DNA of 47,075 nucleotides from NCBI GenBank assembly GCA_905479295.1, contig CAJQLY010000002.1:71812-118886 (forward strand), read 5' to 3'. Both the position numbers and the translations under genes were made by a program. Source of the stretch: an uncultured Gammaproteobacteria bacterium (GTDB taxonomy: Bacteria > Pseudomonadota > Gammaproteobacteria > UBA4575). This document shows, in pieces, positions 1 through 47,075 of this stretch; positions within the stretch are counted from its first letter, which is position 1, and the number at the start of each line of letters is the position of its first letter. Under the pieces are notes generated by a model. It saw only the letters and a list, made by a program, of their open reading frames with translations, was not told where the DNA came from and ran no database searches.

Positions 1-85
1 ATAGGCTAACGATCTCGAGCAGAGTAGGGTCTAGACTGGCGATCAGATGCCAGGCTTGCGCTAGTATGGAAGTCGATTCCTGCAT
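1..85 (-). CDS. N-terminal fragment of ABC transporter permease, TupB/ModB-like (truncated by window edge)
   Basis: Reverse-strand ATG at 85 reads MQESTSILAQAWHLIASLDPTLLEIVSL... open to the window edge; the L..DP.L.EIV..SL pattern resembles the N-terminus of tungstate-type permeases. Short, so tentative. Confidence 0.5.
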   Translation of the reverse strand, partial: MQESTSILAQAWHLIASLDPTLLEIVSL

Positions 86-148
86 CTAGTCGACTACGCG
101 TTTAAACGCTGCTGTGCAGTTGACTAGAGCAGGTTTGAACTAGTGAGC

Positions 149-580
149 TCAAGGTGCTTTCTTTTGCACCGGAAGAGTTAGTTTTATTTGCTGCTGATCA
201 CTAAGTGTTAGCTGCACTTCAACGCTATCACCTGACTTCAGCGCACGTTTTGGTGACATCAGCATAAGATGAAAATCACCAGGTTTGAATTCAAGTTGTT
301 CACCAGCGGCAACCGTCAGCTTGGGGTAATGTTGCATCCGATAAACACCATCTTGTTCTATGCTGCGGTGAAATTGGACAACACCAAAATCATCACTCTC
401 AGCACTAACTAAGGTGATATCTGCTGCGGTGTTATTGTCTAACAGCATATAGCCAGCTAAGGCCCTAGCATTAGGTGGTGCCTCACGTATCCAGGCATTT
501 TCAATAAAGAAGCCTTCTGCTTGTTTATCACAGGCAGTTAGCATGACCGCTAATAGGAGTGCACTGAGGGCTAGACGCAT
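149..580 (-). CDS. Copper chaperone PCu(A)C family lipoprotein
   Basis: Lipobox-like LTAC, IENAWIREAPPNARALAGYM, His/Met-rich FHRSIEQDGVYRMQHY...FHLMLM typical of PCu(A)C (DUF461). Confidence 0.85.
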   Translation of the reverse strand: MRLALSALLLAVMLTACDKQAEGFFIENAWIREAPPNARALAGYMLLDNNTAADITLVSAESDDFGVVQFHRSIEQDGVYRMQHYPKLTVAAGEQLEFKPGDFHLMLMSPKRALKSGDSVEVQLTLSDQQQIKLTLPVQKKAP

Positions 581-766
581 AATAGTTATCTGAGTAAGTG
601 ATTTTGCACATTATAACACTAGCAATGCAGCATTTTGGATGCTGAATCAGTGCTAAATAGGGGTATTTTTACAGTTTGATGAGGGTTTTCTTAAGCTCTC
701 ATCAAGACCCCAGCCGAGCATTGAGTGCTCGACTAGGATGGGCCTGGATGTAGTCGCTAGCTCGGC

Positions 767-2827
767 TTATGGGGTTGGTGCCAGCTGTTTGATTAATTGA
801 TCTAAATTATCGATGGCCGGTAGACACTGGGTGCCGATACAGAGATAAGCGCGGACTTGCTCAGAGGCTTCTTTGTTCGCTAGCGCTGGGTGTAAGTCTT
901 GTTCATCTTCAGCAATCGCCAGCGATACTAAGTCAGGGCGGAAGGTGCTCTGTAGGCGCTGTTGCCATACGGCAATGTCTGCCGCTGGGCCACGTAAGAC
1001 AACGATCTTGCTCGGCTTTTCAATCTCTTCTAGACAATGTAATACGCTGCCATGGGCCATGGGTGAGTTGCTGATTTGTTGGCTGGCATAGCCTAGGGTG
1101 CGCTCTGCTGCCTCTATATAACGTGGCTCGGCGAGTAGGTAGCCTAGGCGTAATAGCGTGCTGGCGGCGATGCCATTGCCCGCTGGTGTCGATTCATCAC
1201 TACTGACTTTCGGTCGCTCAATTAATTTTTCGTGATCGTTAGCAGTGAAATAAAAGCCACCATTGGTCTTGTCTTCAAATTGTTCTAGTAATACCTCTGC
1301 GAGTTGAATGGCAAAGTTCAGATAGTCCGAGTTCCACTGTGATTGGATGGTCTCTAATAGGGCATCGAGTAAGTAGGCGTAATCATCTAGGTAGGCATTC
1401 AAATGCGCCTTGCCATCTTTATAGGTAGCAAGTAACCGACCATCGACCAGCAGGGTGGTTTGAATGAAATCAATCGCGCGTAAGGCGGATTGATGTAGCT
1501 CAGGTTTTTCAAAGACACGGGCAGCGATCACCATGCCGCGGATCATTAAGGCATTCCAGCTGGTCAGAATTTTATCATCACGGCCTGGGGCGATACGCAA
1601 TTCGCGCTGTTTAAATAACTTTTCTTTCGCTCGCTGCCAGCGTTGACGTGCAACTTCTTCTTCAATGCCTAAAGTCTCTGCAACCTCATTGAAAGGGTTG
1701 AACTCATGCAGGTGATAGCTGCCTTCAAAGTTGGGGCCACGTGAGAAGTCAAAGCGCTGTGCAGCAACGGCATATTCATCTTCAGTTAGCAGCTGTTGTA
1801 GTTCTTCGGTCTCCCAGACATAGAACTTGCCCTCTTCACCTTCAGAGTCGGCATCGCGAGAAGAGTAGTAACCGCCTGTTTCAGATTGCATATCAGACAT
1901 TACCCAGTCAGCGGTATCTAAGGCGCTTTGTTTAAAGTCTGCGCGCGCCTCTAGTTGATAGGCCTCTGCACATAAACTGAGTAATGGTCCATTGTCATAA
2001 AGCATCTTTTCAAAGTGTGGGATCATCCAATACTCATCTACCGAGTAACGGCAAAAACCACCACCAACATGATCAAATAAGCCACCGGCTGCCATCCGCT
2101 CTAGGGTATAGAGTGCTGGATGCAGTAGGTCACGTTCCTCATCCTTACCACGCTCGGAGTGATACCACTCACGCATCAGTCGTTGGAGGTTAGCGGGGTG
2201 AGGGAATTTAGGTGCTGGACCAAAACCACCATGACGCTTATCGAACTGCTCTAGTAGTTGTTTAGCAGCATACTCTAACATGCTGCTATCTAAATCTAGT
2301 GGTACTTCGGTAGAGCCATAGACGTTGGCTAAGACACCACGCAAGGAATCATTCTGTGTGCTGATTTGCTCATGTTTCTCATCATGTGCCTTTGATACAT
2401 GGCGTAGTAAATCTTTAAAACCCGGTAAGTTATGACGTGGTTTATCAGGGAAGTAAGTGCCACCAAAAAAGGGCATCTGGTCATTGGGTGTTAGGAACAT
2501 GGTTAATGGCCAGCCGCCAGTGCGTTGGGTCAGCAGGTATTGTGCGGTCTGATAAATCTTATCGATATCTGGGCGTTCTTCACGGTCGACTTTAATATTA
2601 ATGAACAACTCATTCATTACATCGGCGGTGGCTGTGTCTTCAAACGATTCATGTGCCATTACATGGCACCAGTGACAGGCCGAATAGCCAATCGAAAGTA
2701 AGATGGGTTTGTTTTGTTCGCGTGCTAAACGTAGCGCTTCTTCACCCCAGGGATACCAGTTAACCGGGTTATCGGCGTGTTGCAATAAGTAGGGGCTGGT
2801 TTCGTTTTTTAGTTGATTGCTAGACAT
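767..2827 (-). CDS. Thioredoxin-domain protein of the YyaL/SPATA20 (DUF255) family
   Basis: N-terminal [24 protein letters not shown] and [16 protein letters not shown] motifs; ~686 aa. Confidence 0.92.
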
Positions 2828-2929
2828 GGGGTTAAGGCATACTCTGGGTTATAAAATGACTTGAAGGTAGCGCGTATAAGCGGCTGCCTAATGACGAACA
2901 TCTGTGTTCCCCATGGTACTATCTTAAGC

Positions 2930-3718
2930 ATGCTTGTTCACCCGCAAATTGATCCGATTCTATTCCAGTTAGGCCCAATAGCTGTACGTTGGTATGGCTT
3001 GATGTATCTACTTGGTTTTGTCTTATTTCTATTGCTAGGGCAATACCGTGCCAAGCGTAGCAATGGATTTATACAGGCTGATCAAGTGTCTGATCTCCTA
3101 TTCTATGCGGTGCTTGGAGTTGTGCTTGGTGGCCGCATGGGCTCGGTGCTGTTTTATAACTTCGATTATTTCTTACGAGACCCACTTTATCTCTTAAGGA
3201 TTTGGGAAGGAGGCATGAGTTTTCATGGTGGCTTGCTTGGTGTCTTACTTGCGGTTTATCTGTATCAGCGTAAACAGGCCTGGGGTTTTTTCCGAACAAC
3301 GGACTTTATTGCGCCGTTAGTGCCATTGGGTTTGGGTGCTGGCCGGATTGGTAACTTCATTAATGGCGAACTCTGGGGTCGGGTTAGTGATGTGCCGTGG
3401 GCGATGGTCTTTCCGCAGGTGGATCAGTTAGCGCGTCATCCTTCACAGTTGTATCAGTGCCTATTAGAAGGCCCGTTACTTTTTGCTATTCTATGGCTAG
3501 CCTCTAAGAAAGAGCGCCCAACTGGTGTTATCAGTGGTCTGTTTTTGGTCTTTTATGGCCTATTTAGATTTATTACGGAGTTTGTACGCGAGCCCGACCG
3601 GCATATTGGTTTTATCGCGTTTGATTGGATGAGTATGGGGCAGCTACTGTCCTTACCTATGATAGCCTTAGGGTTATTACTGATAGGTTTTGGCTACAGT
3701 CGCCAAAGCAGTCGTTAA
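2930..3718 (+). CDS. lgt: Prolipoprotein diacylglyceryl transferase
   Basis: [55 protein letters not shown]. The ORF track starts at 2861 but the conserved N-terminus begins at Met 2930. Confidence 0.93.
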
Positions 3719-3736
3719 GCTTATAAAAGAAACCGA

Positions 3737-4534
3737 TTGATGAAACAGTATCACGCATTACTTCAACATATCCTCGATCATGGCGCCTCGCGTGATGACC
3801 GCACGGGTACCGGCACGCTATCCGTATTTGGTTATCAAATGCGTTTTGATTTGGCGCAGGGTTTCCCGTTATTAACCACCAAGAAGCTCCATACCAAATC
3901 GATTATTTATGAGCTGCTATGGTTTTTGCGTGGTGAGACTAATATTCAATATCTGCAGGATGCCGACGTCACTATTTGGGATGAATGGGCCGATGAACAG
4001 GGTGAGTTAGGCCCGGTGTATGGCTCACAATGGCGTGCTTGGCCACGCGCAGATGGTAGTACGATTGATCAGATTAGCCAGCTTATCGAGCAGATTAAAA
4101 CTAACCCTAGTTCACGTCGCTTAATCGTCAGTGCGTGGAATGTGGCGGATGTAGAGAACATGGCACTACCGCCATGTCATGCGTTTTTCCAATTCTATGT
4201 GAGTGATGGCAAGCTCTCATGTCAGCTTTATCAGCGCAGTGCCGATGCCTTTTTGGGTGTACCTTTTAATATCGCGTCGTATGCCTTGTTGTTGATGATG
4301 GTTGCGCAGGTTACCGGTTTGGCAGTGGGTGAGTTTGTGCATAGCTTTGGTGATCTGCATCTATATAAAAATCATCTAGAGCAGGCGCGCTTACAACTTG
4401 AGCGAAGCCCTAAACCATTGCCAACAATGCGGATTGATCCGACGGTGAAATCGATCTTTGATTTTGAGTTTGAGCATTTTAGCCTAGAGAATTATGAGGC
4501 TGATCCACACATCAAGGCAGTGGTGGCGGTATGA
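3737..4534 (+). CDS. thyA: Thymidylate synthase
   Basis: [58 protein letters not shown]. Confidence 0.97.
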
Positions 4535-5025
4535 CTATGATCGCTATGATTGTTGCTGTCGCCAAGGGTGGTGTGATTGGTGCAGATAATGATATCCCGT
4601 GGTATTGCCCTGCTGATCTCCAGCATTTTAAACGGACCACGATGGGTGCGCCGGTGGTGATGGGGCGTAAGACCTATGAATCATTGAAGATCCAACCACT
4701 GCCAGGGCGTAGAAATATCATTATCAGTCGTAACCCTGAGTATCAAGCCGCTGGCTGTGATGTGTTTAGTTCGATTGAGGCTGCGATAGAGCAGCTGGCT
4801 GCTGTCGATAAGATATTTATTATTGGTGGTGCCGAGCTCTACAAGCAAATGCTGCCAAAGGCACAAGAGCTGTATGTGACTCAGGTCGATGTGACTGTTG
4901 CCGGTGATCGCTATTTCCCAGAGATTTCTGCACAGGATTGGCAATTACGATCTGAAAGAGATTTTCAGGCGGATGAAAAAAATCCACATGCGATGCGCTT
5001 TCAATACTACCAGCGTAGCGTCTAA
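4531..5025 (+). CDS. folA: Dihydrofolate reductase
   Basis: [48 protein letters not shown]; overlaps thyA stop (ATGA). Confidence 0.95.
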
Positions 5026-5068
5026 ATCAGTTGGCAGTCATTTAGTCTGATGGCTGTTCAAAGTAGTC

Positions 5069-5887
5069 TTAACGATAGCTAGGGCAGTCAATCGATGTAA
5101 TAACAGGTGTGTCGCAATCAATCCGAGCGGCAGTTAGTTTGTTCCCCCACAGGCAACCAGTGTCTATGGCTAACAGGTTATCGCGTGCGACTAAGCCTAA
5201 GGTTGACCAATGACCAAACGCGATGCGCTGTTTTTCACTCGCCCGTTTTAGTTCAAACCAGGGTGTTAAACCAGTGGTATTGTTTGCTGGCGCACCTTTG
5301 TAAGAAAAATCCAATGCGCCATATTGGTCGCACATTCTCATTCGGGTGAAGGCATTCATACTTAGACGCCAGCGCTCACTGCGTTCTAAGTCTTCTGACC
5401 ACTGTGTTGGTTTATCACCATAGATATTAGCGATAAATTCAACGTAGTTATCAGAACGTAGTTGGGCCTCCAGTTCATGCGCACAGCGCTTGGCGGTAGC
5501 TAGGTCCCATTCTGCTAATAGACCTGCATGCACCATTAACCAATCGAGCTGAGGGTCGTGATGGAGTAACGGTTGTTGTCGCAACCAATGGATCCACTGG
5601 TCGGCCTCGGCATCTTTTAATACCGCGTTAAGTGAGCTTTCTGGTTTGCAACTTTTGATGCCAGCATGGCAGGCAATTAAATGAATATCATGATTGCCTA
5701 GGACACAGCGGGCACTGTCACCTAGTGAGTGAATAAAACGTAGCGTGCCTAAAGAGTCGGGGCCACGGTTGACCAGGTCGCCGACAAACCAGACTTGATC
5801 CTGCTGAGCCTTGAACTCTATTGTTTCAAGTAGTAACTGCAGTGAGGCTAGACAGCCCTGAATATCACCGATGACATAGACGGCCAT
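5069..5887 (-). CDS. apaH: Bis(5'-nucleosyl)-tetraphosphatase (symmetrical)
   Basis: VIGDIQGCLASL, FVGDLVNRGPDSL, VLGNHDIHL. Confidence 0.95.
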   Translation of the reverse strand: MAVYVIGDIQGCLASLQLLLETIEFKAQQDQVWFVGDLVNRGPDSLGTLRFIHSLGDSARCVLGNHDIHLIACHAGIKSCKPESSLNAVLKDAEADQWIHWLRQQPLLHHDPQLDWLMVHAGLLAEWDLATAKRCAHELEAQLRSDNYVEFIANIYGDKPTQWSEDLERSERWRLSMNAFTRMRMCDQYGALDFSYKGAPANNTTGLTPWFELKRASEKQRIAFGHWSTLGLVARDNLLAIDTGCLWGNKLTAARIDCDTPVITSIDCPSYR

Positions 5888-5912
5888 AAGTTATCAGTCG
5901 AGCCTAATGGCC

Positions 5913-6290
5913 TTAGTGCAGTGCATTAGGCACGGATAGGGTGAAAGGCTTAATTTCAGCATCAAAGGTAGTGCCATCATCGGCCTGCATTTGATAACTG
6001 CCATACATACTACCGACCGGTGTTTCTAGCGTCGTACCGCTGGTGTACTGGAAGGTATCACCTGGCTTTATATTTGGCTGTTCACCGACGACACCATCGC
6101 CACGCACTTCTTGTGTCTTACCATCGGCATTGGTGATAATCCAATGTCTGGTTAATAGCTGTGCAGGCATCGACCCTTTATTACGAATAGTAATAGTGTA
6201 GGTGAAGACGTAACGTTCAGCCTTGGCATCAGACTGTTCTTCGATATGAGCCGTTGTTACATTGACTACAATATTATGTTGTTCACTCAT
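5913..6290 (-). CDS. apaG: ApaG protein (Co2+/Mg2+ efflux protein family)
   Basis: YTITIRNKGSMPAQLLTRHWIITNADGKTQEVRGDGVVGEQP; neighbours apaH and ksgA. Confidence 0.95.
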   Translation of the reverse strand: MSEQHNIVVNVTTAHIEEQSDAKAERYVFTYTITIRNKGSMPAQLLTRHWIITNADGKTQEVRGDGVVGEQPNIKPGDTFQYTSGTTLETPVGSMYGSYQMQADDGTTFDAEIKPFTLSVPNALH

Positions 6291-6305
6291 GCTTTATATC
6301 TCATT

Positions 6306-7103
6306 TTAATCTGGGGCTGTATTTGATAACTGCTGTGTAATGCGAATTAACTGTTCAATTGAAATTGATTGTGGCCGCAAGCTAGGGTCAATCTCTAACT
6401 TAGTTAATGCGTCGGCGGACAATTGCTCACGCAGATTGTTTGCAATAGTTTTTCTTGGTTGGGCAAAGGCTTGCTGCACTAAGCGCGCAAATAGGCCTTG
6501 TATTGTAGCTGGCACCTTAGGTTCAGACAACGGTTCTAAACGAACGAACGCTGAGGTGACTTTAGGGGCTGGAGAAAAGCTCTCTGCAGGTATCTCTAAT
6601 AGTTTTTGTGTCTGACAACGACTTTGTACCATCACTGCTAGACGGCCATATTGACGCTCACCACAGCTTGCACAGAGTCGATCAACCACTTCCTTTTGCA
6701 ACATGAAATGCATGTCTTGAACGGCATCGGCCTGTTCTAACACATGAAAGATTAAAGGGGTTGAGATATTGTAGGGCAGGTTGCCAACTAGGCGACGTGG
6801 TCTGGCATCTGCATCAACGCTGACACCGGCACAAAAATCAAATTTTAAGGCATCACATTCATGGACGGTTAGCTGTTCTAAATTGCGCGCATGCCAACGT
6901 GCAATCAGGTCACGATCAATCTCGATCACTTCTAGCTGTGTAACACGTGCCAGCAATGGCAAGGTTATGGCACCCAGGCCGGGCCCAATCTCAAGGATGC
7001 GATCATCATGCTGGGGGCCTATGGCATTGACTAAGCTATGGATGACACTATCGTCTACTAAGAAGTTTTGCCCAAACCGTTTTTTGGCGCGATGCGAAGC
7101 CAT
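6306..7103 (-). CDS. rsmA: 16S rRNA (adenine1518/1519-N6)-dimethyltransferase
   Basis: RAKKRFGQNFLVD, ILEIGPGLGAIT, LVGNLPYNISTPL. Confidence 0.96.
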   Translation of the reverse strand: MASHRAKKRFGQNFLVDDSVIHSLVNAIGPQHDDRILEIGPGLGAITLPLLARVTQLEVIEIDRDLIARWHARNLEQLTVHECDALKFDFCAGVSVDADARPRRLVGNLPYNISTPLIFHVLEQADAVQDMHFMLQKEVVDRLCASCGERQYGRLAVMVQSRCQTQKLLEIPAESFSPAPKVTSAFVRLEPLSEPKVPATIQGLFARLVQQAFAQPRKTIANNLREQLSADALTKLEIDPSLRPQSISIEQLIRITQQLSNTAPD

Positions 7104-7116
7104 AATAAATCAGGCC

Positions 7117-7647
7117 TTAGTTGGTTTTGGTTGGCTGTTTGCTAGCTTTGCTAACAGCATAGCTAGCAATTAATTGATAGTGTTCACTATCTGCTTGTTT
7201 AGTTAATACTAAGGTGATGTTGGTATGTTCATTATAGAGTAATAATAAGCGATGTGGGCCTAGCGCTTGATCGCTTTCACTATCACCGATTAAATTGAAA
7301 TTGATCTGTAAGGTCTGTGCAATCTGTGCTGCTAGGTTGCGTAGCACGGTGACCGTTGAGCCGCTGCCTAATAGTTCGACCTGTCCGAGGTTAACAACAC
7401 CTAGCGCTTGAGTCTGCGCTAAGCCTTCTAATTGGCGCAGGTTATCATCTAGTGGTCGTAGCAGTAAAACTGCTGAATCCTGCCCACTGAAGGTAAAGTC
7501 TTTGTCTGATTTGAGTATGATAGAAACACCATCGTCTGCCAGCGATACGCTACTGATTGCAAACAGGAGTAAGAGCATAAGGCTCTGAAGTAATAGGCTG
7601 ATGCCTACGACTCTTTGCTGTCGTTTAAAAAACCTTTTCTGCGCCAT
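7117..7647 (-). CDS. Hypothetical secreted protein
   Basis: N-terminal hydrophobic signal (MAQKRFFKRQQRVVGISLLLQSLMLLLLFAISSVSLA). The track ORF extends to 7704 and would overlap the upstream gene; Met at 7647 is more plausible. Confidence 0.5.
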   Translation of the reverse strand: MAQKRFFKRQQRVVGISLLLQSLMLLLLFAISSVSLADDGVSIILKSDKDFTFSGQDSAVLLLRPLDDNLRQLEGLAQTQALGVVNLGQVELLGSGSTVTVLRNLAAQIAQTLQINFNLIGDSESDQALGPHRLLLLYNEHTNITLVLTKQADSEHYQLIASYAVSKASKQPTKTN

Positions 7648-8005
7648 AATAAATTTCTTCAATGTGGAGATTAACGGCACCTTTGCCAGGGAATTTAGGG
7701 TCAAGCCAAGCCTTCATTTCATCGTAATAGGGGCCGTCTGAAAAATGCTCGAGACGTCCTTTGATTTGGTAGGCCTCACGTTCTGGGGCAATTATCAGTA
7801 ATGAACCATGGCTGCCTTGCGTAATATTGTCTAAAGTTTTTGCCATCGCATTATTTGCGATACTGATACGACTGTCATCGATCAATTTTGCACAGAGAAC
7901 CCAGATGCTATTTGGACGAGCTTCTTTATCTACCGTGCTTAGGGTCATTAGGGCTTGGCGATTTTCCCAAGCATCGATAAACCTTTGTGGTAAGGCATGA
8001 GGCAT
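7625..8005 (-). CDS. Pyridoxamine 5'-phosphate oxidase / flavin split-barrel family protein
   Basis: 126 aa; LMTLSTVDKEARPNSIWV, EAYQIKGRLEHFSDGPYYDEMK typical of small split-barrel proteins. Confidence 0.7.
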   Translation of the reverse strand: MPHALPQRFIDAWENRQALMTLSTVDKEARPNSIWVLCAKLIDDSRISIANNAMAKTLDNITQGSHGSLLIIAPEREAYQIKGRLEHFSDGPYYDEMKAWLDPKFPGKGAVNLHIEEIYYGAEKVF

Positions 8006-8007
8006 TA

Positions 8008-8616
8008 TTATCGCCCTACTGTTTTGCGAACTGAAAAGGCACCACGAATATCACCCAGCTTAAACTGTGTGGCATTGTCCAATGGGTATTGTTGCTTTAA
8101 TGCAGTAGCAACTGGCGCTGCTATTTGACTTTCATCACCATGGCATTTGAGACAAACTGATTTGATTGGTATCGCTTTCATGAAGCGATATTCTAAGCCT
8201 GTATCAGTCTTGATCACTTCACTATGATGCAATTGCTTGATGCTAACGCCTGCTTGTTTTTTCTGTTCAAACGCAAGTAAGACCTGACGTTCCCAATCAT
8301 CTGGACTGTTGTTTGGGTTACGCCACTTTAGACTGGTACGTTTGATCTCTAGATCTGATTCTTGATTGTGACTTTGCTTAATCAGCGGTGCTTGAATTTG
8401 GCAGGCAGAAACCGCCTGTTCAAAACCGCCTGACCTAACTGCAGTCCTCATTGTGTGTTTGAGGTCAGTGGCTAGAGCCTTGATCATTTTTTTGCTGTCA
8501 GCAACAAACTGTTGCTGAGCATCTGGGCTCGCTATGCCAGTTGTGGCTAGTAGGATGGTGCTGGCTAAGAGTGATATCTGAAGTAATGAACGCATAGGTT
8601 TCTCCGCACTGTTCAT
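8008..8616 (-). CDS. DUF3365/Tll0287-like periplasmic haem-binding (c-type, CLKCH) protein
   Basis: Signal peptide, single CxxCH motif (SVCLKCHGDE), RTSLKWRNPNNSPDDWE characteristic of DUF3365. Confidence 0.75.
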   Translation of the reverse strand: MNSAEKPMRSLLQISLLASTILLATTGIASPDAQQQFVADSKKMIKALATDLKHTMRTAVRSGGFEQAVSACQIQAPLIKQSHNQESDLEIKRTSLKWRNPNNSPDDWERQVLLAFEQKKQAGVSIKQLHHSEVIKTDTGLEYRFMKAIPIKSVCLKCHGDESQIAAPVATALKQQYPLDNATQFKLGDIRGAFSVRKTVGR

Positions 8617-8622
8617 AATAAT

Positions 8623-9585
8623 TTATAACCGCGCCTGCACTTGATGCCGCGCGAGTTCTACTGCTGCTAGTAAACTACCTGCATTGGCCTTGCCACTGCC
8701 GGCTAGATCGAGGGCAGTGCCGTGATCAACCGAGGTACGGATGATTGGCAGGCCTAGTGTGGTATTTACGGCATCACCAAAACCGATATGTTTTAGCACT
8801 GGTAAGCCTTGATCATGGTACATCGCAAAGACCGCATCGGTATGCTGCAAGTGATGTTGGCAGAAAATAGTATCCGCTGGATGTGGTCCACTGACATTGA
8901 TGCCTTGTTCACGCAGCTGTTTTAGAGCTGGTTCGATAATCTCAATTTCTTCACGTCCTAAATGCCCCTGTTCACCGGCATGTGGGTTCAAACCACAGAC
9001 TGCAATGTGTGGATTTTCCAATGCAAATTTAGTGCGTAGGTCATGCTCGAGTATGGATACTTTATGAATAATTAGATCACGTGTGATCGCTTGCGCTACA
9101 GCAGCTAATGGTAGATGTGTTGTGGCTAAGGCGACGCGCACATTACCGGCAACCAGTAACATGACGACTTCACTATTGGTGTGTTCGGCAAAGTATTCAG
9201 TATGGCCGGTGAAGGCGACACCAGCGTCGTTGATTACTCCCTTGTGTAAAGGTGCGGTTACTATCGCACTGTAATCACCGGCGACGGTGCCACGTAGAGC
9301 TTCATCAAGGCAGGCAAGTACATGCTGAGCATTGGCTGGGTCAAGTGTTCCTGGAACAACGGTGCTGCTGGTTGGGATCGATTTAAAGCGTAGCTGATGA
9401 TCACTAACAGTTGTTTCTTCAGTTAGCTCGAGATGGATGCCTAGCTGTTCTGCGCGTTGCCTTAGTGCGCTTTCATCACTAATAACAATGCAGTCTTTAA
9501 GCCGAGGTATTGATTGCAAGATAATATCTAGCCCAATACCAGCAGGTTCTCCGGCAGTAATCGCTAATGGTGCGCAGGTCTGCAC
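8623..9585 (-). CDS. pdxA: 4-hydroxythreonine-4-phosphate dehydrogenase
   Basis: ITAGEPAGIGLDI, TAPLHKGVINDAG, FTGHTEYFAEHT, HPADTIF, MYHDQGLPVLK. Confidence 0.95.
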   Translation of the reverse strand: MQTCAPLAITAGEPAGIGLDIILQSIPRLKDCIVISDESALRQRAEQLGIHLELTEETTVSDHQLRFKSIPTSSTVVPGTLDPANAQHVLACLDEALRGTVAGDYSAIVTAPLHKGVINDAGVAFTGHTEYFAEHTNSEVVMLLVAGNVRVALATTHLPLAAVAQAITRDLIIHKVSILEHDLRTKFALENPHIAVCGLNPHAGEQGHLGREEIEIIEPALKQLREQGINVSGPHPADTIFCQHHLQHTDAVFAMYHDQGLPVLKHIGFGDAVNTTLGLPIIRTSVDHGTALDLAGSGKANAGSLLAAVELARHQVQARL

Positions 9586-9591
9586 TGTCGT

Positions 9592-10911
9592 TTATGGCGC
9601 CTTACTAGAGGCGTCAGTCAATAAACGGTTATCGACATAACTTTCATCGACTAACTGACGTATCCAGAGATCTGTTTCTTCTTCTACTTTTCGCTGGCGA
9701 ATTGTATTACGGGCTGCCTCACGTTGAGCATCTTTTGAGTTGTCATGTTGGCGACGCTCTAATACTTCTAGAATATGCCAACCAAAGCGACTCTTGAATG
9801 GTTCACTGACCTGGCCGATAGATAATTTAGCGGCAGTGTCACGGAATGCAGGGGCTAAGGCATCAGGAGCTACCCAGTCTAAGGCACCACCATTGACTGC
9901 AGTCCCTGGGTCATCAGAATTTGCACGTGCTAGTTCTGAGAAATCGGCACCATTAATGATACGGGTACGCAACGAGGTTAGATCACGTAAGGCATCGGCA
10001 TCACTGCGTACGGCATTGGTACGTAATAAGATATGACGGCTACGCATTTGTGCAATCAGAACAGTTTCATTACCGCGTGTATCAATAATTTTAAATAGGT
10101 GTAAGCCGTTAGGGCTACGAACAATCTTGCTTAAATCACCAGCTGCCATATTGCCTAACTGATCAGAAAAAATAGCGGGCAGTTGATCGCGGTTACGCCA
10201 GCCTAGGTCACCACCTTCAAGTGCATCCTGTGACTGTGAGTAACTAATAGCGAGCTGTGTGAAGCTGTCGCCTTTCTGTGCCAGTTGCTCCACTTCATTT
10301 ATTTTGGTCCGTGCTTGTTGTAACTGTTCAGGTGTTGGGTCTATCGGTAGCTGTATCAGGATATGAGCAATGCGGTATTCCAAATCGATGCTAGGATTTT
10401 TTTGTTGTTGTTCTAATAATGTATTTATTTCCTGATCGGAGACTTGGATCTTGCTCTCAACTGCACGGCGGCGTACTTGGCCGATAAACATCTCAGTGCG
10501 AACCTGTTCACGAAAGGCGATGTAATTGATGCGCTGTTTTAGAAGGGTTTGACGAAACTCTTCTAGGGTCATGCGGTTACGTTCTGCCAGACCCTGCATC
10601 GCTCGATCAAGTGCTGGTTGATCGATCTCAATACCACGGCGTTCACCCCAAGTCATTTGTAGGCGCTCTGAGATCATACGATTGAGCACTTGCTCGGTGA
10701 AGATGTCATCACTAGGGAATTGAGCTTGATCACCGGCCTGCGCACGGATAACTGCCATGCGCTGGAGTAGCTCATTCTCAGTAATAACCGAGTCTTCAAC
10801 GACTGCGGCGATCGTGTCGATTAAGATTTCAGCATAGGCTGCGCCATTGAGCGCAAGTGAGAGTAGTAGCGCTTGCGCTAACTTAGTCAGTGTAGGTGTT
10901 ACGATCTTCAT
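9592..10911 (-). CDS. surA: Periplasmic peptidyl-prolyl isomerase/chaperone
   Basis: Signal peptide, two parvulin domains (AHILIQLP..., SRHILLRTNA...GALDWVAP). The track start at 10941 can be shortened to Met 10911. Confidence 0.93.
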   Translation of the reverse strand: MKIVTPTLTKLAQALLLSLALNGAAYAEILIDTIAAVVEDSVITENELLQRMAVIRAQAGDQAQFPSDDIFTEQVLNRMISERLQMTWGERRGIEIDQPALDRAMQGLAERNRMTLEEFRQTLLKQRINYIAFREQVRTEMFIGQVRRRAVESKIQVSDQEINTLLEQQQKNPSIDLEYRIAHILIQLPIDPTPEQLQQARTKINEVEQLAQKGDSFTQLAISYSQSQDALEGGDLGWRNRDQLPAIFSDQLGNMAAGDLSKIVRSPNGLHLFKIIDTRGNETVLIAQMRSRHILLRTNAVRSDADALRDLTSLRTRIINGADFSELARANSDDPGTAVNGGALDWVAPDALAPAFRDTAAKLSIGQVSEPFKSRFGWHILEVLERRQHDNSKDAQREAARNTIRQRKVEEETDLWIRQLVDESYVDNRLLTDASSKAP

Positions 10912-13033
10912 AACCTCGAATGCTACCTTGTAGTTGTTCACTAAGTGCAGAGCCTAATGTAGTTAAGCCTTTCAGGGTGAATTGTACTTCTATACTTTTA
11001 TTGTAGTCACCTTCACTATCATTGGTGTAGCGGCGACCAACAACACGGATCTTCCAGCAGCAGGTATCGTATTCAAGGCCTGCTAGTAAATCGATGTCTT
11101 GTTCTTCTTTTAAATCATAGTTCCAACGACCTACAGCACGCCATTCACTTGAGATGGGCACGATAACGGAAAGGTCAGACTGCGAGTAGTCTAGACGACG
11201 GTAACGGTGTGCTAGATTTAGAACGATGTTACGTTCTGATGTGTAATTTAGACTGACATTGGAACGGTCAAACTGATCCTCATAGGTATCATAGGTTGCG
11301 CTAGCCACGGCACGTATAGCTTTGTTTGGTGTTATCGATAACTCTGCAGCTATATTCGATGAGTTTTCATCAACTTCAGCAGTGCTGTCGGTTTCTGTCA
11401 CTTCTAGGTTTCTGAAGTAGAAGATCTGGCCAACACTGGCACGTAGTAATTCGCGGCCACTATCTTGCGAAAATAAGCGACTAGTTAGAGCTGCGGTTAG
11501 TTGATTGGCGTCGGCTATCCGGTCGACATTAGAGAATCGATTAGTACGAAATATCTGGGCAAAGGTGAATTCATTTTCACCGGTATCAAAGACAGGGATA
11601 TCATTTTGTGAACGCTTCGGTGTATGTAGATAAAACAGGCGTGGCTCTAAGGTTTGTCGATAAGCTAGGCCACCAAGTGGGCGTTCAAATAAGGCTTTAG
11701 CATCCAAAGAAAAGCTAGGCAGACTACGATCGGGTGTATCATCACCTGAGTTATTGTTTAAGTCATAACGGGTATGCATTAAACGCATGGCTGGTTTGAT
11801 GGAATAGGCTGCATTGGCCCAAGTGCGACTCAGCTCCATCTGAAAGTGACTACGTTCACCATCAACTTTGGAATCGTGATCAAAAGAGGTCCATTCGCCA
11901 CGGGATGTGAATTCAAAGCTGCCGGGTAAACCAAAGCGATTATTAATTTGGAGTTGTGGCCGGATAGTGTAAGGGTCATCGATTGAATCATGGTTTTCAT
12001 CCACGATTTGGAAATCTTGGTAGCGTAGGCGACCATTCCAGCTGCCACCGAAGTGTTGCGCGCTATAGTTTAAATCACCACGACGTTCTAAACGCTGTAA
12101 GCTACTGGCACCTAAGGTATCACCTAAATCTTCAAAGTAGGTGTCATCAGAGGCCTTGTTGAATAGTAGGTCAGTGCTCCAAGCCTGTGTGAAGCGTTGT
12201 TTATGCGAGAGACTGAGGTAATAACGACCATCGTTATACTCGCTATCATCAATCGCTCGCAGATTTATTTGTCCAGCATAGTGTTCATCGAGGTAACGGG
12301 TCTGTAAGCCTAGCTCGGTACCACGTTTGGTGAAATAACGAGGTGTGATTAAAGCGTCACGATTAGGCGCGATATTCCAGTACCAAGGTGTTTCTATTGA
12401 GAAGCCAGATGAGCTACTACGGGACCAAGTTGGGGTAACGAAGCCAGTCTTACGCTCGCCTGTGAGTGAGAAACTCATATAGGGAGAATAGAAAATAGGG
12501 ACACCTTTAAAGCGTGTGGTGACATTGCGGCCAGTAGCGATACCGGTCTTGCGGTTGATGCTGACATCTTTTCCACGTAGCTCCCAAGAGCGAGCGGTAA
12601 ATGTACAGGTGGAGTAAGTACCGTTATCTAGTTCAATGATCTCTTCTGACACCTTACGGGCTTGATCAGCCGTACCACTACCATGGGATGGCGCATACCA
12701 ATAAGTAACATCGTTACCTACTGCGGTTTTATCATCAGTGCGGTATTCACCAGAAATAGGCGCTTGCATGGTGTATTCGTCGTCATAGATGACAACATTA
12801 CCAGTCGCTATCGCTTTATTCTCTTTGTCAGAATACTGTACATGGTCAGCGTGTAGGTGCTCATTGTTACGAAACATGTGCACACGATTAGGGGTATTAT
12901 CATCCAGAGATGGTAGACCCAAGCTCTCACGAGGTTGCCCCTGAGGGCCACATTGTTTGAAGCGAAATAGGTCTTCTGCGACGGCTGTCGAGCTGAAAAA
13001 AAGGCTTAAAATAAGGATTAGGCTAAAACGCAT
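10883..13033 (-). CDS. lptD: LPS-assembly outer membrane protein
   Basis: Signal peptide, HLHADHVQYSDKENKAIATGNVVIYDDEYTM (OstA domain), KTGFVTPTWSRSSSSGFSIETPWYWNIAPNRDA; adjacent to surA. Confidence 0.93.
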   Translation of the reverse strand: MRFSLILILSLFFSSTAVAEDLFRFKQCGPQGQPRESLGLPSLDDNTPNRVHMFRNNEHLHADHVQYSDKENKAIATGNVVIYDDEYTMQAPISGEYRTDDKTAVGNDVTYWYAPSHGSGTADQARKVSEEIIELDNGTYSTCTFTARSWELRGKDVSINRKTGIATGRNVTTRFKGVPIFYSPYMSFSLTGERKTGFVTPTWSRSSSSGFSIETPWYWNIAPNRDALITPRYFTKRGTELGLQTRYLDEHYAGQINLRAIDDSEYNDGRYYLSLSHKQRFTQAWSTDLLFNKASDDTYFEDLGDTLGASSLQRLERRGDLNYSAQHFGGSWNGRLRYQDFQIVDENHDSIDDPYTIRPQLQINNRFGLPGSFEFTSRGEWTSFDHDSKVDGERSHFQMELSRTWANAAYSIKPAMRLMHTRYDLNNNSGDDTPDRSLPSFSLDAKALFERPLGGLAYRQTLEPRLFYLHTPKRSQNDIPVFDTGENEFTFAQIFRTNRFSNVDRIADANQLTAALTSRLFSQDSGRELLRASVGQIFYFRNLEVTETDSTAEVDENSSNIAAELSITPNKAIRAVASATYDTYEDQFDRSNVSLNYTSERNIVLNLAHRYRRLDYSQSDLSVIVPISSEWRAVGRWNYDLKEEQDIDLLAGLEYDTCCWKIRVVGRRYTNDSEGDYNKSIEVQFTLKGLTTLGSALSEQLQGSIRGYEDRNTYTD

Positions 13034-13142
13034 AATAGGATTGTAATTAGTTCCAATAGAGCAAGAAAATTTGGATGGGTAGCCTGTTTCGATGGGCGCA
13101 ACAGGATTGTTGTTTATTTTCGCCTAAAATTAGATTGAAAGC

Positions 13143-14333
13143 ATGAATAGTATAGAGCATTACAGACAAAAAGGTGCGGTTAGAAAGACTTTGCTAGTTA
13201 TCATAGCGATAGTCGCACTCAGTATTAGCATAATTTGGGGTTTGGTGGTGACAAAGTCTGAGCCAGTCATGGTCTTGCAAGCAACTCCTGCGCTTAAAGT
13301 GACCCTGACAACAGTACAAAGACAGTCGCTACAGCCATATGAAAAGCTTACTGGCAGACTTTATCCGCTGCGCTCTAGTGCGCTTCATTTCGAGGTTGCT
13401 GGACGCTTGGCAGGACGTTTGGTTGAGCCCGGTGCCGCAGTGAGCCAAGGCCAACCTCTATTACAATTGGATCGATCTGATTATGCAGACCGGTTAAAGC
13501 AAGCACAGTCTGAATTCAATATTGAAAAACAGGGTGCTGAGCGAGATCGTGTGCTATTGCAATTAGCGCAGGCCAATCTACAACTACAAGAGAATAAGCA
13601 GCGTCGTCTAGAGCAACTAAGCAGTAAGAACATGGTGGCGAAGAATCAACTTGATGATGCGCATCAACAGGTGATTGCACTGCGTGGTGAAGTACAGAAG
13701 TTAGAGTTTTCCACCATGACCGCCAATAGTCGAATTGCAATGCAGCAAAGTAAGCTGTCTCAAGCGCAACGTAATTTGGCACGGACTACTTTACGTGCTC
13801 CATTTGACGGCTATGTTAATGAGGTGATGTTAGAGCAGGGTGACCGGGTCAGTCTTAATGCGCTCGCTCTTACAGTAGTCGATACCAGTGCTTATGACCT
13901 ACAGTTGCAATTGCGAGGCGAATTATTGAGTGGCCTATCTTTGGCACAAGAGGTCACGGTAGATGTTGCTGGTTATCAATATGACGCTACAGTGATTGCA
14001 TTACAGCCAGATCCAGACTTGGACACTAATACACACGAACTACGGTTACGTTTGCAGGGTGAGGGTTTGCGCTCAGGTATGCTAGCGGCAGCCAATCTGC
14101 CACATCAGCGATTAAACCAAGTGCTTACTATTCCTAGTGCCGCTGTCTTGAGCCTACGTGGTGAGAGCTATGTTTTTGTTTACAACGAAGGGTTAGTTCA
14201 TCGCAATTTAGTTCAGCTAGGTAAGCGTGTAGGGCAACAAGTGCTGGTGCTTGAAGGTTTGCAGGCGGGGCAAGCAGTAGTCGCTAGAGATATTGTCTCA
14301 CTGCGTGATGGACAAGCGGTTGTCTTTGAGTAA
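13143..14333 (+). CDS. RND efflux periplasmic adaptor (membrane fusion) subunit
   Basis: GRLAGRLVEPGAAVSQGQPLLQLD, coiled coil, ARTTLRAPFDGYVNEVMLEQGDRV. Confidence 0.88.
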   Translation: MNSIEHYRQKGAVRKTLLVIIAIVALSISIIWGLVVTKSEPVMVLQATPALKVTLTTVQRQSLQPYEKLTGRLYPLRSSALHFEVAGRLAGRLVEPGAAVSQGQPLLQLDRSDYADRLKQAQSEFNIEKQGAERDRVLLQLAQANLQLQENKQRRLEQLSSKNMVAKNQLDDAHQQVIALRGEVQKLEFSTMTANSRIAMQQSKLSQAQRNLARTTLRAPFDGYVNEVMLEQGDRVSLNALALTVVDTSAYDLQLQLRGELLSGLSLAQEVTVDVAGYQYDATVIALQPDPDLDTNTHELRLRLQGEGLRSGMLAAANLPHQRLNQVLTIPSAAVLSLRGESYVFVYNEGLVHRNLVQLGKRVGQQVLVLEGLQAGQAVVARDIVSLRDGQAVVFE

Positions 14334-14342
14334 GGCATAGCT

Positions 14343-17300
14343 ATGGGTATTATTCAGTTTTCCATTCGTAATTCGCTGGTTGTTAATCTCTTCCTCCTTA
14401 TTGTTGTTATTGCTGGTGCCTTAGCCTGGACTAATCTACCTCAGGAAATGTTTCCGGTGGTCGATCTTGACCGTGTTCGTGTCACAACAGAATTTGAAGG
14501 TGCACCTCCTGCTGAGGTCGAAAAGCAGATCACACTAGTTATTGAAGAAGAGCTAGAAAGTCTGCCAGATATTGATCTAGTCACTTCTGAAAGCTCTGAA
14601 GGGCTGTCTAAAATTGAGATTCAGCTCAAGCCAGATACCGATGTCGATGATTTTCTGATTGAAGTTCGAGCCTTGGTTGATGCCATCAACGACCTGCCAG
14701 AAGAAGCTGAAACAGCAACAGTAAGCCGTCTGAAAACACGTTTCCCAGTGATTAGTTTGGCTCTCTATGGCGATATTCCACCTGGACTTTTATACGCTAC
14801 TGCAGAGGATGTCAGGCGCGATATTCTGGCATTACCTGGTGTTGGTAGTGTCGGTATTGCAGGGGATAGAGATTGGGAGTTATGGATTGTGGTTGATCCA
14901 CAACACCTAGCTGCACGGGCAATTACTCTAGAGCAGGTGCAACAGTCGATACGAGCTAATTTAAGAGATTTGCCTGGTGGTTCGGTGCAATCTTCTGAAG
15001 GCGATATTTTGCTACGGGGTATGGGTGTAGCCAATAGTGTTGAGGCAGTCGAACGCTTAGTCATACAAAGTGAGATTGGTGGCGGCCAGTTGATGCTGGG
15101 AGAGGTTGCTGAAGTTCAGTTACGGCTACAAGAAGAACAAACATTGGGACGCTTTAATGGTGCTCCCTCAATTAACTTAACCATTACCAAAACAGCTAAG
15201 GCTTCGACCATTGATATCGCTGCTGCTGTCCGAACCTATACAGATGAAATCAGAGCAAGCTTGCCGCTAGGGATTGAGGTTGGGTTATTTAGTGATCTTT
15301 CGGTGTACGTTAAAACACGTTTAGATACGGTTAAGTCCTCTGGCCTGATTGGCTTGATCTTGGTCTTAGCTTCGCTCTACTGGTTCTTAAATTTCCGTGT
15401 CGCCTTTATTACTGCTTTGGGTATTCCCGTATCATTCTTGATTGGTGTGATCTTGATGTATTACCTGGGCTACACCATCAATATGATCTCTTTATTTGCC
15501 TTCTTGATTGCCCTAGGCATGATTGTCGACGATGCGATTATTGTGACTGAGAATGTCTATCGGCACATCGAAAATGGTGTCGCTCCTAGACAGGCGGCGA
15601 GAATTGGTTCGGCAGAGGTGTTTTGGCCAATCGTGGCATCGACTACCACGACAATTGCTGCATTCATGCCGATGTTTGGCATTACCGGAACCATGGGTAA
15701 GTTTATTGAAGTGATCCCTGTCGTGGTGACGGTCACATTGATTGGTTCTCTGATTGAGGCCTTTGTGATCTTGCCAGCCCATGCTGCCGATTACCTGCGG
15801 CTAAAGAAGGAAAAGAAAAAGAGTAGGTTTTGGTCTCAGGGCTTACAGCGTTATTTATCGGTACTTCGTTGGTCGTTGCTTAATCGCTATATTGTCTCTA
15901 TAGGCACCTTGGCTATCCTCGCTATCTTCCTCACCTATGCTGCTACTCGGTTACCCTACAATCAATTTGGTAGCGTTGAGACAGGCCAATTCATGGTTAA
16001 CATTGAGGCGCCTAATACCTACAGTTTGGATGACTCAGCACTATTAGCTGAAACAATCGAAGAACGCATTCTGTCATCCATGGATGAACAGCAAGAGCTT
16101 AAGTCGATGTTAACGAATGTGGGTGTTACCTTGATTGACTTCAATCGTCTGAAGATGGGTAGCCACTACATTCAAATTATTATTGATCTAGAAAAAGCCG
16201 CACCTAAAGGCTTCATTGAAAACTATGTCTCACCGGTGGTGAATCTAAAATTCAGTACTGAGGGTACGCGTAGTCGTAGCACGGAAGAGGTGATTAATCA
16301 GATCCGTATGCAGTTACAGGATATTGCCGGTGTTCAACGCTTTTCTATCCTGCGTCCACAGGGTGGGCCAGCGGGGTCTGATATTGAGGTTGGTGTGAGT
16401 GGCGATAACATTGATCGTCTGATCGCGCTTTCTAGTGAGGTGAAACAATTCCTACGTCAGTTACCTGGGGTTCAGGATGTACAGCAAGATTTAGAGCCGG
16501 GTAAATTAGAGTATCAATATAGCTTGAATGAGCGGGGCCGTGAGTTAGGCCTAACGCAACAACAAATATCAAATGCCGTACGAACCGGTTATGTTGGATT
16601 AGAGCTGGAACATGTGAGTTGGGATAACGAGCGTTATCCAGTGCGCCTGATCTATCCGGATCAACTACGCAAAGATGGTAGCACCTTGATTAATTTGCCG
16701 ATCACCTTACCTTTGGGTGAGACGGTTTATTTAGGTGAGGTGGCGGATATTACTCTGTCTCGCGGACTGGGCACCATCCTGCGCCGAGATGCTGAACGCT
16801 TGGCGTTGGTTACGGCCGAGGTTGATACTGCAGTGACAACACCAATGGAAGTGAATGCCCTGGTTGAGCGTCAATTTAGTGATCGGTTTAAAAATGACCC
16901 TAATTATGAGCTGCTATTCTTAGGTGAGAAAAAAGAGGCCAATGATTCGTTCAAAGATGTCTTTAGTGTTTTAATTATTTCGTTAGCGATAATCTTCTTT
17001 ATCCTGGCTACCTTATTTAAATCAATACTCGATCCTTTCGTTATCATGTTGGCGATCCCGTTTGGTATTGTTGGTGTGATTATCGGTCATATGTTGTTTA
17101 ACTATAATCTGCAATTCTTATCGATGATTGGCTTCCTTGCGCTAACTGGTATCGTAGTAAATGATTCACTGATTCTGGTCGACTTTGCAAAGAAACGCCG
17201 GGCACAAGGCATAGCCTGTGTGGAGGCCTTGATCGACGCTGGGCGTACACGTATTCGTCCAATCTTACTCACCACAGTGACTACCTTCCTTGGTATCTCA

Positions 17301-17501
17301 CCACTAATCTTCTTTGCTAGTGGGCAAACTGCATTCTTATCACCGATGGCGATTAGCTTGGGCTTTGGCCTGATTTTTGCGACCGTATTAATCTTGCTAG
17401 TAGTGCCTTGTTTTTACATGGTGGCAGATGATTTTAGAAACTTTTTACAACGCCTAAGGGCGCTTGCAACCGGGTTTGAGCAAGACAAGCCAGAAATCTG
17501 A
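14343..17501 (+). CDS. RND-family efflux transporter permease
   Basis: 1052 aa; PVVDLDRVRVTTEFEGAPPAEVEKQIT, NMISLFAFLIALGMIVDDAIIVTENVYRHIE, FLALTGIVVNDSLILVD. Confidence 0.93.
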   Translation: MGIIQFSIRNSLVVNLFLLIVVIAGALAWTNLPQEMFPVVDLDRVRVTTEFEGAPPAEVEKQITLVIEEELESLPDIDLVTSESSEGLSKIEIQLKPDTDVDDFLIEVRALVDAINDLPEEAETATVSRLKTRFPVISLALYGDIPPGLLYATAEDVRRDILALPGVGSVGIAGDRDWELWIVVDPQHLAARAITLEQVQQSIRANLRDLPGGSVQSSEGDILLRGMGVANSVEAVERLVIQSEIGGGQLMLGEVAEVQLRLQEEQTLGRFNGAPSINLTITKTAKASTIDIAAAVRTYTDEIRASLPLGIEVGLFSDLSVYVKTRLDTVKSSGLIGLILVLASLYWFLNFRVAFITALGIPVSFLIGVILMYYLGYTINMISLFAFLIALGMIVDDAIIVTENVYRHIENGVAPRQAARIGSAEVFWPIVASTTTTIAAFMPMFGITGTMGKFIEVIPVVVTVTLIGSLIEAFVILPAHAADYLRLKKEKKKSRFWSQGLQRYLSVLRWSLLNRYIVSIGTLAILAIFLTYAATRLPYNQFGSVETGQFMVNIEAPNTYSLDDSALLAETIEERILSSMDEQQELKSMLTNVGVTLIDFNRLKMGSHYIQIIIDLEKAAPKGFIENYVSPVVNLKFSTEGTRSRSTEEVINQIRMQLQDIAGVQRFSILRPQGGPAGSDIEVGVSGDNIDRLIALSSEVKQFLRQLPGVQDVQQDLEPGKLEYQYSLNERGRELGLTQQQISNAVRTGYVGLELEHVSWDNERYPVRLIYPDQLRKDGSTLINLPITLPLGETVYLGEVADITLSRGLGTILRRDAERLALVTAEVDTAVTTPMEVNALVERQFSDRFKNDPNYELLFLGEKKEANDSFKDVFSVLIISLAIIFFILATLFKSILDPFVIMLAIPFGIVGVIIGHMLFNYNLQFLSMIGFLALTGIVVNDSLILVDFAKKRRAQGIACVEALIDAGRTRIRPILLTTVTTFLGISPLIFFASGQTAFLSPMAISLGFGLIFATVLILLVVPCFYMVADDFRNFLQRLRALATGFEQDKPEI

Positions 17502-17557
17502 AAAAACGCCATGTAACTGTTATATTGGCGACTTTATTAGGCTAGTGGCGTACCAAA

Positions 17558-18400
17558 ATGAAACTCACTGCAGAAGAATTTCTAAATCAGCAGCACAAGG
17601 CGATCACCTTGCTTGGCATGTCAGGTGTGGGTAAGACCACGCTTTCAAACAAATTAGATCGTTCACGGTGGTTCCATTATTCTGGTGACTATCGTATTGG
17701 AACAAAGTATCTCGAAGAGCCGATCCTCGACAATATCAAAGCCAAGGCCATGCGTATCGACTTTTTGGCCGATCTGCTGCGTTCAGACTCGATCTATATC
17801 TGTAACAATATTACAGTGAATAACTTAGAGCCGGTGTCGACTTTTCTAGGTAAGTTGGGAGATGAGCAGCTGGATGGATTGAGTTTGGATGAGTTTAAAT
17901 ATCGCCAGCAGCTACATTGCCAAGCCGAGATCTTTGCGATGTTGGATGTACCTGCCTTTATGGATAAGGCTGTGAATATTTATGGTTATCCAAATTTCTT
18001 AAATGATGCTGGCGGTAGTCTCTGTGAGCTGAATGATGAGGAGGTGTTTGAAACCCTCTCAGAAAACAGTTTGATTCTCTATATTCGTGCGGATGAAGAG
18101 CATGAAGAGACATTATGTCAGCGTGCGATCAGTCATCCTAAGCCGCTGTATTTTCAAGAACAGTTTTTAGATAAGCATCTTGCTCAGTATCTTGAAGAGA
18201 ATAATCTGAAGCAGGCAGGTGAAATAGTGCCTGACGAATTTAGCAGCTGGATCTTTCCAAAATTACTAGAGCATCGTAAGCCACTGTATGAATCTATTGC
18301 GCAGAAATACGGTTATACCGTAGAGCTGCATGAGATTGCTCAGGTACGCGATGAAAAAGACTTCATGGATCTTGTCTGTGATGCGATTAATCGCAAGTAA
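17558..18400 (+). CDS. P-loop ATPase-like protein of unknown function
   Basis: Walker A GMSGVGKTT near N-terminus; 280 aa. Confidence 0.7.
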   Translation: MKLTAEEFLNQQHKAITLLGMSGVGKTTLSNKLDRSRWFHYSGDYRIGTKYLEEPILDNIKAKAMRIDFLADLLRSDSIYICNNITVNNLEPVSTFLGKLGDEQLDGLSLDEFKYRQQLHCQAEIFAMLDVPAFMDKAVNIYGYPNFLNDAGGSLCELNDEEVFETLSENSLILYIRADEEHEETLCQRAISHPKPLYFQEQFLDKHLAQYLEENNLKQAGEIVPDEFSSWIFPKLLEHRKPLYESIAQKYGYTVELHEIAQVRDEKDFMDLVCDAINRK

Positions 18401-18438
18401 TTCATAATTTTATTTAGTGTATTTAGTGGTTATAGCTC

Positions 18439-19443
18439 ATGCCCTTAGTCCAGCATAATTCTTTACCCAGTATTGATCGTATCGCCCAAGAAGGGGGTGC
18501 AGTCTGCAGTCCTGATCAATGTCAGACGGATCTGCCGAGTTTGCGTATTGGCTTTTTAAATATGATGCCAGATAAAGCGTTACTAGCGACTGAGCGTCAG
18601 TTCTTACGCTTGCTGGCAAGTCACGACCAACTAAATTGCTACTTCTTACCATTTACTATTGCAGGCATTGAACGTGAAGATGAAGCCTTGCAGCATGTGC
18701 AAACTTACTACCAAAGTTTTGAACAAATTCAGCAGGGTAATTTAGATGCCTTGATTATCACTGGTGCTAATGTGACACAGGCAGTGTTAGCGCATGAATC
18801 GTTTTGGCAACCTTTAGAAGAGGTTTTATTGTGGGCGCAACAGAATGTGAATTCTACACTGTGTTCTTGTCTTGCTACGCATGCGGCCGCTAAGGTTTTC
18901 TACCAGTTGGATCGGCATCATCTAGGTACTAAGTGCTGGGGTGTTTTTGAGCATCAAGTGGTGTCTCCTGAGCATCCATTGGTGGCTGGTGTCGCAGCTC
19001 GATTTGATATGTGTCATTCCCGCTTTAACGATATCTCACAGCAGCAATTTGCACAGGTTGAGGTTGAGGTTTTGGTGCAAAGCATGGATGTTGGTGTGCA
19101 GCTTGCGAGTGATGCGGATATGCGTATGGTCTTTTTTCAAGGACACCCAGAATACGATGACATTAGTCTACTGAAGGAATATAAGCGCGAGATATTTGCC
19201 TATCTCAATCAGCAGCGTGATGAGTATCCGCCACTGCCCGCTGCTTATTTTGACCTACAGAGTCAGCAACTCTTACAGGAATATAAAGAGGCTGTCTTAG
19301 CGCAGCCACGCAGTAATAGTCTGATTGAATCCTTCCCTGATCAGGCGTTGAGCCCCAGCGTGACTCACCCTTGGCGTCAACCGGCATTACAGATATTTCG
19401 AAATTGGCTAGACTGCATACAGAAGCAGCATAAGTCAGTCTAG
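18439..19443 (+). CDS. Homoserine O-succinyltransferase/O-acetyltransferase (MetA)-like
   Basis: LRIGFLNMMPDKALLATERQFLRLL, TGANVTQ, CSCLATHAAAKVFYQ, FFQGHPEYD (MetA/glutamine-amidotransferase-like fold). Confidence 0.8.
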   Translation: MPLVQHNSLPSIDRIAQEGGAVCSPDQCQTDLPSLRIGFLNMMPDKALLATERQFLRLLASHDQLNCYFLPFTIAGIEREDEALQHVQTYYQSFEQIQQGNLDALIITGANVTQAVLAHESFWQPLEEVLLWAQQNVNSTLCSCLATHAAAKVFYQLDRHHLGTKCWGVFEHQVVSPEHPLVAGVAARFDMCHSRFNDISQQQFAQVEVEVLVQSMDVGVQLASDADMRMVFFQGHPEYDDISLLKEYKREIFAYLNQQRDEYPPLPAAYFDLQSQQLLQEYKEAVLAQPRSNSLIESFPDQALSPSVTHPWRQPALQIFRNWLDCIQKQHKSV

Positions 19444-19453
19444 AATAGACGAC

Positions 19454-20173
19454 ATGTGCGCACGCGTTAAAGTCTCCAAAACTGCTGCGATAAAAAGTTT
19501 GTTAGCCGATATGGGATTCTCGACCGAGAGCCTTGCTGAGCACTTGTTTGAGATCAACAAGGGCGAGCAACTTTTCCCTTATTACAAGCCATTAGCAGCA
19601 TTGTTTGTTGATAGTCAAAGCAGTATGGATTTGGCCTTAATGAACTGGGGCTGGCAACGTCCTTGGGATGAATCTAAGCGCTTATTTAATGCACGTAAAT
19701 GTAGCGCTAAGGGTCAAAGTATTTGGCAGAGTAAAGTATGGGGTGAGGCAATTCGTCAACGGCGCTGTCTGTTACCGATTGATTGTTTTTATGAGTGGGA
19801 TCAAAACTTCCCTCGTGGCAAACGACCACGTTATCGAATTGAGCCTGGCCAGCGTGAAGTGATGTCGTTAGGTGCAATCTATGAGATCAATCATGTAGGT
19901 GAGTTTTGCTTGTCTGTCTGTACCACAGAACCAAATGACAGCATGCAGCAGATACATCATCGTATGCCAGTGATGATTGAGCCCGAGCAGGCACAGGAGT
20001 GGTTATTTAGTGAGGATCAGCATGCGATTGATCATCTGATGCAACCTAGTGCAGAAAAGCAGATCCAGCTTATTTGTGAAAACAGTTTGACTGAGTCAAG
20101 CGGTAATCAGTCTGCTGATGAACATAATAGATCAGAAGCTGAAGGAAGGCCGTATACCCTGCCTTTGTTTTAA
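19454..20173 (+). CDS. SOS-response-associated DNA-protein crosslink protein, YedK/HMCES (SRAP) family
   Basis: Met-Cys-x-Arg N-terminus (MCARVK), WGWQRPW, FNARKCS, RRCLLPIDCFYEWD, IHHRMPVMI. Confidence 0.9.
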   Translation: MCARVKVSKTAAIKSLLADMGFSTESLAEHLFEINKGEQLFPYYKPLAALFVDSQSSMDLALMNWGWQRPWDESKRLFNARKCSAKGQSIWQSKVWGEAIRQRRCLLPIDCFYEWDQNFPRGKRPRYRIEPGQREVMSLGAIYEINHVGEFCLSVCTTEPNDSMQQIHHRMPVMIEPEQAQEWLFSEDQHAIDHLMQPSAEKQIQLICENSLTESSGNQSADEHNRSEAEGRPYTLPLF

Positions 20174-20312
20174 GGTGCAGTGATATAGCAGAGTTTAAGT
20201 AGGATTTAGTTGAGCTTAGTGAGAGCTGGTCTATACTTGATTAAAAGTAATAAAGTGCTTTGTTATTTGGTAAAACGAAAGTTCATAAATAGACAAAGGA
20301 AAATAACATAAG

Positions 20313-22172
20313 GTGGCTCGAAGGATTGCAATAGGAGACCAACGCCTTGAATCTGAGGTGTTTAATCGGCGCGCAGTAGCCGCCGTTATTTTGGTTTTTA
20401 TAGCCTGTAGCATACTGTTGTTTCAACTTTATGGCTTGCAAGTCACGCAGTACGCACATTATCAAACCCGCTCTGATGATAATCATATGCAATTACAATC
20501 AGTAGCACCTATGCGTGGTTTGATTCTAGATCGTGATGGCGTTTTATTGGCTGATAATCAGCCGAGTTATCGTTTGGTGGTCACTCCTTCACGCGCTGGT
20601 AATATCGATGCCTTATTAGGGCGGCTCAGTGAGTTTATTGAGTTTGATGACCGTGAGCTAAGGCGCTTCAATAGGGTTATCTTAGGACGGCAATCATTCC
20701 AACAGACACCGCTTAAATTTAATCTTAGTAATCAAGAGTTAGCGCTATTTGCAGTTAAACAGCATCAGTTTCCAGGCGTTGAAGTGTTAGCTACTTCCAC
20801 ACGCTACTATCCGCAACACGAATACTTTACGCATACCTTGGGCTATGTCGGGCGGATGAACCGGGCAGATCAACAGCGCATGGATGCAAAAAATTACCGC
20901 GCAACAACGCATATTGGTAAGTTGGGTCTAGAAAAGTACTATGAAGATATCCTGCATGGAGAGGTTGGTTACCAGCATGACGAGATCAATGCACAGGGGC
21001 GACGCCAGCGAGTGCTTAGAACAGAGCAGGCAAAGTCAGGGGTTGATCTAAAACTCTCTTTAGTTACAGAAGTGCAAAAAGTAGCGACTAATGCGCTTGG
21101 CTCACGACGTGGCGCTATTGTTGCTATAGATCCTAATAATGGTGATGTATTAGCCTTCGTTAGTATGCCGAGTTTTGATCCTAACCTGTTCGTCAATGGT
21201 ATTAGTCAAAAGGCTTATTCTGAACTTCGCTTAAACTCTGATCAGCCGTTGTTTAATCGTGCATTGATCGGACAATATCCTCCCGGTTCTACAGTTAAGC
21301 CAGTGATCGCCTTAGCGGCATTAGAAAGTAATCAGATCAATGCTGAAAATACGATCTTTGCGGGTCCTTATTTTCAGATTCCAAAACAGTCACGTCGATA
21401 CCGCGATTGGAAAAAAGGTGGTCATGGCAGAGTTGACCTAAAGTTGGCGCTAGCACAATCCTGTGATGTTTATTTCTACAAGCTGGGGTTCGCCATGGGT
21501 ATCAAGCCCATGCATGACATGCTCACACGCTTTAACCTAGGGGATAAACTGGGATTGGATACCATGGGTGAGGCCCGTGGACTGGTGCCCAGCGCTGCAT
21601 GGAAGAAGCGCATTCATGATGAGGCTTGGTATCCAGGTGAATCTGTTATTACTAGTATTGGCCAAGGCTATTTACTGGCGACGCCTTTACAATTGGCACA
21701 GATGACGGCACGTCTTGCGATGAATGGCTTGGGCTATAAACCACGATTTGTTATTGCTCAACGTAAAACTAAAGAAGACGGCTTTGTCCCGTTGGAGCCG
21801 ACAGTCTTGCCGTCGATTGATCTTAAACAGCAGGAACATTGGCAGCAGGTACTCAGCGGTATGCGTGCTGTGGTCAATGGTAGAACGGGTACCGCACGTA
21901 ATATTTCAAGGGGTGCCCGTTATGATATAGCTGGGAAATCAGGGACTGCCCAAGTTATTGGTATTGCACAAAATGCTGAATATGAAGAGGCAGATATTGC
22001 GCAACACTTACGTGACCATGCCCTGTTTATTGCCTATGCCCCGGTTGACCAACCTAAAATTGCAGTTGCAGTCATTGTTGAGAATGGGGGTAGTGGTAGC
22101 CGTGTAGCAGCCCCGATAGCGCGCAAAGTGATGGATGCTTATCTATTGAAGGGGATGACTGATGGCCCATAA
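20313..22172 (+). CDS. mrdA: Penicillin-binding protein 2
   Basis: GTG start; MRGLILDRDGVLLADNQPSYRL, QYPPGSTVKPVIALAAL (SxxK), GKSGTAQV; followed by rodA. Confidence 0.95.
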   Translation: MARRIAIGDQRLESEVFNRRAVAAVILVFIACSILLFQLYGLQVTQYAHYQTRSDDNHMQLQSVAPMRGLILDRDGVLLADNQPSYRLVVTPSRAGNIDALLGRLSEFIEFDDRELRRFNRVILGRQSFQQTPLKFNLSNQELALFAVKQHQFPGVEVLATSTRYYPQHEYFTHTLGYVGRMNRADQQRMDAKNYRATTHIGKLGLEKYYEDILHGEVGYQHDEINAQGRRQRVLRTEQAKSGVDLKLSLVTEVQKVATNALGSRRGAIVAIDPNNGDVLAFVSMPSFDPNLFVNGISQKAYSELRLNSDQPLFNRALIGQYPPGSTVKPVIALAALESNQINAENTIFAGPYFQIPKQSRRYRDWKKGGHGRVDLKLALAQSCDVYFYKLGFAMGIKPMHDMLTRFNLGDKLGLDTMGEARGLVPSAAWKKRIHDEAWYPGESVITSIGQGYLLATPLQLAQMTARLAMNGLGYKPRFVIAQRKTKEDGFVPLEPTVLPSIDLKQQEHWQQVLSGMRAVVNGRTGTARNISRGARYDIAGKSGTAQVIGIAQNAEYEEADIAQHLRDHALFIAYAPVDQPKIAVAVIVENGGSGSRVAAPIARKVMDAYLLKGMTDGP

Positions 22173-23283
22173 TGTAAACAGCCTCACAGCGCGACCAATA
22201 TGGTTAATCTACCAATTCTTTAAGTTAGACGGGTTGTTATTCACCGCGCTAGTACTATTGAGCCTATCTGGGCTGATGGTTTTATATAGTGCGAGTGGTG
22301 GTGATATAGCCTTGGTTCAACGTCAAGCTCTGCGGTTGGCAGTCGGCTTTATCGGTCTCTTAGTGATGGCACAAATCCCTATTGATAAGCTCCGTGCTTG
22401 GTCAATAGTGCTTTATGTGGTTGGACTGGTTTTATTGTTTTTAGTATTAGTTGCTGGTGACTCTGCCAAAGGCGCACAGCGTTGGCTGAGCTTCGGAGTG
22501 ATTCGGTTCCAACCATCTGAGGTGATGAAGATTTGGGTGCCGATGATGATGGCTTTTTATTTTTCTACAAGGCTTATACCGCCCAAACTAAAAGATGTAG
22601 TAATTGGTTTTGTGCTGTTAGCAACACCAGCAGTATTGATTTTAAAACAACCTGATTTGGGGACTGCAATTTTAGTGACCAGCTCAGGTCTATTTGTCAT
22701 CTTTCTTGCAGGTTTGCGTACGCGTGTAATTATGAGTTTGATTGCTATCGGTATAGCCGCGGCTCCAATCATTTGGTTCAAGCTGCATGATTACCAGCGT
22801 ACGCGTATTTTGACCCTGCTTAATCCAGAGAGTGATCCGCTAAATGCGGGCTATCACATTATCCAATCGAAGATAGCGATTGGCTCAGGAGGTATTTATG
22901 GGAAAGGTTGGCTTAACGGTACACAGTCACGTCTAGATTTCATTCCCGAGCGATCAACAGATTTCATTTTTTCAGTGTTTACAGAAGAGTTTGGCTTCTT
23001 GGGTGCTGTGGTGCTTATTCTTGCCTATCTCTTTATTGTAATGCGCGGTTTAGTCATTGCAGCAAACGCCCAAAGTAACTATGCAAAATTGCTGGGAGGC
23101 GCTATTAGCCTGTCATTTTTCTCCTATGTATTTGTTAATATAGGGATGGTTACTGGGCTGTTGCCAGTGGTCGGTGTGCCGCTGCCATTAATTAGCTACG
23201 GAGGTACCTCTATGGTAACGTTATTAACTATGTTCGGTATCTTAATGTCGATTCATTCTCACAAAAAGTTGTTAGGAAATTGA
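22162..23283 (+). CDS. rodA: Rod-shape-determining peptidoglycan polymerase
   Basis: SEDS family: RWLSFGVIRFQPSEVMKIWVP, PERSTDFIFSVFTEEFGFLG, LPLISYGGTSMV. Confidence 0.95.
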   Translation: MAHNVNSLTARPIWLIYQFFKLDGLLFTALVLLSLSGLMVLYSASGGDIALVQRQALRLAVGFIGLLVMAQIPIDKLRAWSIVLYVVGLVLLFLVLVAGDSAKGAQRWLSFGVIRFQPSEVMKIWVPMMMAFYFSTRLIPPKLKDVVIGFVLLATPAVLILKQPDLGTAILVTSSGLFVIFLAGLRTRVIMSLIAIGIAAAPIIWFKLHDYQRTRILTLLNPESDPLNAGYHIIQSKIAIGSGGIYGKGWLNGTQSRLDFIPERSTDFIFSVFTEEFGFLGAVVLILAYLFIVMRGLVIAANAQSNYAKLLGGAISLSFFSYVFVNIGMVTGLLPVVGVPLPLISYGGTSMVTLLTMFGILMSIHSHKKLLGN

Positions 23284-24263
23284 AAAAAATTAGCTACCTT
23301 CTATATCTCGTAATAAGCCTTACAAATGTGGCCGCTGCGGAAACCTATATTGAGCGCGATGACGTGCAACAATTTATAGACCGTATGGTGACTGATCATC
23401 AATTTACACGTGCTGAATTAGAGCCGATCTTTGCTGCTATTGAAGTGCAGCCTAAAGTGTTGAAATCGATCAAGGCGCCAGCTGAAAAGAAAAAGCAATG
23501 GCATCAATACCGCGCAATCTTTGTTACTGAAAGACGGATTTCTGAAGGCATTGATTATTGGGATATACACTCTGAAAAGTTTAAAGCTGCTGAAGCTGAG
23601 TACGGAGTGCCAGCTGAAATTATTCTTGCGGTCATGGGTGTTGAAACCTACTACGGTCGTCGTACAGGAAGGCACCCAGTGCTCGATAGCTTAGTTACCT
23701 TAGGCTTTGATTATTCTAAGCGTGGTAAGTTTTTTCGTAGTGAGTTGAAACATTTTCTTTTGCTTTGTCGTGAAGAGGGCCTGCCACTAAAGAAACTTAA
23801 AGGGTCTTATGCTGGCGCCATGGGTAAGGGGCAATTTATTTCTAGTAGTTATCGGCATTATGCGGTTGATAAAGATGGTGATGGCCGCCGTGATCTATGG
23901 AATAGCCATGATGATGCAATTGCGAGTATCGCGAATTACTTTGCTAAACATGGCTGGCGTACAGGGCATCCCATTACACAAGAAATGAAGACTACTGCCG
24001 CAGAGGATAGTATCGAGCATGGTAACAAGCTTAAGCCTAAATTTAGTATGGATGAAATGATGGCCCAAGGGTTTAGTGTTGAAGCAAGTCAGGCGGGCCC
24101 TTATTCATTAGTCTCCTTGCAAAATAAAAAGGCTAGAGAGTATTGGTTAGGACATCATAACTTTTATGTCATCACTCGCTATAATCACAGCGCTATGTAT
24201 GCCATGGCTGTTTACCAGTTAAGCCAAGAATTAAAAAAACGAATCGATCTTAACGCTAAATAA
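23280..24263 (+). CDS. mltB: Lytic murein transglycosylase B
   Basis: VPAEIILAVMGVETYYGRRTGRHPVLDSLVTLGFDY, GSYAGAMGKGQFISSSYRHYAVD. Confidence 0.93.
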   Translation: MKKISYLLYLVISLTNVAAAETYIERDDVQQFIDRMVTDHQFTRAELEPIFAAIEVQPKVLKSIKAPAEKKKQWHQYRAIFVTERRISEGIDYWDIHSEKFKAAEAEYGVPAEIILAVMGVETYYGRRTGRHPVLDSLVTLGFDYSKRGKFFRSELKHFLLLCREEGLPLKKLKGSYAGAMGKGQFISSSYRHYAVDKDGDGRRDLWNSHDDAIASIANYFAKHGWRTGHPITQEMKTTAAEDSIEHGNKLKPKFSMDEMMAQGFSVEASQAGPYSLVSLQNKKAREYWLGHHNFYVITRYNHSAMYAMAVYQLSQELKKRIDLNAK

Positions 24264-24265
24264 GT

Positions 24266-25123
24266 GTGCCATCAGTAATGAATAAAGCTCAGATATCAGC
24301 TGCCTTCCTATGCTTGTTGTTAACTACCTCCTGCTCCTCACCATTGAGCAAGAAGGCATCAAGAGATGCAGCGCCAAGAAAGCCATCGCAAGCCCGTATA
24401 GATAATGCAAAAGAAGCTGTACCGAAGGTTGAGCGTAAGAGTAAATATGGCAACCCAAAATCTTATGTCGTATTTGGTAAGCGTTACTATGTGAAAGATA
24501 GCGCCAAAGGTTATGTCGAGGAGGGTATCGCATCTTGGTATGGGACGAAATTTCATGGTCGTCGTACATCAAGTGGTGAAGCCTATGATATGTACGCGAT
24601 GACAGCAGCACATAAGACCCTGCCTCTACCGACCTATGCCCGAGTGACTAATCTGGATAATGGGCGCTCAGTAATCGTTAAAATTAATGACCGCGGTCCA
24701 TTCCATCAAGACCGTATTATCGATCTCTCTTACAGTGCGGCTATTCGTCTTGGTACAGTGAAGACTGGGACTGGCCGAGTTGAAGTTGTAGCCCTGGATC
24801 CAAGAAATTATGTAAGACAGGCACAAGCGCAGCCGAGTGAGGCTGATATTGAGATACAAGCTCTAGAGCAAGATGAGCAGTTAGTTGTGCCTAAAACCTA
24901 TGTGCAGATTGGTGCTTTTTCTTCGGCTGTTAATGCTGAGTCCCTACGCAAGAGTTTTGCCGATAATGGTATCGATAATATTGCGGTTTATGAGTCAGTG
25001 GCAGCAGATAAAGTTATACATAAAGTACAGATCGGTCCGCTGGACTCAGCGCAAGAAACCGACTTGGTAGTGCAGCAATTGAGTGAGTTAGGGCAGTATG
25101 AATATAAGATAATTATTAAGTAA
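24266..25123 (+). CDS. rlpA: Septal ring lytic transglycosylase / rare lipoprotein A with SPOR domain
   Basis: EEGIASWYGTKFHGRRTSSGEAYDMYAMTAAHKTLPLP, C-terminal SPOR-like VQIGAFSSAVNAESLR. A lipoprotein start at Met 24278 is equally possible. Confidence 0.93.
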   Translation: MPSVMNKAQISAAFLCLLLTTSCSSPLSKKASRDAAPRKPSQARIDNAKEAVPKVERKSKYGNPKSYVVFGKRYYVKDSAKGYVEEGIASWYGTKFHGRRTSSGEAYDMYAMTAAHKTLPLPTYARVTNLDNGRSVIVKINDRGPFHQDRIIDLSYSAAIRLGTVKTGTGRVEVVALDPRNYVRQAQAQPSEADIEIQALEQDEQLVVPKTYVQIGAFSSAVNAESLRKSFADNGIDNIAVYESVAADKVIHKVQIGPLDSAQETDLVVQQLSELGQYEYKIIIK

Positions 25124-25232
25124 GCTAGGTTATTAATGGCAAAGAGCTATCATGGCACCTAGGTTAGAAGTTGAAATTAATATTCAGCCCAGGGGTTCCT
25201 TGGCGAAATAATCAAACAGAGATTGAATCATA

Positions 25233-26372
25233 ATGATGAAGCGTATTTTTTCTATATCAGCCCTGCTGATGGTGCTAAACAGTATCGCCTCAGCGGTTAA
25301 TATACCTGTGCCTGAAGCACCAGATATTAACGCCAGCGCTTATATTTTGATGGACCACAACACCGGTAAGGTGGTGGCTGAAAAAAATGCGGATGAGACT
25401 AAAGACCCAGCGAGTATCACTAAGCTGATGACCGCCTATGCCATCTATGCTGCACTTGAGCGTGGTGATATTAGTCTCAACGATGATGTTCTCATTAGTG
25501 AGAAGGCGTGGCGTGCCATTGGTTCGCGTATGTTTATAGAAGTGAATAAACGCGTTAATTTGGATCTGCTGCTACAAGGACTCATTGTACAATCAGGCAA
25601 TGATGCCAGCATTGCTTTGGCTGAACATATCGCTGGAGACGAGGCGAGCTTTGCCGATTTAATGAACCATACGGCGCAGCAATTAGGTCTGAAAAATACA
25701 CACTTTGTTAATGCAACAGGTTTGACTGATCCAGGGCACTATACGACAGCGCGTGATATTGCATTGCTGAGTAGTGCCATCATTCGTGATTTTCCAGAAG
25801 AATATAAACGTTATAAGCAAAAGCAATTTACGTATAACGGTATTAAGCAGTATAACCGCAATAAACTTCTGTGGCGTGATGCAACAGTAGATGGTCTAAA
25901 AACTGGACATACAGAAGCAGCTAAATTTTGTTTAGCCTCTTCTGCTTTGCGTGAAGATATGCGTTTGATCTCAGTTGTTTTGGGTGCACCAACTAAAGAA
26001 GCTAGGGCAACTCAATCACAATCTCTATTGAACTATGGCTTCCGTTTTTATAAGACAAATACGCTCTACACTGCAGGCCAGCAGCTGATCGAAAAACGTG
26101 TTCGCTTTGGTGTTGAGAAGCAACTGTCTTTGGGTGTTGCTGAAGATATTCTAGTAACCACTGCGCGTAGTCATTATAAAAATATTAAGCCCAGCATAGA
26201 GTTAGCCAGCGAAATTATAGCCCCTATCAGTAAAGGTCAGGTGCTTGGTACTGTGCGTATTCAATTGGGTGATGAAACCTTAGCAGAGCATCCGTTGGTT
26301 GCCTTGCAGGATATTGCTGAAGGTAGTTGGTGGCAGAAATTGATGGATCGTTTCTCTGGGATGACTGAGTGA
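25233..26372 (+). CDS. dacA: D-alanyl-D-alanine carboxypeptidase (PBP5/6 type)
   Basis: KDPASITKLMTAYA (SxxK), VQSGNDASIALAEHIAG (SGN), DGLKTGHTEAAKFCL (KTG). Confidence 0.94.
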   Translation: MMKRIFSISALLMVLNSIASAVNIPVPEAPDINASAYILMDHNTGKVVAEKNADETKDPASITKLMTAYAIYAALERGDISLNDDVLISEKAWRAIGSRMFIEVNKRVNLDLLLQGLIVQSGNDASIALAEHIAGDEASFADLMNHTAQQLGLKNTHFVNATGLTDPGHYTTARDIALLSSAIIRDFPEEYKRYKQKQFTYNGIKQYNRNKLLWRDATVDGLKTGHTEAAKFCLASSALREDMRLISVVLGAPTKEARATQSQSLLNYGFRFYKTNTLYTAGQQLIEKRVRFGVEKQLSLGVAEDILVTTARSHYKNIKPSIELASEIIAPISKGQVLGTVRIQLGDETLAEHPLVALQDIAEGSWWQKLMDRFSGMTE

Positions 26373-27202
26373 GTACAGCTTATCTAAACGGTGATTATAA
26401 ACCGCTAGATGATTGCCAGGTTTCAGTATTAGATCGTGGCTTCATCTTCGGTGATGCGGTTTATGAGCTGATCCCATTTTATGTGCAAAATGCCTTTCGC
26501 CTAGAGGCCCATCTTAAGCGACTGAAGCGTAGCCTTGCTGAGATTGGAATCAATAATCCACATACAGATGAGCAATGGCAGACTATTGTTGAGCGGCTAA
26601 TTGCACAGCAAGATGAGGCTAATGGTTCTGTTTATATTCAAGTTACACGTGGTGTTGCACGACGTGATCATGCATTCCCTACAGATACTTCAGCTACCGT
26701 CTTTGTAATGCTGGCTGCGTGGCCGGCAGCAATTGAGGGTGCTTTAGATAAAGGTCTGTCAGTAGTCACAGCAGATGATATTCGCTGGAACCGTTGTGAT
26801 GTTAAGAGTACTAGCTTATTAGCCAATGTGTTGATGAAGCAAAAGGCCTTGGAGAGTGATGCACATGAAGCGATCATGATTCGTGAAGGAAAAGTCCTAG
26901 AAGGTTCAGCAACAAATACTTTTATTGTGTATCAAGGTGCGATCCTGACTGCGCCTAAAGATCATTTGATCTTGCCTGGTATTACACGAGATGTTGTGGT
27001 CGAATTAATTCAAGCCTTAGGATTACCTTTCATCGAGCAGGCGGCCAGTCTGCAACAGTTACAGCAGGCGGATGAGGTTTGGTTAACCAGCTCAACAAAA
27101 GAATGTTTAGCGGTTACTGAAGTTGATGGTCAGCCGGTTGCTGATGGTCGGCCTGGGCCGCTATGGCGTCAGGTTTATGATGCCTTCCAACTGCAGAAAT
27201 AG
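26369..27202 (+). CDS. dat: D-amino acid aminotransferase (class IV PLP)
   Basis: VSVLDRGFIFGDAVYELIPFY, DDIRWNRCDVKSTSLLANVLMKQKA, EVWLTSSTKECLAVTEVDG. Confidence 0.9.
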   Translation: MSTAYLNGDYKPLDDCQVSVLDRGFIFGDAVYELIPFYVQNAFRLEAHLKRLKRSLAEIGINNPHTDEQWQTIVERLIAQQDEANGSVYIQVTRGVARRDHAFPTDTSATVFVMLAAWPAAIEGALDKGLSVVTADDIRWNRCDVKSTSLLANVLMKQKALESDAHEAIMIREGKVLEGSATNTFIVYQGAILTAPKDHLILPGITRDVVVELIQALGLPFIEQAASLQQLQQADEVWLTSSTKECLAVTEVDGQPVADGRPGPLWRQVYDAFQLQK

Positions 27203-27212
27203 GGAGTAATGC

Positions 27213-27509
27213 GTGGCAAAAAATAATGGCGACGGAGCAATTTCAGAAGAAGATATTAAAGGCTTAACCTATCCCTGTGAGTTTCCATTAAAGATGTTTG
27301 GTAAAAACGATCCAGCTTTTATACCTGCGGTCGATGGGGTTATCTTGAAGTATGTTCCTAAGCCCGACTGGATTAGTAGCAAGCAAAATATCAGTAGTAA
27401 TGGTAACTATCTAAGTTATACCGTGGTTATACGGGCACGTACTCGGCTGCAGTTAGATGAAGTCTGTGCTGCGGTGACAGTCTGTCCAGTGGTCCTTATG
27501 GCGATATAA
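27213..27509 (+). CDS. ybeD: YbeD/DUF493 family protein
   Basis: LTYPCEFPLKMFGKNDPAF...YLSYTVVIRARTRLQLD; follows dacA-dat. Confidence 0.88.
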   Translation: MAKNNGDGAISEEDIKGLTYPCEFPLKMFGKNDPAFIPAVDGVILKYVPKPDWISSKQNISSNGNYLSYTVVIRARTRLQLDEVCAAVTVCPVVLMAI

Positions 27510-27529
27510 AACCAGCTGAAAGTGACTTA

Positions 27530-28192
27530 CTAAAAGCCGCGTTCCAAAATAGCATGCTGTGCTTCATGCAAGCGTGTTGCAGTACCGATATCAAACCAAG
27601 CACCCGAATGTAAGGTGGCATTTATGCGCTGTTGTGTAATTGCTTCACGTAGGCACACGCTCATAGCAAACACGCGCTCGCGTTGTTTAAAGATGTTAGG
27701 CCGATAATAACCAATCCCAGCATAGGTGTAGCGTTGATCACCACTTAGTGCCAGTTCGTTGGCAGTGAAATCACCATTTAAATGATGGGCTGGATTCTCT
27801 ACTACAAATAAATGGGCATCTTGTTCTGCCAGAACAAAGTGTGGATCAAATGGAATATCACTAAAGATATCGGCACTGATCACTAAGAAAGGGTCTTCAC
27901 CGATTAAGGGCAGGGCATTGGCTATACCACCACCAGTTTCTAATACCTCATCACCTTCATCGGAATATTGGATATCCAAACCATAGTGATTGCCATTGCC
28001 TAGCTGGTCACGTAACTGCTGTCCCTTGTAAGCTAAATTGATAATGACAGTCTTAAAGCCAGCATTCGCTAAGCGTTCAAGATGGTATTCAATCAAGCAT
28101 TTACCACCAAGTCGAACTAAAGGCTTTGCAATATGATCGGTTAGTGGGCGCAAGCGGCTACCGCGACCAGCAGCGAGTATCATGGCTTTCAT
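27530..28192 (-). CDS. murU: N-acetylmuramate-alpha-1-phosphate uridylyltransferase
   Basis: MKAMILAAGRGSRLRPLTDHIAKPLV; adjacent to AmgK-like kinase. Confidence 0.88.
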   Translation of the reverse strand: MKAMILAAGRGSRLRPLTDHIAKPLVRLGGKCLIEYHLERLANAGFKTVIINLAYKGQQLRDQLGNGNHYGLDIQYSDEGDEVLETGGGIANALPLIGEDPFLVISADIFSDIPFDPHFVLAEQDAHLFVVENPAHHLNGDFTANELALSGDQRYTYAGIGYYRPNIFKQRERVFAMSVCLREAITQQRINATLHSGAWFDIGTATRLHEAQHAILERGF

Positions 28193-29196
28193 AGTGCGGC
28201 ATCCATTTTATTTTTTGCTAGTTGCACGATCTGCAGCAGCGGTTGTAACTCCTCATAGCCCTGTGCAACCTGTTCGATATAAGTGAGAGTGCGTGGGATA
28301 TCATTCAGATAAGCAGATTTATGATCGCGATAATTCAGGCGACAAAAGATACCACTGGCTTTTAGGTGACGTTGTATCCCCATCCAATCAAACCAGCGTT
28401 GAAAGTGTTGACGGTCAACTCCTAGTTGCTTGGCGATCGGCTGATAAAAAGCATCTAGCCAGGCCTCAATCTGTGACTGCGGCCAACAGATATAGCAATC
28501 ACGTAAGAGTGAGACCAAGTCATAGCTAATGGCACCACAGACAGCATCTTGATAATCGATTAGACCGATCTGGTCTTTACCCTCAGGTGTGTCCAATAAC
28601 ATGAGATTACGTGAATGGAAGTCTCGGTGCACAAAGACCTGAGGTTGTTCTAAGGCGCTGTCTGCAAGTAGTGTGAAGATGCACTTCAGTTGTGCCTGCT
28701 GATTGACATTCAATGTGATGTTTAGATGGCGTTGCAATAACCAGTCGGGGAATAACTGCATCTCAGTCAGTAGGCGTTCACGATCATAGTGTGGCAAGCT
28801 ATCAGCAGGCACTTGATGTAAATCATGCAGGCTATTAATAGCTGTTAGGTAATGATGGTTTACATTACTTGCATCTAATTCACTCAGTAGTAGACGGTCG
28901 CCAAAATCGCTGAGCAGCATAAAACCCTGTGTCTCATCAATAGCGATAATTTCTGGTACGCATTGCTTATATTGGCTTAATAATTGAGTGCAATGCACAA
29001 AGGCATCGTTGTTTTCATGGCTGGGTGGTGAGTCAACCGCAATGATGGTCTTGTCAGTAAGTATGACGCGGTAATAGCGGCGAAAACTGGCGTCTGCAGA
29101 AACAGTGTCTAAGCTGAACTCGGTCTTAAGTTGGCTGACTAACCAGGCATGTAATTGCTCTAAACGGGGATCACCATGGATGTCGGTGGCAGCCAA
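28189..29196 (-). CDS. amgK: N-acetylmuramate/N-acetylglucosamine kinase (aminoglycoside phosphotransferase fold)
   Basis: DASFRRYYRV, VHRDFHSRNLM, GLIDYQDAVCGAISYDLVSLLRDCY; overlaps murU start. Confidence 0.88.
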   Translation of the reverse strand: MAATDIHGDPRLEQLHAWLVSQLKTEFSLDTVSADASFRRYYRVILTDKTIIAVDSPPSHENNDAFVHCTQLLSQYKQCVPEIIAIDETQGFMLLSDFGDRLLLSELDASNVNHHYLTAINSLHDLHQVPADSLPHYDRERLLTEMQLFPDWLLQRHLNITLNVNQQAQLKCIFTLLADSALEQPQVFVHRDFHSRNLMLLDTPEGKDQIGLIDYQDAVCGAISYDLVSLLRDCYICWPQSQIEAWLDAFYQPIAKQLGVDRQHFQRWFDWMGIQRHLKASGIFCRLNYRDHKSAYLNDIPRTLTYIEQVAQGYEELQPLLQIVQLAKNKMDAAL

Positions 29197-29198
29197 GA

Positions 29199-30470
29199 CT
29201 AAACAATACTCTTGATTAATATGCGCGAATTACGCTGATAGTTATAAGCCTTCTGCTTAGCTATGGGCAGCTTTTTAATCGCCTGTGTTTGATAACCCTG
29301 CTCATGGAACCAATGTAAGGCCTTGGTGGTTAAGACCAAGATATGTTGTAGGCCCTGAGCCTGTGCCTTTTGTTCTACGTGCTTAATAAGGCGACTACCA
29401 TGACCTTCTTTTTGAAAATCAGGGTGGACTGCAAAGCAGGCGACCTCGGCATAGACGGAATCGTTAATCTGCTGCAAGGTGGCACAGGCAATCACAAAAC
29501 CATCACGCTCAATCACATCATAGCTATGGATGTCACGTTCAATCTGTTCTTCACTACGGCTAACCAAACTACCAGATTCTTGTGAGGGCTTAATCAGAGA
29601 CATAATGCCACCGACATCTTCAATCGTTGCTGGACGGATATCATCGTAGTCATCAGCACTGATTAGTGTGCCACAACCAGCATGGCTAAATAGCTCATGT
29701 AATAGCGCACCGCGTACTGTGGTGCTTAGCAGGTGTACACGAGGCACGTGGCTCAGGCAGGTGTCAATCGCCAGATTAATATAACGGCGTACTATGCTGC
29801 TGATAGATTTACGGCGTTGTAATAAATTCTGTGCCTGATTCAGGTTCAAATGTTTTAAACGTTGTCCTCGGCTCGCTTGTAGAGTTTTCTCATCCATCAT
29901 GAAAATGAGCTTATCGGCAGGCATGCTGGTGGCTACTGCCACCGCAACATTCAGTGCATCGATATAAAAGTACTCGCCACTGGGCGAATATGCAGTTGGT
30001 GAGAGTAAGACAATATTATTGGCTGACAACTGTGCTTGAATTGCATCACTGTCGACGCGGCGCACCTCGCCATAATGTTGGCTATCCACACCATCAATAA
30101 TACCGGCTGGTTTGGCATGGATGAAGTTGCCTGAAACCACGCGCAGCTTCATTCCAGCCATTGGCGTATTAATTAAGCCAGCAGAGAATAAAGATTCTAA
30201 TTGGGTACGTTGTGCCGCGATCTCGCTTTGCAGTGACTGCATGCGTGCAGCATCAACACAGTTAGGGCCCTCAGCTAGTTCGATACCAGCGGCATAGACT
30301 AGGACAAGTTTGATGCCGAGGGTATGTAATAAGGCTAAATCTTGAACCAATTCAGACAGTTTTCCAGACTCTGCGGTTGCACGCGAGATGGTGACGACAA
30401 AGACCCTGCCTTGATGGGCATAGATATAGGGCGCCGCACTGCGGAAAGTGTCGATATTAAATGGATCCAT
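29199..30470 (-). CDS. argA: Amino-acid N-acetyltransferase (N-acetylglutamate synthase)
   Basis: N-terminal amino-acid-kinase-like plus C-terminal GNAT domain (VHPDFQKEGHGSRLIKHVEQKA); FRSAAPYIYAHQGRVFV. Confidence 0.94.
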   Translation of the reverse strand: MDPFNIDTFRSAAPYIYAHQGRVFVVTISRATAESGKLSELVQDLALLHTLGIKLVLVYAAGIELAEGPNCVDAARMQSLQSEIAAQRTQLESLFSAGLINTPMAGMKLRVVSGNFIHAKPAGIIDGVDSQHYGEVRRVDSDAIQAQLSANNIVLLSPTAYSPSGEYFYIDALNVAVAVATSMPADKLIFMMDEKTLQASRGQRLKHLNLNQAQNLLQRRKSISSIVRRYINLAIDTCLSHVPRVHLLSTTVRGALLHELFSHAGCGTLISADDYDDIRPATIEDVGGIMSLIKPSQESGSLVSRSEEQIERDIHSYDVIERDGFVIACATLQQINDSVYAEVACFAVHPDFQKEGHGSRLIKHVEQKAQAQGLQHILVLTTKALHWFHEQGYQTQAIKKLPIAKQKAYNYQRNSRILIKSIV

Positions 30471-30673
30471 GACTGTCTATATAAGTATGAGTAGGGGAAG
30501 TGCCTAGTACCTTCACTATTATCTTTAATTTTTAGTTTATATCCGAATTCTGTGGATAGTATCAGATCAGGCCTATGGTAAGATAGATCGATAGTTTGCG
30601 CGCACCAGCCTGGTAGTATCTGGATTGGATGCAGCCAGCGATACGAATAATATTATGGAGCTAGGTCCCGTCT

Positions 30674-31378
30674 ATGAATTTTAGTCATACTGCAATTTCA
30701 AACAGCTTGAAAGCGGCCATTTTGGCCTCAGTTTTGGGCTTAGTTATTATCTCTGGCAGCGCCTTTGCTGACGGCAAAAAGCGCGATATCCCAGGCATTA
30801 CTCACGCTGTTGTGTATGAAGTCCCAGAGAATATTGGTGACCTTTCACAGCAAGAACTAGAGCAATTGCTAGAGCGTGGTAAAGCCAGTCTTAGCGCCTT
30901 GCGAGCAGATACAGAAGCACCTGCTAAAGCAGAACAGAAGATGTTTGCTGAATTGATGCGACATGATCTTGTTCGTCTTAAGATTGGTGATGTTATCAAG
31001 GAGATGGTTGATAACTATGGCGTTGAAGGTGAGTTTGCGAAAAAGCTGATGGGCTATCGATCAACCTTTATGGTTGATTTGTTGGCAGAACGTAACAATG
31101 TGCATAATCTGCAAGATTACCCCGCGTATGACTTTCGCTTTACAGCGGTCTACATGTCGTTGTTGTTTGCCTTTCAAGAACACCCTGAGTTCTACAAAAT
31201 GCTCAGAGCGGATATGGATTCAGAGACCTCACCTATCGGTGAGTACCGTAAGGTACTTGACCATTCATTTGCTCAAGTCGAACAAGCACGTAAAGAGATG
31301 GATGCAGTACATAATGTTGAAGACCTAGAAAAGGTTATCGAAGCCTTAAATCAAGAGCTAGTTAGCCGCAAAGGTTAA
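30674..31378 (+). CDS. Hypothetical exported protein
   Basis: Signal peptide (LKAAILASVLGLVIISGSAFA) and helical rest; no recognised family. Confidence 0.6.
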   Translation: MNFSHTAISNSLKAAILASVLGLVIISGSAFADGKKRDIPGITHAVVYEVPENIGDLSQQELEQLLERGKASLSALRADTEAPAKAEQKMFAELMRHDLVRLKIGDVIKEMVDNYGVEGEFAKKLMGYRSTFMVDLLAERNNVHNLQDYPAYDFRFTAVYMSLLFAFQEHPEFYKMLRADMDSETSPIGEYRKVLDHSFAQVEQARKEMDAVHNVEDLEKVIEALNQELVSRKG

Positions 31379-31385
31379 AGCCATA

Positions 31386-31418
31386 ATGGTCGCTTAGCAG
31401 GCTTTGCTAGGCGACCAT
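31386..31418 (+). terminator. Hairpin after the hypothetical exported protein
   Basis: ATGGTCGC..TAGCA ggctt TGCTA.GCGACCAT inverted repeat just after the CDS stop; short T run only. Confidence 0.55.
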
Positions 31419-31569
31419 GCTTTATCTAATCTATTTCCTGGTCTAGTTCTTTGGGCCATTCCATTACAATCCCTTATGAGCAGTTCACTGTGACATTCTG
31501 ACACAGTGTTTTAGACGCCCGCTTGCAGTAAACTGAAAGTCTAAGTAATCGACAACTAAGCAGAAGAAA

Positions 31570-32820
31570 ATGTTCTCTATTTGGTTCAGCACAAAGATAC
31601 GTAACCCCCTGCAAATATTGGTGACCTTTCGTTCAGTCGCCATCCTCGGGCAGATAGTCGCCGTTAGCTTGGCTCAGCTGGTGTTTAACTTTCCCCTGAA
31701 TATAGTCGGTATCGTTAGTGTGTTACTGAGTATGAGCATGATTAATCTCTATACTTGGCAAGTGGCAAAGACGGTAGCAGAGGCCTCTTCTTTAGTTATC
31801 TTCGCTCAGTTACTGATTGATCTCGCTGCATTAACTGCTATCTTCTATTTCTCGGGTGGCGCAACTAATCCATTTGTTTCAATGTACTTATTGCCACTAG
31901 CGATGGGTGCAGTTCTACTAGCTCAACAATGGGTCTGGTTTTTAACCTTGATCGGTGTTGTTGTTTATTCGCTATTGATGTGGATGTTCCCCTCAGAGCA
32001 CATGCAGCATATGGGGCAGTCTTTCAACCAACATGTTATGGGTATGTGGTTGAGCTTTCTTATCAGTGCCATTGTGATCGCCTATTTTGTTTTACAAATG
32101 CGTAATGCCCTACGTGAGAAAGAAGAGCAACTAGCTATTGCTAGAGAGCAGACCATACGTGATGAAAAGCTGATCTCACTTGGTGCGCTAGCTGCTAGTA
32201 CGGCGCATGAGCTAGGTACACCATTAGCCACGATACAATTGTTACTGGATGACCTGAATGAAAATGACATCAGCAGTCAACAGATAGACTTATTATTGAG
32301 TCAAGTTGCACGCTGTAAAAAAGCCTTATTTGAGATGTCGAACTTGGCTGGCAGTGAAGAAATCAAAAAAGGCGCACTGATTGAAGTGCATGAGTATTTA
32401 GAAGGGTTGATGCATGATTGGCAAAGTCAGCGACCTAATGTGAAAGTTAGTAGTCAATTGACTGGCCCTGTGACTACAGCAGTGATTGCTGAGAATGCCT
32501 TGAGTAAGGCTTTAGTCAATCTCTTAGATAACGCTGCTGATGCTTCACCAGATGCAGTGCGTGTTACGGCGCAATGGGATGAGCATAAGCTACAGCTGAT
32601 GATTATTAATGAAGGTGGCAAGCTGAGTAATGAAGCCCTGAGCAAGATTGGTAGTAAACCCTTCAGTAATAAGCTTGATGGCATCGGTATTGGTGCCTTT
32701 TTGGCACATGAGATTGTGCGTCGTTTAGATGGTGAAATCGTACTAGCCAAAGGTGAACAGGGTGGCCTGGAGACAACTATAAGACTACCCCTGCTAAAAA
32801 AACATCAAATCAGACGGTGA
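31570..32820 (+). CDS. regB: RegB/PrrB/ActS-type redox sensor histidine kinase
   Basis: Six-TM N-terminus, quinone-site motif GGATNPF, H-box STAHELGTPLATIQ, redox-box cysteine in SQVARCKKAL. Confidence 0.88.
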   Translation: MFSIWFSTKIRNPLQILVTFRSVAILGQIVAVSLAQLVFNFPLNIVGIVSVLLSMSMINLYTWQVAKTVAEASSLVIFAQLLIDLAALTAIFYFSGGATNPFVSMYLLPLAMGAVLLAQQWVWFLTLIGVVVYSLLMWMFPSEHMQHMGQSFNQHVMGMWLSFLISAIVIAYFVLQMRNALREKEEQLAIAREQTIRDEKLISLGALAASTAHELGTPLATIQLLLDDLNENDISSQQIDLLLSQVARCKKALFEMSNLAGSEEIKKGALIEVHEYLEGLMHDWQSQRPNVKVSSQLTGPVTTAVIAENALSKALVNLLDNAADASPDAVRVTAQWDEHKLQLMIINEGGKLSNEALSKIGSKPFSNKLDGIGIGAFLAHEIVRRLDGEIVLAKGEQGGLETTIRLPLLKKHQIRR

Positions 32821-32839
32821 TGGTGGAGTCAGCTGAGTA

Positions 32840-33367
32840 ATGACTAAAAAAATACTGATCGTTGATGACGATGAAACCTTCTGCGAGGTCTTGGCGTTGG
32901 CCCTATCAAAGCGAGATTATGATGTCAGCCGTGCACATCAAATAAAAGACGTAGAAGCTATCGAGAATTTAGCCGAATACCCCTATGCCGTGGTTGATCT
33001 GCGACTCGGTACGGAGTCAGGATTAAATGTCATTGACTATTTAATGGCTGCTAATGCCGATATGAGTATCGTTATGTTGACCGCCTACTCGAGCATTGCA
33101 ACCGCGGTCGAGGCAGTGAAGAAGGGTGCGATTAATTACTTAAATAAACCGGCTAGTGTCGAAGAGATTATAGATAAGCTTGAAAACACAGGTAGCGAGG
33201 AAGTTGCAGTAGAAGAATCTCCACTTTCTGTTCGACGCTTAGAATGGGAACATCTACAAAAAGTATTACTGGAGCATGATGGTAATATTTCTGCTGCTGC
33301 CCGTGCGCTCAATATGCATCGCAGAACGCTACAAAGAAAACTCAGTAAACGGCCAGTTAAGCACTAA
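32840..33367 (+). CDS. regA: RegA/PrrA/ActR-type response regulator
   Basis: Receiver ILIVDDDETFCEVLALAL, VDLRLGTESGLNVI, Fis-like HTH GNISAAARALNMHRRTLQRKLSKRP; follows regB. Confidence 0.9.
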   Translation: MTKKILIVDDDETFCEVLALALSKRDYDVSRAHQIKDVEAIENLAEYPYAVVDLRLGTESGLNVIDYLMAANADMSIVMLTAYSSIATAVEAVKKGAINYLNKPASVEEIIDKLENTGSEEVAVEESPLSVRRLEWEHLQKVLLEHDGNISAAARALNMHRRTLQRKLSKRPVKH

Positions 33368-33489
33368 GTAATTTATAGTCATATTTGACTATTTACAGTT
33401 ATAACTACTTATCGTTAGGATAAGCTGTGGTTTTTAAAATGTTTGGCGTCTATAGAAAAATTACGAATCTTATTCCCTTGGGGGATCCT

Positions 33490-33696
33490 ATGATCTTATG
33501 GACTAGTGTTAGTTCGACTACAATCAAACAAATCGGTTATGAACCCTCTGCCAATCGCATGTATATCCGTTTTAAACGCGGAGATATGCCTAATACCTAT
33601 TGCAATGTTCCTGAAAAAATCTACCGCGATTTTCTGACCTCGACCTCGAAAGGAAGTTATTACTCGCAGTACATAAAAGATAGGTATTCATGTTAA
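33490..33696 (+). CDS. KTSC domain-containing small protein
   Basis: TSVSSTTIKQIGYEPSANRMYIRFKRGDMPNTYCNVPEKIYRDFLTSTSKGSYYSQYIKDRY. The 33490 ATG has a G-rich RBS (GGGGGAT), better than the track start at 33427. Confidence 0.8.
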   Translation: MILWTSVSSTTIKQIGYEPSANRMYIRFKRGDMPNTYCNVPEKIYRDFLTSTSKGSYYSQYIKDRYSC

Positions 33697-33729
33697 TAGG
33701 GATGCTAAAAGCAAGTCATCACTGAATAA

Positions 33730-33906
33730 AGATTTGCATCCTGTAAACTTTTACCGTTGCTTCTTAGTGACAGTGGCCATGTAAGATACAGGCGTGATAC
33801 TTATGGGATGGCAGATGACGAGATATTTGTTGTTGGTGTTTGTTATCGATATCCAGTGAATGAAATTAGGCGGATCATTAATCTAACCTTTAGTATAGCG
33901 GATTGA
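33730..33906 (+). pseudogene. Coding-like open frame lacking a plausible start (possible gene remnant)
   Basis: Reads RFASCKLLPLLLSDSGHVRYRRDTYGMADDEIFVVGVCYRYPVNEIRRIINLTFSIAD* after an in-frame TAA; protein-like composition, no 5' start codon. Confidence 0.3.
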
Positions 33907-34144
33907 TTTAACTGGATGCAAAACATTAATTTTTTTCTGGTTTGTTAAGTTCCCTACTCAAGCCAATCAATAGATAGATGTAATTAACAAATCTTAAGGC
34001 TAAATCTTTATGCTAACTGGCAACTATTGAAACCACTGAGAAGCCTATTTAAGAATAACTGCTTAGTTTTCCTCGCAGATCTTCCTTGCACATCCTCACA
34101 CTAACTGTTCCAATCCTTTCCTCCATTTATCCGAAGAATTTAGT

Positions 34145-34876
34145 ATGAAAACGCAAAAAGCGATTAAAGACCGACGTTCGATCAAGTACTTTGATGCCGA
34201 CCATCAGATGACGGCTGAAGAGATCGATGAACTCCTTTCCTTAGCAGCGTTGTCACCGACGGCATTTAATGTTCAACATTGGCGTTTTGTGGTGGTTGAT
34301 GATCCTGAGCTACGTAAAGCGATCCGTGCCCATTCTTGGGATCAAGCACAGGTAACAGATGCATCTTTGTTATTGGTCTTATGTGCCGATCTAAAGGCAT
34401 GGGAGAAGCAACCAGAGCGTTACTGGGCAAAAGCGGATAAAGAGGTTAGCGAGTTTATGTTGCCGGCGATTAAGGCCTACTACTCGACTAAGACTCGAGT
34501 GCAGCGTGATGAGGCGATGCGTTCTTGTGGTATCGCGGCACAGACGATTATGTTGGCAGCAAAGGCAATGGGTTATGACTCCTGCCCAATGGATGGCTTT
34601 GATTTTAATCGAGTGGCGCAGTTGATTCGTTTACCGCAGGATCACATCATCAGTATGTTTATTACCGTGGGTAAGGCGACTAAAAAGCCTTGGCCACGTC
34701 CGGGTCAGTTACCATTAGAAGAGCTGGTGATTAAGAATCAGTTTAATCCACGTAGTCCAAAGCCTCAGTCTGAGATTAAAACTGAGCCTATGGCTGAAGT
34801 TAGCGATGAGGTGGTGACTGAAGTGAAACCGAAGGCCAAACCTAAGGCTAAGCCAAAGGTTAAAGCGAAAGATTAG
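34145..34876 (+). CDS. Nitroreductase family protein with basic C-terminal tail
   Basis: AIKDRRSIKYFDADHQMTAEEIDELLSLAALSPTAFNVQHWRFVVV; C-terminal KPKAKPKAKPKVKAKD. Confidence 0.9.
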   Translation: MKTQKAIKDRRSIKYFDADHQMTAEEIDELLSLAALSPTAFNVQHWRFVVVDDPELRKAIRAHSWDQAQVTDASLLLVLCADLKAWEKQPERYWAKADKEVSEFMLPAIKAYYSTKTRVQRDEAMRSCGIAAQTIMLAAKAMGYDSCPMDGFDFNRVAQLIRLPQDHIISMFITVGKATKKPWPRPGQLPLEELVIKNQFNPRSPKPQSEIKTEPMAEVSDEVVTEVKPKAKPKAKPKVKAKD

Positions 34877-34912
34877 CTTTAATTTAAAAGTTTAAACTAA
34901 CAGATGAAAATA

Positions 34913-34941
34913 TTGGGTCAGATTAAATCAATCTGACCCAA
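34913..34941. terminator. Perfect 12-bp-arm palindrome between convergent genes (terminator and/or REP-like element)
   Basis: TTGGGTCAGATT AAATC AATCTGACCCAA. Confidence 0.7.
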
Positions 34942-34946
34942 GTGAT

Positions 34947-35804
34947 TTAATCTAAGCCCTGCGCAATTTCAAACACTTGTTTGGCATCTAGCACTTGGTC
35001 GTTGCTTTTGAATAGCTGGCCGATGCAGGCGCGGTGTAGGCGTAGTTTGAGTGCGCCGATACCGATACCACCAAAAATCTTCTTACCGAAGCGATCGGTG
35101 TTGTTATCCATCATGTCGATGCCTTCAAAGCCCAGTGGTGGGGCAGTATTGACGTCGGCTAGCACTTCTAGCGTTGGGTGCTGTTGCCAGTGGTCGGCAC
35201 GGAGTAATTGGATACCAGTTTTGCCGGCACCAAAGACAATGTGTGCGCCATCTAGGGCAGCGGCGATAGAATCGTCGTCAGAGGCCACCATTGGCTCCAG
35301 GTCGACATCAAACTTTTCTTTCATCAACTGACATGACTGCTTAGAACGATCAAGCTGACGCGATGTCAGGCGGACATTAGCGCCCATCATGGCGAGCATG
35401 ACAGCGGCACGTTGACCGACTGGACCGGTACCAGCGAGGACGACGGCAGTCTTGCCAGCAACATCAACGTTACGCGTAATCAGTGCGACACCGGCAGCAG
35501 CGGTGGTGTTGCAACCATTGCTATCGAGCATCACTGAGACACGGAATTTCTGGAAAAAGATCTTTTGCACAGCAGCCAATAGTTCTTGCCCAGCGGCTAG
35601 GTCACTACCACCAATGAAGAGGGCAGTATTCTTCTTATCTTTTGGTGCACGAGTGTAGATCGCGCCTTCAACTAGGGGATGACAGTTTTCAGGGGTGACA
35701 CCGGCTAACTGAGTCAGCTGATCAGCACCACCATCATAGGCAACTACGGTGTCAAAGACACTGGCAATTGGGTCAGTATCAAAATGGAATAATAATTTTT
35801 TCAT
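34947..35804 (-). CDS. mtdA: NADP-dependent methylene-tetrahydrofolate/methylene-tetrahydromethanopterin dehydrogenase
   Basis: KKLLFHFDTDPIASVFDTVVAYDGGADQ, MLDSNGCNTTAAAGVALI, AVVLAGTGPVGQRAAVMLA, KLRLHRACIGQLF. Confidence 0.93.
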   Translation of the reverse strand: MKKLLFHFDTDPIASVFDTVVAYDGGADQLTQLAGVTPENCHPLVEGAIYTRAPKDKKNTALFIGGSDLAAGQELLAAVQKIFFQKFRVSVMLDSNGCNTTAAAGVALITRNVDVAGKTAVVLAGTGPVGQRAAVMLAMMGANVRLTSRQLDRSKQSCQLMKEKFDVDLEPMVASDDDSIAAALDGAHIVFGAGKTGIQLLRADHWQQHPTLEVLADVNTAPPLGFEGIDMMDNNTDRFGKKIFGGIGIGALKLRLHRACIGQLFKSNDQVLDAKQVFEIAQGLD

Positions 35805-35833
35805 GGTTTTTTATACTCGTCTATCGGGCTGAT

Positions 35834-38611
35834 TTAACCGGTCCAACCCAAGCCAGCTGCTACGCAGTTGATCGAGAGTAGTAGTGAGACCAAGGTATTT
35901 TGATCACCTTTCTTGCCATCAGCTTGGCCAGCGCGGAATTGTTTCACTAGCTTCACTTGCTCTAAGCCAACCTGCTTGATGCCGTGAAGACGTGCATCCA
36001 TGTTCTTACGGAAGATCGGGAAGCGCTCACAGAGACTTTCTTCCTTGGTGATGGCCAATAACATCTTCTCGGCTAGGTCACGCTCTTTTGTGATCATGTC
36101 GAGGATTTCGTTACCAGCGGTTTGATCATCCACTAAAGTGCCGTATTCAGAGGCAATCTCAAGGTCGACTAAGAACATGGTTTTTTCAATATTGTCGATC
36201 ATCAGACGGAAGATCTGACTCTTTTCAAACATCTCGGCCAGGATCGCTTCGCCTTGCTCGCCACGGACACTGATGATCTGATTGATGGCAGAACCAAAGC
36301 CATACCAGCCAGTGATCATGAGACGGTTTTGAGTCCATGCAAATACCCATGGAATGGCACGTAGATCATCTAAGCTGGCAGCGCCAAAGCGCCGTGCTGG
36401 GCGTGAGCCGATCTTCATTAGTGTTAGTTCTTCTACTGGGCTTGCTGAAGAGTAGAAGTCGACTAGTCCGGGATGATCCACTAGGCCACGGTAGGCAACC
36501 ATAGAGGTGCCAGCGAGGGCTTCTAAGACTTCATCATAGGCTGGACGATTTTGTGCATCGTCTTCACCAGCAGAGAATAGGGTATGAGATAAGACACTGG
36601 CAGCGAGCAATTCAATCTGCTGCTCAGCAACACCACGGTTAGCATATTTACCAGAGACCACTTCACCCTGCTCGGTAACACGCATACGACCATTAACAGT
36701 AGAGGCAGGCTGGGCAGCAATAGCACGACCAGCTGGTGCACCACCGCGAGAAACTGAACCACCACGACCATGGAAGAATGAAATCTGCACACCATGATTT
36801 TGACCTGTTTGATAGATCTTGGTCTGTGCCTTACTGACTTCCCAAGTGGAGCAGAGGTAACCGCCATCCTTGTTTGAGTCGGAGTAGCCAACCATGATTT
36901 CTTGATGGCCACCGAGTTGATTGATGGTGCGCTGTACTAGTGGAACATCTAATAGGTTTTCTAGAATTTCAGGGCCGTTACGTAAATCCTCAATAGTTTC
37001 TAGTAATGGTACAACTTGAATACGGCAAGACTCAATCGCTTGACTATCTGTGAACAAACCAGCGTATTTTGCTAGTAGGTAAACACCAAGGATGTCATCG
37101 CTAGACTGGGTCATACTTAAGATAAAGACGCCAAAGGCATCGCGATCGATTGTGTTTTGAATGGTATCGATCAAGCGCAGTAGATCCATAGTAGCTACGC
37201 TGCTTTCGCTTAAGTTGGTGAAGCTTGGTAATTCTTCTAATGGCTCTTTCAGCGCATCGAGTAACCATTGATGCCATTCTGCAGAATCTTTCTCTGGCAT
37301 CTTATCGCCATCACTGTGTTGCGCAGTCCAAATCTCTTCCAAGGCGAGAGTGGTGATGGTTGAGTTCTGACGTAGGTCTAGGCTCACTGTGTGAAAACCA
37401 AAGGCTTCAACAGTGTGACGGAAAGGGCTGACATACTGACGGCATAGTGATTGGCACTGCGCTGCTTCTAGGCCTTCTTCGATTACTCGTAGGTCATTCG
37501 CAAACTCATCAGCAGATGGGTAGGCCTGTACGTCTGTACTATCGCCGGCAAGCTGTAGCAGATTTGCATTGAGTCGTTTGCCGATGCAATAGCATAACTG
37601 GCGGAAGACTTCGCCTGGGTTACGCGACTTCATGGTTTCTGCTTCGTTACTGTGCTTGAGGATAGCCTCTAGTTTTTCATTGAAGCTCTTTGGTAGATCA
37701 GTGAAGTTCTTTGAAATACTGAGGTAAGAGCCCATCGCATTGACCTTTTCAACATAGTATTCCATGGTCGCTTTGGCCGTTGTTTTGACGGCGTGCTCAG
37801 TAACCTCGTTAGTAACGAACGGATTACCATCACGGTCACCACCAATCCAAGAGCCAAAGCTAAAGAAGGCTGGGACGTTGAAGCTATGCTCAGGGTAATG
37901 ATCATTCAAGGCCTGTTCTAGCTCGCCATAGAGTTCATTCACACCTTGATAGAGTGATTCTTTAAAGAAGTGGATGCCCCACTCAACTTCATTTTGTACA
38001 GAAGGCTTTTCTAAGCGAATCTCACCAGTTAACCAAAGTAGGTCGATTTCATTGGTGATGGTTTGCTTAATAACCGTGCGCTCATGTGGCGTCCAACGGT
38101 CTTGCTCTAGCTTCTTCAGTAAGAGGTAGATACGACGGTGAATCTCAAGCACGGTGACACGCTTGGCTTCAGTCGGGTGCGCAGTAATAACTGGGCTGAT
38201 CGAGGCGTTATCTAGTACACCTTGTAACTCATCTGCAGCGATACCTTGGCGTGCTGCCTGTGAAATTACTTGGGCAAACGTCCCTGGGACTTCAGTGTGA
38301 CCAATCTCAGATTCGATTGAGCGTAGATGACGTACATTAGAATTCTGTTCGACGATAGATAACAGCTGGAACCAAATACCATAGGCCTGCAGCGCATAAG
38401 TCATGACATCCTGGTTGGATTCACGTAGCTCCTGCTTGCCGAGCAAGGTATTTTCGATGTCTGGACAACGTTTTTGCACGACCTCGAGTAGGCAGTTGAA
38501 CAGTAACTGCGCAACTTCCTCACGATACTGTGAGGTGTGTGAGGCGATATCTGAACTATTAGATACCTTGAAAAAACCAGTCCATCCGACTGAATTGCTT
38601 TGCTTTGACAT
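35834..38611 (-). CDS. ppc: Phosphoenolpyruvate carboxylase
   Basis: VITAHPTEAKRVTVLEIHRR, SWIGGDRDGNPFVT, VGYSDSNKDGGYL, FFHGRGGSVSRGGAPAGRAI, RAIPWVFAWTQNRLMITGWYGFGSA. Confidence 0.96.
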   Translation of the reverse strand: MSKQSNSVGWTGFFKVSNSSDIASHTSQYREEVAQLLFNCLLEVVQKRCPDIENTLLGKQELRESNQDVMTYALQAYGIWFQLLSIVEQNSNVRHLRSIESEIGHTEVPGTFAQVISQAARQGIAADELQGVLDNASISPVITAHPTEAKRVTVLEIHRRIYLLLKKLEQDRWTPHERTVIKQTITNEIDLLWLTGEIRLEKPSVQNEVEWGIHFFKESLYQGVNELYGELEQALNDHYPEHSFNVPAFFSFGSWIGGDRDGNPFVTNEVTEHAVKTTAKATMEYYVEKVNAMGSYLSISKNFTDLPKSFNEKLEAILKHSNEAETMKSRNPGEVFRQLCYCIGKRLNANLLQLAGDSTDVQAYPSADEFANDLRVIEEGLEAAQCQSLCRQYVSPFRHTVEAFGFHTVSLDLRQNSTITTLALEEIWTAQHSDGDKMPEKDSAEWHQWLLDALKEPLEELPSFTNLSESSVATMDLLRLIDTIQNTIDRDAFGVFILSMTQSSDDILGVYLLAKYAGLFTDSQAIESCRIQVVPLLETIEDLRNGPEILENLLDVPLVQRTINQLGGHQEIMVGYSDSNKDGGYLCSTWEVSKAQTKIYQTGQNHGVQISFFHGRGGSVSRGGAPAGRAIAAQPASTVNGRMRVTEQGEVVSGKYANRGVAEQQIELLAASVLSHTLFSAGEDDAQNRPAYDEVLEALAGTSMVAYRGLVDHPGLVDFYSSASPVEELTLMKIGSRPARRFGAASLDDLRAIPWVFAWTQNRLMITGWYGFGSAINQIISVRGEQGEAILAEMFEKSQIFRLMIDNIEKTMFLVDLEIASEYGTLVDDQTAGNEILDMITKERDLAEKMLLAITKEESLCERFPIFRKNMDARLHGIKQVGLEQVKLVKQFRAGQADGKKGDQNTLVSLLLSINCVAAGLGWTG

Positions 38612-38655
38612 AGATTGCGCTCTAACTCTGTTAATTCAATTTGGCTTTCCCTAAC

Positions 38656-38688
38656 ATATAAAAGGAGGCGCGAAGCCTCCTTTTATAT
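38656..38688. terminator. 14-bp perfect-stem terminator-like hairpin upstream of ppc
   Basis: ATATAAAAGGAGGC gcgaa GCCTCCTTTTATAT with A/T-rich arms. Confidence 0.8.
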
Positions 38689-38708
38689 AGCAGCGAGTAA
38701 GAAATTGT

Positions 38709-38739
38709 CCCTAAACCAAGGCTTAAGCGAGGTTTAGGG
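38709..38739. repeat. 9-bp-arm inverted repeat after hprA
   Basis: CCCTAAACC aaggcttaagcga GGTTTAGGG. Confidence 0.65.
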
Positions 38740-38757
38740 GCCGTTTTCAGTGCTGAT

Positions 38758-39729
38758 TTATACCAGCTTGTCGCGTGGTGCCTTTCCGGCAAAAAATGCC
38801 GCAAGGTTTTCTAACACACGCTCACCCATAGCAATACGTGTTTCCAATGACGCACTACCTAGGTGAGGTAGTAGGACTGCATTTTCACAGTCTAGGAAAC
38901 CCGGATCTAGCTTAGGCTCACCTTCAAACACATCCAGACCTGCACCAGCGATGGTGCCGTTCTTAAGTGCGCTAATCAGGGCTTGGTTGTCGACTACGTC
39001 GCCACGCGCTGAATTCACTAGAATAGCGGTAGGCTTCATCATCTTGATGCGCTCTTCGTTGATCAAATGGTAAGTAGACTCACCACCTGGGCAATGCAAA
39101 GAAACGAAGTCAGCTTGTGCTAGGACTTCTTCTGCTGACATGTGAACAGCACCAAAACGATTCATTACTTCCTGTGAAGGTGGGTAAGGATCGCTAAAGA
39201 TGATCTTCATGCCAAAACCGAAGTGAGCACGTTGTGCCATCGCTTGTGCGATACGGCCAAAGCCGATGCAACCTAAGGTCTTACCGGTTACTTTAGTCGC
39301 GATCATGTGCGTTGGACGCCAACCGGTCCACTCACCATTACGTAGATGACGCTCGCCTTCACCGATACGACGTGCCGCTGATAACAGCAAGCCCATCGCG
39401 ATGTCAGCAGTACAGTCAGTCAGTACTTCTGGTGTGTTACTTACGGTCAAACCAGCAGTTTCTGCTGCTTTTAAGTCGATATGGTTATAACCAACACCGT
39501 AACTACCAATCATTTTAGCAGTGATGCCATCGGCACCGAGTACTGCAGCATTGACTGGGTCAGTTACTGTTGGGCAAAACGCATCACAGTTACGCAGTGC
39601 ATCTTGCATCTGCTCAACGGTCATCGCTTCGTCGCTTTCGTTCAATTGAACGTCATATAGTTCTTTTAGCTGAGCTTCAACTTGCTCAGGCCATTTGCGC
39701 GATATGATTACTTTAGGCTTACTCATCAA
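38758..39729 (-). CDS. hprA: Hydroxypyruvate reductase / glycerate dehydrogenase (D-isomer 2-hydroxyacid dehydrogenase)
   Basis: GSYGVGYNHIDLKAAETAGLTVSNTPEVLTDCTADIAMGLL, LGCIGFGRIAQAMAQRA, SLHCPGG; sits in the serine-cycle cluster. Confidence 0.88.
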   Translation of the reverse strand: MMSKPKVIISRKWPEQVEAQLKELYDVQLNESDEAMTVEQMQDALRNCDAFCPTVTDPVNAAVLGADGITAKMIGSYGVGYNHIDLKAAETAGLTVSNTPEVLTDCTADIAMGLLLSAARRIGEGERHLRNGEWTGWRPTHMIATKVTGKTLGCIGFGRIAQAMAQRAHFGFGMKIIFSDPYPPSQEVMNRFGAVHMSAEEVLAQADFVSLHCPGGESTYHLINEERIKMMKPTAILVNSARGDVVDNQALISALKNGTIAGAGLDVFEGEPKLDPGFLDCENAVLLPHLGSASLETRIAMGERVLENLAAFFAGKAPRDKLV

Positions 39730-39736
39730 TTTATTC

Positions 39737-40624
39737 CTATAAGTCTTTTAGTACTCGTTCCATGGTGACACCTAGATCCGATGGAGTTGGAGCAACAACA
39801 ACACCTGCTTCTTCAAGTAGTTTCACTTTTTCAGCAGCACTTTCACCAACACCTGAAACAATTGCTCCAGCATGGCCCATAGTACGACCCTTAGGTGCAG
39901 TTAAGCCGGCGATGTAGGCAACCAATGGCTTAGTCATGTGATTTTTGAAGTATTCAGCTGCTTCCGCTTCTTGTGGACCGCCGATCTCACCAATCATCAT
40001 CACTGCTTTAGTATCTGGATCATTTTCGAAGTGCTCAAGGATATCGCGATGCGAACTACCATTGATTGGGTCACCACCGATACCAACTGAAGTCGTAATA
40101 CCAATACCCAGTGCCTTCATTTGTGCAGCTGCCTCGTAACCGAGGGTGCCAGAACGACCGACAATGCCGACCTCTCCTTGCATGTAAATGTGACCTGGCA
40201 TAATACCTAGCATGGCTTTTCCTGGGCTGATGGTGCCTGCACAGTTAGGACCGGTTAGGACCATGCGATCTTCTTTCTTGTAACGGTACATGTAGCGCTT
40301 AACCGTCATCATGTCTTGTGCTGGGATACCATCGGTAATCGCAACACAGTACTTAATACCAGCATCGGCTGCTTCCATGATCGAATCTGCAGCAAAGGCT
40401 GAAGGTACAAAGATAATACTAGCTTCTGCACCAGCTTCATCTACTGCTTCTTTAACCGTGTTGAAAACCGGCTTGCCCATGTGTTCTTGTCCGCCTTTAC
40501 CTGGCGTAACACCACCTACAAGGTTAGTGCCGTATTCCATCATCTCTTCAGCGTGGAAGGTACCAATCTTGCCGGTGAAACCCTGTACGATGACGCGGGT
40601 TTTTTCATTTAGTAATACAGTCAT
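39737..40624 (-). CDS. mtkB: Malate-CoA ligase (malate thiokinase) subunit beta, SucD-like
   Basis: TRVIVQGFTGKIGTFHAEEMMEYGTNLVGGVTPGKGG, GPNCAGTISPGKAMLGIMPG, GRSGTLGYEA; next to mcl/mtkA/hpr. Confidence 0.9.
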   Translation of the reverse strand: MTVLLNEKTRVIVQGFTGKIGTFHAEEMMEYGTNLVGGVTPGKGGQEHMGKPVFNTVKEAVDEAGAEASIIFVPSAFAADSIMEAADAGIKYCVAITDGIPAQDMMTVKRYMYRYKKEDRMVLTGPNCAGTISPGKAMLGIMPGHIYMQGEVGIVGRSGTLGYEAAAQMKALGIGITTSVGIGGDPINGSSHRDILEHFENDPDTKAVMMIGEIGGPQEAEAAEYFKNHMTKPLVAYIAGLTAPKGRTMGHAGAIVSGVGESAAEKVKLLEEAGVVVAPTPSDLGVTMERVLKDL

Positions 40625-40638
40625 TTGTCTCTCCCTAC

Positions 40639-41814
40639 TTAAGCGCCGACCGCTTTGTTACGGGCTTCTACTGCTTTTTCAGCAGCTTCCGCTAAAGTAT
40701 TTGCAGTGATAATCGGTAAGCCACTTTCGGCTATGATCTTTTGGCCTAGCTCTTCGTTGGTACCGGATAAGCGACAAATTAATGGCACTTTGACGTCCAC
40801 TTGCTTGTAGGCTTGAACCACACCTTCAGCAATCCAATCACAACGGTTAATGCCAGCGAAGATATTGACTAGGAAAGCTTTAACGCCTTCATCGGCCAAT
40901 ACTAATTCAAAGGCACGTGCTACACGCTCAGGTGATGCACCACCACCGATGTCTAGGAAGTTGGCTGGGTTGCCACCCTTGTGCTTAAGCATGTCGAGTG
41001 AAGCCATTGCTAGGCCAGCACCATTAATCATGCAGCCGATGTCGCCATCGAGGCCAACGTAGCTTAGGCCATAATCCGATGCTGCAGACTCACGTGGATC
41101 TTCTTGAGATTTATCACGAAGTTCAGCGATCTGAGGGCGACGGAATAAGGCATTAGTGTCGAAAGCCATCTTAGCGTCTAATGCGCGGATGTGACCGTCA
41201 CCAGTCACAACTAATGGGTTGATTTCAACCATAGTTGCATCTAACTCACGGAAAGAACGGTAAGCACCTTTCAGTGTTTGTACCGCTTGGCTGATCATTT
41301 TTGGCTCTAAGCCTAAATTGAACGCAATTTCACGTGCTTGAAAATCGGTGAGACCAACAGTCGGCTCGATTTCAGTACGCATAATAGCGTCTGGGTTCTT
41401 GTCAGCAACCTCTTCAATCTCCATACCACCTTCAGTAGAAGAGATAATGGCGATGCGTTGCTTTACACGATCTAGTACTAGACCAACGTAGAGCTCGCGC
41501 TGAATATCAGTCGCTTCTTCAATGTAGAGGCGATAGATAACCTTGCCCTGTGGGCCAGTTTGGTGAGTTACTAGGGTCTTACCTAGTAATTCAGTCGCTG
41601 CAGCCAGCACTTCTTCTTCAGATGTGCAGAACTTGATGCCACCAGCTTTGCCGCGGGCACCTGAATGAATTTGTGCCTTTACGACCCATTTGTCGCCACC
41701 AATTTCTTTGGCGCGATATACCGCTTGCTCAGGACTGTAAGCTAGTCCGCCTTGCGAAATACTAACTCCGAACTTGGAGAGCAGCTCTTTTGCTTGATAC
41801 TCGTGAATGTCCAC
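40639..41814 (-). CDS. mtkA: Malate-CoA ligase (malate thiokinase) subunit alpha, SucC-like
   Basis: [78 protein letters not shown] start at 41814 preceded by GGAGGAG; track start at 41880 is too long. Confidence 0.92.
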
Positions 41815-41855
41815 GGCATCTCCTCCCATATAAAGTGATTTACAATAAAAAATAT

Positions 41856-41878
41856 GCGGGCGGCCCGAGGCCACCCGC
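41856..41878 (-). terminator. Terminator-like hairpin with U-rich tail in the mtkA 5' leader
   Basis: Minus strand: GCGGGTGGC ctcgg GCCGCCCGC followed by ATATTTTTT; 41 nt upstream of the GTG start. Confidence 0.75.
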
Positions 41879-41920
41879 AAAATCTGGTAACGCTAGTTAC
41901 TTACAAAATGTACTAACTAA

Positions 41921-41974
41921 ACAACGCTTGGGGTGTTATGGCGTATGAACTCTACGGCTCATATACAGCGTTGT
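41921..41974 (-). other. Nested stem-loop element in the mcl-mtkA intergenic region (candidate leader RNA)
   Basis: Outer 8-bp arms ACAACGCT/AGCGTTGT enclose TATGA/TCATA; precedes the leader terminator hairpin. Confidence 0.4.
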
Positions 41975-41977
41975 GAC

Positions 41978-42007
41978 ATTTTATGGGCACCTTGCAGGTG
42001 AACGCAA
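41978..42007 (-). promoter_or_regulatory. Possible sigma70-type promoter for mtkA
   Basis: Minus strand TTGCGT - 18 bp - TAAAAT just upstream of the nested stem. Confidence 0.3.
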
Positions 42008-42013
42008 GGTGCC
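41986..42013. repeat. 10-bp perfect inverted repeat after mcl
   Basis: GGCACCTTGC aggtgaac GCAAGGTGCC, 18 bp beyond the mcl stop; no T-run on either side. Confidence 0.7.
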
Positions 42014-42031
42014 AAATCGCATAAAAGTATG

Positions 42032-42982
42032 CTAGGAAGCGCTGTTTTTCTCAGCGATTGCCTCTGCAGCGCGGACAACATTCTCTGCCATACGTGCTGA
42101 AGCAGCATCAATCATCTTACCGTCTAGAGAGGCAGCGCCACGACCTTCAGCAGCAGCTTTTGCAAGCTCCTCAAGGATACGATGGGCCTTAGTGACCTCA
42201 GCTTCTGGTGGAGAGAAAACTTCATTAGCGAGTTCAATTTGAGATGGGTGGATTGCCCACTTACCCTCGATGCCAAGTGCTGCACCACGGCGAGCCGCTA
42301 GCATGAAGCCATCAGGATCGTTGAAATCACCAAAAGGGCCGTCAATAGGACGCAAACCATAAGCGCGACAAGCAACTGTCATTCTTGAAATGGCATGGTG
42401 CCATTGATCACCAGGATAATCTGGATTCAAGCCACCAATGTTGACAGTACGTGCACGGTTACTAGCTGCATAGTCTGCAACACCAAAGTGCATCGCTTCC
42501 ATGCGAGGGCTAGAAGTCGCGATTGCTTCAACATTAGCCATGCCAAGTGCAGTCTCGATTAAAGCCTCGAGGCCAATTCTATTGCTAAAGCCTTTGGCTT
42601 CTTCAATTTGAGTGACCATTGCATCGACCATGTAAACGTCAGCAGGGTTACCTACTTTAGGAATCAAGATGGTGTCTAACTTGTCACCAGCCTGTTCAAC
42701 AACGTCTACCACATCACGATACATGTAATGTGTGTCTAAACCGTTGATTCGGATCGATACAGTCTTACCTTTACCTGCCCAATCGATGTCATTTAGCGCT
42801 TCAATGACGTTTTTGCGCGCCTGGAATTTATCATCCGGTGCAACTGCGTCTTCAAGGTCTAAAAATACGTAGTCGGCTGCAGAATCTGCAGCCTTCTCGA
42901 TCATCTTTGGGTTAGAACCAGGTACAGCGAGTTCACAGCGCTGTACTCGGAGCTTTGCAGGTTTATATTGAGTGAAACTCAT
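42032..42982 (-). CDS. mcl: Malyl-CoA lyase (HpcH/HpaI/CitE family)
   Basis: RVQRCELAVPGSNPKMIEKAADSAADYVFLDLEDAVAPDDK, MEAMHFGVADYAAS, GIEGKWAIHPSQIELANEVFSP. Confidence 0.93.
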   Translation of the reverse strand: MSFTQYKPAKLRVQRCELAVPGSNPKMIEKAADSAADYVFLDLEDAVAPDDKFQARKNVIEALNDIDWAGKGKTVSIRINGLDTHYMYRDVVDVVEQAGDKLDTILIPKVGNPADVYMVDAMVTQIEEAKGFSNRIGLEALIETALGMANVEAIATSSPRMEAMHFGVADYAASNRARTVNIGGLNPDYPGDQWHHAISRMTVACRAYGLRPIDGPFGDFNDPDGFMLAARRGAALGIEGKWAIHPSQIELANEVFSPPEAEVTKAHRILEELAKAAAEGRGAASLDGKMIDAASARMAENVVRAAEAIAEKNSAS

Positions 42983-42994
42983 AAAAATAAACCT

Positions 42995-44266
42995 CTATTT
43001 TTTAGCAGCAGTCTTGCGCTTGGCAGGAGCACGCTTCTTAGGGGCTGCTTTCTTAGCACCACCGAAGGCTGGGATATCTTTAGCTGTTGAACGGTAATAC
43101 TCAACCGCTGCACCAACACCACTTCCTGGCTTGATCTTAATACCAGCATCACGCATAGCCATCTCAACACCACCAAGGGCAGACATCATGCGAACATCGC
43201 TGTTGTCGCCTAAGTGACCGATACGGAAAACCTTACCAGCTACCTGTGTTAAGCCAGCACCTAGTGAGATGTTGTAACGGTGGTATGCAATATGAATAAC
43301 TTCAGCTGCATTAACGTTCTTAGGAGAAAGAATCGCTGTAACTGTGTCAGAACATAGCTTTGGAGACGCTGCACAAGGAGATAGACCCCATGCTTTAACG
43401 GCTTTACGAACACCTTCCGCTAGGCGGTGGTGACGAGCAAATACGTTATCAAGGCCTTCGTCCAACAGTAGGTCCATAGAGGCACGTAAACCGCGCAACA
43501 TTGGAACTGAAGGTGTGTAAGGGAAGAAACCGTCTTTGTTAGTTGTGATGTGATCTTTGATGTCCAAGAAACAACGTGGGCAAGTCGCAGTTTTGCTAGC
43601 GCGAAGTGCTTTCTGGCTGAATGCGATCAAAGCCATACCTGCTGGCAACATGAAACCTTTCTGCGAACCACTGACGGCTACGTCAATGTTCCACTCGTCC
43701 ATGCGGAAATCAATACTGGCAACTGAGCTTACGCCGTCAACCATGTAGATTGCTGGGTGACCGATATCTTTAATTGCTTTACCAAGTGCGCCGATGTCAC
43801 TAGTAACACCAGTAGCAGTTTCGTTATGACAAGCGATAACCGCTTTAATATTATGCTTTTTGTCAGCACGTAGACGCTTCTTGAATTCAGCAACTGGAAC
43901 GCCTTGGCCCCAAATTACATCAACTAGCTCTACATTTAGGCCTAAACGAACAGCCATGTCATACCATAGGTGACTGAATTGACCGAAACGTGAAGTTAGG
44001 ATCGTGTCGCCTGGGTTTAGTGTGTTGGTAATTGCAATTTCCCAACCGGCTGTGCCAGTTGCAGGGAAAATGAAGCTTTGACCTTTCTTGGTTTGGAAGA
44101 TCTTGTTCAGATCTTTCAGTAGTGGCAGAACCAATTCAGGAAGGTCTGGTGCACGATGGTCTTCCTGTGGAACGACCATTGCATTCATTACTTCATTAGG
44201 AATATGTGTAGGACCAGGAGCAAATAAATAATTGCGTCCAGGGAAGGCAAGCTTTTTACCAGGCAT
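42995..44266 (-). CDS. sgaA: Serine-glyoxylate aminotransferase with lysine/alanine/proline-rich C-terminal tail
   Basis: PGRNYLFAPGPTHIPNEVMNAM, YMVDGVSSVASIDFRMDEWNIDVAVSGSQKGFMLPAGM; tail GGAKKAAPKKRAPAKRKTAAKK. Confidence 0.92.
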   Translation of the reverse strand: MPGKKLAFPGRNYLFAPGPTHIPNEVMNAMVVPQEDHRAPDLPELVLPLLKDLNKIFQTKKGQSFIFPATGTAGWEIAITNTLNPGDTILTSRFGQFSHLWYDMAVRLGLNVELVDVIWGQGVPVAEFKKRLRADKKHNIKAVIACHNETATGVTSDIGALGKAIKDIGHPAIYMVDGVSSVASIDFRMDEWNIDVAVSGSQKGFMLPAGMALIAFSQKALRASKTATCPRCFLDIKDHITTNKDGFFPYTPSVPMLRGLRASMDLLLDEGLDNVFARHHRLAEGVRKAVKAWGLSPCAASPKLCSDTVTAILSPKNVNAAEVIHIAYHRYNISLGAGLTQVAGKVFRIGHLGDNSDVRMMSALGGVEMAMRDAGIKIKPGSGVGAAVEYYRSTAKDIPAFGGAKKAAPKKRAPAKRKTAAKK

Positions 44267-44340
44267 AAAAGGACCCTTATATAGTGTTTAGAAACTGAGT
44301 TTAAATGATGTGTTGAATCTTACTGCCAGCCGAAATAAAT

Positions 44341-44346
44341 ATTATA
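44341..44346 (-). promoter_or_regulatory. Candidate -10 box for sgaA
   Basis: TATAAT on the minus strand 75 bp upstream of the sgaA ATG; no convincing -35. Confidence 0.35.
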
Positions 44347-44423
44347 TAGCTAGCACATACGAATAAATGATCGCAGCAGATCTTCCAAGCCATCTCAAAT
44401 GAGTGCTGGCGATTTTTTCAACA

Positions 44424-44484
44424 ACACCCGAAAAGTTCATCATAATGCCACAGAGGTTAGGCCCTCTCAAGGGTGTTTTTTTTT
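44424..44484 (+). terminator. Plus-strand terminator-like structure with T9 tract
   Basis: ACACCC...AGAGGttaggcCCTCTcaaGGGTGT followed by T9 (44476-44484). Confidence 0.55.
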
Positions 44485-44514
44485 GGAATAGCCCTACTAC
44501 AGGGTAGTTTCTGA

Positions 44515-45363
44515 CTAAATTGGGAGTATGCCTTGCAGACTGGCAGCCTTAACTGTGTTTTCTAGCAGGCAGGCGACGGTCATTGGGCCGGTGCCAGCAG
44601 GCATTGGTGTCACGCCACCGGCGATTTTTTCTACCGAGGTAAAATCGACATCACCGAGGATGCCGTCAGCTGTACGCGTCACACCTACATCAAAGACCAT
44701 CGCACCAGGCTTCACATGGGCTGCTGTAATCATACCGGCCGAGCCTACTGCGGAGACTAAGATGTCGGCGCGTTGACAGATCTCGACTAAGTTTTCACTG
44801 CGAGAGTGGGCTAGGGTGACGGTAGCATCTGCGCCGCGTGCTGAGAGTAAAAGCATCTGCGGTAGGCCAACTAAGGAGGAGCGACCGACGACCACTGCTG
44901 TTTTGCCGCAAGTCGGGATGTTATAGGCTTCAATCAGACGCATAACACCAAGTGGCGTACAGGGAACTAATTGGTTTTGGCCTTGGATTAGGCGTCCCAT
45001 ATTGACTTCGGTTAGACCATCGACATCTTTTTCGGCCGGAATCTTGGCTAACACACGGTCTTTATTAATATGTTTGGGTAGGGGTAGTTGAACCAGGATG
45101 CCATTGACGTTGTCGTCACTGGCTAATTTTTCAATTTCAGCTTCTAGGCTTTGCTGATCGATGTCTTTTTGCAGGCTAACATGTTTTGAATGGATACCTG
45201 CGGCGTGCGCCTCACGGTGCTTCATGCCGACATACAGTTTGCTTGCAGGGTCTTCGCCAACTAAAACGGTGGCTAGAGTAATTTGAATATCGCTAAATTG
45301 AGCTAACTGGGTTTTGATCTGATTGCGTAGTTGGATAGCAACTTTTTTGCCGTCAATGATCAA
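44515..45363 (-). CDS. folD: Bifunctional methylene-THF dehydrogenase / methenyl-THF cyclohydrolase
   Basis: VGEDPASKLYVGMKHREAHAAGIHSKH, GILVQLPLPKHI, PCTPLGVMRLIEAY, VVGRSSLVGLPQMLLL, GGVTPMPAGTGPMTVACLLENT. Confidence 0.96.
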   Translation of the reverse strand: MIIDGKKVAIQLRNQIKTQLAQFSDIQITLATVLVGEDPASKLYVGMKHREAHAAGIHSKHVSLQKDIDQQSLEAEIEKLASDDNVNGILVQLPLPKHINKDRVLAKIPAEKDVDGLTEVNMGRLIQGQNQLVPCTPLGVMRLIEAYNIPTCGKTAVVVGRSSLVGLPQMLLLSARGADATVTLAHSRSENLVEICQRADILVSAVGSAGMITAAHVKPGAMVFDVGVTRTADGILGDVDFTSVEKIAGGVTPMPAGTGPMTVACLLENTVKAASLQGILPI

Positions 45364-45394
45364 TGGCGTAGGCTCGTGTGGAGAAGTTATTGAA

Positions 45395-45408
45395 TGCTCA
45401 ATTGAGCA
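45395..45408. promoter_or_regulatory. 14-bp perfect palindrome upstream of folD (operator candidate)
   Basis: TGCTCAATTGAGCA, 32 bp upstream of the folD start. Confidence 0.35.
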
Positions 45409-45419
45409 AGATTAATGTT

Positions 45420-45451
45420 CCTGCGACTAATTTTCAATCATTAGTCGCAGG
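45420..45451. terminator. 11-bp perfect-stem hairpin after the ftr-like gene
   Basis: CCTGCGACTAA ttttcaatca TTAGTCGCAGG shortly beyond the ftr-like stop. Confidence 0.6.
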
Positions 45452-45468
45452 AGATGCTACTTTACTAA

Positions 45469-46392
45469 CTACGCTGCAGGCTGCTTATCAGGATGCAGGT
45501 AGATGAAACTCTTACCTAGACGACCACCGTAGTTACCGGCAGAGATCATTAGCAGACCTTCGGTGTCTTTCGACGCATTAATAGCTGCTTGGGTTGCCTT
45601 GATGATGCAATCCATGTCGCGGCCATTCATGATGATTTCCATGACAGAGTTCACACCTTCAGGTAAGCCATGCTCTACTGTTGGATCATCTTGTAGCAAA
45701 GGACAGAACTTCTCAAAGGTACTCGCAATGGTGAAGTCATAGTCACTACCGGCTTTTGAGCCACTACCCGCGACACCGCCGGGGAAGGTTGTGATTACGC
45801 CATCAACTGGTGCGATTGCTTCGCAACCCTTCTCTGCCGCTTCTAATGCAGAGTCAGTGTCTTTGCCGAAGAACCATAGATTGCCACCCATTAGGCCATC
45901 AGAACGACCTAAACGACGATCCATGATGTATTCACCACCAAGGATTGGCACCCACCACATTTTGCGGCCAAAACGCTCAATACGTTTTTGGTAGCCGTTA
46001 CCGAAGTAAGCGACTTTACGACCCATGTGGAAGTACTCTTCTGAATCAATCAAGTTAAAGCATGATGCCGTAGGGCAGGTCATGACATTTTGACTAATAC
46101 GGACTAGAGCAGACTTTTCTAGGCGATCATTACGATCTTTCCAGAAACGTGGCACATGCATTTGAACAATAGCGCCTGGGCGACCATCAGGAGTTTCGAA
46201 AGTCTCGTCACCACCTGGGCCTACATAGCGGTCCATGCCTGCTTCACAGTCACATAAAATAGAGCTAGAACCGTTACCTACTGCCGCGTTTACCGCGTGG
46301 TCAACCCACTTACGGTTCTTGGCAGTGATTAAGAACTCAACATATAAGCTCTTAAACGCTTCTGCATAAGTATCATCAATTAACGCACTCAT
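45469..46392 (-). CDS. Ftr/FhcD-like formyltransferase (formylmethanofuran:tetrahydromethanopterin formyltransferase family)
   Basis: LIDDTYAEAF, CDCEAGMDR...ETPDGRPGAIVQ, VMTCPTASCFN, TTFPGGVAGSGSKAGS, ISAGNYGGRLGKSFIYLHP match the Ftr family. Confidence 0.82.
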   Translation of the reverse strand: MSALIDDTYAEAFKSLYVEFLITAKNRKWVDHAVNAAVGNGSSSILCDCEAGMDRYVGPGGDETFETPDGRPGAIVQMHVPRFWKDRNDRLEKSALVRISQNVMTCPTASCFNLIDSEEYFHMGRKVAYFGNGYQKRIERFGRKMWWVPILGGEYIMDRRLGRSDGLMGGNLWFFGKDTDSALEAAEKGCEAIAPVDGVITTFPGGVAGSGSKAGSDYDFTIASTFEKFCPLLQDDPTVEHGLPEGVNSVMEIIMNGRDMDCIIKATQAAINASKDTEGLLMISAGNYGGRLGKSFIYLHPDKQPAA

Positions 46393-47028
46393 TTAGTCTC
46401 TTCCTTGGCCTTCGTAAACAGCATCTTCAGTGACTACTTTGTCCATGTAGACGTCGTGTGGAGCAACAAGAACGTTGTCAAACAACTGTGACTCATAGCC
46501 CATTGCGATTAATGGTGCATCGGCACGTACTTTTTCAAGTAGACGATCATAGTAACCTTGACCATTACCCATACGACCACCGTTACGGTCAAAGCCAACA
46601 CCTGGAACCATAACTAGATCTAGATCGCCTGCTTCAACTTCTTTTGTTGGGTTACCCCACATATCTTTTGGTGGCTCAAGGATGTCCCACTTACCAACAA
46701 CCATCTCTTCCAAGCTTTCCATCCACCATAGGCCAAGCTTGTTGTCGCCATTTTCGTCTTCGGTGCAGTAAGGAACGATAATTTTCTTTTCGCCCTTAGC
46801 TACTTCAGCAAGTAACTCTGGCTTAGTACGTAGCTCAGAACGGCAATCGATGTACCACATGATAGTGTGAGCGTTCTTATATTCTGGTAGCTCAAGAAAA
46901 CGAGCAACCGCTTTCGCGCTGACTTCGTCTTTGTTGTCTTGGGCGTTACGACGATCATATGCTTCACGACGCATCTTGTTCTTGCGTTCCATGATCGCTT
47001 CTAATTCTTCTGGTGTCAGTGACATCAA
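46393..47028 (-). CDS. 5-formyltetrahydrofolate cyclo-ligase-like protein
   Basis: KNKMRREAYDRR N-terminus, DLDLVMVPGVGFDRNGGRMGNGQGYYDRLLEK (5-FCL signature region); stop abuts the ftr-like start with no gap. Confidence 0.85.
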   Translation of the reverse strand: MMSLTPEELEAIMERKNKMRREAYDRRNAQDNKDEVSAKAVARFLELPEYKNAHTIMWYIDCRSELRTKPELLAEVAKGEKKIIVPYCTEDENGDNKLGLWWMESLEEMVVGKWDILEPPKDMWGNPTKEVEAGDLDLVMVPGVGFDRNGGRMGNGQGYYDRLLEKVRADAPLIAMGYESQLFDNVLVAPHDVYMDKVVTEDAVYEGQGRD

Positions 47029-47075
47029 CTGCTCCTGTTGGTAGGTAGTGACTAGTAGGGCTATAAAAAGGGGCT

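Follow-up and report, generated by a model that had tools for sequence, protein, structure and literature searches.

Described control of the serine cycle acts at the promoter level, through QscR in Methylorubrum. In the QscR-controlled qsc2 cluster (mtkA-mtkB-ppc-mcl) of Methylorubrum extorquens AM1 and DM4, the transcription starts used on methanol were mapped 31-46 nt before mtkA (PMC9320726). The locus considered here lies on the minus strand of a 47,075-nt stretch of DNA (the window) from an uncultured gammaproteobacterium, and it resembles qsc2 in having an apparently regulated promoter of its own just before mtkA. However, the Methylorubrum 5' stretch is too short for a leader of the kind described below and mcl lies downstream, whereas here a predicted leader of ~157 nt with a terminator precedes mtkA and mcl lies upstream. 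A further likeness is to attenuator leaders that use an intrinsic terminator (trp-type, protein-dependent and riboswitch expression platforms), with which the mtkA leader shares the succession of promoter, structured 5' leader, intrinsic terminator, Shine-Dalgarno (SD) sequence and start codon, although it holds no leader peptide with an SD and no conserved antiterminator was found. Additionally, sucA-II (RF01758) and sucC (RF01759), which are cis-regulatory RNA candidates (PMC2864571), stand upstream of related genes, MtkA being a relative of the succinate-CoA ligase beta subunit, but the mtkA leader matches neither family in Rfam. The papers searched, on riboswitch control of malate thiokinase and on attenuation in the serine cycle, give no account of attenuation of a serine-cycle malate thiokinase operon.

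The host genome (G000, contig C2) is gammaproteobacterial and 1.15 Mb in size. Its serine-cycle cluster runs on the minus strand from genes for a 5-formyl-THF cyclo-ligase, an FhcD-type formyltransferase, folD, a serine/aspartate-glyoxylate-type aminotransferase and an mcl-like lyase to mtkA, mtkB, a hydroxypyruvate/glyoxylate reductase gene, ppc and an mtdA-like gene, the last of which was named by eye and has no NCBIfam match. At the head of this cluster, the FhcD-type formylmethanofuran:H4MPT formyltransferase (45469-47028; NF002554, above cut-off) adjoins the 5-formyltetrahydrofolate cyclo-ligase and folD. Near the serine-cycle genes, the plus strand (31570-33367) encodes a sensor kinase with its apparent response regulator, RegB/RegA (PrrBA)-like by eye, which is a possible regulator. 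The unit under control is probably mtkA-mtkB-hprA-ppc-mtdA rather than mtkA alone, with internal promoters possible within it. In the direction of transcription, the features of the locus are the following:

41986..42013, minus strand: 10-bp inverted repeat GGCACCTTGC (42013-42004)-N8-GCAAGGTGCC (41995-41986), without a U-run, spanning about -42 to -15
41978..42007, minus strand: predicted mtkA promoter, -35 TTGCGT (42007-42002), 18-nt spacer, -10 TAAAAT (41983-41978), kept in seven genomes
41921..41974, minus strand: nested 5' domain from the predicted fold, outer stem ACAACGCU (41974-41967) / AGCGUUGU (41928-41921), genus g1 only
41940..41963, minus strand: inner hairpin UAUGAG (41963-41958)-CCGUAGAG-UUCAUA (41949-41944) followed by CGCC, in the same alignment columns as UAAUAA-CCAUAGNN-UUAUUA-CGUC of genus g3
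41887..41900, minus strand: small stem GUAAC (41900-41896) / GUUAC (41891-41887), with the g3 counterpart AGUAA/UUACU directly before the terminator
41847..41879, minus strand: predicted intrinsic terminator from the scan, hairpin 41879-41855 (11 pairs, 9 of them G-C) followed by the U-run TATTTTTTAT, with counterparts in g3
41827-41820, minus strand: SD of mtkA, GGGAGGAG, from the sequence and conserved
41814-41812, minus strand: mtkA start codon GTG, by direct reading
40639..41814, minus strand: mtkA, malate--CoA ligase subunit beta, GTG start (NCBIfam NF010647, 689.8 bits against a cut-off of 604)
34913..41814, minus strand: probable transcription unit mtkA-mtkB-hprA-ppc-mtdA-like, from gene order, NCBIfam families and the terminator 34941-34913 at its end

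An earlier, sequence-only reading had proposed most of these parts. The promoter with its 18-nt spacing, and the GC-rich hairpin with a U-run followed by SD and GTG, are present where it placed them, and direct reading of the minus strand likewise recovers the nested stem and the GUAAC/GUUAC stem.

The order to which the host belongs is represented by one family of 19 genomes in six genera. The genes mcl and mtkA are adjacent in 16 of the 19, in every genus except g5, with gaps of 141-371 nt (the count leaves out G015, whose contig starts shortly before mtkA, G002 and G006). The arrangement of promoter, leader, hairpin with U-run, SD and GTG is common to g1 (G000 and G001) and to the five genomes of g3 (G004, G009, G012, G015 and G017), so that the sequences searched yielded seven leaders of this type, a number too small to test covariation firmly. 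If transcription is assumed to start 7 nt past the -10 box, the 5'UTR measures 136-158 nt in these two genera and ~157 nt in the window. In genera g2, g4 and g6 (loci L012-L021) mtkA is preceded by another conserved block that resembles a promoter and in most of them reads CCAACAAGAGAGTTTGT ... GGCTATAAA, and no terminator was found near the gene; it appears that the regulation of mtkA was rewired inside one family. An imperfect dyad was also seen in the block of these three genera, CCAACAAGAGAGTTTGT ... GAATAGGCTATAAA.

The motif TTGCRY-18-TAAAAT precedes mtkA in all seven genomes of g1 and g3, with a spacer that is constant in length and variable in sequence. This promoter is not listed by a simple sigma-70 scan of the window because TTGCGT matches TTGACA at just three of six positions. 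The inverted repeat had been tentatively suggested to be an mRNA 3' stabiliser; the 10-bp hairpin without a U-run is indeed there, but since it overlaps the core promoter, a DNA operator is likelier than a stabiliser. The 35-nt block made up of dyad and promoter is 97% identical to that of G009, a member of the other genus, and in G015 the two dyad arms vary together. In G012, G004 and G017, all of g3, the dyad pairing is partly or largely decayed and the -35, the -10 and their spacing are intact. The dyad is operator-like and likely acts at the DNA level; a regulator acting on the mtkA promoter may bind it, in which case the site was lost or altered in some members. Within the family, it occurs at no more than one mismatch only at the mtkA locus, and at two mismatches further matches appear elsewhere in other genera. 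Because the dyad (at no more than one mismatch) and a 29-nt element of g3 leaders, considered below, are confined to mtkA, a regulon could not be drawn.

A strict terminator scan of both strands of the 47-kb window (at least 7 pairs, at least 5 of them G-C) finds four terminators, at 31386-31418, 45452-45419, 34941-34913 and 41879-41855. The first three begin 5-16 nt after stop codons, and the fourth begins ~150 nt past mcl and ends ~40 nt before mtkA. Two of those next to stop codons are on the minus strand: 45452-45419 closes the formyltransferase gene, and 34941-34913 closes the mtkA-to-mtdA-like unit. The terminator sits 36-42 nt before mtkA in G000, G001, G012, G009 and G015, and G004 and G017 have a hairpin with one mismatch and a long U-run before mtkA. 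In g3 the terminator stands at the corresponding place with a different stem, in which two pairs have changed on both sides within the genus. At 80 mtkA loci of other groups, a scan of the 300 nt before mtkA found no terminator; a scan of this kind at a laxer threshold recovers the terminators of g1 and g3 apart from those of G004 and G017, whose stems carry a mismatch. By sequence comparison, both genera retain the predicted promoter and terminator in this order, and the arrangement is not seen elsewhere.

These findings indicate that the promoter lies upstream of the terminator in the same orientation and that the terminator stands between this promoter and the first gene. Between the terminator and the start codon there are only ~40 nt, too few to accommodate a -35 box outside the terminator, so that read-through is the only route into mtkA and conditional termination is the natural reading. 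We consider it somewhat better than an even bet that the terminator-containing mtkA leader is of the attenuator type, with its own promoter, an operator-like dyad and a ~157-nt untranslated leader with an intrinsic terminator at its end, and the best reading of its distribution is an invention within this lineage. From this arrangement we infer transcription start at this promoter, termination, and its conditionality: RNA polymerase would start near 41971 and transcribe the leader, and would then either stop at about 41854-41847 or continue into mtkA-mtkB and the genes downstream. In this way the terminator would set, and probably condition, expression of the malate-to-malyl-CoA step. Read-through may be favoured by a protein, a ribosome, an sRNA or a metabolite; a metabolite is no likelier than a trans-acting factor or than read-through that is simply partial.

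The hairpin may, however, merely end mcl transcripts, as a constitutive end of the mcl operon from which mtkA is fed by leaky read-through, so that the hairpin sets only the ratio of the two operons and exerts no conditional control. No other strong terminator lies between mcl and mtkA in G000, none was seen in G009 and G015, and no other clear mcl terminator exists in g1 and some g3 genomes. The lack of a competitive antiterminator also speaks for such a constitutive end. When duplex energies were compared with those of dinucleotide shuffles in five genomes (G000, G001, G009, G012 and G015; the G009 stretch began upstream of the leader), the best pairing with the 5' arm of the terminator was matched by 18-75% of shuffles. 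In g1, GGGUG of the terminator 5' arm has a possible partner in CACCC (41935-41931) before the 3' arm is made; shuffles pair equally well, and no such pairing is shared with g3. Nevertheless, all seven genomes have a conserved promoter between mcl and the terminator, for which a simple 3' end would have no use. Furthermore, in G017 mcl has its own terminator directly after it, far upstream of the mtkA promoter, so that mcl and mtkA are separate units there, and yet the second terminator is kept. A constitutive mcl end is judged unlikely, although it is the strongest of the alternatives.

The metabolite-sensing reading, in which the 5' domain or the hairpin with a CCRUAG loop would bind malate, glyoxylate, CoA or a similar metabolite and control the terminator, has to be weighed against the structure and conservation of the leader. 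The order of parts suits such a riboswitch, and so does the stability of the leader, whose fold of -45.0 kcal/mol compares with -29.6 +/- 3.1 for shuffles (z -5.0) and beats all 200 of them; for the entire mcl-mtkA gap, z is -4.1. However, the large ACAACGCU/AGCGUUGU domain has no counterpart in g3 and occurs only in the two g1 genomes, which are 96% identical across the gap and therefore allow no covariation test of it. With a start ~7 nt past the -10 box, near A41971, transcription would miss the first three bases of its outer stem. The GUAAC/GUUAC stem, for its part, competes with UAGUUA/UAACUA, which the fold favours.

The riboswitch reading also draws on the inner hairpin, which holds the same position in both genera. 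Between g1 and g3, 95% of its cells are paired, against at most 50% in slid controls, and two pairs have changed on both sides, which may represent few events because both changes separate the same two lineages. The 29-nt element is present in all five g3 genomes and occurs only before mtkA. A position weight matrix built from g3 places the hairpin in G000 at an offset of 13 nt from the -10 box (11-14 in g3); P is 0.011 for a match anywhere in the leader and 0.0002 for one at the expected offset, and in G001 its best score falls elsewhere than the expected place. A covariance model built from the five g3 leaders matches the window solely at the mtkA leader, with 21.2 bits (E 0.041 in 113 kb) aided by the terminator; it does not find the leader of G001, and across 369 genomes of the class it matches only g3 members. 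The comparison is suggestive of an RNA element shared by g1 and g3, two lineages only, and the hairpin could instead be a DNA site, the region being A/T-rich. Against an aptamer stands also its size, 6 bp with an 8-nt loop, and a U-U mismatch in two of the five g3 genomes. A long-range pairing of the loop CCAUAG with CUGUGG of the start region, tried by eye, forms 6 bp in most g3 genomes and is broken in g1.

Known regulatory classes were considered as well. No Rfam 15 family matches the leader at the gathering threshold, the best score on the minus strand being 16.1 bits for L20_leader against a required 58.7, and at E <= 5 only chance-level scores were obtained, with the sucA-II and sucC families absent. 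The sequence-only reading had recognised no known class. A leader-peptide attenuator was rejected by eye: the g1 open reading frame ATG AGC CGT AGA GTT CAT ACG CCA TAA has no SD, and g3 has no counterpart ATG there. ANTAR-type antiterminator RNAs consist of two hexaloop hairpins with the loop A-N-N-G-N-N. The corresponding loops are CGUAGA and UAGC in g1, and 8 nt and 3-5 nt in g3, and they do not fit.

Taken with the Rfam result and the restriction of the covariance model to g3, a riboswitch appears quite improbable. A narrower version, in which CCRUAG-N6-UACGYC (18 nt) on the 6-bp hairpin, close to the 5' end in both g1 and g3 leaders, is a compact new RNA sensor of a serine-cycle metabolite or of a protein and controls the terminator, with the g1 outer stem as lineage-specific support, is a long shot. 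A separate small RNA of ~120 nt, delimited by the promoter and the terminator and with mtkA control as a by-product, is the least probable reading of all, for although the stretch between them is structured, it is mostly not conserved across the two genera, whereas its place before mtkA is, and no copies occur elsewhere.

The sequence-only reading had called this leader riboswitch- or attenuator-like and had looked to conservation and covariation in relatives. The attenuator half is supported by the order promoter, leader, terminator and SD; the riboswitch aptamer is not supported, given a 5' domain absent from g3 and unmatched in Rfam. Promoter, terminator and order are kept in g1 and g3 and the terminator stem shows compensatory change, while the large 5' domain is found in g1 only. 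As to the ligands it named (malate, glyoxylate, glycine, CoA or folate), nothing found points to any of them. The term attenuator-like is reasonable because the five g3 genomes have the same order despite a mostly different leader, and because the changes in the terminator stem are compensatory. Judged by its sequence, this is an ordinary kind of regulatory leader in an unusual position, present in two genera as far as searched. Currently a plausible attenuator, the mtkA leader offers a small, defined sequence for tests; if real, it would add a second level of regulation, arisen within one gammaproteobacterial family, to the step that commits malate to C1 assimilation.
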